Shown here: piece after piece, positions 1 to 64,000 of the stretch
Position numbering within the stretch: the first letter of the stretch is position 1
How the letters are laid out: each line of letters starts with the position of its first letter
Source of the DNA: Plantactinospora endophytica
Lineage (GTDB): Bacteria > Actinomycetota > Actinomycetes > Mycobacteriales > Micromonosporaceae
Direction: 5' to 3'
DNA: 64,000 nucleotides
NCBI RefSeq assembly: GCF_016862915.1
Contig: NZ_BONW01000046.1
Coordinates: 124,001-188,000 of the forward strand
Made by a program: the position numbers and the translations under genes
Notes under the pieces: generated by a model
Databases searched by the model: none
The model's input: the letters and a program-made list of their open reading frames with translations, nothing else
Told to the model about the DNA's origin: nothing

Positions 1-440
1 TCGTCCGCCGGGATGCAGAGGCCGATCACGTCGACCTCGCTCCAGGTCTGCCGGACCAGGTCGTTCAGCCGCTCGCCGAGCAGGGTACGCGGCCGGTGCA
101 GGCCCGGCGTGTCCACCAGGACGAGCTGCGAGTCCGGCCGGTGCAGGACGGCCCGGATCACGTGCCGGGTGGTCTGCGGCTTGTTGGAGGTGATGGCGAT
201 CTTCTGCCCGACGATCGCGTTGGTCAGCGTCGACTTGCCGGCGTTCGGCCGCCCGACGAAGCAGGCGAACCCGGCCCGGTAACCGGCCTCCTGGCGAGGG
301 CCGCCCGACCGCTGACCGGCCGCCCTGCCACCGGACCGCTGATCAGCAGCCCTGCCGCCGGACTGGTGACCGGCCGCCTCGCCCGTCGACCGGCGGCCGG
401 CCTCGTCGCTCGATCGGTGGCCGGAGGGGGCCGCCGTCAC
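1..440 (-). CDS. era: GTPase Era, N-terminal part (runs off window)
   Basis: Ras-like GTPase that binds 16S rRNA and helps mature the 30S subunit. Only about the first 146 residues are in the window. The P-loop GRPNAGKST (about 63-71), the switch I stretch TSNKPQTTRH and the G3 motif DTPGL are all present and characteristic of Era. The start is a GTG whose last two bases lie in the TGA stop of the upstream cda-like gene (GTGA overlap), so translation is probably coupled; no separate ribosome-binding site is needed. Odd: about 50 residues precede the conserved YRAGF block, and they contain a degenerate Gly/Arg/Ser repeat (QSGGRAADQRSGGRAAGQRSGG, shown here as the motif SGGRAA-x-QR repeated). 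Era proteins normally start close to YRAGF. The C-terminal KH domain is outside the window. Confidence 0.93.
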   Translation of the reverse strand, partial: MTAAPSGHRSSDEAGRRSTGEAAGHQSGGRAADQRSGGRAAGQRSGGPRQEAGYRAGFACFVGRPNAGKSTLTNAIVGQKIAITSNKPQTTRHVIRAVLHRPDSQLVLVDTPGLHRPRTLLGERLNDLVRQTWSEVDVIGLCIPAD

Positions 441-832
441 TGGAGCACCGTGCCGAGCAGGGTGCCGTCCGGGGCGGCGACGTGGATCGGGGCGTCCGCC
501 GCGAGGTCGCGCACGGCGGCGTGGCCGGCGCCGTCCAGCGTCGACGCCTCGGTGACCACCGCACCGGCCTCCAACCGGGTCGCCCCGGCGGCGACCGCCG
601 AGGCGACCGCGAGCTGCAACGCGGTGATGGTCAGCGACGGCAGCGAGACGCTGGCGGCGGCGTACGTCCGGCCGTCCTGGTCGCGTACTGCCGCGCCCTC
701 GACCGCGCCGATCCGGCCCCGGGCACCCCGGGCCAGCACCACCAGCTTGGTGTCCTCGGCGGTCAGTTCGACCGTCGCCGACGGGGTGTGCTCGCCGGCC
801 GGGACGGTCGGGGCGGCGGACGGGTCAGGCAT
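437..832 (-). CDS. cytidine-deaminase-like protein lacking the zinc site
   Basis: 131 residues with the length and general pattern of the small tetrameric cytidine deaminases, in the slot between corC and era where actinomycetes carry a gene usually annotated cytidine deaminase. The fold-like segments are visible ([15 protein letters not shown] near residue 24, [14 protein letters not shown] near 54, an alanine-rich helix after it). The catalytic HAE or CAE motif and the PCxxC motif that hold the zinc are absent; the helix reads [10 protein letters not shown] and there is no cysteine anywhere in the protein. It is therefore very unlikely to be an active deaminase. A structural or regulatory role next to Era is possible but is only inference. 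It overlaps the corC-like gene by 8 bases and era by 4, so the three are translated as a unit. Confidence 0.75.
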
Positions 833-2261
833 CGGCGGGTTGCCTCTCCTCGGCCCGGGAGTGCTGCTCCCGGGTGCTCTGTGCGCCCCGCAACTCGGGG
901 TCGGTACGGGTCTGCTGCTGCTCCGGCCCGTCCGCCTCGGTGAGCCGGCGGACCAGTACGGAGTCGATGTGGTTGCGTCGGCCGGTGGTGCCCTCGGCGA
1001 TCAGCCGCAGCCCACCCACGTCTGCCGAGGCACCGGGCAACGGCACCCGGCCGAGGGCCTGGGCGAGCAGCCCGCCGACGGTCTCCACCTCGTCGGCCGG
1101 CAACTCGACGTCGAACAGCTCGCCGAGATCCTCGACCGGCAGCCGGGCGGTGACCCGCACCTGGTCGTCGTCGAGGCGCTCGACCGGCGGACGTTCGACG
1201 TCGTACTCGTCGGTGATCTCGCCGACGATCTCCTCCAGGATGTCCTCGATGGTGACCAGCCCGCCGGTGCCGCCGTACTCGTCGACGACGATCACCATGT
1301 GGGTGCGGGCGGCCTGCATCTCGGAGAGCAGGTCGTCGACCGGCTTCGACTCCGGCACGAAGGTGGCGGTACGCATCACCTCGGAGACCGGCCGCTGTGC
1401 GGCGGCGGGGTCCTCGCCCTGGGTCTGCCGGATCACGTCCTTGAGGTAGAGCACCCCGAGCACGTCGTCCACGCTCTCGCCGATCACCGGGATCCGGGAG
1501 AAGCCGGAACGGAGGAAGAGCACCAGTGCCTGCGGCAGCTTCTTGTGCGCCTCGATCCAGACCATCTCGGTACGCGGCACCATCACCTCGCGGACGATGG
1601 TCTCGCCGAGCGCGAAGACGGAGTGGATCATCTGCCGCTCGCCGTGCTCCACGACGCCGCGCTGCTCGGCCAGGTCGACCAGCTCGCGCAACTCCACCTG
1701 GGTGGCGAACGGGCCCTCGCGGAACCCGCGCCCCGGCGTCACCGCGTTGCCGATCAGGATCAGCAGCGAGGCGAGCGGGTTCAGCACCCGGCCCAGCCAG
1801 CGGACCAGCGGCGCGGTGACCCGGCCGACCGCGTACGCGTGCTGCCGGCCGATGGTGCGCGGCGCGACGCCGACCACCACGAAGCTGACCACGGTCATCG
1901 CGCCCGCGGTGACCAGGGCGGCGGTCCAGCCGGCGCCGAACGTGTCGACCGCGACCAGCGCCACCAGTACGGTCGCGGTCAGCTCGCAGAGCAGCCGCAG
2001 CAACAGCAGCAGGTTGATGTGCCGGACCGCGTCGGCGGCGACGAGTTGCAGGGTGCGCGCGCCGCGTACGCCGTCCCGGGCCAGCTCGCCGGCCTGGGCC
2101 GGGGAGACCGCACCGAGTGCGGCGTCGGCCATCGCGAAGATCCCGGCGAGCACCACCAGACCGGCGGCGAAGAACAGCAGTGCGAGATCGGGCAGGCCGC
2201 CCGGGGCGCTGGCGGACGACGCCAGGGACGCGGGCAGCGCGGCTAAATGGTCAGGCATCAC
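825..2261 (-). CDS. CorC/HlyC-type DUF21-CBS membrane protein
   Basis: About 478 residues. The N-terminal third holds a DUF21/CNNM-type transmembrane module with hydrophobic segments near residues 24-46, 83-105, 111-133 and 150-172. It is followed by a tandem CBS pair ([10 protein letters not shown] near 223; [19 protein letters not shown] near 350) and a C-terminal CorC_HlyC domain. Family members are linked to magnesium or cobalt efflux and resistance; substrate cannot be read here. The start is GTG immediately followed by ATG; the GTG overlaps the ybeY stop (GTGA), which argues for translational coupling. The arrangement ybeY-corC-like-cda-era is widely conserved in actinomycetes. The C-terminal tail beyond the last domain is polar and probably disordered. 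Confidence 0.9.
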
Positions 2262-2725
2262 TGGGCCCGCGTCGCGCGCCAGCTGTCCAGGAGCCGCGCC
2301 TGTAGCGCGAACATCTCCCGTTCCTCCTCCGGTTCGGCGTGGTCGTAGCCGAGCAGGTGCAGTACGCCGTGCACGGTCAGCAGGTGCAGCTCGTCGGCGG
2401 CCGAGTGTCCGGCGGTGGCGGCCTGCTTGGCGGCCACCTCCGGGCAGAGCACGATGTCGCCGAGCAGCGCCGGCTCACCGCCGTTGACCTCGCCGGGCCC
2501 GTGGTCGACACTGCCCTCGTCCATCGGGAAGGCGAGTACGTCGGTGGGGCCGTCCCCACCCATCCAGCGGTGGTTCAGCTCGGTCATGTAGTCGACGTCG
2601 ACGAGCAGCACCGACAGCTCGGCGAGGGAGTTCACTCCCATCTCGTCGAGGGCGTGCCGGGCGACGGAGAGCACCGCGTCGGTGTCGACGGCGCTCCCCG
2701 ACTCGTTGGCGATCTCGATGGACAA
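2258..2725 (-). CDS. ybeY: endoribonuclease YbeY
   Basis: Single-domain metal-dependent RNase (155 residues) required for 16S rRNA 3'-end maturation and 70S quality control. The metal motif [11 protein letters not shown] is intact near the C-terminus, as is the [13 protein letters not shown] block. I place the start at TTG 2725, giving the usual SIEIANES beginning, with AGGGG six bases upstream; a GTG at 2743 in the same frame is the alternative. A longer upstream extension to 3043 is open but lies inside phoH and does not resemble YbeY. The stop overlaps the corC-like start by 4 bases. The phoH stop is about 60 bp upstream, so phoH-ybeY-corC-cda-era reads as one operon of RNA and ribosome-related functions. 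Confidence 0.93.
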
Positions 2726-2786
2726 CTGGTTCCCCTGATGCACTGTCGGAAGCTGTGGTGGTGATGGCACTACTGTCGGGCGGGTG

Positions 2787-3950
<1,164 letters not shown>

Positions 3951-4121
3951 CGTATCCGTTCAACGCCGACGGCACGCTGCCCATTTCCGCCAGCTTCCAC
4001 CGGCCTGGGCAGGTCGTCCTGCAATCCGTCCCGGGCCGTCGCCCGCCCGGCGTACCGGGGCCGGAACACCGTCCGCCAGAACCGGACATTCTTGGACATA
4101 CAAGCGCCCGGCGGTCGGCGG

Positions 4122-5513
4122 TCAGCCGGTCCGGAAGTCGAAGCGGTCGAAGGTCTCCTGGCGCCGGGTGAACCGGTAGGTGGCCCAGTGCAGGCCGACC
4201 ACCTCGCCCCGGTCGTCCCGGGTCAGCCGGAGCAGCTCGCCGACCTCCCGGCCGGAGACCGTACGCAGCACGTCCGGGCGGTCCGGCAACGGCGTGAAGA
4301 CCGCCGGCGGCTTGCCGGCCGGGTCGGCCGCGCCCCGGGCCCGCAGGGCGCCGTCCCGCCAGGAGAAGACGTACTCGAAGCCCTCGCCCCACCACCGGCC
4401 GAGCAGCCCCCGGTACGGCTCCGGCGCCGGCTCGCCCGGAGTCCACGGCACGATGTCGGCGGGATCCTCCCGGGCCGAGGCGGCGAGGATCTGGTGGGCC
4501 AGTTCGTTGACCGCGACCCCGGTGCCGGAGGAGCCGAGCACCGCAGCGCCCATCGCCCCGGGCGTACCGGAGCCGCCCCGCCGGCCGTAGACGCTGGCCA
4601 GGAAGCCGGGCATCGCCCCGTCGTGCCCGACGTGCAGTACCCGCTCGGCGGCGCCCGACGCGTCCCGCTGGGGCAGCAGGATCAGCCCCAGGCCGAACCC
4701 GGCCGACCAGAGCGTCTCGTCGGTGACCGTCAGCGGCCAGCGCATCTCGTCGAGGGTGGTCGACCGGAGCACCGCACCGGCCGGGTCCACCGCCGCCGGG
4801 TCGGCCAGGAACGCCGCCCAGCGGGCCATGTCGGAGGCGGTACTCCAGAGCTGGGCGGCCGGCCCGACCGCGCCGAGGTCGGTGTTCGGCTCCGGCCGGG
4901 CGTGGTCGGAGTAGGCGTCGACCAGGAAGCCGGTCGCCGCGCCGGCCGGCGGCTGCGGGGTGGTGTCGGCCAGCCCGAGCGGACCGAGTACCCGGTCGGC
5001 GAGCACCTCCGCCCAGGTGCCGCCGCGCAGCCGGGCCACGGCCTGGCCGAGCAGTGCGGCACCGAGGTTGGAGTAGTGGAACCGGCGGGCCGGTGGCAGC
5101 ACCCGCTCGGCCCGGGCCAGGTCGGCGAGGAACTCGTCGAGTTCCGGGCTGTGCAGGGTGTCCCACACGTCGCCGTACGGCTCCCGCTGCACTCCGGAGG
5201 TGTGCGACAGCAGCCGGCGTACGGTCAGTTCGCCGTGCGCCGGTACGTCCAGGTGCGCCCCGACCGGGTCGTCCAGGTCGAGCAGTCCGTCGTCCCGACA
5301 CTGCAACACGAGTACGGCGGTGAAGGTCTTGGTCACCGAGCCGATCCGGAACGCGGTGCCCGGGCCGAGCGGGGCGTCGTTGCCGGTGCCGCCGACCGTG
5401 CAGGTCCAGAGCGGCCGGTCGGCCCGGTGCAGCGCGGCCGACACCGCCGGGATCCGCGACTCGGCCTGCGCCTGCCGGACCAGCCGCTCGAACTGCCGGT
5501 TCACCTCGGTCAT
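4122..5513 (-). CDS. serine hydrolase, class C beta-lactamase fold
   Basis: 463-residue member of the beta-lactamase/D-aminopeptidase/esterase family. The catalytic SxxK tetrad is SVTK (59-62), the Tyr motif is YSN (147-149), and HVGHDG near 330 is the HxG-like third motif. There is no signal peptide, so a cytoplasmic esterase or peptidase is more likely than a periplasmic beta-lactamase. A C-terminal lipocalin-like extension of about 100 residues follows the catalytic domain (its function is unknown). The start at ATG 5513 is favoured by a GAGGGGGG ribosome-binding site just upstream; an in-frame ATG seven codons earlier lies inside that site. It stands alone between phoH and the HIT gene, an accessory insertion in an otherwise conserved order. 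Confidence 0.85.
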   Translation of the reverse strand: MTEVNRQFERLVRQAQAESRIPAVSAALHRADRPLWTCTVGGTGNDAPLGPGTAFRIGSVTKTFTAVLVLQCRDDGLLDLDDPVGAHLDVPAHGELTVRRLLSHTSGVQREPYGDVWDTLHSPELDEFLADLARAERVLPPARRFHYSNLGAALLGQAVARLRGGTWAEVLADRVLGPLGLADTTPQPPAGAATGFLVDAYSDHARPEPNTDLGAVGPAAQLWSTASDMARWAAFLADPAAVDPAGAVLRSTTLDEMRWPLTVTDETLWSAGFGLGLILLPQRDASGAAERVLHVGHDGAMPGFLASVYGRRGGSGTPGAMGAAVLGSSGTGVAVNELAHQILAASAREDPADIVPWTPGEPAPEPYRGLLGRWWGEGFEYVFSWRDGALRARGAADPAGKPPAVFTPLPDRPDVLRTVSGREVGELLRLTRDDRGEVVGLHWATYRFTRRQETFDRFDFRTG

Positions 5514-5623
5514 GATCCCCCCTCGCAAGATCACGGATCATATGCCAGCGCGCCGGGGTCGCCGGCCCGGCGGGCGGACCGCCGGCCGGGCTGACCTGCC
5601 GGACCGGCCGAGGGGAGGTGTGC

Positions 5624-5974
5624 TCAGCGGGCCAGCATCGGCCCCAACGGCTCGCCGCCGAGCACGTGTGCGTGCGCGTGGAAGACCTCCTGTCCACCGT
5701 ACGGACCGGTGTTGAAGATCAACCGGAAGCCGTCGGCGACCAGTCCTTCGGTCTCGGCCACCACCGCCGCGGTCCCGAGTACGTCGCCGGCCAGCCCGGG
5801 ATCGGCCTCGGTCAGGGTCACCACGTCGGCGTAGTGCTCCTTCGGGATCACCAGCACGTGCACCGGAGCCTTCGGGGCGATGTCCCGGAAGGCGAGCGTG
5901 GTCTCGGTCTCCCGGACGACGGTGGCCGGAATCTCGCCCGCGACGATCCGGCAGAACAGGCAGTCGTTCTCCAT
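5624..5974 (-). CDS. HIT-family nucleotide-binding protein
   Basis: 116-residue histidine-triad protein. The HxHxH triad is H99-A-H101-A-H103 within EVFHAHAHVLGG, and the N-terminal CLFC pair resembles the zinc site of HINT-like proteins. Family members hydrolyse AMP-lysine or related nucleotide conjugates. Start is one of two adjacent ATGs (5977 or 5974); the choice changes one residue. The reading frame stays open far upstream to 6967 on this strand, but that extension is antisense to the SDR gene and has no family resemblance. In other actinomycetes a HIT gene sits near rsmE and phoH, so this is its normal neighbourhood. Confidence 0.92.
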   Translation of the reverse strand: MENDCLFCRIVAGEIPATVVRETETTLAFRDIAPKAPVHVLVIPKEHYADVVTLTEADPGLAGDVLGTAAVVAETEGLVADGFRLIFNTGPYGGQEVFHAHAHVLGGEPLGPMLAR

Positions 5975-6079
5975 CATCGGAATCGTAGGGGCTGCCGCCC
6001 CCGACCGCGTGCCGGCGGGTGGCCGGGCTGACCGTGGGCCGGGGTTCCGGGACGGGGTGCCGACCGGCATCATGATCGA

Positions 6080-6841
6080 ATGACTGGACGCGCGGTGCTG
6101 GTGACGGGGGCCTCCCGAGGGATCGGGCGGGCGGCGGCGACGCTGTTCGCCGCCGGTGGCGATCGGGTGGCCGTACACCACCGCGACTCGACGCCGCTGG
6201 CCGAGCAACTCGTCGCGGAACTGCCCGGCGAGGGGCACCTGGTGGTCCGGGCCGACCTCGCCGACCCGGACGAGGTACGCGCGATGGTCGACGACGCGGC
6301 CGACCGACTCGGCGGACTCGACGTACTGGTGAACAACGCCGGAGTCTTCGGCAGCGTCGACCCCGGACATCCGCTCTTCGACTCCTCCTACGAGCAGTGG
6401 CAACAGCAGTGGCGGCGCACCCTCGACGTCAACCTGCTCGGCGTGGCCAACACGATCTGGTGCGCCGCCCGGCACCTGCGGCAGCCGGGTGGCCGGATCG
6501 TCAACGTCTCCTCCCGGGGCGCGTTCCGGGGCGAGCCGACCCAACCGGCGTACGGCGCCAGCAAGGCCGGGCTGAACTCGCTCGGCCAGTCGCTCGCGGT
6601 GGCGCTGGCCCCGTACGGCATCGCGGTCGCCACGGTCGCGCCCGGCTTCGTCGAGACGGACATGACCAACGAGCACCTCAAGGCGCCGCGCGGGGACGCG
6701 ATCCGGGCGCAGAGTCCGTTCAACCGGGTCGCCCGGCCCGAGGAGATCGCCGCTGCGGTGCACTGGCTGGCCTCGCCGGAGGCGGAGTGGGCCTCCGGCA
6801 CCATCGTCGACCTCAACGGCGCCTCCTACCTGCGCACCTGA
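6080..6841 (+). CDS. SDR-family NAD(P)-dependent oxidoreductase
   Basis: 253-residue classical short-chain dehydrogenase. The cofactor motif TGASRGIG is at 9-16, NNAG at 85-88, the catalytic Ser in VNVSSRG (about 144) and the Y-x3-K pair at Y158/K162. The C-terminal GTIVDLNGASYL matches FabG-like and 3-hydroxy-dehydrogenase relatives. Substrate cannot be assigned. The start ATG lacks a good ribosome-binding site. It is divergent from the HIT gene with about 100 bp between starts, and is followed by a 21-bp tandem repeat and the GH3 gene on the same strand. Confidence 0.88.
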   Translation: MTGRAVLVTGASRGIGRAAATLFAAGGDRVAVHHRDSTPLAEQLVAELPGEGHLVVRADLADPDEVRAMVDDAADRLGGLDVLVNNAGVFGSVDPGHPLFDSSYEQWQQQWRRTLDVNLLGVANTIWCAARHLRQPGGRIVNVSSRGAFRGEPTQPAYGASKAGLNSLGQSLAVALAPYGIAVATVAPGFVETDMTNEHLKAPRGDAIRAQSPFNRVARPEEIAAAVHWLASPEAEWASGTIVDLNGASYLRT

Positions 6842-6879
6842 GCAGCGCGTCCGGGCGCACCCGAGCAGCTTGCGTCCGG

Positions 6880-7005
6880 GCGCACCTGACCCGCACCTCG
6901 ACACGACGGGACAGCACCCCGACACGACAGCACAGCACCCCGACACGACGGGAAAGCATCCCGGCACGACAGGACAGCACCTCGGCGCACCTGGGCCGCA
7001 TCCCG
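6880..7005. repeat. six-unit 21-bp tandem repeat
   Basis: Six head-to-tail 21-bp units between the SDR and GH3 genes: 6880-6900, 6901-6921, 6922-6942, 6943-6963, 6964-6984 and 6985-7005. The middle four are close copies of ACACGACGGGACAGCACCCCG; the first and last share a variant (GCGCACCTG...). Because the unit is a multiple of three, both strands stay open through it, but neither frame resembles a protein. Confidence 0.85.
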
Positions 7006-7085
7006 GCGCGACGGCGGTCGTGGAGGGCGGCGGGTGGTTCCGACTGGCAGGATGATCGATATCCGGGCGGGCGGAAGGGGCGACG

Positions 7086-9560
7086 ATGGCGGTGGATCGA
7101 CGGGACGCGGCAACGGTCGACGGGACCGAGGCGGTGGTCGACGGGACCGAGGCGGTGGTCGAGCGGGCCCTGACCGCGCTGGACCTGGAGACGAAGGTCC
7201 GGCTCCTCTCCGGTCAGGACTTCTGGACCCTGCCGGGCGTACCCGCGATCGGGCTCGGCTCGCTGGTGATGTCGGACGGCCCGATCGGAATCCGTGGCGT
7301 CCGCTGGACCCCGCACGACCCGTCGATCGCGCTGCCCAGCCCGACGGCACTCGCCGCCACCTGGGATCCCGGGCTGGCCCGGCAGGCCGGCCGGCTGCTC
7401 GGCGCCGAGTGCCGACGCAAGGGCATCCACCTGCTCCTGGCCCCCACCGTCAACCTGCACCGCAGCCCGCTCGGCGGCCGGCACTTCGAGTGCTACTCGG
7501 AGGATCCGCTGCTCACCGCCGAGATCGGCGTCGGCTACGTCAGCGGCGTGCAGGACGTCGGGGTGGGCGCCACGGTCAAGCACCTGGTCGCCAACGACTC
7601 GGAGACCGAGCGGATGACGGTGGACGTACGGGTCACCGAGCGGGCGCTCCGGGAGGTCTACCTCGCCCCGTTCGAACGGATCGTCGCCGCCGGGGTGTGG
7701 GCGGTGATGGCGGCGTACAACGGGGTCAACGGCTTCACGATGACCGAGCACGGCGGGCTGCTCCGGGACCTGCTCAAGCGGGAGTGGGGCTTCGACGGGC
7801 TGGTGGTCTCCGACTGGACGGCGACGCGGAGCACCGAGGCGTCGGCGAACGCCGGGCTCGACGTGGTGATGCCGGCCGTGGGCGACCCGTGGGGCGACGC
7901 GCTGGTCGCCGCCGTCCGCGCCGGGTCCGTCGCCGAGGCGGAGGTGGACGAGAAGGTACGCCGGGTGCTCCGGCTCGCCGGCCGGGTCGGGCTGCTCGAC
8001 GGCGTACCCCCGGCGGTGGCCCCGGCCGACCTGCCGCGCCCGGCGGACGGCGCCGGCCTGGCACACACGGTCGCGGTCCGGTCGTTCGTACTGGCCCGCA
8101 ACGACGGTGAGCTGCTGCCGCTCGATCCCGGCCGGCTGCGCCGGGTCGCGGTGCTCGGCGCGCTCGCCGACGACGCCCGGATCCAGGGCGGCGGCAGTGC
8201 CCTGGTCGCGCCGCCGCACGCCGTCTCCCCGCTCGCCGGGCTGACCGCCGCGCTCCCCGACACCGACCTCCGGTACGCGGTCGGCGCCGATCCCCGGCTC
8301 CGGCTGCCGGCGGCCGGCGGGGTGGCCTGGACCCCGATCACCGCGACGCTGCGCGACGCCGACGGCCGGCAGCGCTACCGGGCCGAGTTGGACCGGGCGA
8401 CGGTGCGCTGGATGGGCGACCTGCCGGACGGACTGCCCCTCGCCGAGCTGTCCACCGTCGAGATCGCCGCTACCCACACGCCGCTGGCCAGCGGCACCGC
8501 CCGGCTCTCGGTCGAGGGCTTCGGGGTGTTCGCGCTGACCGTGGACGGCACGGAACTCTTCGACGGCCCGCTCTACGACCCGGCCGAGGAGCCCGGCACC
8601 GTCTTCCGGGCCACCGTCGAGCGCCGGTTCGAGATCCCGGTCCGAGCCGGCGAGCCGGTCGAGGTACGGCTCACCCGGCGGATGGTCGACGGCGACCACC
8701 CCGGCTTCGTCTCGTTCACCCTCGGGCACGCCGAGCCCGGCACGGCGACCGCGGACGACCTGCTCGACGAGGCCGTCCGGGTGGCCGCCGACGCCGACGT
8801 GGCGGTGGTGGTGGTCGGTACCACCGAGGAGGTGGAGTCGGAGGGGTTCGACCGGAGCACGCTGGCGCTGCCGGGCCGGCAGGACGAGCTGGTCTCCCGG
8901 GTCGCGGTGGCCAATCCCCGTACGGTGGTGGTGGTCAACGCCGGCTCACCCGTGCTGATGCCCTGGGTCGACGAGGTGGGCGCGGTCCTGCTCACCTGGT
9001 TCCCCGGCCAGGAGGCCGGGGCGGCGCTCGCCGACGTGCTGCTGGGGCGCGCCGAGCCGGGCGGACGGCTGCCCACCACCTGGCCACGCCGGGCGGAGGA
9101 CTGCCCGGCGCTGGACACCACCCCGGTCGACGGGGTGCTCGACTACACCGACGGCGTCTTCGTCGGCTACCGGGGCTGGCAGGCCGAACCGCTCTTCCCG
9201 TTCGGGCACGGGCTCGGCTACACCGACTGGAGCTACGGGTCGCTGGCCGTCGAGGACGGACCGGGCGGGCCGGTCGCGGTGGTCACGGTCCGGAACACCG
9301 GCGCCCGTCCGGGCCGCGAGGTGGTGCAGGTGTACGTCGGCCCGGAGACCGCCGAGCCGGACCGTCCCGTGCGCTGGCTGGCCGGCTTCGCCGCTGCCGG
9401 CGCGGCGCCCGGCGAGACGGTCACCGTCCGGGTGCCACTGCCGGCGCGGACCTTCCAGATCTGGGGGCCGGACGGCTGGCAGACCCGGCCCGGTCGCTAC
9501 CGGGTCGAGGCGGCGCACAGCCTCGCCGACGTCCGGCTGACCGGCACCGTCGACATCTGA
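7086..9560 (+). CDS. GH3 beta-glucosidase-type glycoside hydrolase
   Basis: 824 residues with the GH3 order: catalytic TIM barrel (about 30-300) carrying KH (165-166) and the nucleophile Asp243 in VVSDWTA; an alpha/beta sandwich; a PA14-like insert (about 380-520, YRAELDRATVRWMGDL); the second part of the sandwich (DVAVVVVGTTEEVESEGFDR); and a C-terminal fibronectin-III-like domain (about 730-810). There is no signal peptide, so it probably hydrolyses imported oligosaccharides or glycosides in the cytoplasm, releasing terminal sugars. Exact linkage cannot be read. The start ATG follows GAAGGGGCGACG. Residues 11-24 contain an exact in-frame duplication of seven codons (VDGTEAV twice, 7116-7136 and 7137-7157). 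Confidence 0.92.
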   Translation: MAVDRRDAATVDGTEAVVDGTEAVVERALTALDLETKVRLLSGQDFWTLPGVPAIGLGSLVMSDGPIGIRGVRWTPHDPSIALPSPTALAATWDPGLARQAGRLLGAECRRKGIHLLLAPTVNLHRSPLGGRHFECYSEDPLLTAEIGVGYVSGVQDVGVGATVKHLVANDSETERMTVDVRVTERALREVYLAPFERIVAAGVWAVMAAYNGVNGFTMTEHGGLLRDLLKREWGFDGLVVSDWTATRSTEASANAGLDVVMPAVGDPWGDALVAAVRAGSVAEAEVDEKVRRVLRLAGRVGLLDGVPPAVAPADLPRPADGAGLAHTVAVRSFVLARNDGELLPLDPGRLRRVAVLGALADDARIQGGGSALVAPPHAVSPLAGLTAALPDTDLRYAVGADPRLRLPAAGGVAWTPITATLRDADGRQRYRAELDRATVRWMGDLPDGLPLAELSTVEIAATHTPLASGTARLSVEGFGVFALTVDGTELFDGPLYDPAEEPGTVFRATVERRFEIPVRAGEPVEVRLTRRMVDGDHPGFVSFTLGHAEPGTATADDLLDEAVRVAADADVAVVVVGTTEEVESEGFDRSTLALPGRQDELVSRVAVANPRTVVVVNAGSPVLMPWVDEVGAVLLTWFPGQEAGAALADVLLGRAEPGGRLPTTWPRRAEDCPALDTTPVDGVLDYTDGVFVGYRGWQAEPLFPFGHGLGYTDWSYGSLAVEDGPGGPVAVVTVRNTGARPGREVVQVYVGPETAEPDRPVRWLAGFAAAGAAPGETVTVRVPLPARTFQIWGPDGWQTRPGRYRVEAAHSLADVRLTGTVDI

Positions 9561-9779
9561 CCCGGGACCGGCCGCTGCCGCCTCCGCCGGCCCGGCCGCC
9601 AGCGGAGGTGCGCGGCATCGCCCGCCCACGACGAGGAGACCGTGACCGGGCGACCGAGCGGGGTCGGCGTGGACGCCGAACGAGCGGGTGGCCGAGGACG
9701 CCGTCGGGCGGGCGGGTCGGTGGGAACGCCGAGGTCGACGACGATCGGGCCGGCGACCGCGTCGGCCGTCAGCCTGCGG

Positions 9780-10523
9780 TCACCAGCGGCCGAGCCGGGC
9801 GGAGAGGACGGCCAGCGCCGCGACCCCGGCGGTCGAGGTCCGCAGCACCTCGGGACCGAGCCGGACCGATACGGCACCGGCCGAGGTGAGGGCGGTCAGC
9901 TCGGCCGGCGACACCCCGCCCTCCGGCCCGACCACCAGCACGAGATCGCCGGAGGCGGGCAGTTCGGCGGTACCGAGTCGGGCCTCCGCCTCCTCGTGCA
10001 GCACGAAACCGGCCGCCGCCCCGGTGATCCGCCGGGCCACCGCCCGGGTCGACTCGTCCGGCGACTCCGGCGTACCGGAGACCGTCGGCAGCCAGGTCCG
10101 GCGGGACTGCTTGGCCGCCTCGCGGGCGGTCGCCACCCAGCGGTCCCGGGCCCGGGCACCCCGTTCGCCGCGCCACTGCACCACCGAGCGTTCGGCCGCC
10201 CAGGGCACGATCTCGTCCACCCCGACCTCGGTCATCGCCTGCACCGCCAGCTCGGCCCGGTCGCCCTTGGCGATCCCCTGCACCACCACGAGCCTCGGGT
10301 CGGGCGGCTCGACGTACCGCCGGGAGGTGACGGTCGCGGTCAGGGTGCCCCGGCCGACGGCGGTGACCACGGCGGCGACCGTGCCGCCCCGGCCGTCGGC
10401 GAGCAGCAGGTCCTCACCGGTACGCAGCCGCTGCACGGTCGCGGCGTGATGCCCCTCGGGACCGTCCAGAGTGACGACGTCGTCCGGGGGCAGCGACTCG
10501 ACCAGGAACAGCGGCGCGCTCAC
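9780..10523 (-). CDS. rsmE: 16S rRNA m3U1498 methyltransferase RsmE
   Basis: 247-residue SPOUT-class methyltransferase that methylates U1498 of 16S rRNA using S-adenosylmethionine. The SPOUT knot motifs are clear: VVVQGIAKGDRAELAVQ, the AERSVVQW block, LVLVVGPEGGVSP (SAM loop) and RLGPEVLRTSTAG near the C-terminus. Start is GTG 10523. It sits 59 bp downstream of dnaJ2 in the hrcA-dnaJ2-rsmE transcription unit, a conserved actinomycete arrangement. The 9561-9779 interval between the convergent GH3 gene and this one holds no gene I can support. Confidence 0.94.
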   Translation of the reverse strand: MSAPLFLVESLPPDDVVTLDGPEGHHAATVQRLRTGEDLLLADGRGGTVAAVVTAVGRGTLTATVTSRRYVEPPDPRLVVVQGIAKGDRAELAVQAMTEVGVDEIVPWAAERSVVQWRGERGARARDRWVATAREAAKQSRRTWLPTVSGTPESPDESTRAVARRITGAAAGFVLHEEAEARLGTAELPASGDLVLVVGPEGGVSPAELTALTSAGAVSVRLGPEVLRTSTAGVAALAVLSARLGRW

Positions 10524-10582
10524 GGCGAGCAGGTTAGCCGGTCGTCCGGCCGGAGTGACCCGCCGGCCGGACGACGCGCCCG

Positions 10583-11719
10583 TCAGGCGTGCCCGTTGAA
10601 GGCGTCGCGCATCCGGGAGAAGAAGCCGCCCTGCTTGGTCAGCTCGGCCACCTCCTCGCCCCGGGTCTTGGCGAACTCGCGCAGCATCCGCTCCTGCTCG
10701 GCGTCGAGCTTCGTCGGGGTGCGTACGTCGAGGTGGACGTAGAGGTCGCCCCGGCCGGTACCGCGCAGGTGCGGCACGCCCCGGGCGCGCAACCGCAGCG
10801 TCGAGCCCGGCTGGGTGCCCGGCTTGACGTCGACCGGCTCCTCGCTGTCCAGCGTCTTGATGGTCAGCCGGGTACCGAGCGCGGCGGCGGTCATCGGCAC
10901 GGTGACCCGGCAGTGCAGGTCGTCGCCCTTGCGGGAGTAGACGTCGTGCGGCCGCTCGTGGATCTCGACGTAGAGGTCGCCGGCCGTACCGCCGCCGGGG
11001 CCGACCTCGCCCTGCTGGGCCAGCCGGATCCGCATGCCGTCCTCGACCCCGGCCGGGATCTTGACGGTCAGCGAACGGCGGGTGCGTACCCGGCCGTCGC
11101 CGGCACAGGTCGGGCAGGCGTGCGGGATGACGGTGCCGTACCCCTGGCAGACGGTGCACGGCCGGGACGAGACGACCTGGCCGAGGAAGGTGCGCTGCAC
11201 CGACTGCACCTCGCCGCGCCCGCCGCACGCCTCGCAGGTCGCCAGGTGGGTTCCGGGTGCCGTGCCGGCGCCGGAGCAGGTGGTGCAGAGCACGGCGGTG
11301 TCCACCGCGATCGGCGCCTCCACCCCGAACGCCGTCTCCGGCAGGTCGAGTTCGAGCCGCAGGATCGCGTCCGCACCCGGCCGGGTGCGCGGACGCGGGC
11401 CCCGCGAGCCGCCCGCCGCGCCGAAGAAGGCGTCCATGATGTCCTGGAAGCCGACGAACGGACCGCCGGCACCACCCGGGCCGGCACCCGGCCCGCCGCC
11501 GGGGGCGAGCGGATCACCGCCCAGGTCGACGATCTGCCGCTTCTGGTCGTCCGAGAGGACCTCGTACGCGGCGTTGATGTCCTTGAACTTCTCGTGTGCC
11601 TCCGGATCCGGATTCACGTCCGGGTGGTACTGCCGCGCCAGCTTGCGGTAGGCACGCTTGATGTCGTCGTCGGAGGCGTCCCGGCTGACGCCGAGAATCC
11701 CGTAGTAGTCCTTGGCCAC
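10583..11719 (-). CDS. dnaJ: chaperone DnaJ (second copy type, with hrcA)
   Basis: 378-residue type I J-domain protein, co-chaperone of DnaK. The J domain has HPD at 32-34; a Gly-rich linker follows ([13 protein letters not shown]); then four CxxCxGxG zinc repeats ([32 protein letters not shown]) and the substrate-binding C-terminal domain. Actinomycetes usually carry one dnaJ with dnaK-grpE and another, as here, with hrcA. I take GTG 11719 ([10 protein letters not shown]) as start; an ATG at 11737 adds six residues and has no better ribosome-binding site. Expression is probably driven from the CIRCE-controlled hrcA promoter. Confidence 0.95.
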
Positions 11720-11807
11720 TGCGTTCCGTGTCCTCATGTCTGTCTCGCGTTACCGTCCGCCGGTCGTCATCAGGGGTGAGCTCGGTGGTCGCTGCCGTGT
11801 TCGGTGG

Positions 11808-12827
11808 TCACTGCGCCAGCACGTCACCGACGTAGCGTGCCACGGCCCGCACCGTGGCGATGGTGCCCGGGTAGTCCATCCGGGTCGGACCCAGCACGCC
11901 AAGTCCGCCGACGATGGTCGTACCCGGACCGTATCCGGTGCTGACCACCGAGGTGGCCCGAAGATTGTCGATCTCGTTCTCGTCGCCGATCCGCACCTGG
12001 AGGGTGTTCGGCTCCACCTCGCCGATCAGCTTGAGCAGGATGACCTCCTCCTCGAGCGCCTCGAGGATCGGTCGCAGCGAGCCCTGGAAGTCGAGCAGCC
12101 CGCCCCGGGTCAGGTTGGCGGTGCCGGCCAGCGCGATGCGCTCCTCGTGCCGCTCGACCAGGGTCTCCAGCAGCACCGTGGCCAGCGTGGTCATCGCCGG
12201 GCAGAGCCCGGGGGTCACCTCGTCGACCAGTGCCTGCACCAGCGGCGGGGTGTCGGCCAGCTTCTTGCCGCCGAGCCGCTCGTTGACCAGCCGGCGCAGG
12301 TCGGTGACGTCGTCCGCGCTGATCGGGGTGGGCAGCTCGACCAGCCGCTGTTCCACCCGACCGGTGTCGGCGATCATGACGAGCATCAGCCGGGTGGTGG
12401 AGATCGGCACCAGTTCGAGGTGCCGGACCGAGGAACGGGCCAGGCTCGGGTACTGCACCACGGCCACCTGCCGGGTGAGCTGGGCCAGCAGCCGGACCGT
12501 ACGGTGCACCACGTCGTCGAGGTCCACCGCACCGATCATGAAGCGTTCGATCGCCCGGCGTTCGGCCGGAGTCAGTGGCTTGACCCGGGAGAGCCGGTCC
12601 ACGAAGAGTCGGTAGCCGCGGTCGGTGGGCACCCGGCCGGCACTGGTGTGCGGCTGCCGGATGTAGCCCTCCTCCTCCAGCACGGCCATGTCGTTGCGGA
12701 CGGTGGCCGGGGAGACCCCGAGCTGGTGCCGCTCGACCAGGGCCTTGCTGCCGACCGGTTCCTGGGTGGCGACGTAGTCCTCCACGATCGCGCGCAGCAC
12801 GTCGAGCTTGCGGTCGTCGAGACCCAT
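11808..12827 (-). CDS. hrcA: heat-inducible transcription repressor HrcA
   Basis: 339-residue repressor that binds CIRCE operators and is released on heat shock or GroEL titration. The N-terminal winged helix is visible ([20 protein letters not shown]..., [18 protein letters not shown]), followed by the GAF-like and dimerisation regions ([21 protein letters not shown]). The start ATG 12827 has an excellent ribosome-binding site (AGGGAGGTGAGG). A perfect CIRCE lies 79 bp upstream, so the gene is autoregulated. First gene of hrcA-dnaJ-rsmE. Confidence 0.96.
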
Positions 12828-12905
12828 CCTCACCTCCCTGCGACGTCCCGGCCCCGGCTGGGCGAAACGACCGGGGCGACCACGACGGTCGGGCCACGGC
12901 TTGCC

Positions 12906-12932
12906 CTGGCACTCGACTGTAGCGAGTGCCAG
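12906..12932 (-). promoter_or_regulatory. CIRCE operator
   Basis: Perfect 9-9-9 inverted repeat: CTGGCACTC, nine-base spacer, GAGTGCCAG. It matches the CIRCE consensus (TTAGCACTC-N9-GAGTGCTAA) at the core of each arm. On the minus strand a TAGACT -10-like hexamer (12936-12931) abuts it, so bound HrcA would cover the transcription start of hrcA. Confidence 0.95.
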
Positions 12933-13094
12933 TCTACGACCATGGCCTGCCCGGCGCGATGATCGTTTGGATGGGCTATCCGAACCCGGACAACAGGCTT
13001 GCCAGCACACCCTACCCCGGTGGGCCTAGCAGGTACGGTCGGCCATTGTCCAGATTCAATCGCGGGGCGGCTGGCGCCGGTTGAGCCGGAGTCC

Positions 13095-13100
13095 TACCGT
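13095..13100 (+). promoter_or_regulatory. -10 element TACCGT, predicted leaderless start
   Basis: TACCGT fits the actinomycete TANNNT -10 and ends seven bases before ATG 13108, the spacing expected when transcription starts on the A of the start codon. No ribosome-binding site precedes the ATG. A clear -35 was not found. Confidence 0.45.
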
Positions 13101-13107
13101 GACCTCC

Positions 13108-13836
13108 ATGACTGAACCGCCTCGCCCTCCCGGAGAATACGGCGGTCCGCCCCCGGACCCGACCGCCCCGATGTATCCGGGCCAATACTCGACGCCAGGC
13201 GAGGGGTACCCCCCGCCCGCCGCACCTCAGTACGGTGCGCCCGGCACGCCCCCGCCGACCTCCGGCGGCGGCACGTACCCGACCTCGGGCGGCGGGACGT
13301 ACCCGACGTCCGGCGGTGGGACCTATCCGACCTCCGGTGGCGGGTATCCCCCGCCCGGTGGTTACCCGCCGCCCGGCGGCTACCCCCCGCCCGGAGGCGG
13401 CTACCCGCCGCCCGGACAGCCCCCGGGCGGGTACCCCGGTGCCGGCTACCCGCCGCCGGGCGGTTATCCCCCGCCGGGCAACCCGTACGGCGCCCCGGCG
13501 CCGGTCGGCTACGCCAACAGTGACGAGAAGACCTGGGCCCTGATCGCCCACTTCGGCGGCATCGTGGTGGGCTTCATCGCCGGCCTGGTGGCGCTGCTGG
13601 CCAAGGGCAACGAGTCGCCGACCGTACGCGCGCACGCCGTCGAGGCGCTCAACTTCCAGATCACCTGGGGCATCATCTCGATCGTCTCGCTCATCGTCGG
13701 GACGTGCACGCTGGTGCTGTTCTTCCTGCCGCTGATCGCCTGGGTGGTGATGCTGGTCTTCTCGATCATCGCCGGCATGAAGGCGAACGAGGGCGTGCTG
13801 TACCGCTACCCGATGACCATCCGGATGGTCAAGTAG
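13108..13836 (+). CDS. DUF4870 membrane protein with Pro/Gly/Tyr repeat tail
   Basis: 242 residues. The first 140 are a low-complexity Pro/Gly/Tyr region with in-frame repeats: four copies of an eight-residue unit GGGTYPTS (24-bp units near 13260-13345) and then several YPPPGG units. The C-terminal 100 residues are a DUF4870 (Tic20-like) domain with three hydrophobic segments (IAHFGGIVVGFIAGLVALL, ITWGIISIVSLIVGTCTLVLF, LIAWVVMLVFSIIAGM). Function is unknown; similar proteins place a flexible Pro-rich N-terminus on the cytoplasmic face. The usual start is ATG 13108; an in-frame TTG nine codons earlier is less likely given the -10 position. Confidence 0.85.
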   Translation: MTEPPRPPGEYGGPPPDPTAPMYPGQYSTPGEGYPPPAAPQYGAPGTPPPTSGGGTYPTSGGGTYPTSGGGTYPTSGGGYPPPGGYPPPGGYPPPGGGYPPPGQPPGGYPGAGYPPPGGYPPPGNPYGAPAPVGYANSDEKTWALIAHFGGIVVGFIAGLVALLAKGNESPTVRAHAVEALNFQITWGIISIVSLIVGTCTLVLFFLPLIAWVVMLVFSIIAGMKANEGVLYRYPMTIRMVK

Positions 13837-13853
13837 CTCCGGACGACACCGCA

Positions 13854-13889
13854 GCGATGGCCCGTGCCGGCTCCGGCGCGGGCCATCGC
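13854..13889. terminator. bidirectional terminator hairpin
   Basis: Perfect 11-bp inverted repeat GCGATGGCCCG / CGGGCCATCGC with a 14-base loop that can itself pair. It lies 18 bp after the DUF4870 stop and before the convergent hemW stop. There is no T-run, as is common in actinomycetes. Confidence 0.75.
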
Positions 13890-13995
13890 GCTGTCCGGGC
13901 CCGACTCCCGCTCGCCCCGGGCCGCCAGCTCGGCCCGCATGGACAGGACCGGACAGGAGACGACTGGACGGGAGCACCGGGCGGGACGGTGCGGG

Positions 13996-15219
13996 TCAGG
14001 GCAGCAGGTCCCGGACCACCGCGTCGGCCAGCAGTCGCCCGCGCAGGGTGAGCACGGCCTGGCCGGCGTCGTACGCCGATGCGTCCAGCAGGCCGGTGTC
14101 CCGGGCCCGGGCCGCACCCGCGCGGCCCGCCTCGTCGAGCGTGGCCAGCGGCAGCCCGCTGGCGAGCCGGAGCCGGAGCAGCACGTCCTCGGTCCGCCGC
14201 TCCTCGGCCGAGAGCACCTCCCGGGCCTGCCCCGGGGACTGCCCGGCACCGAGCCGGGCCGCATAGCTCGACGGGTGCTTGACGTTCCACCAGCGGACCC
14301 CGCCGACGTGGCTGTGCGCGCCGGGCCCGAGCCCCCACCAGTCGCCGCCGGTCCAGTAGAGCAGGTTGTGCCGACAGGCCGAGGCGGGCGTCCGGGCCCA
14401 GTTGGAAACCTCGTACCAGGAGAAACCCGCGTCGGACAGGGCCGCCTCCGCCGCCAGGTAGCGGTCCGCCGCGACGTCGTCGTCCGGGTACGCCAGCTCG
14501 CCGCGCCGCATCCGGGCGGCCATCCGGGTGCCGTCCTCGACGATCAGGGCGTACGCGCTGACGTGGTCGACCCCGGCGTCGAGTACCGCCTGGAGCGACG
14601 CCGCGAAGTCCTCCGCCCGCTCCCCCGGCGTCCCGTAGATCAGGTCGAGGTTGACGTGGTCGAAGCCGACGTCCCGGGCCTCGCGGGCGGCGTCGGTGGC
14701 CCGGCCGGGCCGGTGCCGGCGGTCGAGGATCGCCAGCACCCCGGGGGCGACCGACTGCATGCCCAGCGAGAGCCGGGTATAGCCGGCGGCCCGCAGTTGC
14801 GTGAGCGACTCCGGGTTCACCGACTCCGGATTGGCCTCGGTGGTGACCTCGGCGTCGCCGGCCAGTCCCCAGGTCCGGTCAATGCCGTCGAGGATCCGGG
14901 CGAGGTCGTCCGGTGGCAGCAGGGTCGGCGTACCGCCGCCGACGAAGACGGTGTCGACCCGGGCCAGCGGCCGGTCCCCCAGCACCCGGGCGGCCAGCGC
15001 GAGCTCGGCGAGCACCTGGTCGGCGTACCCGTCCCGGTCGGTCGTCCCGCCGAGTTCGGTCGCGGTGTACGTGTTGAAGTCGCAGTAGCCGCACCGGCTG
15101 GCGCAGAACGGCACGTGGACGTAGACGCCGAAGCCGCGCTGACCGGCCCTGGCCAGGGCGGCGTCGGGCAGCGCCCCGTCGACGGGTACGGGCTCGCCCG
15201 CTGGGAGCTCTCCAGGCAT
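13996..15219 (-). CDS. hemW: HemW-like radical SAM heme chaperone
   Basis: 407-residue radical SAM protein of the HemW/HemN-like family, thought to bind heme and pass it to haemoproteins rather than to oxidise coproporphyrinogen. The cluster motif is C39-x3-C43-x2-C46 (CASRCGYC) followed by DF; GGGTPTLL and the C-terminal HemN_C-like region are present. It follows lepA in many actinomycete genomes, here with accessory genes between. Start ATG 15219 is only 17 bp from the divergent crotonase start and has no clear ribosome-binding site. Confidence 0.9.
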   Translation of the reverse strand: MPGELPAGEPVPVDGALPDAALARAGQRGFGVYVHVPFCASRCGYCDFNTYTATELGGTTDRDGYADQVLAELALAARVLGDRPLARVDTVFVGGGTPTLLPPDDLARILDGIDRTWGLAGDAEVTTEANPESVNPESLTQLRAAGYTRLSLGMQSVAPGVLAILDRRHRPGRATDAAREARDVGFDHVNLDLIYGTPGERAEDFAASLQAVLDAGVDHVSAYALIVEDGTRMAARMRRGELAYPDDDVAADRYLAAEAALSDAGFSWYEVSNWARTPASACRHNLLYWTGGDWWGLGPGAHSHVGGVRWWNVKHPSSYAARLGAGQSPGQAREVLSAEERRTEDVLLRLRLASGLPLATLDEAGRAGAARARDTGLLDASAYDAGQAVLTLRGRLLADAVVRDLLP

Positions 15220-15224
15220 ACGAC

Positions 15225-15230
15225 TAGTGT
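15225..15230 (+). promoter_or_regulatory. -10 element TAGTGT, predicted leaderless start
   Basis: TAGTGT lies six bases before ATG 15237 in a 17-bp divergent spacer. The spacing fits a leaderless crotonase mRNA. There is no room for separate promoters, so the promoters of both genes must overlap the opposite coding sequence. Confidence 0.5.
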
Positions 15231-15236
15231 GCCGGC

Positions 15237-16022
15237 ATGACCTCAGCCCCTGATCCGCTCGTCCGGGTCTCTACCACGCACGGAGTGACAACTCTCACGC
15301 TGGACAGCCCGCACAACCGGAACGCGCTCTCCAGCACGCTGCTCCGCCAACTGCTCGACGCGCTGGCCGCTGCGGCGACGGACGACGACGTCCGGGTGGT
15401 GGTGCTGTCGCACACCGGGCCGGTCTTCAGTTCCGGTGCCGACCTGAAGGAGACGGCGGCGGCGTACCGCGAGGGCACGGTGCCGGTGGCGATGCTGGGT
15501 GACGTGCTCGCGGCGATCTGGGAGTGTCCGAAACCGGTGGTGGCCCGGATCGGCGGGCCGGCCCGGGCCGGCGGCCTCGGTCTGGTCGCGGCGGCCGACG
15601 TGGCGATCTGCGCCCAGGAGGCGACCTTCGCGTTCACCGAGGTACGCCTCGGGGTGATTCCGGCGGTGATCTCGGCGACCGTGCTGCCCCGACTGCAACC
15701 ACGGGCCGCCGCCGAGCTGTATCTGACCGGGGACACCTTCGACGGGCGTCGGGCGGCCGAGATCGGCCTGGTCACCACGGTCACCTCGACGGAGGCGCTG
15801 GACGAGACGGTCGCCTCGTACTGCCTGGCGCTGGTCCGGGGCGCACCCGGCGCGCTGGCCGGCGCCAAGGAACTGCTCCGGCGTGCTCCGGCGACGGACT
15901 TCCGGGCGAACCTGGCCGAGCTGCGCGACCTGTCGGTGCGGTACTTCCACTCGGAGGAGGGTCGGGAGGGCGTCGCGGCGTTCGGTGAGAAACGGCCCGC
16001 CCGGTGGGTACCCGGAAGCTGA
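15237..16022 (+). CDS. enoyl-CoA hydratase/isomerase family protein
   Basis: 261-residue crotonase-fold protein. The CoA-binding region SSGADLKE (about 64-71) and the oxyanion-hole glycine stretch GGPARAGGLGLVAAADVAI are present. In classical enoyl-CoA hydratase two glutamates act; here the second is kept (FTEVRLG) but the position of the first (GGGCELA in typical enzymes) is Leu (GGLGLVA). This pattern occurs in a subfamily of actinobacterial crotonases, so a branched-chain acyl-CoA hydratase or another crotonase reaction is possible. No ribosome-binding site; probably leaderless. Confidence 0.85.
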   Translation: MTSAPDPLVRVSTTHGVTTLTLDSPHNRNALSSTLLRQLLDALAAAATDDDVRVVVLSHTGPVFSSGADLKETAAAYREGTVPVAMLGDVLAAIWECPKPVVARIGGPARAGGLGLVAAADVAICAQEATFAFTEVRLGVIPAVISATVLPRLQPRAAAELYLTGDTFDGRRAAEIGLVTTVTSTEALDETVASYCLALVRGAPGALAGAKELLRRAPATDFRANLAELRDLSVRYFHSEEGREGVAAFGEKRPARWVPGS

Positions 16023-16130
16023 CCGGCCGGGCCGGTGGCCGGTAGCCGGTGGCCGGTCTCCGGCGCTGTCCGGGCGGGCGGCGGCGCCGGTTTCGACCGG
16101 GGCGACACCCGCGCCGGCCAGGTGACGCCT

Positions 16131-16207
16131 GGCGGGTGATCCGGCCGGGTGAGCATGGCGGGTGATCCGGTCGGGTGGCGCCTGGCGGGTGGTCCGGTCG
16201 GGGTGAC
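16131..16207. repeat. three-copy 26-27-bp tandem repeat
   Basis: Units at 16131-16156, 16157-16183 and 16184-16207 begin GGCGGGTGATCCGG and differ at a few positions. They lie in the 273-bp spacer between the crotonase and the lysozyme-like gene; the start of that spacer (16023-16060) also repeats GGTGGCCGGT-like words. No gene is visible there. Confidence 0.7.
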
Positions 16208-16295
16208 GGGTCGCGCGGGGTGGGCCGGCTGCGGGCGGTCCGGAATTATGGGCAGCCGAAGTAGGCTGTGTCCCACTATCGAGCAGGGGGTGGCG

Positions 16296-17150
16296 GTGCA
16301 GACTCGGGCCATCGTGGCGGCGGGCCTGGTGCTCGCGGCGGCTGCCGGTTTCGGCATCTACCTGGGTGCCCGCGAACTCGGACACACCCTGCCGATACCC
16401 AGCGCCTCGCGCGGCTGCGTGGTCGAGGCCGACGGCCGGGTCGCGCTGAACGCCGAGCAGATGGCGAACGCCGCGACCATCGCCGCCGTCGGAATCCGGC
16501 GCAAGATGCCGGAGCGGGCGGTGGTGGTGGCCCTGGCCACCGCGTTCCAGGAGTCCCGGCTGCGCAACCTGCCGGACGGCGACCGGGACTCGATCGGGCT
16601 GTTCCAGCAGCGGCCGAGCCAGGGCTGGGGCAAGCCGGAGCAGATCCGCGATCCGCGCTACGCGGCCACGAAGTTCTACAACGCGCTGAAGAAGGTCCGT
16701 GGCTGGGAGCAGATGGAGGTGACGGTCGCGGCACAGCGGGTGCAGAAGTCGGCCTTCCCCAACGCCTACCAGCAGTGGGCGGACGAGTCCGAGGTGTTGA
16801 CCCGGGCGCTGCTGGGCAACGCCACCGGGGCGGTCGCCTGCACGGTGGGCCGGGAGCCGGCGATGCGCGGCACCGCGGCGGCGGCGGCACTCACCGCCGG
16901 GTTGAAGCTGGACTGGGGCAAGCTGGAGACGTCGGTTCCGGCCGAGTTGACCGGTCTGGCGGTACCGACGACTGATCCGCAGGCCGGTTGGCGTTACGCG
17001 CACTGGCTGGTGTCGCACGCCGACGACCACGGGGTGAAGACGGTGCGCTTCGGCGACCTGCAGTGGACGGCGGACGGTGGCACCTGGGCGCCGGTCAAGG
17101 GCGCGGCGGCGACGCCGCACCAGGTGGTCGCCGAGGTCTTCGCGGACTGA
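16296..17150 (+). CDS. membrane-anchored lysozyme-like protein
   Basis: 284 residues. An N-terminal hydrophobic segment (about 5-22, IVAAGLVLAAAAGFGIYLG) acts as signal anchor. The following domain resembles the soluble lytic transglycosylase/lysozyme fold: a glutamate in TAFQESRL followed by DSIGLFQQRPSQGWG and, later, YQQWADES. Relatives in actinomycetes are abundant and uncharacterised, sometimes mislabelled as transporters. A role in cell-wall turnover is inferred. I choose GTG 16296 because GGGGG lies five bases upstream; GTG 16290 would bury that site. An ATG at 16149 lies in the repeat region and is rejected. Confidence 0.78.
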   Translation: MQTRAIVAAGLVLAAAAGFGIYLGARELGHTLPIPSASRGCVVEADGRVALNAEQMANAATIAAVGIRRKMPERAVVVALATAFQESRLRNLPDGDRDSIGLFQQRPSQGWGKPEQIRDPRYAATKFYNALKKVRGWEQMEVTVAAQRVQKSAFPNAYQQWADESEVLTRALLGNATGAVACTVGREPAMRGTAAAAALTAGLKLDWGKLETSVPAELTGLAVPTTDPQAGWRYAHWLVSHADDHGVKTVRFGDLQWTADGGTWAPVKGAAATPHQVVAEVFAD

Positions 17151-17406
17151 CCGACGGGGCGGTGTTCCTGTTGCACGATCCGGCGTCCGCTAACCCGCAG
17201 TGATTGCACAAACGGTCAAACCTGCCCCGATGCCCTCATTCTTCGAGGGATCTATCGCGCTGCGTCAGGTCGCGGCTGCCCTGCGTACCTCCGGGTGATC
17301 CGGGCCGGCATCCGGGCCGAGCGCCGGGGCGTGGATCTTGCGGAGGGGGTTACGATCGGCAGCCTGTGTGCTCAGAAAGAGTTTCACCCTATGGGGAGGG
17401 GACGCG

Positions 17407-18309
17407 GTGTTCGACTACGGCGGCCGGACCGGATACGAACCGATCAGTGACACGGATCGCAAGGAGTTCCACGAGCAGGGCTTCATGTTGCTCCGCAACG
17501 TCCTGACCGAGGACCACCGGGCGGCCCTGGAAGCGGCGGTCGACCGGGTGTACGCCGAGGAGAAGGCGGCCGGCAACACCACCAAGGACGGCACGCTGCA
17601 CCTGCTGGGCTTCCTCGAGCGGGACGAGCTCTTCGGCGAGCTGCTGACCCACCCGATCGCGTTCCCCTACATGTGGGGCCTCGCCGGGTGGAACATCTAC
17701 ACCCACCACAACCACCTGGACGTCACGCCGCCGGCACTCGAACCGGAGAAGCCGTACTGGGGCTGGCACCAGGACGGCTACCGGCAGAACTCGGACCCGG
17801 AGACGATGGATCCGAACCTGCCCCGGCCGATGTTCTCGCTCAAGGTCGCGTACGTGCTCTCCGACCTGTCGGAGAAGGGCCGGGGTGCCACCAAGGTCAT
17901 CCCGGGCAGCCACCTGTGGAACTCGCTGCCGCGTCCGGCCGACCTGACGGTGCACAACCCCGACCCCGAGGGCACCGTCGAGATCACCGCCAACCCCGGC
18001 GACGCGTTCATCTTCGACCGGCGGCAGTGGCACTCCCGGTCCACCAACCTCTCGAACATCACCCGGAAGATGCTCTTCGTCGGCTACACCTACCGGTGGA
18101 TCCGGCCGCTGGACGAGCTGCACCCGGACAAGGACGGGCAGTGGTACAAGAACCGGACCCCGGTGCAGCGCCAGTTGCTCGGTGAGGGTACCCACACCGC
18201 CAACTACTGGGGCATCAACTGGAACGGGTACGTCGACGACGAGATCCCGCTGCGCAAGGAGCTGAAGGAGCGCGGTCTGCTCGACCGCAGTATCCCCTGG
18301 CTGCGCTGA
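17407..18309 (+). CDS. phytanoyl-CoA dioxygenase-family Fe(II)/2-oxoglutarate enzyme
   Basis: 300-residue double-stranded beta-helix dioxygenase. The metal triad is visible as HxD in WGWHQDGYRQ and the distal His in RRQWHSRSTN; the 2-oxoglutarate-binding Arg is probably in the ITRKMLFVGYTYRW stretch. Family members hydroxylate diverse small molecules; substrate is unknown. The start GTG 17407 follows a strong GGGGAGGGG ribosome-binding site. Monocistronic: 256 bp of spacer upstream with a TACGAT -10-like word (17352-17357) and a terminator downstream. Confidence 0.87.
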   Translation: MFDYGGRTGYEPISDTDRKEFHEQGFMLLRNVLTEDHRAALEAAVDRVYAEEKAAGNTTKDGTLHLLGFLERDELFGELLTHPIAFPYMWGLAGWNIYTHHNHLDVTPPALEPEKPYWGWHQDGYRQNSDPETMDPNLPRPMFSLKVAYVLSDLSEKGRGATKVIPGSHLWNSLPRPADLTVHNPDPEGTVEITANPGDAFIFDRRQWHSRSTNLSNITRKMLFVGYTYRWIRPLDELHPDKDGQWYKNRTPVQRQLLGEGTHTANYWGINWNGYVDDEIPLRKELKERGLLDRSIPWLR

Positions 18310-18322
18310 CCTGACGACGACA

Positions 18323-18365
18323 GCGGCGGCTCCGCCCGATCCGGATGGGTCGGCGGGGCCGCCGC
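18323..18365 (+). terminator. terminator hairpin after the dioxygenase gene
   Basis: 14-bp stem GCGGCGGCTCCGCC / GGCGGGGCCGCCGC (one T-G pair) with a 15-base loop, starting 14 bp after the stop codon. Confidence 0.8.
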
Positions 18366-18480
18366 GTCATTCCGGTTGAAAAGGCATGCCACCTTCACCA
18401 GCGCTGCCTTCTCACGGTCCCGCCAGGATGACGTTCGGTCGATAGAGTCACTCTGTGACCGTGGGTAATTTCCCGGTCGC

Positions 18481-18543
18481 ATCGGCAGTTCTGCCGATAC
18501 GAGGAAAGTGACGGCCCACACACTCCTACGGTAGGTGCGGGCC
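18481..18543. other. structured spacer: palindrome and nested hairpin
   Basis: In the 364-bp gap 18310-18673, besides the terminator, there is a near-perfect palindrome ATCGGCAG-TT-CTGCCGAT (18481-18498) and a nested hairpin (18513-18543: GGCCC/GGGCC outside, CCTAC/GTAGG inside). It may terminate the minus-strand orphan gene or be a protein-binding site. I see no gene here. Confidence 0.5.
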
Positions 18544-18673
18544 GACCTCGCACTTTAAGGTCGGACGCAATCGACCGGGCGGCGACTATTCGACTTCGCC
18601 AAGCGTGGGGAACGCGACGGAATCGGCGGACCATTCACGTTGGACCCGGTGTCGGGCCCACCGTTCGGTCGGC

Positions 18674-19510
18674 CTAGGCCAGCCGTCCGGACATCCGGTA
18701 GACGTCCACGAGAAGGCCCCACAACTCGTTGTTCAAGGGCTGACCCTCGTCGTTGGTGAGCCGGTGCGCCGGACACTTCATGGTCGGACTGGACAGCTCG
18801 ACACCGTGCGGCGCGACGCTGCCGAACCGGATCTTCTGCTGCCCCGCCGGGCCGACCGCCCGGAGCTTGTCCGGCCCAATCCGGAAGGCGCCCCGGACGA
18901 TGTCGGCGACGGTGAACCTCGGGTGCTGGATCTCCGTCGGGTCGCCCGTCAACTGCCGCATCCGGGCCACCTCCTGCTGGTCGTGCAGGACGGAGAGGCT
19001 GGCCAGCATGGAGGTGCTGTCCCGTAGGGTCCGCTCCAGCGCCTCCCCGGACAGGCCCAGGGTCTGCCGGCCGTACGTCAGCGCGGACTCCAGGCAGATC
19101 AACGCCTCCAGCAGGGCGAGGCTGATGTTGCGCTTGAACTTGTGCCGCAGCGACGCGGCCAACTCCTCGGCGCCGGCGTCCGGCGGCGGCACGAGCTGGT
19201 CCTCCCAGACGACGGCGGCCCGGTGCTCGGCCACCACCGCGACGGCCTGGCCCAGCACCGGCGCCGGACGGTCGAACAGGTCGTCTACCAGGTCCCGGAA
19301 AAGCAGGTCGAGCCTTTCCAGATTGCCGACGAGATCGCGCCCCGGTGCGGTACGACGCAATTCCCTCAACCCGTCGGAAGCCCGCAGTGCCTGGAACCAC
19401 TCTTCGACCAGGGGGGTGTACGCCTCAAGGTACAACGCGACCTTGGGGTGCCGATCCGAAAGCTGGTGAGGTGACACCCTGACGCTTCCTGGGAGAGAGC
19501 CCTTAGACAC
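18674..19510 (-). CDS. hypothetical protein, orphan family
   Basis: I do not recognise this protein. 278 residues, without signal peptide or membrane segments, mostly alpha-helical in appearance with many Leu/Arg/Glu/Asp residues (LVGNLERLDLLFRDLVDDLFD, ELAASLRHKFKRNISLALLEALICLES). The C-terminal part contains a Cys-His pair (KCPAHRL). The GTG 19510 start is favoured because a promoter places the transcription start on it; GTG 19477, with AGGA nine bases upstream, is an alternative. It is flanked by long spacers on both sides, so it is a single-gene unit and not part of a conserved operon. Confidence 0.7.
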   Translation of the reverse strand: MSKGSLPGSVRVSPHQLSDRHPKVALYLEAYTPLVEEWFQALRASDGLRELRRTAPGRDLVGNLERLDLLFRDLVDDLFDRPAPVLGQAVAVVAEHRAAVVWEDQLVPPPDAGAEELAASLRHKFKRNISLALLEALICLESALTYGRQTLGLSGEALERTLRDSTSMLASLSVLHDQQEVARMRQLTGDPTEIQHPRFTVADIVRGAFRIGPDKLRAVGPAGQQKIRFGSVAPHGVELSSPTMKCPAHRLTNDEGQPLNNELWGLLVDVYRMSGRLA

Positions 19511-19516
19511 TTACAG

Positions 19517-19545
19517 AGCGTAACATGGGGAGATCATCTGAGCAA
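19517..19545 (-). promoter_or_regulatory. sigma-70-type promoter, leaderless
   Basis: On the minus strand TTGCTC (19545-19540), 17-bp spacer, TACGCT (19522-19517), then six bases to GTG 19510. Both elements fit the actinomycete housekeeping consensus and the spacing predicts a leaderless mRNA. Confidence 0.65.
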
Positions 19546-19740
19546 ATGTGAATGACGATCACAACTGTACGTGACGCTGTCTAGTCGATCACGACAGTCG
19601 ATCGTACGACCGTGGTGAATTTAGCGGTTCACGGCTTTCGGCGCCAGACCCGAGCTGCTTGCCTCCCGGCCCACCCGACACCGGAGTCGGCGACTCGACA
19701 ATCCGCTGCGGAATGGCGCCGATCGAGGTGGTCGACCAGC

Positions 19741-19865
19741 TCGACGATCCGGGCCGGGAAGTCGCCGGTTCGACGATCCGGGCACGTCCCCAGTTCGCCG
19801 ATCGGGGCAGGTCTCCGGTTCGACGATCCGGGCCGGGAACGTCCACGGTTCGACGGTCCGGGCCG
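19741..19865. repeat. degenerate 25-30-bp repeats
   Basis: The word TCGACGATCCGGGC or a near copy recurs at 19741, 19770, 19795, 19820 and 19850, so unit length varies from 25 to 30 bp. They occupy the middle of the 420-bp gap between the orphan gene and the GlsB-like gene. The rest of the gap holds the orphan's promoter and nothing else I can name. Confidence 0.65.
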
Positions 19866-19930
19866 GAATACGCCAGCAGGGGCGCCAGCCGAGGTCGGCC
19901 GACGCCCCTTGCTACCGGGGAGCGGGGTGC

Positions 19931-20218
19931 TCAGTACCGGCTGACTCGGCGACGACGGCCGACTCCGGCCACCAGGGCCACGGCGACCGCAGCCAGTGCG
20001 ACCTGGATCAACAGTTCCATCCAGTCGATGCCGGCCGTCTCGGTCGCGATGCCGGCGGCCCGGGCGATGACCGTGCCGAGCAGCGCGGCACCGACACCGA
20101 TCAGCATCGTCAGCCAGATCGGCATGTCCTGGCGGCCCGGTACGACCAGACGGCCGAGGGCGCCGATGATGAGACCGACGATAAGCGCGGTGATGATACC
20201 CCAGACGGTGAGTTCCAC
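19931..20218 (-). CDS. GlsB/YeaQ/YmgE-family stress membrane protein
   Basis: 95-residue protein with three hydrophobic segments (VWGIITALIVGLIIGALGRLV, IWLTMLIGVGAALLGTVIA, LLIQVALAAVAVALVAGVG) and the transglycosylase-associated glycine pattern typical of the family. It is small, membrane-embedded and associated with envelope stress; molecular function is unknown. The start is GTG with a near-perfect AAGGAGG ribosome-binding site. Confidence 0.9.
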   Translation of the reverse strand: MELTVWGIITALIVGLIIGALGRLVVPGRQDMPIWLTMLIGVGAALLGTVIARAAGIATETAGIDWMELLIQVALAAVAVALVAGVGRRRRVSRY

Positions 20219-20261
20219 GGCCGTCCTCCTTCGGATCTGTCACACGTTGTTGTGGTGACTG

Positions 20262-20299
20262 CTAGGTTCCCGAAGGCTCGGAAGCTCAAACCGACCTAG
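20262..20299 (-). terminator. terminator hairpin overlapping the NUDIX stop
   Basis: CTAGGT (20262-20267) pairs with ACCTAG (20294-20299), with an inner TTCC..GGAA stem. The right arm contains the TAG stop of the NUDIX gene. It would end lepA-NUDIX transcription. Confidence 0.5.
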
Positions 20300-20885
20300 A
20301 TACGCAGACGTCGCGCCGCCTCCCGAACCGCCGCATCCATCGTGGCGAAGGCCAGCGGGGGCGGATCCACCAGGGAGAACCAGTTCAGCTCGGCAGACTC
20401 CGCCGGGTCGAGCACGATCTCCGGGTCGTCCAGGGTGGCCAGGAAGAAGTGGTCGAGCACCGGAAGAACCTCGTCCTGGAACTCGTAACTGCCGACGTAC
20501 ATACCGATGTGCTCGCCAAGGGTGATCGAGACGCCCAGTTCCTCCCGAGCCTCCCGTACCGCGGCCTCGGCCGGGTGCTCCCAGCCGTCACAGAAGCCAC
20601 CCGGGGTCTCCCAGCGGCCGATCATCGGCTCCGCCGCCCGGCGCAGTGCCAGGAAGCGCGGCTCCGGCTGGCCCGAGACCTGTCCCGGAGCGCGGTCCAG
20701 GAACTCACTCGGACCGCTGCCCGGGAGCTGGCTCGGAGTGCTGTCCAGGACGAAGAGCCCGACCGTGGGGCGGGCGTTGACGAATAGCTGGTAGCGGCAG
20801 CCGGCGCAGGTGGTCGGGGCCGGGCCGGGCAGCGGTGCCGCGCACCGGGGGCAGAAGGAGGCGCCGGGGCCGTACCCCCGGGGTG

Positions 20886-20889
<4 letters not shown>
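20296..20889 (-). CDS. NUDIX hydrolase with N-terminal zinc ribbon
   Basis: 197 residues. Two CxxC pairs (CPRC at 13-16, CAGC about 28-31) make a zinc ribbon of the kind seen in NADH pyrophosphatases. The NUDIX box follows the pattern G-x5-E-x7-REUxEExGU (starting [10 protein letters not shown] and ending REAREELGV). Substrate is unknown; ADP-ribose or NADH-type pyrophosphatase is a reasonable guess. A 25-residue Pro/Ser/Gly insert separates the ribbon from the catalytic core. The start GTG overlaps the lepA stop by 4 bases (GTGA), indicating coupled translation. Confidence 0.88.
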
Positions 20890-22766
<1,877 letters not shown>

Positions 22767-22907
22767 GGCGGTCCGTTCTGCTTGGCTGACGACGATGGGC
22801 TTTCTATGTTCCCATGCCGCCCGGGAGTGCCCGGCCGAGGCCGCCGGATCACCGCCGCGAGTTCCGTCACCACCCCGGGGCGGCCCGAGGTGGCGGCATT
22901 CCGCAGG

Positions 22908-22975
22908 CCCCGGGTGCCAGCACGCAAACGCCCCGGGTGCCAGCACGCAAACGCCCCGATGTCAGCATCCGCACG
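22908..22975. repeat. three-copy 23-bp tandem repeat
   Basis: Two identical 23-bp units (22908-22930, 22931-22953), each beginning CCCCGGGTGCCAGCACG, then a diverged third. They lie in the divergent spacer between lepA and the kinase-like gene. Confidence 0.8.
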
Positions 22976-23086
22976 CGCCGGGTCGCGGGCACGCGTACGT
23001 CCAGGTCGGCGACGGACCGGCCGACGCGGCCGGCGGCGCGGCGGCGAAATCCCGGCGACATGGCCGGACCAGGGCAGACTTGGGAC

Positions 23087-24070
23087 ATGGCCGCCATCTC
23101 GGTACCGCCCCGACCGTACGACGCGACGGCCGTACGCCCGGGCTGGGCCGATCTGCCCGCCGACCTGCGGGCCGCGATCGGCGCCCGGCTCGGTGCCCGG
23201 GTCAACTGGGCGAGCACCGCCGGCGGCGGGTTCACCCGGGGCTTCGCCGGGGTGTTGCAGACGGTGGCCGGGGACCGGGTCTTCGTCAAGGCCGCCTCGC
23301 TGGTCGACCAGCGACACCTGAGCGACTGGTACGCCCGGGAGGCGGCGATCACCGCCGTGCTGCCGGCCGGGCTCGCCGTCGCCCGCCCCCGCTGGACGCT
23401 CACCGCCGCCGGGTACCACGTGATCTGCCTGGACGCCATCGACGGCCGGATGCCCGGGCTGCCCTGGCTGGCGGGCGAACTGACGGCGACGTTGACCGCG
23501 TACGCGACCGTCGCGGCGGCGCTCCGGGAGCCGCCGGCGGAGTTGGTCGCGCTGGGCGTACCCCGGCTCGCCGATCTTGCCCGGGCGGACCTGGCCTGGT
23601 GGGCCGAGCTGGTCACCGGCCGCGAGACCCTGCCGGACATGCCGGCGGTGGCCCGGCACCGGCTGCCCGAGCTGGCCGCGCTGGAGGCCCGGCTTCCCGG
23701 GTACGTCGACCGCCCGTCGATGATCCACGGAGACCTGCGGGTGGACAACGTGCTGCTGGACCCGGCCGGCGCCGCCTGGCTCTGCGACTGGACGTGGCTG
23801 TGTTACGGGGCGCCCTGGTTCGACCTCGCCGGCCTGCTCGTCACCGCGTACGCCAGCGGGCTGGACGCCGACGAGCTGTTCCACACCCATCCGGCGGCGT
23901 ACGACGCCCCGGCCGACGGGCTTGACGCCGCCCTCGCCGCACTCTCCGGATACTGGCTCGTACGCGCCGCCGCCGGCCCGGGCACCGCCTCCCCGCACAT
24001 CCGGGCGCACCAGCGCTGGAGCGGGGAGACCGCGCTGACCTGGCTGGCCGAGCGGCAGGGATGGCAATGA
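23087..24070 (+). CDS. aminoglycoside-phosphotransferase-like kinase
   Basis: 327-residue APH/choline-kinase-fold protein. The Brenner motif HGDLRVDN (about 214-221) holds the catalytic Asp and Asn, and CDWTWLCYGAPWFDLAGLL (from about 233) holds the metal-binding Asp. A Lys for ATP is in RVFVKAA (about 64-70). It could phosphorylate a small molecule or macrolide/aminoglycoside, but nothing nearby supports resistance. Start ATG 23087 is uncertain; ATG 23060 in the same frame would add nine residues. Confidence 0.82.
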   Translation: MAAISVPPRPYDATAVRPGWADLPADLRAAIGARLGARVNWASTAGGGFTRGFAGVLQTVAGDRVFVKAASLVDQRHLSDWYAREAAITAVLPAGLAVARPRWTLTAAGYHVICLDAIDGRMPGLPWLAGELTATLTAYATVAAALREPPAELVALGVPRLADLARADLAWWAELVTGRETLPDMPAVARHRLPELAALEARLPGYVDRPSMIHGDLRVDNVLLDPAGAAWLCDWTWLCYGAPWFDLAGLLVTAYASGLDADELFHTHPAAYDAPADGLDAALAALSGYWLVRAAAGPGTASPHIRAHQRWSGETALTWLAERQGWQ

Positions 24071-24076
24071 GCTGTT

Positions 24077-24106
24077 TTGGCCCCGGCGGGGCCTACCTGG
24101 TAACGT
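24077..24106 (+). promoter_or_regulatory. rpsT promoter
   Basis: TTGGCC (24077-24082), 18-bp spacer, TAACGT (24101-24106). Expected transcription start is near 24113, just before a 5'-leader hairpin. Confidence 0.55.
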
Positions 24107-24113
24107 GGCTCTT

Positions 24114-24161
24114 CGCGCGTGCCGACGCGGCTGCACTTTGCTGTGCGTCGTCGCCCGCGCG
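24114..24161 (+). promoter_or_regulatory. rpsT 5'-leader hairpin
   Basis: CGCGCG (24114-24119) pairs with CGCGCG (24156-24161), with inner GACG/CGTC pairs. The hairpin would form at the very 5' end of a roughly 90-base leader. A role in S20 autoregulation or mRNA stability is only inference. Confidence 0.45.
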
Positions 24162-24203
24162 TCAAGGCAAACGTAACCCTAGCTACCAGGACGAGGCTGT
24201 CGC

Positions 24204-24470
24204 GTGGCGAACATCAAGTCCCAGATCAAGCGCAACCGGCAGAACGAGAAGCGCCGGCTGCGTAACAAGTCGGTCAAGTCGTCGCTGAAGACCGCCATTC
24301 GCAAGTTCCACGAGGCGACCGAAAGCGGAGACAGCGCCAAGGCGACCGAGCTCATGCGGGACGCCTCGCGGAAGCTTGACAAGGCGGTCAGCAAGGGCGT
24401 GATCCACCAGAACCAGGCGGCGAACCGCAAGTCGGCCATCGCCAAGCGGCTGGAGTCGCTCTCCGCCTGA
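24204..24470 (+). CDS. rpsT: 30S ribosomal protein S20
   Basis: 88-residue S20, a helical bundle bound to 16S rRNA. The start ([23 protein letters not shown]) is typical, with GTG as start codon. It has its own promoter, a structured leader and a strong terminator, and lies between the kinase-like gene and convergent holA cluster as in other actinomycetes. Confidence 0.97.
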
Positions 24471-24490
24471 CGGCGGAGCACCACACACCT

Positions 24491-24532
24491 CACGTGTGGC
24501 CCCCGAGCCGGCCGGCTCGGGGGCCACACGTG
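24491..24532. terminator. rpsT terminator, perfect 21-bp palindrome arms
   Basis: Two perfectly complementary 21-base arms (24491-24511 and 24512-24532, beginning CACGTGTGGCCCC), followed by TTTG. It starts 21 bp after the rpsT stop. This is the strongest hairpin in the window. Confidence 0.93.
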
Positions 24533-24639
24533 TTTGCCTACCTGTGGCGGCGCTGGTAGCTGCTCACGTGCAGCGGCCCCGGGCCGAATGTCCCGGGCCG
24601 CATCCTGGCTCGGCCGGGCCACTGGCTGGTACTGGTCGT

Positions 24640-24775
24640 CTGTGGCGGCTTGTCTGTGGCGGCGCCGGGTTACCTGTAGCGGCGCCGGTTCACTTGTAAC
24701 GGCCTGTTTGCGGCGGCGCCGGATTACTTGTAGCGGCTCGTTCGGTAGCGGCGTCGGGTTACTTGTAGCGGCGCC
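24640..24775. repeat. mosaic of 20-35-bp repeats
   Basis: The words TTGTAGCGGCGCCGG and GGTTACTTGTAGCGGC recur at least five times with insertions. The repeat runs into the 3' end of the adjacent minus-strand gene and supplies its last codons (ending SARRRYK). Confidence 0.65.
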
Positions 24776-25526
24776 GGGCCGACTGTCGGCTGGTGTCGAT
24801 CGGGTCCTGCCGGGACAGCCAGCGCCGGACCGGTCGCTGGTCCAGTCGTTCGGCCAGGCCACTGTTCCGGGCTCGACCGACCGGGGCGGCGGACGACGAA
24901 GATGCCGTTCGGGCCTGCGGCAGTCCCGTCGGCGGTCGGGCGGTCTCCTGCCCCGGTCCGCCGCCGTCCGCCCGTTCCGGACCGGCCGGGTCGACACGCG
25001 GTCGACGCCGCCCGCCGAGTTCCAGTCGCGCCCGGACCACGGCCGTCATGCTGAACGGGCGGGCGACCGGCAGGAACCGGATCGGCAGCCGCTGCCCCGC
25101 CGGCCGGGAGGGCGCGTTGCCGGATTCGGAGGTGTCGGGTCCGGGTGCGGACAGCCGCTCGGTCGGCCCGGGCTGCCCCGGCTGCGCCAGTGATCGCTTG
25201 GGGACGCTGGCCCGCCCGATCGCCGGCTGGATCTCCCGACGGAACCGTTCCCGTTCCTGGGCGGGCACCCGGGCCGCCGACCGCAGCACTGCGGCGGCCA
25301 CCACGTCGTTGATCTTCACCATGACCGCGACGGCCGCCGGCAGCACGAACACGCCCCACCAGTGCACCAGTTCGGCCAGCGCGAGCAGCAGCCCGAGGGC
25401 CACGGTGCCCTCGAAGAAGACGAAGCACAGCATCCCACCCGGATCGACGTGCCGAAGCCGGAGCACCCGGGCGTACAGCGGTCGCAGCCGCTCCTCGTCC
25501 GCCGGCATCGCCGTCGCCACGGTCAT
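24759..25526 (-). CDS. hypothetical two-pass membrane protein beside holA
   Basis: 255 residues. Two hydrophobic segments lie at about 34-50 (LCFVFFEGTVALGLLLALAE) and 53-72 (WWGVFVLPAAVAVMVKIND), followed by a long Arg/Pro/Ser-rich, probably disordered cytoplasmic tail. The start ATG overlaps the holA stop (ATGA), so the two are co-translated. I do not recognise a family beyond 'actinobacterial membrane protein next to holA'. The last residues are encoded by the downstream repeat, so the C-terminus probably varies between strains. Confidence 0.72.
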   Translation of the reverse strand: MTVATAMPADEERLRPLYARVLRLRHVDPGGMLCFVFFEGTVALGLLLALAELVHWWGVFVLPAAVAVMVKINDVVAAAVLRSAARVPAQERERFRREIQPAIGRASVPKRSLAQPGQPGPTERLSAPGPDTSESGNAPSRPAGQRLPIRFLPVARPFSMTAVVRARLELGGRRRPRVDPAGPERADGGGPGQETARPPTGLPQARTASSSSAAPVGRARNSGLAERLDQRPVRRWLSRQDPIDTSRQSARRRYK

Positions 25527-26497
25527 CGTGATGCGCTCGCCCTGCGGGCCGCCGCGACGGCGACCACGGCACGTTCCAGGGCGTAGCCCCGATCGTCGGA
25601 CCCGCCCTTGACGGCGGCGTTGCACTCGGCGGCGGCGTACATGGCGTCGGCCAGCCCCTCCGGGGTCCAACCCCGGCCGACCCGCTGCGCCTTCTCGATC
25701 TTCCAGGGCGGCATGCCGAGGCTGCTCGCCAACTGGTACGCACTGCCCCGGCCCGCCGAGCTGACCCGGGCGATCGTCCGGACCCCGTCGGCGATCGCGT
25801 CGGCGATCGGGACCGGATCCACCCCGACGTGCAGCGCCCAGCGCAGCGCCTCCAGCGCGCCGGGGACGTCGCCGGCCATCGCCGCGTCGGCGACCGTGAA
25901 GCCGCTGACCTCGGCCCGCCCCCGGTAGTACCGGGCAACCGTGTCGACGCCGATCCGCCCGTCGGTGTCGGCCAGCAACTGGGAGCAGGCGGAGGCGAGT
26001 TCCCGCAGGTCGTTGCCGACCGCCGCGATCAACGCCTCGGCCGCGTCGTCGGTGCACCGGCCGCCGCCGCGCCGGATCTCGTCCCGGACGAAGGCGACCC
26101 GATCCCGGTGGCCCTTCAGCTTCGCCGCCGGGACGACCTCCGCGCCGGCCGCCCGCAGCCCGTCGGCGAAGGCCTTGCCCTTGGCCGCGCCGAGGTGCGC
26201 GACCACGAGCTGCACCTCCGGGTCGGGATTCTTGGCGTACGCCAACAGCGCGGCCGCCAGGTCCTTCTTGGCATCCTGTCCAGCCCGGACGATCAGCACC
26301 CGCCGACCGCCGAACAGGGACGGTCCGAGCAGTTCGGCGATCTCCCCCGCCCCCAGTGTGCCCGCCTCGTGGTCGTGTACGTCGACGTCCGGGTCGGCGG
26401 CTCTGGCCGCGTCGACCACTGCGGCGACCGCCCGGGTGGCGAGCAGTTCTTCGTCACCGAGCACGAGTACGACGGGGGCGAGGCTAGCGGGGGTCAC
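25523..26497 (-). CDS. holA: DNA polymerase III delta subunit
   Basis: 324-residue clamp-loader delta subunit that opens the beta clamp. The AAA+-like N-terminus (VVLVLGDEELLATRAV), the conserved middle GNDLRELASACSQLL and the C-terminal helical domain (AAAECNAAVKGG) fit the family. Start GTG 26497. The spacer to comEC (26498-26692) is locally less GC-rich (ACATTTATCTTAACC) and probably carries the promoter; no gene is seen there. Confidence 0.92.
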   Translation of the reverse strand: MTPASLAPVVLVLGDEELLATRAVAAVVDAARAADPDVDVHDHEAGTLGAGEIAELLGPSLFGGRRVLIVRAGQDAKKDLAAALLAYAKNPDPEVQLVVAHLGAAKGKAFADGLRAAGAEVVPAAKLKGHRDRVAFVRDEIRRGGGRCTDDAAEALIAAVGNDLRELASACSQLLADTDGRIGVDTVARYYRGRAEVSGFTVADAAMAGDVPGALEALRWALHVGVDPVPIADAIADGVRTIARVSSAGRGSAYQLASSLGMPPWKIEKAQRVGRGWTPEGLADAMYAAAECNAAVKGGSDDRGYALERAVVAVAAARRASASR

Positions 26498-26692
26498 GAG
26501 GTCATCGTCGCACGTGGCGTGCGTCCATCGGGCCTGGTCACCCGGCTCGCTGCGACTGACCCCGCACTTAGCGCAAATCCAGACATTTATCTTAACCCTG
26601 GCATTCTTCGCCAGCGGGTCCGGTGCGCGATCGAAGCTTACCGCCGCATACGCCTGCCGAAGCGCTACGACGCGGCTCGCTGCCGGACAGAC

Positions 26693-29434
26693 TCACCGGC
26701 TGGCCGGATCGCCCGGATCGAGACCCCGGACCGGCACCGCCAGCTCGCCATCCCTCTCCCCGCCACCCTTCTCCCCGGCACGGTTCTTCCCGATCACTGC
26801 CAGGTCTCCGTCCCGGTCGGTCCGCAGTACCCGGGCACCGGCCCGGGACAGCCGGTCCAGCACGCCGGGATGCGGGTGGCCGTACCCGTTGTCGACACCG
26901 ACCGGCACCAGCACCACCGCCGGGCGTACGGCGTCGAGGAACGCCGGCTCCTGGTACGCCGAGCCGTGGTGAGCGAGTTTCAGCACGTCCGCCCGAAGCG
27001 TGTCGACCGGCACGCGGTCCAGCAACGCCTGCTGCTCCTCGGTCTCGGCGTCGCCGGTGAGCAGGATGCTGACGGCGTGCAGCTCGGCGCGGAGGACCAG
27101 CGAGTTGTTGTTCGGATCCGACCGGGTGCCCCGGATCGGGTGCGGCGGTCCGAGCAGGGTGAGCCTCAGCGGACCGGCGGTGTAGGTCCAGCCGACACCG
27201 GCCGTGCCGACCGGGGTGCCGTGCGCCGCGCTGGCGCGGGCGACGGTGGCACGGCCCTCGGCCGGCTCCAGCCACTGCGGAACCACCACCGCGTCCACCC
27301 GCCGGCCCCGGAAGACACCGTCCACCCCGTCCACATGATCGGCGTGATAGTGGCTCACCAGCAGCAGCGACACCGCCCGTACGCCGAGCCGGCGCAGGCA
27401 ACGGTCCACCGCGCCGGGGTCCGGGCCGGCGTCCACCACCACCGCCCGGCCGGCTCCGGCGGGCAGCACCAGGGTGTCCCCCTGACCGACCGCGCAGGCG
27501 GCGACCACCCAGCCGGTCGGAGGCCAGCCGGTCGCGACCAGCCGCACCGGGAGCGCGCCGACCACCCCGGCAGCCGTGACCACCGCGACGAGCCGACGCA
27601 CCAGCGGCCGGCGGATGGCGACCAGCAGGACGACGGTCAACGCACCGAGCAGCAGCCCACCGGCCACCCCGTCCAGCCACGGCAGCGTCCCGGCGGGCAG
27701 GCGCGCGCCGTACCGCGCGACCAGGACCAGCCACCATGCGGGCCATCCGCCGAGCCAGGCGACGCCTTCCGCACCGGCCGGCCAGACCGGTGACAGCACC
27801 GCTGCCGTCACGCCGAGCACCGTGGCGGGCGCGACCGCCGGCACCGCGAGGAGGTTGGCGGGTACGGCCACCAAACTGATCGTGCCGGAGAGCCCGGCCA
27901 CCACCGGCGCGCAGGCGAGTTGTGCCGCCGCCGGGATGGCCAGCGCCTCCGCCGCACCGGCCGGTACGCCCCGGCGGCGCAGCCCGTCCCGCCAGCGTGG
28001 AGCCAGCAGCAGGAGACCACCGGTGGCAAGTACGGAGAGTGCGAACCCCGGGTCGCCGGCCAGTTCCGGGTCGACCACGACCAGTAGCGTGACCGCACCG
28101 GCCAGCGCCGGCAGGGCGGCCCGGGGTCGCCCGACGGCCAGCGCCAGCAGACCGATGGCGCCCATCGTGCCGGCCCGGACGACACTCGGCGACGGCCGGG
28201 CCAGGATGACGAAACCGACCAACGCGACTCCACAGAGGACGGCGGCGGCCCATGGCCCGGCCCTGGCCCAGCGGGCCAGCAACAGCACCAGGCCCACGAC
28301 TATCGCCACGTTGGAGCCGGATACCGCGGTCAGATGGGTCATGCCGGTGGTCAGGAAGTCCTGCTCGACCGCCGGCTCCAGCCGGCTGGTGTCCCCCACC
28401 ACCAGCCCTGGCAGCAGGCCGCCGGGCTCGGCCGGCAGTGGAGCACAGGCCCGCTGCAACCCCGCCCGCAACGAACCGGCCGCCCGCTGTACCCAGGACG
28501 GGGCGCCGCGCAGTTGGGGTGGGGTGTTGACCGTCAGGACGGCGGCGGTCAGGTCTCCACCGCGCGGCGCCGCCAGCCGGCCGGTCGTGACGACCCGCTG
28601 ACCGGGCAACAGCCCTCGCCAGTCCGGGGCGGTGGCCAGCACCAGGATCCGGGCCGGCACGCTGACCCTGCTCTCCTCCTCCTCGGCCAGCCACACCAAC
28701 CGGGTCGGCAGCAGATACATCGTCGGCCGGCCGGCGGCACCGCCGATCGACCGTGGATCGTCCCGGACCACCAACTCGACGGTGACCCGGGCCCGCGCCT
28801 CGGCCAACTGGCTGACCGGCGCGGCGTCCCGTACGCCCGATCGGGCGGCCGTAGCCACGCTGCCGCAGACCACACCGAGCAGTACGGTGACCACCACCCA
28901 GCCGTGCCGGTCCAGTACGGCGGATGCCCCACGAGCCATCCGGCGGGCGAAGAGTGGTGCGGCGGACGCCCCGCGAGCGATCCGGCAGGCGGGACCTGAT
29001 GCGGCAGGTGCCGCGCGAACCATCCGGTAGCCGAGGATCGGCACGGCGCCGCCGGCCAGCACCGCCATCAGCACCGTCGGACCCGTACCGAGCAGCAGCC
29101 CGGCCAGTGCCGAGAGCCAGGCGCCCACCGCCAGCCCGGCCAGCCGCAGATCGGGCAACCGCCGTTCGGACGGCTCCCGATCGGACGGCTCTCGATCGGA
29201 TGGCTCTCGATCGGATGGCTCTCGATCGGATGGACGCTGGTCAGGCGGGTTTCGATCGGGTGGACGCTGGTCGGACAGCTCTCGATCGGGTGGACGCTGG
29301 TCGGACGGGTCCCGCTGGGGTGGACGCTGGTGGAGGGGGTGCTGGTCGGATGGGTGCGGGTCGGATGGGTGGTGATCAGGCGGCTGGAGGTCGGAGGGGT
29401 GTCGCTCCGAGGAACGCCGCGTCCATGCCGTCAC
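26693..29434 (-). CDS. comEC: ComEC/Rec2-family competence membrane protein
   Basis: 913 residues. After an unusual N-terminal repeat region (about residues 8-90) come the ComEC membrane core with many hydrophobic segments, including the HLTAVSGSNVAIV motif, and a C-terminal metallo-beta-lactamase domain with HYHADHVDGVDG and SDPNNNSLVL. ComEC forms the DNA-uptake channel in naturally competent bacteria; function in actinomycetes is unproven. GTG start overlaps the comEA stop (GTGA). Odd: the first 90 residues are a five-residue repeat (PSDRE/PPDQR) encoded by a 15-bp minisatellite, ahead of the first membrane segment and so presumably cytoplasmic. Confidence 0.92.
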   Translation of the reverse strand: MTAWTRRSSERHPSDLQPPDHHPSDPHPSDQHPLHQRPPQRDPSDQRPPDRELSDQRPPDRNPPDQRPSDREPSDREPSDREPSDREPSERRLPDLRLAGLAVGAWLSALAGLLLGTGPTVLMAVLAGGAVPILGYRMVRAAPAASGPACRIARGASAAPLFARRMARGASAVLDRHGWVVVTVLLGVVCGSVATAARSGVRDAAPVSQLAEARARVTVELVVRDDPRSIGGAAGRPTMYLLPTRLVWLAEEEESRVSVPARILVLATAPDWRGLLPGQRVVTTGRLAAPRGGDLTAAVLTVNTPPQLRGAPSWVQRAAGSLRAGLQRACAPLPAEPGGLLPGLVVGDTSRLEPAVEQDFLTTGMTHLTAVSGSNVAIVVGLVLLLARWARAGPWAAAVLCGVALVGFVILARPSPSVVRAGTMGAIGLLALAVGRPRAALPALAGAVTLLVVVDPELAGDPGFALSVLATGGLLLLAPRWRDGLRRRGVPAGAAEALAIPAAAQLACAPVVAGLSGTISLVAVPANLLAVPAVAPATVLGVTAAVLSPVWPAGAEGVAWLGGWPAWWLVLVARYGARLPAGTLPWLDGVAGGLLLGALTVVLLVAIRRPLVRRLVAVVTAAGVVGALPVRLVATGWPPTGWVVAACAVGQGDTLVLPAGAGRAVVVDAGPDPGAVDRCLRRLGVRAVSLLLVSHYHADHVDGVDGVFRGRRVDAVVVPQWLEPAEGRATVARASAAHGTPVGTAGVGWTYTAGPLRLTLLGPPHPIRGTRSDPNNNSLVLRAELHAVSILLTGDAETEEQQALLDRVPVDTLRADVLKLAHHGSAYQEPAFLDAVRPAVVLVPVGVDNGYGHPHPGVLDRLSRAGARVLRTDRDGDLAVIGKNRAGEKGGGERDGELAVPVRGLDPGDPASR
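29171..29410. repeat. 16-unit 15-bp minisatellite inside comEC
   Basis: Sixteen consecutive 15-bp units from 29171 to 29410. Two unit types alternate (CGGCTCTCGATCGGA-like and TGGACGCTGGTCGGA-like). In the comEC frame they encode five-residue repeats such as PSDRE and PPDQR. Confidence 0.9.
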
Positions 29435-30318
29435 ACCGTCACCAGGTCCTTCAGGTCCTCGTAACGGGCGTCGCCGATGCCGGTGACCTGGCGCAGGTCG
29501 GCCACGGATCGGAAGCCGCCGTGCTCGTCCCGGTGCGCGACGATGCGCTGGGCGAGCACCGGACCCACTCCGGGAAGGGCGTCGAGTTGCGCCACGGTGG
29601 CGGTGTTGAGGTTGACCTTCCCGCCGCCCGCCGGTGCGCCACCGGCCGCCGCAGACGCTCCGGCCGGCCCGGCTCCCGGTGGTGCCGTCACCCCGACCAG
29701 GATCAGTTCGCCGTCGGTCACCTTGCGGGCGAGGTTGAGCAGGGCCACGTCGACGCCGGGCAGCGCGCCACCGGCGGATTCGAGGGCGTCGGCCACCCGC
29801 GCACCGGCGGGCAGGCGTACCAGACCGGGGCGGCGTACCTTGCCGGCCACCGCGACCACCACCTCGGCCGTGCCGACCGCAGGGCCTGATCCCGACGGGG
29901 TGGGCGCGAGCACGGGTGTCGAGACGGGCGGGGACGCGACCGGCTCGGTTCGGGGGCGGGACAGCCAGGCCCAGCCCGCCGCGCCGAGCACCACCACCGC
30001 GGCCACCACGGCGATCGCCTTCACACCACGCCGGCCGGGGTCGAAGGCACCCGGCCCGGCGAGCCGACCTGACTCCGTCGACACGTCGGTGGCCGGATCG
30101 GGCGCGTCGGCGGACAGATCCGGGGCGACCCCGGCCGGATCTGACGCGCCCCTACCCGGATCCGGCACGACCCTGGCCGGATCCGGCGCGGCCGTGCCGA
30201 AGACCGGGACGGTGCCAGCGCTGACGAGGTCGGCCGGCTGCTGCCCGGCCAGCGCGGCAGGTCCGCCGAGCAGCCGGGAGAGCCGTTGCCGTACCAGTGT
30301 TTCGTCGTCGTCGGACAC
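29431..30318 (-). CDS. comEA: ComEA-family DNA-binding protein
   Basis: 295 residues. A polar, Pro/Asp-rich N-terminus with its own repeats (about residues 45-95, PDPxRxxxDPAG), one membrane segment (IAVVAAVVVLGAAGWAWL), an SLBB domain (VVVAVAGKVRRPGLVRLPAG) and a C-terminal helix-hairpin-helix pair (VNLNTATVAQLDALPGVGPVLAQRI). It would tether DNA at the outer face for ComEC. Start GTG 30318 (SDDDETLVRQRL) is chosen; the frame is open to 30414 but the extension does not look like protein. Confidence 0.88.
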   Translation of the reverse strand: MSDDDETLVRQRLSRLLGGPAALAGQQPADLVSAGTVPVFGTAAPDPARVVPDPGRGASDPAGVAPDLSADAPDPATDVSTESGRLAGPGAFDPGRRGVKAIAVVAAVVVLGAAGWAWLSRPRTEPVASPPVSTPVLAPTPSGSGPAVGTAEVVVAVAGKVRRPGLVRLPAGARVADALESAGGALPGVDVALLNLARKVTDGELILVGVTAPPGAGPAGASAAAGGAPAGGGKVNLNTATVAQLDALPGVGPVLAQRIVAHRDEHGGFRSVADLRQVTGIGDARYEDLKDLVTV

Positions 30319-30470
30319 CTGGCGAAGGTAGGCATCGGCCGACCCTCCGCGACTGTCGAGCACGGCCGGCTGTGCACAACCAACACCACCGTGGACAACG
30401 CCCTGATCATGCAAAAGTGTGCTAGCGGGCCGCGTACCAGGATGTTCTTCCGGTGGTCAGGCCCATGCCC

Positions 30471-30510
30471 CCGGGTCGCCGGCCGGCGGGCGTGCCGGCC
30501 GGCGACCCGG
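30471..30510 (-). terminator. terminator after the alginate-lyase-like gene
   Basis: Perfect 17-bp arms (CCGGGTCGCCGGCCGGC and its complement, 30471-30487 and 30494-30510) with a six-base loop, beginning six bases past the stop codon. Confidence 0.9.
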
Positions 30511-30515
30511 ACGGG

Positions 30516-31775
30516 TCAGTTGGGGTTGCCGGCGTGGGTCAGGGTCTCCCAGGCGACGAAGAGGTAGTTCGTGCCGGCCGGACGCTGCCGCTCGGTGAGC
30601 TGCTGGGTTCGGGTCATCGCGATGCCCCGCCGGTTGTTCAGGGCGTTGAAGGCGACCTCGGTGACCGGGCCGAGCCCGAGGGTCAGGCTGCCGCCACAGA
30701 GCGTCGAGGGCACCGCGTCACCCAGCTCGTACTTCGCGTGGAAGCCGAGCGCGTGCCGCAACCGGTCCTGGATCTCCGGGTAGATGTCCTGGCCCTGGTG
30801 CCGGAGCGTCTCGGCGACGTGCGAGATGGCCGAGATGCCGTAGCCGGTGTGGGTGAAGTCGCGGCAGCTCTCCTGGGAGAGGCCGTCGGAGAAGGTCTGC
30901 TGGCCGTGCCAGTACGACACCACCTCCGCCCGGGTGTCGATGCTGCTGCCGACCGGACCGCGCGGGTACGCCCCGTCGCTGGTCAGGTAGAGGAAGGCCG
31001 GCAGCCGGTCGCGGAACTTCGCCACCGCCCGGTCGTAGACGGCGCGGTCCTCCAGGAAAACCGCGATCCCGAGGGCGGCCTCCATCATGCTCAGTTCCCA
31101 GTTGCCGTTGCTTGTCGCGTTGCCGTTGATGATCTCGGGCAGGTAGACGTTGCGCAGCATGGTGCCGAACCGGCTGACCCCGGTCGACGACCAGCCGCCG
31201 TAGGTGTACCTGATGATCTCGGCCGCCCGTGGCCAGCTCGACCCGGCCCAGGCGGTCTGCAACGGGGCGTTGCTGTTGGTGTGGTCCCGGATCGTCGCCG
31301 ACCAGGCGTCCATGATCTGGATGGCCTTCTCGGCGTACCGGCTGTCCTGGGTGACGTACCAGGCCAGCGCCAGGGTGTACGCGGCCAGCGCGTCCTGCCG
31401 CTCGTCCGTGCAGCCGTTGTTGGGGTTGGAGTAGGAACCGCACTCGACGACCGCCCGGGGCTTCGGGGTACGGGTCAGCGAGGCGAACGCGCTGCCCATC
31501 ATCTGGTCGTAGGCGCCCTTCCAGGGCTGCGCCCCGGCGTTCACCCGACCCCGGACGAAGTCGAGTTGCGGCCGGCTGACCAGCACGCCGGGGTGGGTGA
31601 AGGTGGCCGGCGCCGCGATCCGCACGGCGGCGGCGGGGGTACCGGCCGGGGCGGTCGAGGCGGTGGCCGCCGTGGCGGCCCCGGGACCGGCGTACGGGGC
31701 GACCACGGCCGTCAACAGCAGCAGCCCGGCGGCGGCCAGCCGGGGCGTCCTGGCGCGGAGACGAGAACTGGACAC
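30516..31775 (-). CDS. secreted alginate-lyase-family protein
   Basis: 419 residues with a signal peptide (RARTPRLAAAGLLLLTAVVA, cleavage after AATA near residue 37). The mature part matches the alginate lyase (PF05426-like) alpha/alpha toroid: PGVLVSRPQLDFVRGRV, NGNWELSMMEAALGIAVF and HTGYGISAISHVAETLRHQG. Proposed substrates are uronate polysaccharides, but relatives can act on other polymers. The start is GTG with an AGGAGGAG ribosome-binding site. Monocistronic: terminator behind and promoter region in front. Confidence 0.83.
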   Translation of the reverse strand: MSSSRLRARTPRLAAAGLLLLTAVVAPYAGPGAATAATASTAPAGTPAAAVRIAAPATFTHPGVLVSRPQLDFVRGRVNAGAQPWKGAYDQMMGSAFASLTRTPKPRAVVECGSYSNPNNGCTDERQDALAAYTLALAWYVTQDSRYAEKAIQIMDAWSATIRDHTNSNAPLQTAWAGSSWPRAAEIIRYTYGGWSSTGVSRFGTMLRNVYLPEIINGNATSNGNWELSMMEAALGIAVFLEDRAVYDRAVAKFRDRLPAFLYLTSDGAYPRGPVGSSIDTRAEVVSYWHGQQTFSDGLSQESCRDFTHTGYGISAISHVAETLRHQGQDIYPEIQDRLRHALGFHAKYELGDAVPSTLCGGSLTLGLGPVTEVAFNALNNRRGIAMTRTQQLTERQRPAGTNYLFVAWETLTHAGNPN

Positions 31776-31822
31776 GGTGCTCCTCCTGCTCGTGGGCCGT
31801 CGGCCTGATGCCGGACCTCAAC

Positions 31823-31846
31823 TATTAGGAAGGTTTACTGTCCAAT
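31823..31846 (-). promoter_or_regulatory. possible operator upstream of the alginate-lyase-like gene
   Basis: The AT-richer word TATTAGGAAGGTTTACTGTCC (21 bases; core TTAGGAAGGTTTACTGTCC) stands out in an otherwise GC-rich region 50-70 bp upstream of the start. It is an imperfect dyad (GGA...TCC). Similar TTAGGAAAGTTT-type words occur before secreted polysaccharide-degrading genes in actinomycetes, as far as I recall; this is not proof of function. Confidence 0.3.
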
Positions 31847-31930
31847 GGGACCACGCAGATCGACCCCGGTCAACGCCTACCGGGAAAGAAGCCACCTTCT
31901 TCCAACAAGACCGACAACCGGGAGCGTCAC

Positions 31931-32776
31931 CTACAAGCGGTGCACCACCACACACACCAGGCCCGGCCCGGCATGCGTGGCAATCACCGCACCGGCCTCG
32001 CTGAGGTAGCTGGCCCGCAACCGGGAACCCAGCCGGGCAGCCAGCTTCTCGGCCAGTTCGGCCGCCCGCCCGGGTACGGCGAGATGGTGCACCGCCACCT
32101 CGACCTCGCCGGTACCGGCCGCCTCGACGGCCAGGTCGACCAGCCGGGCCAAGCCCCGTCCGGCGGTACGCACCCGGTCCCGGAGCGTGATGCCGCCGTC
32201 CGCCACGTGCAGGATCGGCTTGACCGACAGGGCGGTGCCGAACAGCGCCTCGGCGGCGTTGATCCGGCCACCGCGCCGGAGGAACTCCAGCGTGTCGACG
32301 TAGAAGAACGTGCTGGTCCGGGCGATGGCGTCGAGGGCCGCCGCGCGTACCTCGGTCAGGCCCGCGCCCCGGGCGGCGGTCCCGGCGGCGGCGAGCGCCG
32401 GAAAGCCCAGACCCATCCCCGTCGACCGGGCGTCGACGACGCTGACCCGTGGCCCCAGCTCGGCGGCGGCCAGCCGGGCCGCCTCCACCGTGCCGGACAA
32501 CTCGGCCGACAGGTGCACCGAGACGACGCCGTCGGCCCCGTCGGCGAGCAGCCGGCGGTACGTCTCGACGAACAGCTCCGGAGACGGCCGGGACGTGCTC
32601 ATCGCGAACCGTCGGGCCACCAGGGCCCGGGCCGCGTCGGCCGGCCCGACGTCGACGCCCTCCCGCCCCTCGACCCCGTCGAGCACGACGATCAGCGGTA
32701 CGACGGTGAGCCGGTGCCGGTCGGCCAGCTCGGCCGGCAGGTAGGCGGTGGAGTCGGTGACGACCGCGACAGGCAT
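31931..32776 (-). CDS. DegV-family fatty-acid-binding protein
   Basis: 281 residues. DegV proteins bind a fatty acid and, in Firmicutes, present it to fatty acid kinase (FakB role). Conserved blocks are the N-terminal VTDSTAYLPAE, SRPSPELFVETY, the SAELSGTVEAARLAA loop and FYVDTLEFLRRGGRI. No FakA kinase gene is nearby. The order degV-gpgP-rsfS-nadD matches the Mycobacterium tuberculosis arrangement (which has one further gene, octT, between degV and gpgP). Confidence 0.92.
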   Translation of the reverse strand: MPVAVVTDSTAYLPAELADRHRLTVVPLIVVLDGVEGREGVDVGPADAARALVARRFAMSTSRPSPELFVETYRRLLADGADGVVSVHLSAELSGTVEAARLAAAELGPRVSVVDARSTGMGLGFPALAAAGTAARGAGLTEVRAAALDAIARTSTFFYVDTLEFLRRGGRINAAEALFGTALSVKPILHVADGGITLRDRVRTAGRGLARLVDLAVEAAGTGEVEVAVHHLAVPGRAAELAEKLAARLGSRLRASYLSEAGAVIATHAGPGLVCVVVHRL

Positions 32777-32879
32777 TCCGGCACGTTAGCCGATCACCGA
32801 CGGTACGGCTGGGCGCCCACTCCCCGGCGGCCGACCCGAACTCCTCGGCCAGCCCGACGACCAGGCCAACTCAGCCACC

Positions 32880-33041
32880 CCGAACAGCTCGCCCGATCCG
32901 GACAACTCAGCCGATCCGAACGACCCGGCCAGCCCGAACAACTCGGCCGATCCGGACCACCCGGCCGGCCCCGACAACTCGGCCGACCAGAACGACCCGG
33001 CCAGCCCGGACAGCTCGGCCGACCCGGACAGCTCGGCCGGC
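32880..33041. repeat. nine-unit 18-bp tandem repeat
   Basis: Nine consecutive 18-bp units (32880-33041), consensus CCGGACAACTCGGCCGAT, with further diverged units back to about 32836. It fills most of the 286-bp spacer between degV and gpgP, directly behind the gpgP stop. No gene is visible there. Confidence 0.85.
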
Positions 33042-33062
33042 CGGCGGGGGCACCTGTGCGGT

Positions 33063-33692
33063 TCAGACGGGCGTCGGCGGCGGGACGGGGGTGACCAGGC
33101 CGACGTTGTGCCCGCGCAACTGCCAGCCGCGTACCTCGTCGTGCCGCAGGTCTGTCCAGTGGCAGTTGTTCAGCGGCCCGACCGAGCGCAGTACGGTGGC
33201 GTCCCAACCGATCAGGTATCCGCAGCCCTGCCGGGCGCCGCCGCCGTGCGTGGCCACCACGACCGTGCCGCCCGGTGCCGCGTCGGCGGCCTCCTGCAAC
33301 GCCGTGCCGACCCGCTTGCCGAGGTCGTCGAGGCTCTCCACCTCGCTGCCCGGATCCGGGTCGCCGGCGCGCCAACGGGTGTACTCCGCCGGAAACCGCT
33401 GTGCCACCTCGGTCATCAGCAGCCCCTGCCACTGACCGTAGTACCGCTCACGCAGCCGGGCGTCGGTGCGGACCGGCAGTCCGGTCACCGCCGCCAGCGC
33501 GGCGGCGGTGTCGGCGGCCCGGCGCAGGTCGCTGGCGACGATGGCGTCCGGACGCAGCGCGGCGAGCAGCGGCGCGGCCTCGGCGGCCTGCTCCCGGCCG
33601 AGATCGTTGAGGGGTACGTCGAGCTGGCCCTGCACCCGGTTGGCGGCGTTCCAGTCGGTGTTGCCGTGCCGCCACACGATCAACCGGGTCAT
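33063..33692 (-). CDS. gpgP: histidine phosphatase, probable glucosyl-3-phosphoglycerate phosphatase
   Basis: 209-residue branch-1 histidine phosphatase. The catalytic RHG is at 8-10, and the second His is in VVATHGGGARQ. Position between rsfS and degV matches mycobacterial gpgP, which dephosphorylates glucosyl-3-phosphoglycerate in methylglucose lipopolysaccharide synthesis; the specific assignment therefore rests on synteny. The ATG overlaps the rsfS stop by 4 bases. The C-terminus is Pro-rich (VPPPTPV). Confidence 0.82.
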   Translation of the reverse strand: MTRLIVWRHGNTDWNAANRVQGQLDVPLNDLGREQAAEAAPLLAALRPDAIVASDLRRAADTAAALAAVTGLPVRTDARLRERYYGQWQGLLMTEVAQRFPAEYTRWRAGDPDPGSEVESLDDLGKRVGTALQEAADAAPGGTVVVATHGGGARQGCGYLIGWDATVLRSVGPLNNCHWTDLRHDEVRGWQLRGHNVGLVTPVPPPTPV

Positions 33693-34087
33693 TCGGCGGC
33701 GCCCGCCTCGGCCTCCACCAGGTCCCGGTCGACGAACGGGATCGTCGGGCAGTCCTTCCACAGCCGGTCCAGCGCGTAGAACTCGCGCTCCTCGGTGTGC
33801 TGGACGTGCACCACCAGGTCGACGTAGTCGAGCAGCACCCAGCGGCCCGCCCGCTCGCCCTCGCGGCGGACCGGCTTGGCCTTCTCCGGCAGACCGACCA
33901 GTGCCTCCTCGATCGCGTCCACGATCGCGGTCACCTGCCGCTCGTTCGGCGCGGAGGCGAGCAGGAACGCATCGGTGATCACGAGCTGGTCCGCCACGTC
34001 GATGATGACGATGTCCTGCGCCTTCTTGTCGGCGGCGGCCTGCGCGGCGGCCGTTGCCAGCTCACGGGCGCGGTCGGAAGCTGTCAC
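33689..34087 (-). CDS. rsfS: ribosome silencing factor RsfS
   Basis: 132-residue RsfS/Iojap protein that binds L14 and blocks subunit joining in starved cells. Conserved: AQDIVIIDVADQLVITDAFLLASAPNERQ (start), WVLLDYVDLVVHVQ and REFYALDRLWKD. GTG start with GGAG just upstream. Overlaps gpgP by 4 bases and follows nadD by about 100 bp. Confidence 0.95.
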   Translation of the reverse strand: MTASDRARELATAAAQAAADKKAQDIVIIDVADQLVITDAFLLASAPNERQVTAIVDAIEEALVGLPEKAKPVRREGERAGRWVLLDYVDLVVHVQHTEEREFYALDRLWKDCPTIPFVDRDLVEAEAGAAE

Positions 34088-34186
34088 CGTTCTCCTTCGA
34101 TCAACCGTCGGACCCTCCTAGCCTCTCACACGGCGGCAGGGTACGGCTCGGCGGTTAACGAACGACGAGCACGAAACCGGGAGGAA

Positions 34187-34783
34187 TCACTCCTGGTAGA
34201 GCCGCCGTTTGGCGATGTACTGCACCACACCGTCGGGGACGAGATACCAGAGTGGCCCACCGGCGGCCACCCGGGCGCGGCAGTCGGTCGAGGAGATGGC
34301 CATCGCGGGCACCTCCACCAGGCTGACCGTGTCGGCCGGCAGGTGCGCGTCGGTGAGGACGAAACCGGGCCGGGTGACGCCGATGAAATGGGTCAACTCG
34401 AACATCTGGTCGAGATCCTTCCAGGAGAGGATCTTCTCCAGCGCGTCGGCTCCGGTGATGAAGAAGAGCTGCACCTTCGGGCCGTACTCGGAGTGCAGGT
34501 CGCGCAGGGTGTCGACGGTGTAGGTGGGGCCGCCCCGGTCGATGTCGGCACGGCTGACCTGGAAGCGGGGGTTCGAGGCGGTCGCGATCACCGTCATCAG
34601 GTAGCGGTCCTCGGCCGAGCTGACCGGCTCGTCCGCCTTCTGCCAGGGCTGGCCGGTGGGCACGAAGACCACCTCGTCCAGCTCGAACCGGTCGGCCACC
34701 TCGCTCGCGGCCACCAGGTGCCCGTGGTGGATCGGGTCGAAGGTGCCCCCCATGATCCCGATCCGCCGGATGTCTTCCTCCAC
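34187..34783 (-). CDS. nadD: nicotinate-nucleotide adenylyltransferase
   Basis: 198-residue NaMN adenylyltransferase, making deamido-NAD from nicotinate mononucleotide and ATP. The nucleotide-binding motif [11 protein letters not shown] is near the N-terminus and the ISSTDCR motif near the end. Start GTG 34783 ([10 protein letters not shown]) is chosen by comparison with the family; no clear ribosome-binding site precedes it. A start at 34882 would add 33 unrelated residues. Confidence 0.92.
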
Positions 34784-34951
34784 GGCTTGATCGTAGGCCG
34801 ACCGCGCCGCCTGTTCCGTCGGGCATGAGCCAGATCGCACTTCCGGGCCGACCGACCCCGGCGCGGACGACGATCGGCTCACGGCAGACGGCCGGGCCGC
34901 GCCCCGAACGCCCCGCCCGGCGGCGACGCCCAGCGGTCCGAAGCGCGGGCC

Positions 34952-35100
34952 AGTAACACCAGCTCACCCCGACAGGGCAGACAACCAGCCGGCGGCGACA
35001 CCGACTCACCCGGGCAGGGCAGACAACCAGCGGCGACACCGGTTCACCTCGGCAGGGCGGACGACTAGCGGCAACACCGGCTCACCTCGGCAGGGTGGCC
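34952..35100. repeat. four 35-42-bp repeats running into the pepN stop
   Basis: Four tandem copies of a unit containing CACCGGCTCACCTCGGCAGGG. The last copy covers the final codons and TGA of pepN (35082), so the repeat looks like successive duplications of the pepN 3' end. The 298-bp gap 34784-35081 contains these repeats and nothing else I can name. Confidence 0.75.
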
Positions 35101-37640
35101 GCCCGGCGGCGGGCGTCGAGCGCCTGTCGCAGGTCGTCGTCCGCGTCGACGACCACCCGGCGCAGGCCGGCCGGCAGGTCGTCCCGGGCCAGCAGCGCCG
35201 CGGCCAGTTCCCGGGTCCGCGCGGCCACGGCGTACCGGGGGTAGGCCAGCGCGGCGACCCGGTCGGCCACCCAGGGGGTACGTCTCTGCGCCGCCGCCGG
35301 CATCTCGGCGAAGTAGCGATCCACATAGGACTCGGTCAGCTCGGACTGCTCGGGCTGCCAGAATCCGGCCGCGGTCGCCTCCAGCAGCCGGTTGGACAGG
35401 CCGGTGTCCCCGACCAGCAGTCGCCAGGCGTGCTCCTTGGCCGCCGCCTCCGGCAGTGCGGCCCGGCAGATCGCGGCCCACTCCGCCGCGCTGGCGCTCC
35501 GGTCGACGGCCTGCTCGGCGGCGATCTCCGGCTCGCCCACCACCCCGAGTACGGCCAGCCGGCGCAGCACCGTCCAACGCAGCTCGGCGTCGACCGCCAA
35601 CCCTTCGGGCACGTCCTTGCCGGCCAGCCAGCCGGTCAACCGGTCGGTGTCGACGGTCGCCTCGACCAGCCCGCGTACCGCCGCGAGCTGGTTCGAGCCG
35701 CCGGGCGGCGCCACGGCGAGCAGCCGTTCGCAGGCGCCGGCGAGCTGGGCCAACGCCTCCGGCCGGACCTCCGGGTCCAGGTAGCGGTCGAGCAGTGACC
35801 TGGTCCGGGTCAGCACGTCCTGCACCACGACCACCTCGGTCTCGGCCGGCAGGGCGGCCACCACCAGCGCCACCAGCTCGGCGACCGGGCGCTCGGCGTC
35901 GGTCACCGCGTCCAGCGTCTCCGCCCAGAGCAGCGCGCGGGTCAGCGGGTCGGCCAGCTCGGGCAGCGCGGCCGGCACGGCGGCGGCCGAACCGGGGTCC
36001 AGGCGTACCTTGGCGAAGGTCAGGTCACCGTCGTTGAGCAGCAGCAGCCGGGCCACCGGCCGGCCGGTCAGCCCGTCGAGCACGGTTCGGCCGCCGTCCG
36101 CCGCCGGGTCCAGGTCGATTTCGAGCCGGTCCCGAAGCCGGAGTGTGCTTCCCCCGCCGGCCGGATCAGGGCCGGCCGGATCAGGGTCGTAGAGTCCGAC
36201 GCCGATCCGGTGCGGGCGCAGCACCGGATAGTCCGACGGTGCGCTCTGCACCACGGCGACCTCGGCGTAGTGCCCGCCGTCGCGCAGCCGTACCTCGGTC
36301 CGGAGGGTGTTGACCTGCGGCTGCCGGAGCCACGCCTCGGCCCAGCCGGTCAGGTCCCGGCCACTGCTGGTGGCGAGCGCCGCCAGCAGGTCGGCGAGGG
36401 TCGCGTTGCCGAACCGGTGTGCCGCGAAATATCCGCGCAGCCCGGCCAGGAACGCGTCGTCGCCGAGCCAGGCGACGAGCTGGCGGAGCACCGAGGCGCC
36501 CTTGGCGTACGAGATGCCGTCGAGGTTGGAGAGCGCCTCGGCGGCGTCGACCACCTCGGTCGGCGCGACCGGATGGGTGGACGGCCGCTGGTCGGTCGCG
36601 TACGCCCAGGTCTTGCGGCGCAGCGCGAACGTGGTCCAGGCCCGGTCGAACCTGGTCGCCTCGGCGGTGAGCCGGGTGCCGAAGTACTCGGCGAACGACT
36701 CGTTCAGCCACAGGTCGTCCCACCAGCGCAGGGTGACCAGATCGCCGAACCACATGTGCGACATCTCGTGCGCGATCACGTTGGCCCGGCGCTCCCGCTC
36801 GCCATCGGTCACCGCCGACCGGTGCAGGTAGTCGTCCCGGAACACGACCAGGCCCGGGTTCTCCATCGCACCCATGTTGAACTCCGGCACGAACGCCTGG
36901 TCGTACTTGTCGAACGGGTAGCGCACCCCGAAGAGTTGGTGCAGCCGGTCCAGGCACTGCCGGGTGACCGCGAGGATCTCCTCGGCGTCCCGGTCGAGGA
37001 CTCCGGCGAGCGATCGCCGGGCGTAGAGGCCGAGCGGGATGCCGTCGTGCTCGTCGCGGAGTACGACGTACGGCCCGGCGATCAGGGTCACGAAGTAGCT
37101 GGCCAGCGGCGGGGTCGGGGCGAACAGCCAGCGCCCGGCGACCGGCTCGGCGGCGAGCCGCCCGTTGGCGGCCACCGTCCAGTCCTCGGGCGCGACGACC
37201 GCCAGGGTCACCGGCGCCTTCAGGTCCGGCTGGTCGAAACAGGCGAAGATCCGCTGGGCGTTGTCCATCCCGGACATGGCGTAGAGGTAGGTCTCGTCGT
37301 CGGCCGGGTCGACGAACCGGTGCAGCCCCTCCCCGCTGTTCGAGTACGCCATCTCGGCCTCGACGACCAGCGTGTTCTCGGCGGCCAGCCCGGTCAGCGG
37401 GAACTGGTTGTCCACCAGCGCGGCCGGGTCCAACGCCACGCCGTTGAGCCGTACGCCGCGCAGTCGGGCCGGCCGCACCTCGACGAAGGTGGCCGCCCCC
37501 GGCGTACCGCAGCGGAACCGGACGGTGCTGGTCGACCCGAACCGGTCCGCTCCCCGGGTGAGATCAAGTTCGATGTCGTACGACTCGACGGTGAGCAGGG
37601 CGGCGCGTTCCGCCGCTGCTACCCGGGTGAGGCTCGGCAT
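35082..37640 (-). CDS. pepN: aminopeptidase N (M1 family)
   Basis: 852-residue zinc aminopeptidase. The substrate motif GAMEN and zinc motif HEMSHMWFG followed 18 residues later by NESFAEY are intact. The N-terminal beta-sandwich (YDIELDLTRG...) and long alpha-helical C-terminal ERAP1-like domain are complete, at the usual actinobacterial length. ATG 37640 has AGGA seven bases upstream; the frame is open to 38309 but the extra part is repeat and hairpin sequence. No signal peptide, so cytosolic. Divergent from the DUF397 gene, 70 bp apart. Confidence 0.95.
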   Translation of the reverse strand: MPSLTRVAAAERAALLTVESYDIELDLTRGADRFGSTSTVRFRCGTPGAATFVEVRPARLRGVRLNGVALDPAALVDNQFPLTGLAAENTLVVEAEMAYSNSGEGLHRFVDPADDETYLYAMSGMDNAQRIFACFDQPDLKAPVTLAVVAPEDWTVAANGRLAAEPVAGRWLFAPTPPLASYFVTLIAGPYVVLRDEHDGIPLGLYARRSLAGVLDRDAEEILAVTRQCLDRLHQLFGVRYPFDKYDQAFVPEFNMGAMENPGLVVFRDDYLHRSAVTDGERERRANVIAHEMSHMWFGDLVTLRWWDDLWLNESFAEYFGTRLTAEATRFDRAWTTFALRRKTWAYATDQRPSTHPVAPTEVVDAAEALSNLDGISYAKGASVLRQLVAWLGDDAFLAGLRGYFAAHRFGNATLADLLAALATSSGRDLTGWAEAWLRQPQVNTLRTEVRLRDGGHYAEVAVVQSAPSDYPVLRPHRIGVGLYDPDPAGPDPAGGGSTLRLRDRLEIDLDPAADGGRTVLDGLTGRPVARLLLLNDGDLTFAKVRLDPGSAAAVPAALPELADPLTRALLWAETLDAVTDAERPVAELVALVVAALPAETEVVVVQDVLTRTRSLLDRYLDPEVRPEALAQLAGACERLLAVAPPGGSNQLAAVRGLVEATVDTDRLTGWLAGKDVPEGLAVDAELRWTVLRRLAVLGVVGEPEIAAEQAVDRSASAAEWAAICRAALPEAAAKEHAWRLLVGDTGLSNRLLEATAAGFWQPEQSELTESYVDRYFAEMPAAAQRRTPWVADRVAALAYPRYAVAARTRELAAALLARDDLPAGLRRVVVDADDDLRQALDARRRAATLPR

Positions 37641-37710
37641 CCGCTTATCCTGCACGATGGGCCCGCGGACGGTTCGGTCCCGGGCGGATTCACCGATGGA
37701 GGAACCGACG

Positions 37711-37929
37711 ATGGCGCAGCACCCCAAGGGCGATTTCGACCTGTCGCGCGCCGTGTGGCAGCGGGCCGAGGGCGACGACTCCGAGGGCGCGGTCGAGATC
37801 GCGTTCGTCGACGACCTGATCGGCATGCGCAACTCCGCCGAACCGGACGGGCCGGTGCTGGTCTTCACCCAGGCCGAGTGGGACGCCTTCGTGGCCGGCG
37901 CCCAGGACGGCGAGTTCGACCTCGACTGA
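37711..37929 (+). CDS. DUF397-family small protein
   Basis: 72 residues, with the DUF397 pattern: DLSRAVWQRAEG..., AVEIAFVDDLIGMRNSAEPDGPVLVFTQAEWDAFVAGAQDGEFDL. Start ATG with a GGAGGAA ribosome-binding site. DUF397 proteins usually sit beside a helix-turn-helix regulator and work with it; no such gene is adjacent. It is a single gene between divergent pepN and a repeat region. A TATCCT -10 (37646-37651) lies in the spacer. Confidence 0.85.
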   Translation: MAQHPKGDFDLSRAVWQRAEGDDSEGAVEIAFVDDLIGMRNSAEPDGPVLVFTQAEWDAFVAGAQDGEFDLD

Positions 37930-37944
37930 GCCACGGCGGCGGTC

Positions 37945-38042
37945 GGGGTCGCCGGTCCGCGTTGCGGGTCGGGGTTACCGATCCGGGATTGCCGATCCGG
38001 GTTGCCGGTTCGGGTTGCCGATCCGGGGTTGCCGATCCGGCC
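37945..38042. repeat. seven 13-15-bp tandem repeats
   Basis: About seven copies of a 13-15-bp unit with core TTGCCGATCCGGG, just behind the DUF397 gene. It opens the 346-bp gap 37930-38275, which also carries the two dyads listed next. Confidence 0.75.
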
Positions 38043-38068
38043 GGCTGACCGCCGTTCCGTCACCAATC

Positions 38069-38115
38069 GCAACGGATATCCCGTTCTGGCCGGCCCGGAA
38101 CGGGATATCCGTTGC
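38069..38115. other. perfect 18-bp inverted repeat
   Basis: GCAACGGATATCCCGTTC (38069-38086), 11-base loop, exact complement at 38098-38115. Each arm is itself almost palindromic around GATATC. It could terminate DUF397 transcription or bind a dimeric regulator. There is no T-run. Confidence 0.75.
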
Positions 38116-38210
38116 GGCCGTCTCCGGATCGGCCGTACGGTGATCTTCACCTCGCGGCTGCTGAACCGTCGAGCGCACAACCGAAACGCGGGATCACCCC
38201 GCTCCGCCCC

Positions 38211-38230
38211 GCACGCGTTATAACGCGTGC
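38211..38230. promoter_or_regulatory. perfect 20-bp palindrome before rtcB
   Basis: GCACGCGTTATAACGCGTGC, 45 bp upstream of the rtcB start. The centre TTATAA overlaps a possible -10 element. A palindrome of this length and position is typical of an operator for a homodimeric (for example TetR- or GntR-type) regulator. Confidence 0.7.
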
Positions 38231-38275
38231 CGGTGGCTCGTGCCCCGAACCCAGCAGCCCCGAAAGGTTCCAACC

Positions 38276-39811
38276 GTGCCGAAACCAACGGCCCACCGAC
38301 ACGATCCACGCCTGGTCCGGACCGACGAGTCCTGGCTGCGCCTGCCCAACCCGTACGACGTCCCGGTCGAGATCTGCGCCGGGCCGGACGTACCCGTCGA
38401 ACCGGTGGCGGTCGACGAACTGCTCACCGTGCTGGAAACCGCCGACACCCTGAACACGCTGGCCCGGGCCGTACCCGGGCTCGATCCCGCGCCCCGGGTC
38501 GAGCGGGTCGTCTGCACCCCGGACTTCCACAAGGGTGCCGGCATCCCGATCGGCACCGTACTGCGCACCACCGGCGCGCTGATCCCGCAGGCGGTCGGCA
38601 ACGACGTCAACTGCGGCATCCGGGTGGAGGCGACCTCGCTCACCGTCGACCGGCTCCGTCCCAAACTCGACAGGCTCGAACGGCGGCTGCGGCACCTGTT
38701 CTTCGCCGGTGGCCGCCGGATCGGACTGACCGCCAGGCAGCGTGCCGGTCTGCTCCGGGAAGGGTTGCCGGGCCTGCTCGCCGACGGCGTACCCGCCGAG
38801 CCGGTCGGGGCGTGGCGGCAGGTCGGGCCGGACGACCTCGACGACCTCGACGGCCGACTGCACGCCGCCGGCTTTCCGGTCGACTCCGCCGAGGGCTTCC
38901 GAGACTGGATCGAAAGCGGCGGCGGTACCAGCTACGACAGCATCATCGGCAGTGTCGGCGGCGGCAACCACTTCGCCGAGGTGCAGTACGTCTCGGCGGT
39001 GCACGACGGCGCCGCCGCGTACGCCTGGGGGTTGGCGCCGGGCCAGGTGGTGCTGATGGTGCACAGCGGTTCGCTCTCGCTCGGCCACCAGGCCAACGCC
39101 ACCGGTCGGGACCAGGCCCGCGCGGTCTGGCCGCGTGCCGTGCCGCTGCCCCGGAACCGGATTCTGCCGATTCCGCTGGGCGAACACACCGCCACGGCCC
39201 GACGGCGTTACCTGACGGCCTTCGGCAACGCGGCGAACTTCGCCCTCGGCAACCGGTTCTTCCTGTCCCTGATGCTCCGGGCCGGCCTGGCCGACGTCAC
39301 CGGCGAACTGCGGTCCCGGCTGGTCTACGACGCACCGCACAACCTGCTGTGGCCGGAACCGGACGGCACGGTGCTGCACCGCAAGGGCGCCACCCCGGCG
39401 GCCGGGGCGGGCGGCGGCGGCCAGCGCCCGATCGACCTGTACGGCGAGCCGGTGATCGTGCCGGGCTCGATGGGCGCACCCAGCTATCTGCTCCGGGGAC
39501 TGGGCAGTGCCCGGGCGCTGACCAGTGCCTGCCACGGTGCCGGTCGGAGCGTGCCCCGGGGCGCCACGGCCCGGGGCGGCGACGCCGAACTGGACGCCTT
39601 CCTGCGGGAGTTCCGGGTGGTCACCCCGGTCGACCACCGCGATCCGGTGGTCGGGGCACGCCGGGACGTCATCGAGGCGTGGCGCCGGGACCTGAAGCAG
39701 GAGGCGCCGTGGGCGTACAAGGAGATCGGTCCGGTGGTGCGGAGCCTGCGCCGGGCCGGGGTGGCCGAGCCGGTCGTCGAACTCCGGCCGGTCCTGACCG
39801 TGAAGGGCTGA
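38276..39811 (+). CDS. RtcB-family RNA ligase
   Basis: 511 residues. RtcB ligases join 2',3'-cyclic phosphate (or 3'-phosphate) and 5'-OH RNA ends with GTP and Mn2+. Most signatures are present: DVNCGIR (metal Cys), GGGNHFAE, APHNLL, PGSMGAPSYLLRGLGSA and SACHGAGR (guanylylated His). One differs: the HxGSRG motif reads HSGSLSLGH, with Leu for Arg. The protein is about 100 residues longer than E. coli RtcB. GTG 38276 has AAAGG eight bases upstream; an earlier GTG at 38240 is less likely. No archease or RtcA is nearby. Confidence 0.87.
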   Translation: MPKPTAHRHDPRLVRTDESWLRLPNPYDVPVEICAGPDVPVEPVAVDELLTVLETADTLNTLARAVPGLDPAPRVERVVCTPDFHKGAGIPIGTVLRTTGALIPQAVGNDVNCGIRVEATSLTVDRLRPKLDRLERRLRHLFFAGGRRIGLTARQRAGLLREGLPGLLADGVPAEPVGAWRQVGPDDLDDLDGRLHAAGFPVDSAEGFRDWIESGGGTSYDSIIGSVGGGNHFAEVQYVSAVHDGAAAYAWGLAPGQVVLMVHSGSLSLGHQANATGRDQARAVWPRAVPLPRNRILPIPLGEHTATARRRYLTAFGNAANFALGNRFFLSLMLRAGLADVTGELRSRLVYDAPHNLLWPEPDGTVLHRKGATPAAGAGGGGQRPIDLYGEPVIVPGSMGAPSYLLRGLGSARALTSACHGAGRSVPRGATARGGDAELDAFLREFRVVTPVDHRDPVVGARRDVIEAWRRDLKQEAPWAYKEIGPVVRSLRRAGVAEPVVELRPVLTVKG

Positions 39812-39866
39812 CCCGGCGCGCACCGCGCCGAGCGTGACGCGCCAACGCCGCAGGGCGGGCGTGCGG

Positions 39867-39905
39867 CCGGCCGGTCGGGTAGAACCGATTCGCCCGACCG
39901 GCCGG
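39867..39905 (+). terminator. rtcB terminator
   Basis: Perfect 13-bp stem CCGGCCGGTCGGG / CCCGACCGGCCGG with a 13-base loop, 55 bp after the stop. The remainder of the 326-bp gap 39812-40137 holds no gene. Confidence 0.85.
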
Positions 39906-40137
39906 TCACTCTCCGATGATCCGGCGAGTCGGTGCGTCATGATCCGGGCGACATCCTCCGCAAACATGAGATGACGTACGGTTAGCCCGTAGTCACGGGA
40001 TGCTCACTCCGGGCGCGACCGGGCTGCTGCCCTCCGCCCCTCCCCCTAGCGTGACAGGTCCTTTGTGCACCCGGTCCCGGACCGGTGCGAAGGTCGCGCC
40101 GTGCACTGCTTGGAGCTGCGCCAAGTTGGGGGAACGA

Positions 40138-42861
40138 ATGCCGTCTTCCGCACGACCGTCACCGGTCAACCGTCTACTGCGGACAGGAGTCGCCGCCGCC
40201 CTGGTGGCCGCGCTCGCCGCGCCCGTCACCGGGCCGGCACCCGCCGCCGCGGTGGTGCTGCCGACCGGTTTCCAGGAACAGATCGTCTTCACCGGCCTCA
40301 ACCAGCCGACGAACATCGAGTTCGCGCCGGACGGCCGGGTCTTCGTCGCCGAGAAGGGCGGCCGGATCAAGGTGTACGACGACCTCGCCGACACCAGCGC
40401 CACCGTCTTCGCCGACCTCTCCGCGAACGTGCACAACCAGCACGACCGGGGACTGCTCGGGCTCGCCCTGCACCCGGACTTCCCCACCCAGCCGTACGTC
40501 TACGTGCTCTACACGTACGACGCGCCGCCGGGGCAGACGGCGCCGTACTGGAACGACAACTGCGCGTCGGTCGGCGGTACCAACGGTGGGCGGTGCATCG
40601 TCACCGGTCGGCTCTCCCGGCTGACCGCCGCCGGCAACACGACGACCGGCGCCGAAGAGGTGCTCGTCCAGGACTGGTGCCAGCAGTACGCCAGCCACGC
40701 CACCGGCGACCTGCGGTTCGGTGCCGACGGCATGCTCTACGCCACCGCCGGCGACGGGGCCAGCTACGACCTCGTCGACTACGGCCAGCTCGGCAACCCG
40801 CCGAACCCGTGCGCCGACCCGCCCGGCGGCACCATGAGCCCGCCGGCTGCCGAGGGCGGCGCGCTGCGTTCCCAGGACTCCCGGACCACCGCCGACCCGA
40901 CCAGCCTGGACGGTACGGTGATCCGGCTCGACCCGCTGACCGGCGCCGCCGCCCCCGGCAACCCGTCGGCGGCCAGTGCCGACCCGAACACCCGGCGGAT
41001 CGTCGCGCAGGGCCTGCGCAACCCGTTCCGGTTCACCATCCGGCCCGGCACCAGCGAAGTCTGGACGGGTGACGTGGGCTGGAACCGCTGGGAGGAGGTC
41101 AACCGGGTGGTCGACCCGACCGCCGGGGTGGCCAACTTCGGCTGGCCGTGCTTCGAGGGCACCGGCCGGCAGAGCGGGTACGACAGCGCCAACCTCGACA
41201 TGTGCGAGAGCCTGTACAGCGGCGCCGGGCAGACCGCACCGTTCTACACGTACGACCACGCGGCCCGGGTGGTGGCCGGGGAGGCGTGCCCGACCGGCAG
41301 TTCCTCGGTCTCCGGCGCCGCCTTCTATCCGGCCGCCGGTGGCAGCTACCCGGCCGAGTACGCGGGTGCGCTCTTCTTCTCCGACTACTCCCGGGACTGC
41401 ATCTGGGCGATGCTGCCCGCCGCGCCCGGTGGGCTGCCGGAGGCGACCAGTCGGCGTACCTTCGGCAGCGCGGCGGCGAACCCGGTCGACCTGGCCATGG
41501 GACCCGGTGGCGACCTCTACTACGTCGACCACGCCGGTTCGGTACGCCGAATCCGCTACTTCCCCGGCAACCAGCCGCCGGTCGCGTCGATCGCCGCCTC
41601 GCCGACCTCCGGCACCGCACCGCTGACGGTGAACTTCGACGGCACCGGTTCCTTCGACGCGGACCCGGCCGACGCGGGCCGGCTGCGCTACGAGTGGGAC
41701 TTCACCAACGACGGCACCGTCGACGCCACCACGGCGACGGCGTCGTACACCTATCCGGCCGGCGGCCCCTTCACCGCCCGGCTGACCGTCTACGACACGC
41801 TGAACGCCGCCGGCACCCAGACGGTGCCGATCCAGACCGGCAACAGCATGCCGACGGCGGTGATCGACACCCCGACCGGCGACTTCACCTGGGCGGTGAA
41901 CGACCCGATCAGCTTCACCGGACACGCCACCGACCCCGACCAGGGCACCCTGCCGGCCAGCTCGCTGCACTGGCGGATGCTGCTGCACCACTGCTACACG
42001 CTGGACAACTGCCACACCCACACGCTCCAGGACTTCGCCGGAGCCAGCGGCAGCATGTTCGGGCCGGACCACGAGTATCCGTCCTATCTGGAGTTGGTGC
42101 TGACCGCCACGGACAGCGGCGGGCTGTCGCACAGCACCAGCGTGCGGCTCGACCCGAAGACCGTGGACCTGACGTTCACCTCCAGCCCGCCCGGCCTGCA
42201 ACTGGTCTTCGGGTCGACGGCCCAGGCGGCGCCGTTCACGCGTACCGTCATCCAGGGGTCGAGCAACACCGTCAGTGCGGTCACCCCGCAGACCCTCGGC
42301 AACGTGCCGTACGTCTTCGGCTCCTGGTCCGACGGTGGCGCCCAGACCCACGTACTCACCGCCCCGACCAGCCCGACCAGCTACACCGCGACGTACAACC
42401 CGCAGTCCGGAAGCGTCCGGCTGCCGCAGTCGGCGTGGACCGTCGCCGGGGTCGACAGCCAGGAGACGCTGCTGGTGAACGGCCGGGGCAACAACGTCCG
42501 GGACGGCAACACGTCGTCGATCTGGCACACCCAGCGGCTGCTCTCCAACCCGGCGCACCCGCACTGGATCGACCTCGACCTGGGCAGTGCCCGGACCGTC
42601 AACCGGCTGTACTACCTGCCCCGACAGGGCTCCAACACCGGCGGGCGGATCACCGGCTACGAGGTGTACGTCTCCGACAGCCGGAGCAGCTGGGGCACTG
42701 CGGTGGCCACCGGCACCTTCCCGAACAGTGCGGCGGAACAGACGGTGACGATCCCGCCGACGAGCGGCCGGTACCTCCGGCTCCGCGCCCTCGGCGAGGT
42801 CGGCGGCAACCGCTGGACCTCGGTGGCGGAACTCAACGTCGGCGTGGTGCCGACCGGCTGA
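40138..42861 (+). CDS. secreted PQQ-type sugar dehydrogenase with PKD and F5/8C-like modules
   Basis: 907 residues. Signal peptide (about 1-35, ending PAPAAA), then a six-bladed propeller of the glucose/sorbosone dehydrogenase family (QPTNIEFAPDGRVFVAEKGGRIKVYD, HDRGLLGLALHPDFP, GLRNPFRFTIRPGTSEVWTGDVG). A PKD-like domain follows (about 480-570, SPTSGTAPLTVNFDGTGS), then a cadherin-like or carbohydrate-binding stretch, and a C-terminal F5/8-type discoidin module (about 765-905). It probably oxidises sugars outside the cell while bound to polymer. ATG 40138 has TTGGGGGAA upstream. Confidence 0.9.
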   Translation: MPSSARPSPVNRLLRTGVAAALVAALAAPVTGPAPAAAVVLPTGFQEQIVFTGLNQPTNIEFAPDGRVFVAEKGGRIKVYDDLADTSATVFADLSANVHNQHDRGLLGLALHPDFPTQPYVYVLYTYDAPPGQTAPYWNDNCASVGGTNGGRCIVTGRLSRLTAAGNTTTGAEEVLVQDWCQQYASHATGDLRFGADGMLYATAGDGASYDLVDYGQLGNPPNPCADPPGGTMSPPAAEGGALRSQDSRTTADPTSLDGTVIRLDPLTGAAAPGNPSAASADPNTRRIVAQGLRNPFRFTIRPGTSEVWTGDVGWNRWEEVNRVVDPTAGVANFGWPCFEGTGRQSGYDSANLDMCESLYSGAGQTAPFYTYDHAARVVAGEACPTGSSSVSGAAFYPAAGGSYPAEYAGALFFSDYSRDCIWAMLPAAPGGLPEATSRRTFGSAAANPVDLAMGPGGDLYYVDHAGSVRRIRYFPGNQPPVASIAASPTSGTAPLTVNFDGTGSFDADPADAGRLRYEWDFTNDGTVDATTATASYTYPAGGPFTARLTVYDTLNAAGTQTVPIQTGNSMPTAVIDTPTGDFTWAVNDPISFTGHATDPDQGTLPASSLHWRMLLHHCYTLDNCHTHTLQDFAGASGSMFGPDHEYPSYLELVLTATDSGGLSHSTSVRLDPKTVDLTFTSSPPGLQLVFGSTAQAAPFTRTVIQGSSNTVSAVTPQTLGNVPYVFGSWSDGGAQTHVLTAPTSPTSYTATYNPQSGSVRLPQSAWTVAGVDSQETLLVNGRGNNVRDGNTSSIWHTQRLLSNPAHPHWIDLDLGSARTVNRLYYLPRQGSNTGGRITGYEVYVSDSRSSWGTAVATGTFPNSAAEQTVTIPPTSGRYLRLRALGEVGGNRWTSVAELNVGVVPTG

Positions 42862-42913
42862 GCCCCGTCAGTGTGGTGCTGACCCGCTGAGCCCGGCACC
42901 GCCGGGAGGAGGA

Positions 42914-42961
42914 ACCGGGCGGGAGTCCCCCGCGCCTGTGCGCGGTGGGTTCCCGCCCGGT
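42914..42961 (+). terminator. terminator after the sugar dehydrogenase gene
   Basis: 11-bp outer stem ACCGGGCGGGA / TCCCGCCCGGT and an inner CCGCGC/GCGCGG stem. It separates this gene from the trpS leader in the 317-bp gap 42862-43178. Confidence 0.8.
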
Positions 42962-43033
42962 CGGCCGCTTCGGCACCGCGCCCGGTCACCCCCGGAATCC
43001 CGTCGCCGGTCCTGCTACCGTGGAGGTGTGCGG

Positions 43034-43063
43034 ATGACCTCGAACGGTTGGTGGCTGCCCTGA
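43034..43063 (+). CDS. trpS leader peptide
   Basis: Nine-codon ORF MTSNGWWLP with two adjacent Trp codons (43049-43054), GGAGG seven bases upstream. A TACCGT -10 (43016-43021) instead suggests a leaderless start at GTG 43028 in the same frame (VRMTSNGWWLP); either way the Trp codons are read. They sit at the left edge of stem 1 of the attenuator, exactly where a ribosome stalled for Trp-tRNA would mask it. Confidence 0.85.
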   Translation: MTSNGWWLP

Positions 43064-43127
43064 CGGGCGGCCAGCGCATCCACGCACCCGACAGACAGCC
43101 AACGGCCGCCCCTCCGGGCGGCCGTTT
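43053..43127 (+). promoter_or_regulatory. ribosome-mediated trp attenuator of trpS
   Basis: Four segments: 1, GGCTGCCC (43053-43060); 2, GGGCGGCC (43065-43072); 3, GGCCGCCC (43104-43111); 4, GGGCGGCC (43116-43123). Pairs 1:2, 2:3 and 3:4 all form eight-base stems and exclude one another. 3:4 ends in TTT (43125-43127) and is the terminator. When Trp-tRNA is scarce, a ribosome on the Trp codons covers 1, so 2:3 forms and trpS is transcribed. Confidence 0.85.
43103..43127 (+). terminator. attenuator terminator
   Basis: Nine-bp stem CGGCCGCCC / GGGCGGCCG with loop CTCC and then TTT; the conditional terminator of the trpS leader. Confidence 0.85.
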
Positions 43128-43178
43128 CGCATGTGCTCACCCCGGAGGCGTCGGCCCATCCGGTAAGGAGTACCCGTC

Positions 43179-44225
43179 ATGGCCCCGATCACCCCGGTAA
43201 CCACCACCACCGCCGGCACCACCGCGCCCACCCCCGGCCGCGCCTCGGTACGCCGGATCACCGGCCTCAAGCCAACCGGCCACCTGCACCTGGGCAACCT
43301 GGTCGGCGCGATCCGGCCCACCGTCGCCGGCCAGTACCGGACGGAGACGATCGTCTTCCTGGCCGACCTGCACGCGCTCACCGTGACCCACCAGCCGGCG
43401 CAGATCCGCACGCTCACCCTGGAACAGGCCACCGTACTGCTCGCCGCCGGGCTCGACCCGGACCGGGCGCTGCTCTACGTGCAGTCCCAGGTACCGCAGC
43501 ACACCGAACTGCACTACCTGTTGGAGTGCGCCACCGGCTACGGCGAGGCACAGCGGATGATCCAGTTCCGGGAGAAGTCGGCGCGGCACCGGCAGGTCCG
43601 GCTGAGCCTGCTCAGTTATCCGGTCCTGATGGCGGCCGACATCCTGCTGCACGACGTGCACGAGGTGCCGGTCGGCGACGACCAGAGCCAGCACCTGGAA
43701 CTCACCCGGACCGTGGCGAACCGGTTCAACGCCCGGTACGGCGACACCTTCACCGTGCCCCGGGCGGTGCACCCGACGGTGTCGTCCCGGGTGATGGACC
43801 TGGCCGACCCGACCGCCAAGATGGGCAAGACCAGCAGCAGCGAGGCGGGGACGATCCTGCTGCTCGATCCGCCCGAGGTGATCCGCCGCAAGGTGCTGCG
43901 CGCGGTCACCGACCCGGACCGCACCGTCGGGTACGACCCGCAGCGCCGTCCCGGCGTGGCGAACCTGTTGGAGATCCTGGCCGCCTGCCTGGGCGGCTCA
44001 CCGACCGACCTGGCCGCCGACTACGGGTCGTACGCCCAGCTCAAGAAGGCGGTCGCCGAGGCGGTCGAGTCGATGCTCCGGCCGATCCGGCTCCGCTACA
44101 CCGAACTGTCCCGCGACCCGGGTTACGTCCGGCGGGTACTCGCCGACGGTGCCGACCGGGCCCGGGACAACGCCGCCGACACGGTCCACCGAGCAAAACG
44201 CGCCCTCGGCCTACTGAGCCATTGA
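43179..44225 (+). CDS. trpS: tryptophanyl-tRNA synthetase
   Basis: 348-residue class I synthetase. The HIGH-like motif is PTGHLHLGN (32-40), and KMSKS is KMGKTSS (214-220); FLADLHALT, MAADILLHD and VPVGDDQSQHLELTR are typical TrpRS blocks. The N-terminal 24 residues are Thr/Pro-rich and not conserved. ATG with AAGGAG upstream. In Streptomyces coelicolor an auxiliary, indolmycin-resistant TrpRS is controlled by ribosome-mediated attenuation; the leader here suggests this is the same kind of auxiliary copy, but a second trpS cannot be checked in this window. Confidence 0.95.
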   Translation: MAPITPVTTTTAGTTAPTPGRASVRRITGLKPTGHLHLGNLVGAIRPTVAGQYRTETIVFLADLHALTVTHQPAQIRTLTLEQATVLLAAGLDPDRALLYVQSQVPQHTELHYLLECATGYGEAQRMIQFREKSARHRQVRLSLLSYPVLMAADILLHDVHEVPVGDDQSQHLELTRTVANRFNARYGDTFTVPRAVHPTVSSRVMDLADPTAKMGKTSSSEAGTILLLDPPEVIRRKVLRAVTDPDRTVGYDPQRRPGVANLLEILAACLGGSPTDLAADYGSYAQLKKAVAEAVESMLRPIRLRYTELSRDPGYVRRVLADGADRARDNAADTVHRAKRALGLLSH

Positions 44226-44277
44226 AGAGCCGCACCCCGACCTGCCGCGCCGCGCCGCGTCGCGCCGGGGAAGGTCG

Positions 44278-44339
44278 CGCTCTTTCGGGGAAGGAGTGGC
44301 CTCAGCCGTCGGGGAAACCACTCCTGCCCCGATAGAGCG
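44278..44339. terminator. bidirectional terminator between trpS and the GNAT gene
   Basis: Outer 13-base arms (CGCTCTTTCGGGG and CCCCGATAGAGCG, one mismatch) and inner 7-bp stem GGAGTGG / CCACTCC. It sits between the two convergent stops. Confidence 0.85.
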
Positions 44340-44363
44340 GTCGCAGAGGTAACCGGACGAAGC

Positions 44364-44813
44364 TCAGGCCAGCACCGGGAGGCGCTTCTCGAAGCAGACG
44401 CTGTACGGGTTGTCGACGTACTCGCCGTATACCGGGATCTCGGCGTAGCCCGACGACAGGTAGAGCTGGATCGCGCCGGGGAGGTAGCTGCCGGTCTCCA
44501 ACCGCAGCACGGTGTGCCCGGACCGCAGGGCAAGCTCCTCCAACGCGCCGAGCAACTGCCGGGCGAAGCCCTGACCCCGGTGGGCCGGGCGCACGTACAT
44601 CCGCTTGACCTCGGCGGCGTCCCGGTCCAGTGGCTGGATCGCGCCGCAGCCGACCGCCCGGCCACCGACGACGCCGACCAGATAGCGGGCGTCGTCGTGC
44701 GGCATGAAAACCTGCCCGTCCAGACCGCCGTCGGCCTCCCGAAGCTCACGCTGCTGCGCCACCACCAGGGCGGCCAGCTCGGGATCCGACGACGCACGCG
44801 ACTCGATCAGCAC
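44364..44813 (-). CDS. GNAT-family N-acetyltransferase
   Basis: 149 residues with the GNAT acetyl-CoA loop RPAHRGQGFARQLL (the Q/R-x2-G-x-G/A site) and the following strand VLRLETGSYLPGAIQLYLSSGY. Substrate unknown. GTG 44813 is chosen; TTG codons further upstream would add about ten residues. The gene is downstream of obg but reads as an independent accessory gene. Confidence 0.85.
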   Translation of the reverse strand: MLIESRASSDPELAALVVAQQRELREADGGLDGQVFMPHDDARYLVGVVGGRAVGCGAIQPLDRDAAEVKRMYVRPAHRGQGFARQLLGALEELALRSGHTVLRLETGSYLPGAIQLYLSSGYAEIPVYGEYVDNPYSVCFEKRLPVLA

Positions 44814-44884
44814 ACCATCGACGTTAACCAGCGGGCATTTCAACAAGGTTTCTGCCAAGTGGCCCCGATACGGAGCGTAGAGAA

Positions 44885-46405
44885 CTAATCCGCGCCCTCG
44901 ATCGACCCGCCGTCGAGCCGGCTCACCGTACCGTCGTGCCGCCGCACCGTGCCGTCCGAGGTCACCGCACCGTTCGCCGCCTCGCCGGCCACCTCGTCCG
45001 CCGGTCGTTGCCGGCGGGCCTTGCGGGCGGCGAGCCGCTCGGCTGCGGTCGGCCGGGTGATCTTCTCCGCCAGCCGGCTGTCGGTACCCCGGGCGCTCGG
45101 TACGTAGTCGGCACCGGCGTACAGCGTCGGTTGCCAGTCGAACTCCCGCTCGCCGATCCGGACCAGGCTGCCCGGCTCGGCACCGGCCTTGGCGAGCTGC
45201 TCCTCGACGCCCAGCCGGGCCAGCCGGTCGGCCAGGTAGCCGACCGCCTCCTCGTTGTCGAAGTTGGTCTGCTTGACCCAGCGCTCCGGCCGCTGCCCGT
45301 GCACCACGTACGCGCCGTCCGGCGTCGCCTCGATGGTGAAGCCGGCGTCGTCGACCGCGACCGGCCGGATGACGATCCGGGTCGGTTCCAGCTCGGGCGC
45401 CGCCGCCCGGGACTGCTCGACCAGCGCCGCCAACGCGAAGGTCAACTCGCGCAGCCCTTCCCGGGTCACCGCCGACACCTCGAAGCTCCGCAGGCCACGT
45501 GCCTCGATGTCGGGCCGGACAATCTCGGCGAGGTCCCGCCCGTCCGGTACGTCGATCTTGTTGAGTACGACCAGCCGGGGCCGGTCGGCCAGACCGCCGT
45601 ACTCGGACAGCTCGGCCTCGATCGCGTCGATGTCGGCCAGCGGGTCGCGGCCGGGTTCGAGGGTGGCCGAGTCCACCACGTGCACGAGTACCGCGCACCG
45701 CTCGATGTGCCGCAGGAACTCCAGCCCGAGGCCCTTGCCGCTGGCCGCCCCGGGGATCAGCCCCGGCACGTCGGCGACGGTAAAGGTGTGCTCGTCGACC
45801 CGGACCACGCCGAGGTTTGGCACCAGCGTGGTGAACGGGTAGTCCGCGATCTTCGGCTTGGCCGCCGAGAGCACCGAGATCAGCGAGGACTTGCCGGCCG
45901 ACGGGAAGCCCACCAGGCCGACGTCGGCGACGCTCTTCAGTTCGAGTACGACGTCGAGCCGGTCCCCCGGCTCGCCCAGCTCGGCGAAGCCGGGTGCCTT
46001 GCGCCGGGCGTTGGCCAGCGAGGCGTTGCCCCGGCCACCCCGGCCACCCCGGGCCACCTCGAAGGTGGTGCCGGCGCCGACCAGGTCGGCCAGTACCGAA
46101 CCGTCGGTGGCGTGCACCACCGTCCCGTCCGGGACCTTGAGTACCAGGTCGTGCCCGTTGGCACCGTCCCGGTTGGAGCCGGCGCCGCCCTTGCCGTTCT
46201 CGGCCTTGACGTGTGGCCGGAAGTGGAAGTCGAGCAGGGTGTGCACCTGGGGGTCGACCACCAGCGAGACGCTGCCGCCGTGTCCGCCGTTGCCGCCGTC
46301 CGGTCCGCCGAACGGCTTGAACTTCTCCCGATGGATCGAGACGCAACCGTGCCCGCCGTCACCGGCCTGCAGGTGCAGTACGACCCGGTCAACGAACGTG
46401 GTCAC
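44885..46405 (-). CDS. obg: GTPase Obg (CgtA)
   Basis: 506-residue GTPase for 50S assembly and stress control. The glycine-rich Obg fold comes first ([13 protein letters not shown]), then the G domain with [17 protein letters not shown] and NKIDVPD, and the OCT domain near the end ([23 protein letters not shown]). GTG 46405 has AAAGG upstream. The frame is open to 46537 but the extension is not Obg-like. The C-terminal 60 residues are a charged low-complexity tail. Confidence 0.96.
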
Positions 46406-46537
46406 GCTGCCAATCCTTTCATCGGCGCCGGGAACCGGTGCCGGATACGGGGCAGGTCGGCCCACCCGGCCCGGTGGCCGGGCCGGATCGGCCCGGAACC
46501 CGACGGAACCCGGAACGACGGGCTCGACCCGAAACAC

Positions 46538-46579
46538 GGCGGAGCGGGCCCGGACACCAGGTCCGCGGCCCGCTCCGCC
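46538..46579. terminator. hairpin between rpmA and obg
   Basis: Perfect 13-bp stem GGCGGAGCGGGCC / GGCCCGCTCCGCC. It follows rpmA by 13 bp on the minus strand and probably reduces readthrough into obg, which is in the same direction. Confidence 0.8.
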
Positions 46580-46591
46580 GGAAAGCTGACG

Positions 46592-46849
46592 TTACCGCTC
46601 GGACGGCACGATGCTGACGACCTTGCGGCCGCGCCTGGTGCCGAACTGGACCGCACCCGCAGCCAGCGCGAACAGCGTGTCGTCGCTGCCGCGACCGACC
46701 AGGTCACCGGGGTGGAACTTCGTGCCCCGCTGCCGGATCAGGATCTCGCCGGCGTTGACCACCTGCCCACCGAACCGCTTGACGCCGAGCCGCTGCGCCG
46801 CGGAGTCGCGACCGTTCCGCGAGCTGGACGCACCCTTTTTGTGAGCCAT
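46592..46849 (-). CDS. rpmA: 50S ribosomal protein L27
   Basis: 85-residue L27, near the peptidyl-transferase centre. [22 protein letters not shown] and [21 protein letters not shown] are diagnostic. No N-terminal cleavage extension of the Firmicutes type. Co-transcribed with rplU, 29 bp apart. Confidence 0.97.
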
Positions 46850-46878
46850 CTGAGGACGACCTGTCTTTCCGCTGGGGC

Positions 46879-47193
46879 TTACTTACCGTTGGAGATGCCG
46901 GTCACCTTGACCTGGGTCAGCGGCTGGCGGTGACCCTGGCGCTTGTGGTAGCCGGTCTTGTTCTTGAACTTGTGGATCCGGATCTTCGGGCCCTTGGTGT
47001 GCGCCGCGATCTCGCCGGACACCGCCACCTTGGCCAGCTGCGCGGCGTCGGTCACCAGGTTGTCTCCGTCGACGAGGAGGACGGCGGCGAGCTTGACCGC
47101 GTCGCCGGGCTGGCCAACCAGCTTCTCAACCTCGATCACGTCGCCCTCGGCGACCTTGTACTGCTTGCCGCCGGTCTTGACGATCGCGTACAT
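46879..47193 (-). CDS. rplU: 50S ribosomal protein L21
   Basis: 104-residue L21 ([52 protein letters not shown]). First gene of rplU-rpmA. A frame extension to 47337 is rejected because it lies across the promoter region. AGGGAG lies 10 bases upstream of the ATG. Confidence 0.97.
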
Positions 47194-47311
47194 CGGACGC
47201 GGACTCCCTGTCGTTGAGGCTGCGGGTGGTTGTTCGCTACGGCCAACTCGACCGCACCGGAGTGCGGGGGCGGGCACGCGAGAACATGGCGCATAATCAG
47301 CGCCGCAGGCT

Positions 47312-47341
47312 AGCGTACGCCATGGTGGGCAGCTCACCCAA
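47312..47341 (-). promoter_or_regulatory. probable rplU promoter
   Basis: Minus strand: TTGGGT (47341-47336), 18-bp spacer, TACGCT (47317-47312). It predicts a leader of about 110 bases before rplU. I did not find a convincing L21-type leader structure in it. Confidence 0.45.
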
Positions 47342-47401
47342 ACCGGCCCGCTCCCCGAGCCGCCCCACGGGCCGGCGACCAGGACCGCCGCCCGGCCGCC
47401 A

Positions 47402-47450
47402 GACCAATCGCCGGCCGGCAGACCGATCGCCGGCCGGCAGACCGGTCACC
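47402..47450. repeat. 19-bp tandem repeat, 2.6 copies
   Basis: Units 47402-47420 and 47421-47439 (GACCGATCGCCGGCCGGCA) and a partial third. The 325-bp gap 47194-47518 otherwise holds the rplU promoter. Confidence 0.75.
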
Positions 47451-47518
47451 GTCGCGGTCTGGTCGTGAGCCGCCCCGCGAACCGCCCCGGGCCGGCGGCA
47501 GGACCAGCTCCCCGACGG

Positions 47519-48049
47519 TCAGGTGCCGCAGAGCTGGTCGAGCCGCTGCTGCAACTGCTGGAGCTTGTTCTCGTCGACGGACTCGACGGTGGCCTTCATC
47601 GTGCCGACCTCGGTCGCGATCTCCGCCAGTACGCCCTTGAGCCGCTCGTCGGTGGCCCGGGCGGACTGCTCCCGCATCGCGGTACCCCAGGTCTGCAACG
47701 CCGCCTCCGCCTTGCGCTGCGCGCCCTGCGCCCCGGCGGTGTCGCCGGTGCCCGCCGCCTGGAGCGACTTGCCCAACTCGGAGACGAAGGTCTGCACCGA
47801 GGAGGTGCTGGCCTTGGTGGCCGCCTCGCAGACCTCCTTGCCGTTGCCGCCGGCCGGGCTGGTGTCCACCGCCGGTGACCCGGCCGCGCCGCCCGGGGTG
47901 GCACCCGGACTCGCGGCGCCGGACGAGGGCGTGCCGCCGGACGGCCGGGCCGACGGGTCGGGTGCGGCGGCGCCGTCCCGCTCACCCGAGCAGCCGGCCG
48001 CCGCGAACAGGGCGGCGGCGATAGCGGCGGTCACCAGCAGGCGTCGCAT
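47519..48049 (-). CDS. small lipoprotein, hypothetical
   Basis: 176 residues. Signal peptide MRRLLVTAAIAAALFAAAGC with lipobox Cys at 20; then a Pro/Ser/Gly linker (about 22-65) and a helical domain (about 70-175) ending in Cys-Gly-Thr, with a second Cys at EVCEAATK. Similar actinomycete lipoproteins have unknown function. AGGAG precedes the ATG by about 7 bases. The 48050-48262 spacer upstream holds the rne terminator only. Confidence 0.82.
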   Translation of the reverse strand: MRRLLVTAAIAAALFAAAGCSGERDGAAAPDPSARPSGGTPSSGAASPGATPGGAAGSPAVDTSPAGGNGKEVCEAATKASTSSVQTFVSELGKSLQAAGTGDTAGAQGAQRKAEAALQTWGTAMREQSARATDERLKGVLAEIATEVGTMKATVESVDENKLQQLQQRLDQLCGT

Positions 48050-48193
48050 GGTCTTCTCCTCCGGGGGTGCGGATGGTCCTGCGCGACCGGTGCCGACGGT
48101 GGCCGGCGACCGGTCGACGATCACGAGGGAATGCCCAGCCTAGCCATCTCCCCCGCGATCGTCGCAGTCACCGAGCGCCACCATCCGGCGCCC

Positions 48194-48224
48194 GCCACGG
48201 CCCCGCACGCGGTCGGGCCGTGGC
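48194..48224 (-). terminator. terminator after the RNase E/G gene
   Basis: 10-bp stem GCCACGGCCC / GGGCCGTGGC with an 11-base loop, about 40 bp after the stop on the minus strand. Confidence 0.7.
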
Positions 48225-48262
48225 CGGTCAGCCGGCGCACGGCCCGAAACTGCGGTGCCGGC

Positions 48263-51200
48263 TCAGGGCCGGGTACGCCGACGGGTGCCACCGCGCCGGG
48301 CCCGGCGACGTCCGCCGCCGATCTCCGCGCCGTCGGCCTCCGCGTCCAGGTCACCCGTCTCGTCGATACCGTCGGGGTCGCCGGCACCGGCCAGCCGCAT
48401 CGGCTCGCCCGGCGCGGTCTCGTCGACGCCGCCGGCCTCGGGGGTGTCCACCTCGTAGCGGGACAGGTCGTAGCCCATGGTGTCCTCGTAGTCCGAGACC
48501 TCCACGACGATCCGTTCCGGCGCGGCGGCCTTCCGGCCCCGCCGCCGGCCGCCAGCGGTCGGGGACTCCGCCGCCGGGGTCGAGGCCGGTGCGGTGGTAC
48601 CGGTGGCCGAGGCGACCGCCTTCACCTTGTCGCCCGCCCCGGGCCGGGACTTCTCCGGCACCGGCTCGGTGTGGATGATCACGCCACGACCCTTGCAGCA
48701 GTCGCAGGTCTCGCTGAACGCTTCGAGCAGCCCGGCGCCGATCCGCTTCCGGGTCATCTGGACCAGGCCGAGCGAAGTGATCTCGGTCACCTGGTGCTTG
48801 GTCCGGTCCCGGCCCAGGCACTCGGTGAGCCGGCGCAGCACCAGTTCGCGGTTCGACTCCAGCACCATGTCGATGAAGTCGATCACGACGATGCCGCCGA
48901 GGTCGCGGAGCCGGAGCTGACGGACGATCTCCTCGGCCGCCTCCAGGTTGTTCCGGGTGACCGTCTCCTCCAGGTTGCCGCCGGCACCGGTGTACTTGCC
49001 GGTGTTGACGTCGATCACCGTCATCGCCTCGGTACGGTCGATCACCAGGTGACCGCCGGAGGGCAGGAAGACCTTCCGGTCCAGCCCCTTGAGGATCTGC
49101 TCGTCGATCCGCCGCTCGGCGAAGACGTCCGCCGTACCGGTGTGTCGGCGCAGCCGGGGCACCAGGTCGGGCGAGACGTGTGAGAGGTACGACTCGACCA
49201 TGTCGTACGACTCGTCGCCCTGCACCACCAGCTCGCGGAAGTCCTCGTTGAACAGGTCCCGGACCACCCGGATCACCAGGTCGGGCTCCTCGTAGAGCAG
49301 CACCGGTGCGCCGCCCTCGGCCGCCTTGGCCTGGATGTCCTCCCACTGCGCCTGGAGCCGCTTCACGTCCCGGGCCAGCTCGTCCTCGCTGGCTCCCTCG
49401 GCGGCGGTCCGGACGATCACGCCGGCCCCGTCCGGCACGAGCTTCTTCAGGATGTCGCGCAGCCGCTTGCGCTCGGTGTCCGGCAGCTTGCGGCTGATCC
49501 CCGAGGCGTTGCCGTGCGGTACGTAGACCAGGTGCCGCCCGGAGAGCGCGATGTGACTGGTCAGCCGGGCACCCTTGTGTCCGATCGGGTCCTTGGTGAC
49601 CTGCACCAGCACCGAGTCGCCGGAGCGCAGCGCCTGCTCGATCGAGCGGGCCCGCCCCTCCAGGCCGGTGGTGTCCCAGTTGACCTCGCCGGCGTAGAGC
49701 ACCGCGTTGCGGCCCCGGCCGACGTCGACGAAGGCCGCCTCCATGCTGGGCAGCACGTTCTGCACCTTGCCCAGGTAGACGTTGCCGGCCATGGTGCCGG
49801 CCGAGGCACGGGTGACGTAGTGCTCGACCAGCACCCCGTCCTCGAGTACGGCGATCTGGGTCCGGTCGCCGCGCTGGCGTACCGCCATCACCCGGTCGAC
49901 CGCCTCCCGGCGGGCCAGGAACTCCGACTCGCTCAGGATCGGCGGCCGGGTACGCCGCTGCTCGCGACCGTCCCGACGGCGCTGCCGCTTGGCCTCCAGC
50001 CGGGTGGAGCCGGAGACGCCCTGCACCTCGTCCACGGTCTTCCGGGGCTCACGGATCTTGATCACGGTGTGTACGCCGTCGTCGGCCGTACCGTCGGTGT
50101 CCCCGGCACCCTTGCGCCGGCGCCGACGGCGACGCCGGGTCACGCCGTCACCGGCCTCGCCGTCCTCGTCTTCGTCCTCGTCCGCGCCGGCCTCGGCCTG
50201 GGCCGCCGGCTCCTCGCCCTCCTCGGCGTCCTCGACGTCGTCCGCGCCGCCCTTGCCCCGGCCCCGACCCCGGCGACCACGCCGACGCCGACGCCGGGCG
50301 GCGCTCTCCTCGTCTTCGTCCTCGTCCGAGTCGGTGACGTCCACGACCTCCTGGTCGGCGACGGTTTCGACCTCGACCTCGACCTCGGCGTCCGGCACGA
50401 CGGGCTCGGCACCGCGCCGCCCCCGGCGGCGCCGCCGGGCGGTCTCGACCGGCTCGACCGGCTCGGCCTCCACCTCGTCCTCGGCGGGCTGGGCGACCGG
50501 AGCGGGCTCGACCGTCGCACCGGGCCGGGCCGGCGGGGTCTCCGGCTCCGGGGCCATGAACAGCACGGTGGGCGCGGAGAGCGCGGCGCCGCGCCGACGT
50601 CCCCGGGGCGCCTCCTCGGCCACGGCCTCGGCATCGGCCGCACCGCCGGACGCGGGCGCACCCGCTCCGCCGGTCAGTTCCGGGGTGGCCGGGGCGCCGA
50701 CGTCCGAGCCGGTCACCGGAACGTCGCCGGTCACCGCCGGGGCGGCGGGGCGCTCGACGGCGCTGCCCGGGGTCTCGACGGCAGCGCTCGGCGCCTCGGT
50801 GGCGCCGCCCGGGGTTTCGACTGCGGCCCCGGTCGGCTCGGCGGGCGGCACCGCCTTCTTCCGCCGGGTGCGGGTCACCTTCACCGGTGGCACCGGCTCG
50901 GCCGTCGCGTCCTCGGTGTCGGGTGCGGGCGGGGCCGGGTCACCGGTCGGGCTCGCCGCCACGGCCGGAAGTCCGGTGTCGTCCTTCTTGTCCGCCGTGG
51001 TCGCCTTGCGCCGCCGTCGGGTGGTCTTCGGCGCGGATTCGAGGTCGCCGGCCACCGGGGCCAGCACCTCGGCGTCGGCGGCCTCCGCGCTGACCGTCCG
51101 GGCCGTGCTGGGGGCCTCGGCGGGTACGCCGGTCGGCGCCGGCTCACTCGCCGTCGTCGGCGTGCGGCGCCGGGTGGTACGCCGTCGCGTGGGCGCCTCG

Positions 51201-51355
51201 GCTGCGCCGCTCTCGGTGCTCCCGCTCTCGGCGGTACCGCTACCCGTACCAGCGCTTTCCGTGCTGGCGCCAGTCGCGCCGGCAGTTCCGGTGGTGGCGT
51301 CGACGGCCGGCTCCGCGCCGGTCCGTTCCCCGCCCTCTGGCTCGTTCTCGAGCAT
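48263..51355 (-). CDS. rne: ribonuclease E/G
   Basis: 1030 residues. The first 430 are Pro/Ala/Glu/Arg-rich and disordered, with several RRRRRGRRG clusters likely to bind RNA. Then comes the catalytic core: S1 domain (ERMVTRASAGTMAGNVYLGKVQNVLPSMEAAFVDVGRGRNAVLY region), 5'-sensor and DNase-I-like subdomain (GGIVVIDFIDM), and the zinc-link CDCCKGRG. The catalytic core is at the C-terminal side of a long N-terminal extension, the usual actinobacterial arrangement and the reverse of E. coli RNase E. ATG 51355 has GGAGA seven bases upstream. Confidence 0.94.
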   Translation of the reverse strand: MLENEPEGGERTGAEPAVDATTGTAGATGASTESAGTGSGTAESGSTESGAAEAPTRRRTTRRRTPTTASEPAPTGVPAEAPSTARTVSAEAADAEVLAPVAGDLESAPKTTRRRRKATTADKKDDTGLPAVAASPTGDPAPPAPDTEDATAEPVPPVKVTRTRRKKAVPPAEPTGAAVETPGGATEAPSAAVETPGSAVERPAAPAVTGDVPVTGSDVGAPATPELTGGAGAPASGGAADAEAVAEEAPRGRRRGAALSAPTVLFMAPEPETPPARPGATVEPAPVAQPAEDEVEAEPVEPVETARRRRRGRRGAEPVVPDAEVEVEVETVADQEVVDVTDSDEDEDEESAARRRRRRGRRGRGRGKGGADDVEDAEEGEEPAAQAEAGADEDEDEDGEAGDGVTRRRRRRRRKGAGDTDGTADDGVHTVIKIREPRKTVDEVQGVSGSTRLEAKRQRRRDGREQRRTRPPILSESEFLARREAVDRVMAVRQRGDRTQIAVLEDGVLVEHYVTRASAGTMAGNVYLGKVQNVLPSMEAAFVDVGRGRNAVLYAGEVNWDTTGLEGRARSIEQALRSGDSVLVQVTKDPIGHKGARLTSHIALSGRHLVYVPHGNASGISRKLPDTERKRLRDILKKLVPDGAGVIVRTAAEGASEDELARDVKRLQAQWEDIQAKAAEGGAPVLLYEEPDLVIRVVRDLFNEDFRELVVQGDESYDMVESYLSHVSPDLVPRLRRHTGTADVFAERRIDEQILKGLDRKVFLPSGGHLVIDRTEAMTVIDVNTGKYTGAGGNLEETVTRNNLEAAEEIVRQLRLRDLGGIVVIDFIDMVLESNRELVLRRLTECLGRDRTKHQVTEITSLGLVQMTRKRIGAGLLEAFSETCDCCKGRGVIIHTEPVPEKSRPGAGDKVKAVASATGTTAPASTPAAESPTAGGRRRGRKAAAPERIVVEVSDYEDTMGYDLSRYEVDTPEAGGVDETAPGEPMRLAGAGDPDGIDETGDLDAEADGAEIGGGRRRARRGGTRRRTRP

Positions 51356-51464
51356 GGACGTTCTCCAGTTCTGGCTTCCCCGGGCGCGGGTGAGCGCTGC
51401 CACGCAGGGTTGCCGCAAAGTATTTCCGGTGACGCGTCAAGGTGACCGGGTCGCCGAAGTCTGC

Positions 51465-52268
51465 CTACCTGACCGCCGGCCGGACTTCCGGCTGGCGTTC
51501 GCCGATGGCGGTCCCGTCGCGATCCGCCTCCAACGGATCGACGATCTCCCCCTGCGCGGTCAGCGTGCCCTGCGCCAGCCGGGTCGCCCTCGGCGGCACC
51601 GGCGGCTCCAGGTCGGCCACCACGCGGAGGCCGGAAAGGACGTCATCGGGTCGTACGGACGGGGTGACCTGCCGGACGACCACTTCGAGTATCGCACACG
51701 GTACGCCCGCGACCCCGGAAGGTGCCTCGGTCCTCTCGATCACATCGAAGGTGGTGACGGCGGCGCGGCTGTCGAAGACGCGTCGCCCCTGCTTGGTCAT
51801 CCGCTCGACGAGCACCTCGGAAGCGGCCAGGAAGGCCGACACGGCCGCACGGGCGACATCCGGTTCGACACCCGGCAGTTCCACCCGCCACCGGGAGGCG
51901 TCGATCCGGTCGGCCAGGCTGCCGCTGCCGGCCACCACCGCGTCCAGCACGTCGAGCCCGGGCGAGAGTACGGCGTCCAGGGCGGCACGCAGCGCCGCCG
52001 GCTCCACCGGCTGCTGGAGCCCGATTTCCAGGTACTCCGCCTCGCTGGCCACTCCGGTCGGGGCCGCGCTGGCGTAGGAGATCTTGGGGTGCGGGGTGAA
52101 GCCCTGCGAGAACGCCACCGGTACGCCGGCCCGGCGCAACGCCCGCTCGAAGGCCCGGGCGAAGTCCCGGTGCGACGTGAACCGCAGCGGCCCACGCTTG
52201 GCGTACCTGATCCGGATCCGCTGTACGACCGGTGCCTGGCCGCCCTCCGGCTGTGGTTTCCTGCTGAT
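51465..52268 (-). CDS. TIGR03936 radical-SAM-linked protein, apparent ATC start
   Basis: 267 residues if started at ATC 52268. The family (radical-SAM-linked, PF10105/DUF2344) is found next to, or fused with, TIGR03960 proteins and may act on RNA. The conserved N-terminus RIRIRYAKRGPLRFTSHRDFARAFERALRRAG is complete only if translation begins before codon 52139. Between the upstream TGA and that point there is no ATG, GTG or TTG in frame. ATC 52268 (ISRKPQPEGG) has GAGGAG seven bases upstream (52281-52276), ideal for initiation. A TTG at 52139 would delete about 43 conserved residues. The gene lies between TIGR03960 and rne in the same direction. Confidence 0.8.
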   Translation of the reverse strand: MSRKPQPEGGQAPVVQRIRIRYAKRGPLRFTSHRDFARAFERALRRAGVPVAFSQGFTPHPKISYASAAPTGVASEAEYLEIGLQQPVEPAALRAALDAVLSPGLDVLDAVVAGSGSLADRIDASRWRVELPGVEPDVARAAVSAFLAASEVLVERMTKQGRRVFDSRAAVTTFDVIERTEAPSGVAGVPCAILEVVVRQVTPSVRPDDVLSGLRVVADLEPPVPPRATRLAQGTLTAQGEIVDPLEADRDGTAIGERQPEVRPAVR

Positions 52269-52343
52269 CGTGCTGCTCCTCGGCTGCGGGTGGTTCGGGG
52301 TGGGCCGTTTCCGGGCGGGCTGCTTCCGCCGGAACGGCCGGGG

Positions 52344-54332
52344 TCAGTGTCCGGTGCCGGCCGGCATCCGCAGGCCGGTGTTGACCGGCGTCAGCGGCAG
52401 CAACTTCTTGCCGGTCGGACCGATCTGGATCTCGGTGTCCATGGACGGGCACACGCCGCAGTCGAAGCACGGCGTCCACCGGCAGTCGTCCTGCTCGAAC
52501 TCGGTGAGCGAGTCCTGCCAGTCCTGCCAGAGCCAGTCCTTGTCCAGGCCGGAGTCGAGGTGGTCCCAGGGCAGCACCTCGGCCTGCTCCCGCTCCCGGA
52601 CGGTGTACCAGTCGAGGTCCACCCCGAAGCCCGGCAGCACCTCGGCGGCGGCGTCCACCCAACGCTGGTACGAGAAGTGCTCGCTCCAGCCGTCGAACCT
52701 GCCGCCCTGCTCCCAGACCCGCCGGATGACCGCACCGATCCGCCGGTCGCCCCGGCTGAGCAGTCCCTCGATCAGCGACGGCTCGCCGTCGTGGTAGCGG
52801 TAGCCGATCGCCCGGCCCAGCGACCGGTCGGCGTTGATCGCCTGCTTGAGCAGCTTGAGCCGGTTGTCGATCACCTCGGGCCGCTCCATCCGGGCCCACT
52901 GGAACGGGGTGTGCGGCTTCGGCACGAACCCGCCGATCGACACCGTGCAGCGGATGTCCTTGGAGCCGGTGGCCGCCCGGCCGGCCTTGATCACCTCGTG
53001 CGCGAGCCGGGCGATCTGGAGGACGTCCTCGTCCTCCTCGGTCGGCAGCCCGCACATGAAGTAGAGCTTCACCTGCCGCCACCCGTTGGTGTAGGCGGTG
53101 ACCACGGTGCGGATCAGGTCCTCCTCCGACACCATCTTGTTGATCACCTTGCGGATCCGCTCCGAGCCGCCCTCCGGGGCGAAGGTCAGCCCGGTACGCC
53201 GACCGTTGCGGGACAGTTCCTGGGCCAGCTCGATGTTGAACGCGTCCACCCGGGTCGACGGCAGCGAGAGCGAGACGTTGGTGCCCTCGTACTGCTGGGC
53301 GAGGCCGGAGCACATGTCGCCGATCTCGGAGTGGTCGGCCGACGACAGCGACAGCAGCCCCACCTCGTGGAAGCCCGAGTATTCGAGGCCGTCCTTCACC
53401 ATCTGCCCGACGGTGGTGATCGAGCGTTCCCTTACCGGACGGGTGATCATGCCGGCCTGGCAGAACCGGCAACCCCGGGTGCAACCCCGGAAGATCTCCA
53501 CCGCGTACCGCTCGTGCACGGTCTCGGCCAGCGGCACGATCGGCTTCTTCGGGTACGGCCAGGCGTCCAGGTCCATCGTCGTGCGCTTGTGCACCCGGAA
53601 CGGCACGTCCGGCCGGTTCGGCACGACCCGCTGGATCCGGCCGTCGGGGAGGTAGTCGACGTCGTAGAAACGTGGCACGTAGACGCTCTCGGTCCGGGCC
53701 AGTCGGAGCAGCAGCTCGTCCCGCCCGCCGGGGCTGCCCTCCTCCTTCCAGGCCCGGACGATCTCGGTGATCTCCAGTACGGCTTCCTCGCCGTCGCCGA
53801 GCACCGCCGCGTCGACAAAGTCGGCGATCGGCTCGGGGTTGAACGCGGCGTGCCCGCCGGCCACGATCACCGGGTGCGCGTCGGTGCGGTCGGCGGAGAG
53901 CAGCGGAATGCCGGCCAGGTCGATCGCGGTGAGCAGGTTGGTGTAGCCCAGCTCGGTGGCGAACGAGATCCCGAACAGGTCGAACGCGCCGACCGGCCGG
54001 TGCGCCTCGACGGTGAACTGCGGCACGCCCTCGGCCCGCATCAGCCGCTCCAGGTCCGGCCAGACCGCGTACGTCCGCTCGGCCAGTACGTCCGGCAGCT
54101 CGTTGAGCACCTCGTAGAGGATCTGCACGCCCTGGTTCGGCAGCCCCACCTCGTACGCGTCCGGATACATCAGCGCCCAACGGACGACCGCCGACTCCCA
54201 GTCCTTCACCACCGCGCCCAGCTCGCCACCGACGTACTGGATCGGCTTGCTGACCTGCGGCAGTAGCTGCTCGAGCTGCGGCCAGACCGTCATCGCCGCT
54301 GACCTGCCCGCGACGGTCGACGCGGCGCTCAT
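52344..54332 (-). CDS. TIGR03960 B12-binding-like radical SAM protein
   Basis: 662 residues. N-terminal B12-binding-like region (YPDAYEVGLPNQGVQIL), then radical SAM with RGCTRGCRFCQAG (the C-x3-C-x2-C cluster), and a C-terminal CFDCGVCPSMD cysteine block. Family role is unproven; an RNA-modifying radical SAM methylthiolase-like activity is a guess. ATG 54332 has GGGAGG upstream; a start at 54482 would add 50 residues of spacer sequence. Its TGA stop is in frame with the following TIGR03936 gene, and these two families are fused in some bacteria. Confidence 0.92.
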   Translation of the reverse strand: MSAASTVAGRSAAMTVWPQLEQLLPQVSKPIQYVGGELGAVVKDWESAVVRWALMYPDAYEVGLPNQGVQILYEVLNELPDVLAERTYAVWPDLERLMRAEGVPQFTVEAHRPVGAFDLFGISFATELGYTNLLTAIDLAGIPLLSADRTDAHPVIVAGGHAAFNPEPIADFVDAAVLGDGEEAVLEITEIVRAWKEEGSPGGRDELLLRLARTESVYVPRFYDVDYLPDGRIQRVVPNRPDVPFRVHKRTTMDLDAWPYPKKPIVPLAETVHERYAVEIFRGCTRGCRFCQAGMITRPVRERSITTVGQMVKDGLEYSGFHEVGLLSLSSADHSEIGDMCSGLAQQYEGTNVSLSLPSTRVDAFNIELAQELSRNGRRTGLTFAPEGGSERIRKVINKMVSEEDLIRTVVTAYTNGWRQVKLYFMCGLPTEEDEDVLQIARLAHEVIKAGRAATGSKDIRCTVSIGGFVPKPHTPFQWARMERPEVIDNRLKLLKQAINADRSLGRAIGYRYHDGEPSLIEGLLSRGDRRIGAVIRRVWEQGGRFDGWSEHFSYQRWVDAAAEVLPGFGVDLDWYTVREREQAEVLPWDHLDSGLDKDWLWQDWQDSLTEFEQDDCRWTPCFDCGVCPSMDTEIQIGPTGKKLLPLTPVNTGLRMPAGTGH

Positions 54333-54572
54333 GAAACCTCCCGGGACACACTCCGCTGGAACACCGACCAACCATCCAGAGTACGCGGCACGCCCGCAAC
54401 CCGAACGGGTAGTCCCCGCGCCCCGGAACGGGAGATTTGCGCCGGAAAACTCCCTGGCCCCGCCGAGCGCCGGGATTTCCACACCGTCGGAGACATCCGT
54501 ACGATCCGGCGCGGAACGACCGATTGGTCGGGCGGTACTAACCTCGGACGGGCGCGAGAGGAGATCCGCACA

Positions 54573-56567
54573 ATGTCCCAGCCGCAGCCGGAGGAGACCG
54601 CCCCGGCGGGCCGAGCCACCCCGACCGGGCCGTCACCGGCCGACGGATCGGCGACCGTGGCAGCCGGTGACCAGCACGGTCGGGTCGGTGACCAGGTTGT
54701 GGGCGGCGGGGAGGAAGCCGTCGACATCCGCGAAGAAGCCGACACCCGGGAAGCAGTGCTGGACGCCCGGGCAGAACCGGACGGGTCGCCCGACGACGAC
54801 CTCGACCAACCGACCCGGCCCACCCCACCACCCGACGCCGCCCGGGAGCCACACTCCGCGCCGGCCGACCCCGTCGGCGCCCCGTCGTCGACGGCCGCTG
54901 ACCCGCCGACGCTCACCGACCCCGAGCCCGAGCCCGCTCCCCGGACCGCCCCGGACGACGAACCGCGCTCGGACAACAGCCCTCGCTCGGGCTCGGACAA
55001 CACCCCGGGCTCGGACGGCAGCTCACGCTCGGAGAACAGCTCACGCCCGGGCAACACCCCACGCCCGGACGACAGCTCACGCTCGGACAACAGCCGACGC
55101 TGGGACGACGGACCAGGTTCGGACAACACCCCACGCCCGGACGACACCCCGCGCTCGGGCGACAGCGCGCCGTCGGGCGACGAACCGGGATCGGGCGACG
55201 AGGCTGATCAGCCGACCCGCCGTACCGCGCCGCCCGACGCCACCCGGGTCGAGCAGCCGGCCGGGGGCGCCTCGGGTGCCGGTCCGGTTGACGCCGTCCC
55301 GACGGTTTTGAGCGACGAGGACGAGGACGGGCCGACTACCACCCGGGTCGCCGCACCCCGCTGGACCGGCTCGGCGGCCGTACCACCGCCGAGGCCGCGT
55401 AAGCGTCGCTGGCTCCGGGGCGACGCCGAGCCCGCCGACGTACCGGCGGCGCCGACCCGTCGGGTGCCAGCGGCCGATCCGACCATGCGGATGCCGGGCG
55501 TCGAGGCGGACGAGGACGACATTCCCACCCCGGTCGACCCCTGGGCCGGTGCCGCTGACGATCCGTGGGACGCGCATGCCGCGTACCCGTCGTCCGGCGG
55601 CCATCCCGGGCCGGCGAGTCACCCACCGGTCGGCCACGACACGCCCGTCAGTCCACCCCCGGCCCGGCAGTTGCCGGTGACCCGGAAGTTCCCCGCGCCG
55701 ACCGGCCCGCCGCCGCCGACACCACCGCACCCGGCATCGCGCCCGCGATCACCGCACGCCGCGCCACCACCACCGCCACCACCGCACGCGGCGCCGCCGC
55801 CACCGGCACCGGCGCGGACCGCGCGACCGCCGGCCCCACCCGCACCGCGCAAGCAGCCGGCACCGCCGGTCGCCCCGCCCCGACCGCCGAAACAACGACG
55901 CCGGTCGGAGCCCCCGCCGCCGGTCAAGAAGGCGCCGCGCAACCACCCGCCCGTTCCGGTACGCCGCCGTCGGCGCTGGCCCCGCGTCATGCTCACGCTG
56001 ACCCTGCTCAGCATCGCCTGCTGCTGCGGCATCCCGGCGTACTACGCCAAGCCGATCTGGGACCAGTACCCGGCGTCGCCGGTGGATCCGCTGCCCAGCG
56101 AGGTGCTCGACCTCCAACTGGTGGACAACGCCTCCGGGCGGCAGGCCGCCGAGGACCTGAAGCAGGAGGTCCGGACGCGGAACTGGTTCACCGGCGGCGA
56201 GGCGTTCGCCGGCGTCTACCGCGCCTCGAACGGCAAGCAGGTCGTCGTCTTCGGCAGCACCGGCTTCCGGCTCAGTCCGGAGTCGGCCGTGCAGGAGGAG
56301 ATCACCCGGCTCCAGGACGAGTACGCCGTCACCGGCGTCGAGTCGCTGCCGACCGGCGTACGCGGCGAGTTCCGCAGTTGCGGCACGGGCAAGGCCGACG
56401 GTGACACGGTGGTGGTCTGCACCTGGGCCGACCACGGCAGCCTGGCCACCGCGCTGTTCACCCGACTGTCGATACCGGACAGTTCCGAGCTGCTCGGCGC
56501 ACTGCGGGACAGCATCATCCTGCGCGAGCCGGTCGGCGCGAACAGCGGCAGCGCCAGTACGGGCTGA
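54573..56567 (+). CDS. long disordered single-pass membrane protein
   Basis: 664 residues, no recognised family. Residues 1-470 are disordered: first Asp/Pro-rich, then about twelve six-residue repeats (RSDNSP/RPDDTP; 18-bp units near 54965-55200), then Pro-rich segments with Arg/Lys. One membrane segment follows (VMLTLTLLSIACCCGIPAYYA, about 477-497), and a roughly 165-residue extracytoplasmic domain (ASGRQAAEDLKQEVRTRNWF...). Topology suggests a large cytoplasmic N-terminus. AGAGGAG lies about 10 bases before the ATG. Divergent from TIGR03960. Confidence 0.75.
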   Translation: MSQPQPEETAPAGRATPTGPSPADGSATVAAGDQHGRVGDQVVGGGEEAVDIREEADTREAVLDARAEPDGSPDDDLDQPTRPTPPPDAAREPHSAPADPVGAPSSTAADPPTLTDPEPEPAPRTAPDDEPRSDNSPRSGSDNTPGSDGSSRSENSSRPGNTPRPDDSSRSDNSRRWDDGPGSDNTPRPDDTPRSGDSAPSGDEPGSGDEADQPTRRTAPPDATRVEQPAGGASGAGPVDAVPTVLSDEDEDGPTTTRVAAPRWTGSAAVPPPRPRKRRWLRGDAEPADVPAAPTRRVPAADPTMRMPGVEADEDDIPTPVDPWAGAADDPWDAHAAYPSSGGHPGPASHPPVGHDTPVSPPPARQLPVTRKFPAPTGPPPPTPPHPASRPRSPHAAPPPPPPPHAAPPPPAPARTARPPAPPAPRKQPAPPVAPPRPPKQRRRSEPPPPVKKAPRNHPPVPVRRRRRWPRVMLTLTLLSIACCCGIPAYYAKPIWDQYPASPVDPLPSEVLDLQLVDNASGRQAAEDLKQEVRTRNWFTGGEAFAGVYRASNGKQVVVFGSTGFRLSPESAVQEEITRLQDEYAVTGVESLPTGVRGEFRSCGTGKADGDTVVVCTWADHGSLATALFTRLSIPDSSELLGALRDSIILREPVGANSGSASTG

Positions 56568-56573
56568 CCGCGT

Positions 56574-56607
56574 CCCGGTTCGCCCGCCACCGGACGGGTG
56601 AACCGGG
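56574..56607. terminator. bidirectional terminator
   Basis: 13-bp stem CCCGGTTCGCCCG / CGGGTGAACCGGG with one G-T pair and an eight-base loop, between the convergent membrane-protein and plsC-like stops. Confidence 0.8.
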
Positions 56608-56648
56608 CGGACCAGGTGTGGGATCGGGGCGGACCAGGCGGACGGTGG

Positions 56649-57332
56649 TTAGGAGCCGTTCTCGGCGGTGTTGCGGGCCGGCGCGTACCGGGGCACGTAC
56701 TCCTGCCCGGTCAACCTCTGGATCTCCGACATGATCTCGTCGGTGATCTGCCGTAGCGAGGTCCGGTCGGTCGGGCGGCCGACGAAGTCGAGCGGCTTGC
56801 CGAACCGTACGGTCACCTTGCCGGTGCCGAGCCGGGGCACCCGGGCCCCGATCGGCTGCACCCGCTCGGTGCCGATCATCCCGACCGGGATCACCGGCAC
56901 CTCGGCGGCGAGCGCCAGCCGGGCCACTCCGGTACGTCCCCGGTAGAGCCGCCCGTCCGGGGACCGGGTGCCCTCCGGATAGATCGCCACCAGGTCACCG
57001 GCACGGAGTACCGGGATCGCCCCGTCGAACGCCGACAGCGCGGCCCGGCCGCCGGCCCGTTCGACCCGGATCGCACCGAGCCCGCCGATCACGGACCGGG
57101 TCACCCAGCCCCGCAGCCCGGTACCGGTGAAGTACTCGGCCTTGGCCCAGAAGGCGAGATGCCGGGGTACCACCGCGCCGAGGAACAACTCGTCGGCGAC
57201 CGAGAGGTGGTTGCCGGCGAAGATCGCGCCACCGGTGGTGGGGATGTTCTCCAGGCCCTCCACGTTCGGGCGCCAGCCAACCCGCATCGCGGTGCCGACG
57301 GTGTACTGGCCGAGGGTGTAGAGCAGCGGCAC
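56649..57332 (-). CDS. PlsC-family 1-acyl-glycerol-3-phosphate acyltransferase
   Basis: 227 residues. Acyltransferase motifs are GNHLSVADEL (NHx4D) and AIYPEGTRSPDG, as in the PlsC family that makes phosphatidic acid. GTG 57332 has GGAGG four bases upstream; an earlier GTG at 57368 would add twelve residues without a ribosome-binding site. It is probably a peripheral membrane protein. Confidence 0.88.
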   Translation of the reverse strand: MPLLYTLGQYTVGTAMRVGWRPNVEGLENIPTTGGAIFAGNHLSVADELFLGAVVPRHLAFWAKAEYFTGTGLRGWVTRSVIGGLGAIRVERAGGRAALSAFDGAIPVLRAGDLVAIYPEGTRSPDGRLYRGRTGVARLALAAEVPVIPVGMIGTERVQPIGARVPRLGTGKVTVRFGKPLDFVGRPTDRTSLRQITDEIMSEIQRLTGQEYVPRYAPARNTAENGS

Positions 57333-57470
57333 GGGACCTCCGGCAGTCGAGTGGTCGGGCGCTGTCACGTTAACCGACGCCCGACCGGTCCGCGTAGGTG
57401 CCCGTCTCGATCACCCACCCGGACCGGTCAGGCTGCCCGAACCGACCTCCGGAAAACGTGCCGGCACTGG

Positions 57471-60400
57471 TCAGCGGCGGCGTACCGCCACCGTCACCCG
57501 GCCGCCCTCACCGACCTCGCCCTCGAAGCCCGCAGAGCCGTCGAAGCCCGTCGCGCCGTCGTTGCCGTCGATCCGGTCGACGAACCCGACCGAGTCGGCC
57601 AGCACCTCCCGGGACACGAAGTCCCGGTACGCCTCGACCGCCGCGACCACCTCCGCCGGACCGGCGAGCAGCACGTCGATCCGGTCCGACACGTCCAGCC
57701 CCGCGTCCCGGCGGGCCTGCTGCACCACCCGTACGACGTCCCGGGCCAGACCCTCGGCGGCGAGTTCCGGGGTGACGGCGGTGTCCAGCACCACCACGCC
57801 CTCCCCGCCCGGCAGCGGCGCCGAGTGCTCGGCGTCGGCCGGTACCAGCTTCAGCTCGTACTCGCCGGCCTCCAGCCGGACCCCGGCCGCCTCCGGTACC
57901 CCGTCGACCAGCGTCCAGTCGCCGGCCTTGACCGCCTTGATCACGGTCTGTACCTGCTTGCCGACCCGGGGCCCGAGCGCCCGGGGCACCACCGTGAGCA
58001 CCTGCTCGCAGTAGCTGGTCAGCTCCTCGCTGAAGGTCACCGCCTTGACGTTGACCTCGTCCGCGATCAGGTCGGCGAACGGCCGCAGCGTCTCCGCCGC
58101 CGGGGTCGCCACGGTCAGCGACGACAGCGGCAGCCGGACCCGCAGCCCCTTCGCCTTGCGCAGCGACAGCGCCGCCGAGGCGACGTTCCGGGTGGCGTCC
58201 ATCGCCGCCACCAGCTCGTGGTCGGCCGGGAACTCGGCGGCGTCCGGCCAGTCGGTCAGGTGCACCGACCGCTCCCCGGTCAGCCCGCGCCAGACCTCCT
58301 CGGCGGTCAGCGGGGCCAGCGGGGCCAGCACCCGGCTAACCGTCTCCAGCACCGTGTAGAGGGTGTCGAAGGCGTCCCGGTCACCGGACCAGAACCGGTC
58401 CCGGGACCGCCGGACGTACCAGTTGGTCAGCGCGTCCAGGAACGACCGGACCGTGCCGCAGGCGCCGGAGATGTCGTAGACGTCGAGCTGCCCCTGCACC
58501 GCCTCGACCAGCTCCCGGGTCTTGGCCAGCACGTACCGGTCGAGCAGGTGCGTCGAGTCGGTACGCCGGACCGCCGAGTAGCCCTCCGCGTTCGCGTAGA
58601 GCGAGAAGAAGTACCAGACGTTCCAGTACGGCAGCAGCACCTGGCGTACGGAGTCCCGGATCGTCGTCTCGCTGACCACCACGTCGCCGCCGCGCAGCAC
58701 CGGGGAGGACATCAGCGTCCAGCGCATCGCGTCCGAACCGTAGCTGTCGAACATCTCGTAGACGTCCGGATAGTTGCGCAGGCTCTTGGACATCTTGCGC
58801 CCGTCCGAGCCGAGCACGATGCCGTGCACCACCGCGTTGCGGAACGCCGGCCGGTCGAAGAGCGCGGTCGCCAGCACGTGCATGGTGTAGAACCAGCCGC
58901 GCACCTGCGGGACGTACTCGACGATGAAGTCCCCGGGGTAGTGGTGCTCGAACCACTCCCGGTTCTCGAACGGGTAGTGCACCTGGGCGAACGGCATCGA
59001 ACCGGACTCGAACCAGCAGTCCAGCACCTCCGGCACCCGGCGCATGGTGGAGCGCCCGGTCGGGTCGTCCGGGTTCGGCCGGGTCAGCTCGTCGATGCCG
59101 GGCCGGTGCAGGTCGGTCACCCTGACCCCGAAGTCGGCCTCCAGCTCGGCGAGCGAGCCGTAGACGTCGACCCTCGGGTACTGCGGGTCGTCCGACTTCC
59201 AGACCGGGATCGGCGAGCCCCAGAACCGGTTCCGGCTGATCGACCAGTCCCGGGCGTTCGCCAGCCACTTGCCGAACGAGCCGTCCTTGACGTGCCCCGG
59301 CGTCCAGTTGATCTGCTGGTTCAGCTCCAGCATCCGGTCCTTGACCTTGGTCACCGCCACGAACCAGGAGGAGACCGCCTTGTAGACCAGCGGGGTGTCG
59401 CAGCGCCAGCAGTGCGGGTACGAGTGGGTGTAGGTGTCCTGCCGGAGCACCACCCCGCGCTCCTTCAGCTCGCGGATCACCGACTTGTTGACGTCGAAGA
59501 CCTGCTCACCCTGGTACGGCGGGACCAGCGCGGTGAACCGGGTGTGGTCGTCCACGGTCACCACGGTCGGGATGCCGGCCGCGTTGCACGCCTTCTGGTC
59601 GTCTTCGCCGAAGGCCGGAGCCAGGTGCACCACCCCGGTGCCGTCCTCGGTGGTGACGAACTCCGCGCCGAGCACCTGGTAGGCGTTCGGCCCGCCCTGC
59701 TCGACGAGGAAGTCGTAGAGCGGGGTGTAGCGGCGACCGACCAGGTCCCGGCCGTGCACCGCGCCGAGCTGGGTGTAGCCGTCCAGCTCCTTCGCGTACG
59801 CCCCGAGGCGGGCGGCGCCGACGACGTAGCGTTGGCCGTCCCGCTCCAGCACCGCGTACTCGATGTCCGGGCCGACCGCGAGCGCCAGGTTGGACGGCAG
59901 CGTCCACGGCGTGGTGGTCCAGACGCCGACCCGGACCGGCCCGCGCAGCAGCTCCGGCGCGCTCTCGTCCGGGGTCAGCTCGAACCAGACCGTCAGCGTC
60001 GGGTCGTGCCGGTCCCGGTAGACGTCGTCCATCCGGGTCTCGGTGTTCGACAGCGGGGTCTCGCAGCGCCAGCAGTACGCCAGCACGCTGAACCCCTCGT
60101 AGACCAGCTCCTTGCTGTGGAGCTGCTTGAACGCCCACATGACGCTTTCCATGTAGCTGAGGTCGAGCGTCTTGTAGTCGTTGCCGAAGTCGACCCACCG
60201 GGCCTGCCGGTTGACGTACCGCTCCCAGTCCCGGGTGTAGGCCAGCACCGAGGTCCGGCAGGCGTCGTTGAACCGGCCGACGCCGAGGTCGATGATCTCC
60301 GCCTTGGTGGTGATGCCGAGCTGCTTCTCCGCCTCCACCTCGGCCGGCAGGCCGTGGCAGTCCCAGCCGAACCGCCGCTCCACCCGCCGGCCCCGCATCG

Positions 60401-60653
60401 TCTGGTAACGCGGGACCAGGTCTTTCACGTAGCCGGTCAGCAGGTGGCCGTAGTGCGGCAGTCCGTTGGCGAACGGCGGGCCGTCGTAGAAGACGTACTC
60501 GTTGCCGCCGTTCGGGCCGGGGTCGCGGGCCTCGACGCTCGCCTCGAAGGTCTTGTCGGCCGTCCAGTGGTCGAGCACGCGCTGCTCGACCACCGGCAGC
60601 TCGGGACTGGCCGGCACGCCCGTGCCGGCGGGGGCGTTCTTCGGGTACGCCAT
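57471..60653 (-). CDS. ileS: isoleucyl-tRNA synthetase (long form)
   Basis: 1060 residues. HIGH-type motif HYGH (67-70), KMSKS (620-624), editing (CP1) domain around 200-400 with [15 protein letters not shown], and the C-terminal anticodon-binding region. Size and the sequence around HYGH place it with the longer, eukaryote-like IleRS type common in actinomycetes, a type often associated with mupirocin tolerance. ATG 60653 ([11 protein letters not shown]) is the start; the T-box leader lies directly before it. Confidence 0.96.
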
Positions 60654-60892
60654 CGCGGGTCGTTCTCCTCGTCGCAGCTCACTGTCCGTGTCTGCGAGGA
60701 CGAGCCACCGGTACGCCGGAACCGGCGCGCCGCGGACCCGCGGTACCACCCCGCTTGGCGGTCGGAAGATCGACCACCCGCTCGTTGGCCGGCTGTGACG
60801 GGCCGGTCCCGTCCGGTTCTACTGGGGTGTTTCCACCTGTTCTTCCGGAGGCTCGCCGGTGATGGCCGGGTCGACGCCTGTGCCCGTCAACG
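60654..60892 (-). promoter_or_regulatory. T-box leader of ileS (translational type)
   Basis: The T-box word TGGTACCGCGG is on the minus strand at 60748-60738, within GGGTGGTACCGCGGG. An AUC specifier for Ile is at 60863-60861, in the block CCATCACCGGCGAGCC. The 3' part forms CTCGTCCTCGCAG (60704-60692) paired with CTGCGACGAGGAG (60677-60665), which includes the GAGGAG ribosome-binding site. Together these indicate translational control by uncharged tRNA-Ile, as established for actinomycete ileS genes. No T-run terminator is present. Confidence 0.88.
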
Positions 60893-60933
60893 ATACTCGA
60901 CCGCTTCCCCGGCCCCCACTCGATATCCCCGGG

Positions 60934-61380
60934 TCAGGCCGGCTCCGTCCCCGGGTCGGCCAGTTCGGGAAACCAGAGGGCGATCTCCCGGCGGGCGGTG
61001 TCGACCGAGTCGGAGGCGTGCACCAGGTTCTCCCGGGACGAACTGGCCAGGTCGCCCCGGATCGTGCCGGGCGCCGCCAGCCGCCCGTCGGTGGCGCCGA
61101 CCAGGCCACGGACCAGCCCGACCGCGCCGGAGCCGGAGAGCACCAGCGCGACCAGCGGGCCGGAGGTGACGAAGTCCCGCAGCGCCGGGTAGAACGGCTT
61201 GGCCACGTGCTCGGCGTAGTGCAGGTCGGCGAGCCGGGCGTCGATCCGGCGCAGCACCATCGCGTCGATGCCGAGCCCCTTGCGCTCGAACCGGCCGAGG
61301 ATCTCGCTGACCAGCCGCCGCCGCACCGCGTCAGGCTTGATCAATACGAGGGTACGCTCGGCGGAACCGCTGCTGACCAC
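60934..61380 (-). CDS. ndk: nucleoside diphosphate kinase
   Basis: 148-residue NDK (TLVLIKPDAVRRRL, catalytic His in ENLVHASDS, GTIRGDLA). GAGG lies six bases before GTG 61380 (VSSGSAERTLV) but abuts ATG 61386, so GTG is preferred. The C-terminus ALWFPEL is normal. The DUF4233 and folC genes follow on the same strand further on, as in other actinomycetes, but a plus-strand fusion gene is inserted between. Confidence 0.93.
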   Translation of the reverse strand: MVSSGSAERTLVLIKPDAVRRRLVSEILGRFERKGLGIDAMVLRRIDARLADLHYAEHVAKPFYPALRDFVTSGPLVALVLSGSGAVGLVRGLVGATDGRLAAPGTIRGDLASSSRENLVHASDSVDTARREIALWFPELADPGTEPA

Positions 61381-61576
61381 GGACATCCTCGGGTACGGGC
61401 CGGAAGGTTGGGCACCGTCAGCGTATGTCGGCGCGTTCCGGGGTACGACGCCGGAGGTCGGCACGTTCGGCCAGCTCACGGGCGAGGCGATCCGGCGGCC
61501 GGGGCGCGTACCCGTCCCGGGTCGTTCCATTCCCGCCAGATCCGGCCTAGCCTGGCCTTAACCAGGGAGGTCCACT

Positions 61577-63343
61577 GTGGCAGATGGTCGACGCCGCCAG
61601 GTCGCACCCGTGCGCAAACTGGTCGCCGCTGTGCTGGGCACCTTCGCCACCTTCGTCGTCCTGTTCGGCTTCGGGATGCAGAGTTGGGCGATTGCCGTAC
61701 TCGGGGTGGCGCTGCTCGCCCTGGCCATCGCGCTCGTCGCGTTCACCGCCGTACGCAGCGGTCCCCGGGCCTGGGTGACCGGCATCGGGCACGTGCACAG
61801 TGTCACCGAGCCGCCCGCCGCGTCCACCTTCGGCCGGTGCGAACTACAGATCGTGATCGACGCGCCGGGGGTGCCGGGGCGCTCGGTGCGGATCCGTGAT
61901 CCCCGGGTGCCGGTGTCGAAGTGGCCGGACCCGGGCGCCACCCTGCCGATCATGGTGGCCATCGACGACCAGCGGCACGTACGGATCCTCTGGGACGAGG
62001 TGCTGACCCACGCCGAGGCGGCTGCCGGCGGCGACCTGCCGCCGGAGTTCCACAACCTCGACCCGATGGACGACGACATCCTGATCGAGCAGGAGGCGCC
62101 GCCGTGGGCGCGTGGCCCACTGGACGACCCGTACCCCGCCCGCCCGCCCGGCTCCGCTCCGGTCACCGAGGACCTGTCCGACGACCTCGCCTCGCTCCGG
62201 GACGACCTGGAGCCGCTCCGGGACGACCGGGGTACGTCCCGCGAGGAGCCGGTGGTGATGCGCCAGACGCCCGGCGGCACGATCGTGCTGGAGGGTACGT
62301 TGGTCGAGCCGCCGTCCACCGCGCCGCTGCCCCGCCGGTCCCGGCCGAACCCGGGCCCCGGCGGCCGGAACAGGCGGCCCCGCCCCGGTCCCGCGCCCGC
62401 CGGAACACCGACCGCCGAATCGCCGTCCGGGCCGCTCCCGTCCGAGCCGGACGTCGCGGCCGGAGCCGGTGGCACCGACTCGCCCGGCAGCGGTGACGGG
62501 CCGGAGACGCCGCTGATCCCGGAAGCCCGGTCCGGGGCCTTCCCGACGACCGGCCCGGCTCCGGCGGAGCCGGACGGACACGCGCCGGACCCGGCCGACC
62601 CGGACTCCGGTCGGTCGGCCACGGCCTCCGGCCGCCCCGGTACGGCCTCCGCGAACCCGGCCGACCGTCCGTCGACCAACCATCCGTCGACCGACCGTCC
62701 GTCAACCGAGCGCGCCTCGACCGACCGTTCCCTCGACGAGATCGACATCCCGCTGGACGACCCCGATTTCGACCTCGACCTCGACTCCGGTCCCGTCTTC
62801 GATCCCGACGCGGGTCGCGGTCGTCCGGTCGCGGGTGCCGGTGTGCACGATCCGTCCCAGCGGGCCGGATCGGCGCCGCCCGACGACCTGGAGCCCGCCT
62901 CGGACGACGAGGCGATCCTGGCCGACCTGATCGCCACCCAGCCGCCGGCCCGGCTCGGCGGCTCCGGCCCGATCGCCGGGGTCGGCATCACCCTGCTGGT
63001 CACCGACCTCGAACGGTCGATCGCGTTCTACCGCGACCTGCTCGGCTTCTTCGAGATCGACGGCGGCGAGGGCAACGCCATCCTCGCCTCCGGGGCGACC
63101 CGACTGGTGCTGCGGGCGATCCGCGAGGTCGCCCCGATCAACCGGCGGCTGGTCCACCTGAACCTGGAGGTCAACGACGTGACCGCGGTCTACGAGGAGC
63201 TGCTGGCCAAGGGTGTGAAGTTCACCTACGCCCCCCGGGCGGTCAACCGGGGCGCCAAGCTCGAACTCTGGGCCGCCGCGTTCCGGGACCCCGACGGGCA
63301 CGGCATCGCGCTGACCCAGTGGCGGAGCCGGGCGACCGGCTGA
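61577..63343 (+). CDS. membrane-anchored protein with C-terminal VOC domain
   Basis: 588 residues. Two membrane segments at about 14-35 and 38-58 (VAAVLGTFATFVVLFGFG; AIAVLGVALLALAIALVAF), a compact domain (about 62-150), a long acidic Pro/Ser linker (about 170-440) with repeats such as PSTDRPSTER, and a C-terminal glyoxalase/bleomycin-resistance (VOC) domain (about 455-585: GITLLVTDLERSIAFYRDLLGFF). Function unknown. GTG start with GGGAGG six bases upstream. Inserted between ndk and DUF4233. Confidence 0.85.
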   Translation: MADGRRRQVAPVRKLVAAVLGTFATFVVLFGFGMQSWAIAVLGVALLALAIALVAFTAVRSGPRAWVTGIGHVHSVTEPPAASTFGRCELQIVIDAPGVPGRSVRIRDPRVPVSKWPDPGATLPIMVAIDDQRHVRILWDEVLTHAEAAAGGDLPPEFHNLDPMDDDILIEQEAPPWARGPLDDPYPARPPGSAPVTEDLSDDLASLRDDLEPLRDDRGTSREEPVVMRQTPGGTIVLEGTLVEPPSTAPLPRRSRPNPGPGGRNRRPRPGPAPAGTPTAESPSGPLPSEPDVAAGAGGTDSPGSGDGPETPLIPEARSGAFPTTGPAPAEPDGHAPDPADPDSGRSATASGRPGTASANPADRPSTNHPSTDRPSTERASTDRSLDEIDIPLDDPDFDLDLDSGPVFDPDAGRGRPVAGAGVHDPSQRAGSAPPDDLEPASDDEAILADLIATQPPARLGGSGPIAGVGITLLVTDLERSIAFYRDLLGFFEIDGGEGNAILASGATRLVLRAIREVAPINRRLVHLNLEVNDVTAVYEELLAKGVKFTYAPRAVNRGAKLELWAAAFRDPDGHGIALTQWRSRATG

Positions 63344-63374
63344 CCGGTACCGCTCTGCTGACCGCCCGGACATC

Positions 63375-63391
63375 CCGACCAGCCTGGTCGG
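63375..63391. terminator. hairpin between convergent VOC and DUF4233 genes
   Basis: CCGACCAG-C-CTGGTCGG; the real loop would be larger by loss of inner pairs. Confidence 0.45.
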
Positions 63392-63413
63392 CGAGGTCCG
63401 TGCCAACCCCCGG

Positions 63414-63782
63414 TCAGCCCAGGATGACCCGCCGGACGTGCAGCACGTAGACCCAGACAGCGGCGAAGATCAGACCCAGCGCGCCGAGCGACCACTGCAG
63501 GAAGCCGGCGAGCAGCAGTAGCCCCTGGAGGACCGTCGCGGCGTGCCAGGCCCATGGCCGGCGCAGAAGTCCGGCCAGTACCACCGCCAGCACCGCGAGC
63601 CCGACGACCACCCCGATGGCGGCACCACCCAGTTCGCCACCGAGCAGCCGGATCGGCTGGATGGCGAGCAGCAGCACCAGCGTCTCCACGCTCAGCGTCA
63701 GCGCACCGAGCCCGCGTACCGCCCGGTCCGGGTCACGCAGCCCGGAGGGTCGCCCGCTGGCGCCCTCGTCCGGGGCGGTCAT
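63414..63782 (-). CDS. DUF4233 membrane protein
   Basis: 122 residues with about four hydrophobic segments (GALTLSVETLVLLLAIQPI, AAIGVVVGLAVLAVVLAGLL, HAATVLQGLLLLAGFLQW, LGLIFAAVWVYVLHV). The folC-DUF4233-ndk order is typical of actinomycetes. The start overlaps the folC stop by 4 bases. Function unknown. Confidence 0.9.
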   Translation of the reverse strand: MTAPDEGASGRPSGLRDPDRAVRGLGALTLSVETLVLLLAIQPIRLLGGELGGAAIGVVVGLAVLAVVLAGLLRRPWAWHAATVLQGLLLLAGFLQWSLGALGLIFAAVWVYVLHVRRVILG

Positions 63783-64000
63783 CGCTTCAACAGCCGGCGG
63801 GCGTCGGCCACTGTGACCACCGAGCCGGTGACCAGCACACCCACCCCGCTCAACTCTCCCTGCACGTCGGACTCGGCCAGCGCCACGGCGGCCTCGATGG
63901 CGTCCGGCAGTTCCGGAGCCGTCTCCACCCGCTCCGGCCCGAAGATCTCCGCCGCGAGTTCGGCGAGTTCCGCCGCCGGCATCGCCCGGGGCGAACTGTT
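63779..64000 (-). CDS. folC: folylpolyglutamate/dihydrofolate synthase, C-terminal part
   Basis: Last 73 codons only. The C-terminal domain of FolC is recognisable (NSSPRAMPAAELAELAAEIF, VGVLVTGSVVTVADARRLL). It adds glutamate to folates and/or makes dihydrofolate. The rest lies beyond the window edge. Assignment relies on this tail and on the folC-DUF4233 order. Confidence 0.85.
   Translation of the reverse strand, partial: NSSPRAMPAAELAELAAEIFGPERVETAPELPDAIEAAVALAESDVQGELSGVGVLVTGSVVTVADARRLLKR

Follow-up and report, generated by a model that had tools for sequence, protein, structure and literature searches.

A probable leaderless trp-type attenuator upstream of auxiliary tryptophanyl-tRNA synthetase genes in Plantactinospora and other Actinomycetes

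Background

What is the role of a short reading frame with two adjacent Trp codons, followed by a row of segments that can pair with one another in alternative ways, in front of a tryptophanyl-tRNA synthetase (TrpRS) gene? The question is raised by a locus of the soil actinomycete Plantactinospora endophytica (contig NZ_BONW01000046.1), found in a stretch of 64,000 nucleotides that was analysed as a whole and is called here the window. A sequence-only reading of this DNA had proposed a complete trp-type attenuator before the TrpRS gene. The anatomy, conservation and pairings described below support that proposal, and from them we infer regulation by the charge of Trp-tRNA. It is highly probable that this gene, which encodes an auxiliary and probably indolmycin-resistant TrpRS, is under the control of a leaderless transcription attenuator that works through the ribosome, as the trp attenuator of E. 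coli does. The anatomy of the region, its conservation and covariation, the position of the sensing codons and the modelled folds were computed here.

Anatomy of the region upstream of trpS

Sequence analysis and folding place in 43016-43130, on the + strand like all features of this region, a -10-like box, a short leader ORF with tandem Trp codons, and four segments that pair as 1:2, 2:3 and 3:4. The box, TACCGT (43016-43021), lies 6 nt upstream of the probable leaderless start of an 11-codon ORF that opens with GTG (43028-43063, MRMTSNGWWLP and a stop). Its tandem TGG TGG codons occupy 43049-43054, and the TGA stop (43061-43063) stands beside segment 2. Segment 1, GGCTGCCC (43053-43060), is followed by segment 2, GGGCGGCC (43065-43072), whose partner may be either segment 1 or segment 3, and then by segment 3, CGGCCGCCC (43103-43111), and segment 4, GGGCGGCCG (43116-43124), which together make the terminator hairpin. 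A putative Shine-Dalgarno sequence AAGGAG (43165-43170) is found about 40 nt past segment 4, and the auxiliary trpS, coding for a TrpRS of 348 amino acids, occupies 43179-44225. The product of the upstream gene (40000-42861) has 953 amino acids and includes a region resembling glucose/sorbosone dehydrogenases, recognized by matches below curated cut-offs.

The eight-base stems of the sequence-only reading are found in 1:2 (with one G.U pair) and in 2:3, but the core of 3:4 has 9 bp, extended to 11 bp by two A-U pairs that flank it. The same reading called this terminator T-tailed, which is generous: the hairpin is there and is strong, but the U-tract that directly follows it is just TTT (43125-43127, reading TTTCGC), so that the efficiency of intrinsic termination is uncertain. 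The stretch 43028-43135 has a minimum free energy of -59.5 kcal/mol (z -4.34), a value equalled by none of 200 dinucleotide shuffles, and the corresponding fold combines 1:2 and 3:4 with a helix absent from the earlier list of features. This closing helix, P0, joins GTGCGGATG at the very 5' end of the leader (43028-43036, start codon included) to CATCCACGC in the linker between segments 2 and 3 (43077-43085), with one C.A mismatch among nine pairs. Rfam gave no match at gathering threshold anywhere in the 64-kb window, and a known riboswitch or T-box was rejected on that ground; a search of 42950-43200 with E up to 10 returned nine sub-gathering matches, with no Trp leader among them. Rfam includes an enterobacterial Trp leader family.

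The leader was earlier given as the nine codons MTSNGWWLP from an in-frame ATG (43034), with a leaderless start at GTG 43028 mentioned as a possibility. The tandem Trp codons are as described, but comparison favours the longer frame. The start codon that relatives have at the position of GTG 43028 is found 5-8 nt, mostly 6-7 nt, 3' of a TAnnnT box. The spacing between the box and the first start codon, ATG or GTG, hardly varies, which makes GTG 43028 preferable to ATG 43034. On this evidence, the leader is most likely the leaderless 11-codon MRMTSNGWWLP, and an RNA starting at GTG 43028 would have no 5' UTR. Excerpts of a study of S. lividans report that the Trp leaders before trpS and trpE of that organism are leaderless by RNA-seq (PMC8079986).

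The auxiliary tryptophanyl-tRNA synthetase

The product of the window trpS scores 297 bits against TIGR00233 (cut-off 177) and is 76-88% identical to its counterparts in six other genomes of the genus; it is 90% identical (best segment) to a protein of P. mayteni and 83% identical to one of P. alkalitolerans, genomes that probably are in part the same as those of the genus set. A second trpS, for which the sequence-only reading advised a search, does exist: the single other match in the genome, on another contig and 47% identical, is the housekeeping gene. Both kinds are present in all seven genomes of the genus. In a family sample of 150 genomes, trpS is matched at 1e-30 in every genome, and a locus of the auxiliary kind, as delimited by a gap in scores between 358 and 301 bits, is present in 73. 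A tree of 161 proteins (quick method, midpoint root) sets 106 auxiliary enzymes opposite 44 housekeeping ones across a branch with SH-aLRT 99, with 11 ungrouped rows falling on either side of that branch.

The two kinds differ at a position occupied in the window protein by Lys31, within the motif GLKPTG. All 44 housekeeping enzymes have Gln here; of the 106 auxiliary ones, 68 have Lys, 28 have Thr, seven have Gln, one has Ala and two have a gap. We take Lys31 to be the counterpart of Lys9 in S. coelicolor TrpRS1, where, as Kitabatake reportedly found in 2002, Lys at position 9 gives indolmycin resistance, sensitive enzymes having Gln. TrpRS1 is stated to be indolmycin-resistant in excerpts of another source (PMC9437257). 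Together, this resistance and Lys31 make it likely that the window TrpRS is insensitive to indolmycin. The enzyme is probably a spare, to be induced upon failure of the main TrpRS or shortage of Trp. With Gln in seven auxiliary enzymes and Thr in 28, the group need not have resistance as its common purpose. The KMSKS motif reads KMGKT in 40 and KMGKS in 30 of the 106 auxiliary proteins.

Conservation of the leader

Genomes of the same genus and family provided 106 distinct auxiliary trpS genes (53-100% identity, tblastn) and 44 distinct housekeeping genes; of 76 loci below 300 bits, 32 (Clostridia and others) were excluded from the housekeeping controls. An automatic rule asked for a TAnnnT box, a spacing of 5-8 nt, and a start codon opening an ORF of 8-24 codons with Trp within the last eight, tandem or not. 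It was satisfied upstream of 90/106 auxiliary genes, 0/44 housekeeping genes (scored by automatic rules, not by eye, and in one case, L184, over 160 nt of upstream sequence only) and 10/1060 dinucleotide-shuffled upstream sequences. The 16 auxiliary genes missed comprise one cut by a contig end (L155), one with a box and too long an ORF (L005), and 14 without TAnnnT at that distance. Once 15 leader starts were assigned by hand or by a fallback rule, a leader and a terminator hairpin were seen in 105/106 auxiliary genes (hairpin of L045 searched within a limited range); the exception is the truncated L155, which was dropped. The leader of L005 (2809-2919) has no stop beside segment 2 and extends to 21 codons, so that a ribosome would run over that segment.

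Tandem Trp codons are common to most, not all, of these leaders. Automatic scoring found tandem-Trp short ORFs before 87/106 auxiliary genes (two of these ORFs, in L045 and L048, being wrong) against 0/44 housekeeping genes; a looser count of any short ORF with at least two Trp codons gave 91/106 against 4/44. Nineteen auxiliary genes were at first scored as having no tandem-Trp leader, in a pass that had picked wrong ORFs in L006 and L045; on closer inspection 18 of these carry the device in a form with one Trp codon, the other being L155, and tandem Trp was abandoned as a criterion. The 105 accepted leaders include 85 with tandem and 20 with single Trp. In the latter (L095-L099, L104, L151-L154, L156 and others), the second Trp is mostly replaced by Arg (CGG or CGC), with the bases of the stem kept.

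Counting from the stop codon in 103 leaders (the 105 except L005 and L048), codon -4 is Trp in 102 and Arg in one; codon -3 is Trp in 85, Arg in 17 and Gln in one, and most other residues vary. The 8 nt past the hairpin hold from 0 to 6 U, most often 3, in 104 auxiliary members. Among the genera in named records of the trpS relatives are Micromonospora, Actinoplanes, Catellatospora, Asanoa, Actinocatenispora, Actinomadura, Nonomuraea, Streptosporangium, Pseudonocardia, Kutzneria, Actinospica, Nocardioides and Streptomyces.

Covariation and the closing helix

Pairing was assessed in A1, a MAFFT alignment not fitted to structure, which contains 104 of the 105 sequences (102 distinct); L028 was omitted, as the end of its hairpin looked misassigned. 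The terminated structure is paired in 83.8% of cells, against 80.5% in shuffled alignments and 41-50% when the structure is slid, and 15 pairs changed on both sides, against 9.1 in shuffles, none of 500 being as good; kinship among the sequences inflates such shuffle statistics. The 2:3 helix is paired in 94.6% of cells. In 11 sequences, one of its pairs has changed from G-C to C-G, with a covariation score of 0.071 as opposed to 0.041 (0/500), but the counts of double-change pairs (1) and further pair types (5) in 2:3 show no excess over the shuffles in A1; its stem core is too conserved for more. On the whole, the leaders of orthologues, whose comparison was proposed at the outset, keep both a Trp codon and the ability to pair; covariation is strongest in 3:4 and P0 and limited in 2:3.

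In the MAFFT columns, Streptomyces rows are out of register at P0, which makes the per-pair counts for this helix too low, and an alignment-free swap test was added for that reason. The first 21 nt of each leader were paired with the linker between segments 2 and 3 in 104 of the 105 sequences (L048 out, L028 in), with kinship uncorrected. Mean pairing energy was -13.5 kcal/mol with the own linker and -11.0 kcal/mol with linkers swapped between species, and none of 2000 permutations did as well. With shuffled linkers the mean was -8.7 kcal/mol, the own linker being better in 101/104. The outcome was similar in both subsets: 1/2000 for the 14 Streptomyces-like rows and 0/2000 for the other 90. 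In most non-Streptomyces rows, P0 begins within nucleotides 1 to 3, and in the window at nucleotide 1, whereas in Streptomyces-like rows it begins at about nucleotide 6-9.

Modelled ribosome positions

The folding model masks the footprint of a ribosome and cuts the transcript before segment 4 when 2:3 is scored, counting it at 6 bp or more; it is thermodynamic, not kinetic. In 104 members (the 105 except L005, with L028 included), a stall at the first Trp codon gave 2:3 in 101/104, as opposed to 8/104 when the ribosome was absent. In the full transcript, 3:4 formed in 104/104 both with a ribosome at the stop codon and without a ribosome, and in the latter case 1:2 formed in 101/104 and P0 in 96/104. 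The three failures of the stall model are L006, L028 and L048, that of L028 perhaps because its terminator was misassigned.

The A site was also moved along 103 leaders with 11, 13 or 16 nt masked downstream. At codon -4, 2:3 formed in 102, 102 and 96 leaders, respectively; at codon -3, in 101, 95 and 1; with the ribosome at the stop codon, in none under any of the three masks. The drop to 1/103 with the 16-nt mask makes the role of the second Trp codon dependent on the footprint that is assumed. With the 13-nt mask, stalls at each codon from -7 to -3 gave 2:3 in 80 to 102 of 103. In this model, a Trp stall would free segment 2 and a ribosome at the stop codon would cover it; all three masks gave this behaviour at the first Trp codon, and two of the three gave it at the second.

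Proposed mechanism and alternatives

The attenuator could work as follows. Transcription would begin at or beside GTG 43028, and a ribosome would load on the 5' end of the RNA. With ample Trp-tRNA, it would reach the TGA beside segment 2 and block 2:3, letting 3:4 form, and the RNA would end near 43127. With Trp-tRNA scarce, as in Trp starvation or when a drug acts on the housekeeping TrpRS, the ribosome would stall at the Trp codons and cover segment 1; 2:3 would then form, and trpS would be transcribed. With no ribosome, P0 would close the 5' end, 1:2 and 3:4 would form, and trpS would stay off.

Other explanations account for parts of the evidence. The hairpin might be the terminator of the upstream gene (40000-42861) or a generic structure of the 5' UTR, with the short ORF there by chance. 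That gene does precede the region on the same strand, GC-rich hairpins are common, and the tail is plausible for a terminator, though a weak one; but a box with a Trp leader recurs before most auxiliary genes and before neither housekeeping genes nor, with few exceptions, shuffled sequences, the position of Trp is fixed, and the almost universal pairing of 2:3 would be needless for a plain terminator. We regard this explanation as very improbable, and the combination of a chance ORF with an upstream-gene terminator was rejected on conservation, 2:3 pairing and the housekeeping control.

It is also conceivable that the leader senses Trp-tRNA by stalling, as proposed above, and that the output is Rho-dependent termination or translational coupling. 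Many members have few U past the hairpin (two or fewer in 8 nt in 27/104), but long U-tracts are often missing from actinobacterial terminators. A terminator-type hairpin is present in all 105 members with enough sequence, and the ribosome-binding site of trpS, about 40 nt past segment 4, lies outside the stems, all of which makes such an output unlikely; on its side are the S. lividans trpS leader, reported in excerpts to have no U-rich stretch (PMC8079986), and the discussion of Rho for leader peptides of cys operons in parts of another paper (PMC1262725). Finally, the signal itself might be a drug or some other cause of stalling, and not the charge of Trp-tRNA, given that any stall from codon -7 to -3 could act in the model. 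Yet Trp at -4 is the sole residue fixed in that stretch, the other positions being variable, and the genes controlled encode TrpRS or chorismate-using TrpE-like enzymes in 48 of the 49 class-hit loci described below, so that we give this explanation next to no credence. Attenuation by a ribosome that stalls for want of Trp-tRNA is the reading retained here.

Relation to known systems

Attenuation of an auxiliary trpS is already known in Streptomyces. Vecchione and Sello reportedly described, in 2010, an attenuator that controls trpRS1, an auxiliary gene of Streptomyces coelicolor; the sequence-only reading had named this precedent. An attenuator of trpS2 was predicted in S. avermitilis by Seliverstov et al. 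2005 (PMC1262725, seen in excerpt). Compared by description, both resemble the window in having a Trp-coding leader and an attenuator before an auxiliary trpS, and the window differs in genus, family and leader, MRMTSNGWWLP. The Streptomyces genes in our sample group with the window trpS and bear the same device. In S. lividans TK24, excerpts of the RNA-seq study (PMC8079986) describe two leaderless Trp leaders with hairpins, trpL1 before trpE and trpL2 before trpS. The leader trpL2, MMTRTCTQLWRAA, shows the W-R pattern with one Trp that recurs in many of the one-Trp leaders found here, in contrast to the two Trp codons of the window; trpL1, MFAHSTRNWWWTAHPAAH, is near-identical to leaders found before chorismate-binding genes. 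A closing helix is unmentioned in those excerpts. The earlier remark that the device had not been described for this group is true of the genus, in the literature found, and has to be restricted to it, because trpS attenuators of Streptomyces are on record. A search of titles and abstract openings, which covered few subscription papers, found no further description of trpS attenuators outside Streptomyces. New are the wider range, the corrected start codon and the conserved closing helix P0.

The E. coli trp leader, trpL, has tandem Trp codons and the classical segments 1-4, and controls the trp operon, whereas the window device controls trpS. Translation of E. coli trpL starts from a ribosome-binding site within a 5' UTR, and eight T follow its hairpin; the window leader is probably leaderless, and its hairpin is followed by TTT only. 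In trpL, GGGUAUC just 5' of the AUG has a partner, GAUACCC, in the stretch that separates segments 2 and 3 (-14.4 kcal/mol, 13/500 shuffles as good), and this pairing, which curbs leader translation, is an analogue of P0. By this analogy, P0 is best read as a leaderless counterpart of the trpL pairing ahead of the AUG.

The conservation data indicate that spare TrpRS genes of many further genera of Actinomycetes are under the control known from Streptomyces. The device may thus help to spot auxiliary TrpRS genes, some of them possibly drug-insensitive, and its natural one-Trp and two-Trp variants could be used to measure the number of sensing codons that such a switch needs. P0 and the probable leaderless start raise the question of how a leaderless attenuator times its ribosome.

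Further Trp attenuators in Actinomycetes

A covariance model, R1, found a second element in the same genome, at 1501-1600 of locus L199 (G000:C15:2324-2423, - strand). Its leader is MLARLNSWWPAIPAADLRA, with a box 6 nt before the GTG, and it lies upstream of a chorismate-binding gene that in NCBIfam has sub-cut-off matches only, to anthranilate and aminodeoxychorismate synthases and their kin. Another match in this genome (L200, E 0.6), with no TrpRS or TrpE-like gene downstream, was taken as chance. Across the class, R1 has a match at E 0.01 or better in 84/246 genomes. A 149-genome sample of the phylum gave seven matches at 0.001, three from Actinomycetes and four others at 35-37 bits.

Examination of 49 class-hit loci by tblastn assigned 22 to auxiliary-type TrpRS, 19 to relatives of the L199 gene, four to TrpE-type enzymes and three to a divergent TrpRS, with none of these in one (L248). 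Of 29 further elements, 27 were analysed (20 L199-type, four TrpE-type, two divergent TrpRS and one auxiliary TrpRS), leaving out L248, which has no Trp gene downstream, and L243. A -10-like box is present in 24/27. P0 pairing in these 27 elements averages -13.0 kcal/mol, against -10.5 kcal/mol with swapped linkers (0/2000), a result biased towards P0 because R1, by which the elements were found, itself contains P0.

A unifying view, to which we give slightly less than even credence, is that the Trp attenuators of Actinomycetes are one old leaderless module. In this module, the hairpin that blocks antitermination would be closed by P0 with the 5' end of the leader (start codon included in most non-Streptomyces members), and P0 would make the readout one-shot. 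The module would stand before auxiliary trpS, divergent TrpRS and TrpE-like genes, with about one-fifth of its trpS members having a single Trp. If P0 does act in one-shot fashion, the start would be buried after the first ribosome leaves, or whenever a ribosome fails to load in time.

The elements that R1 found upstream of the divergent type of TrpRS are those of L227, L242 and L243. Two of them have leaders with three Trp codons, MLASWWWLP in L227 and MLNSWWWLP in L242. This control may thus have been acquired by a second lineage of TrpRS as well.
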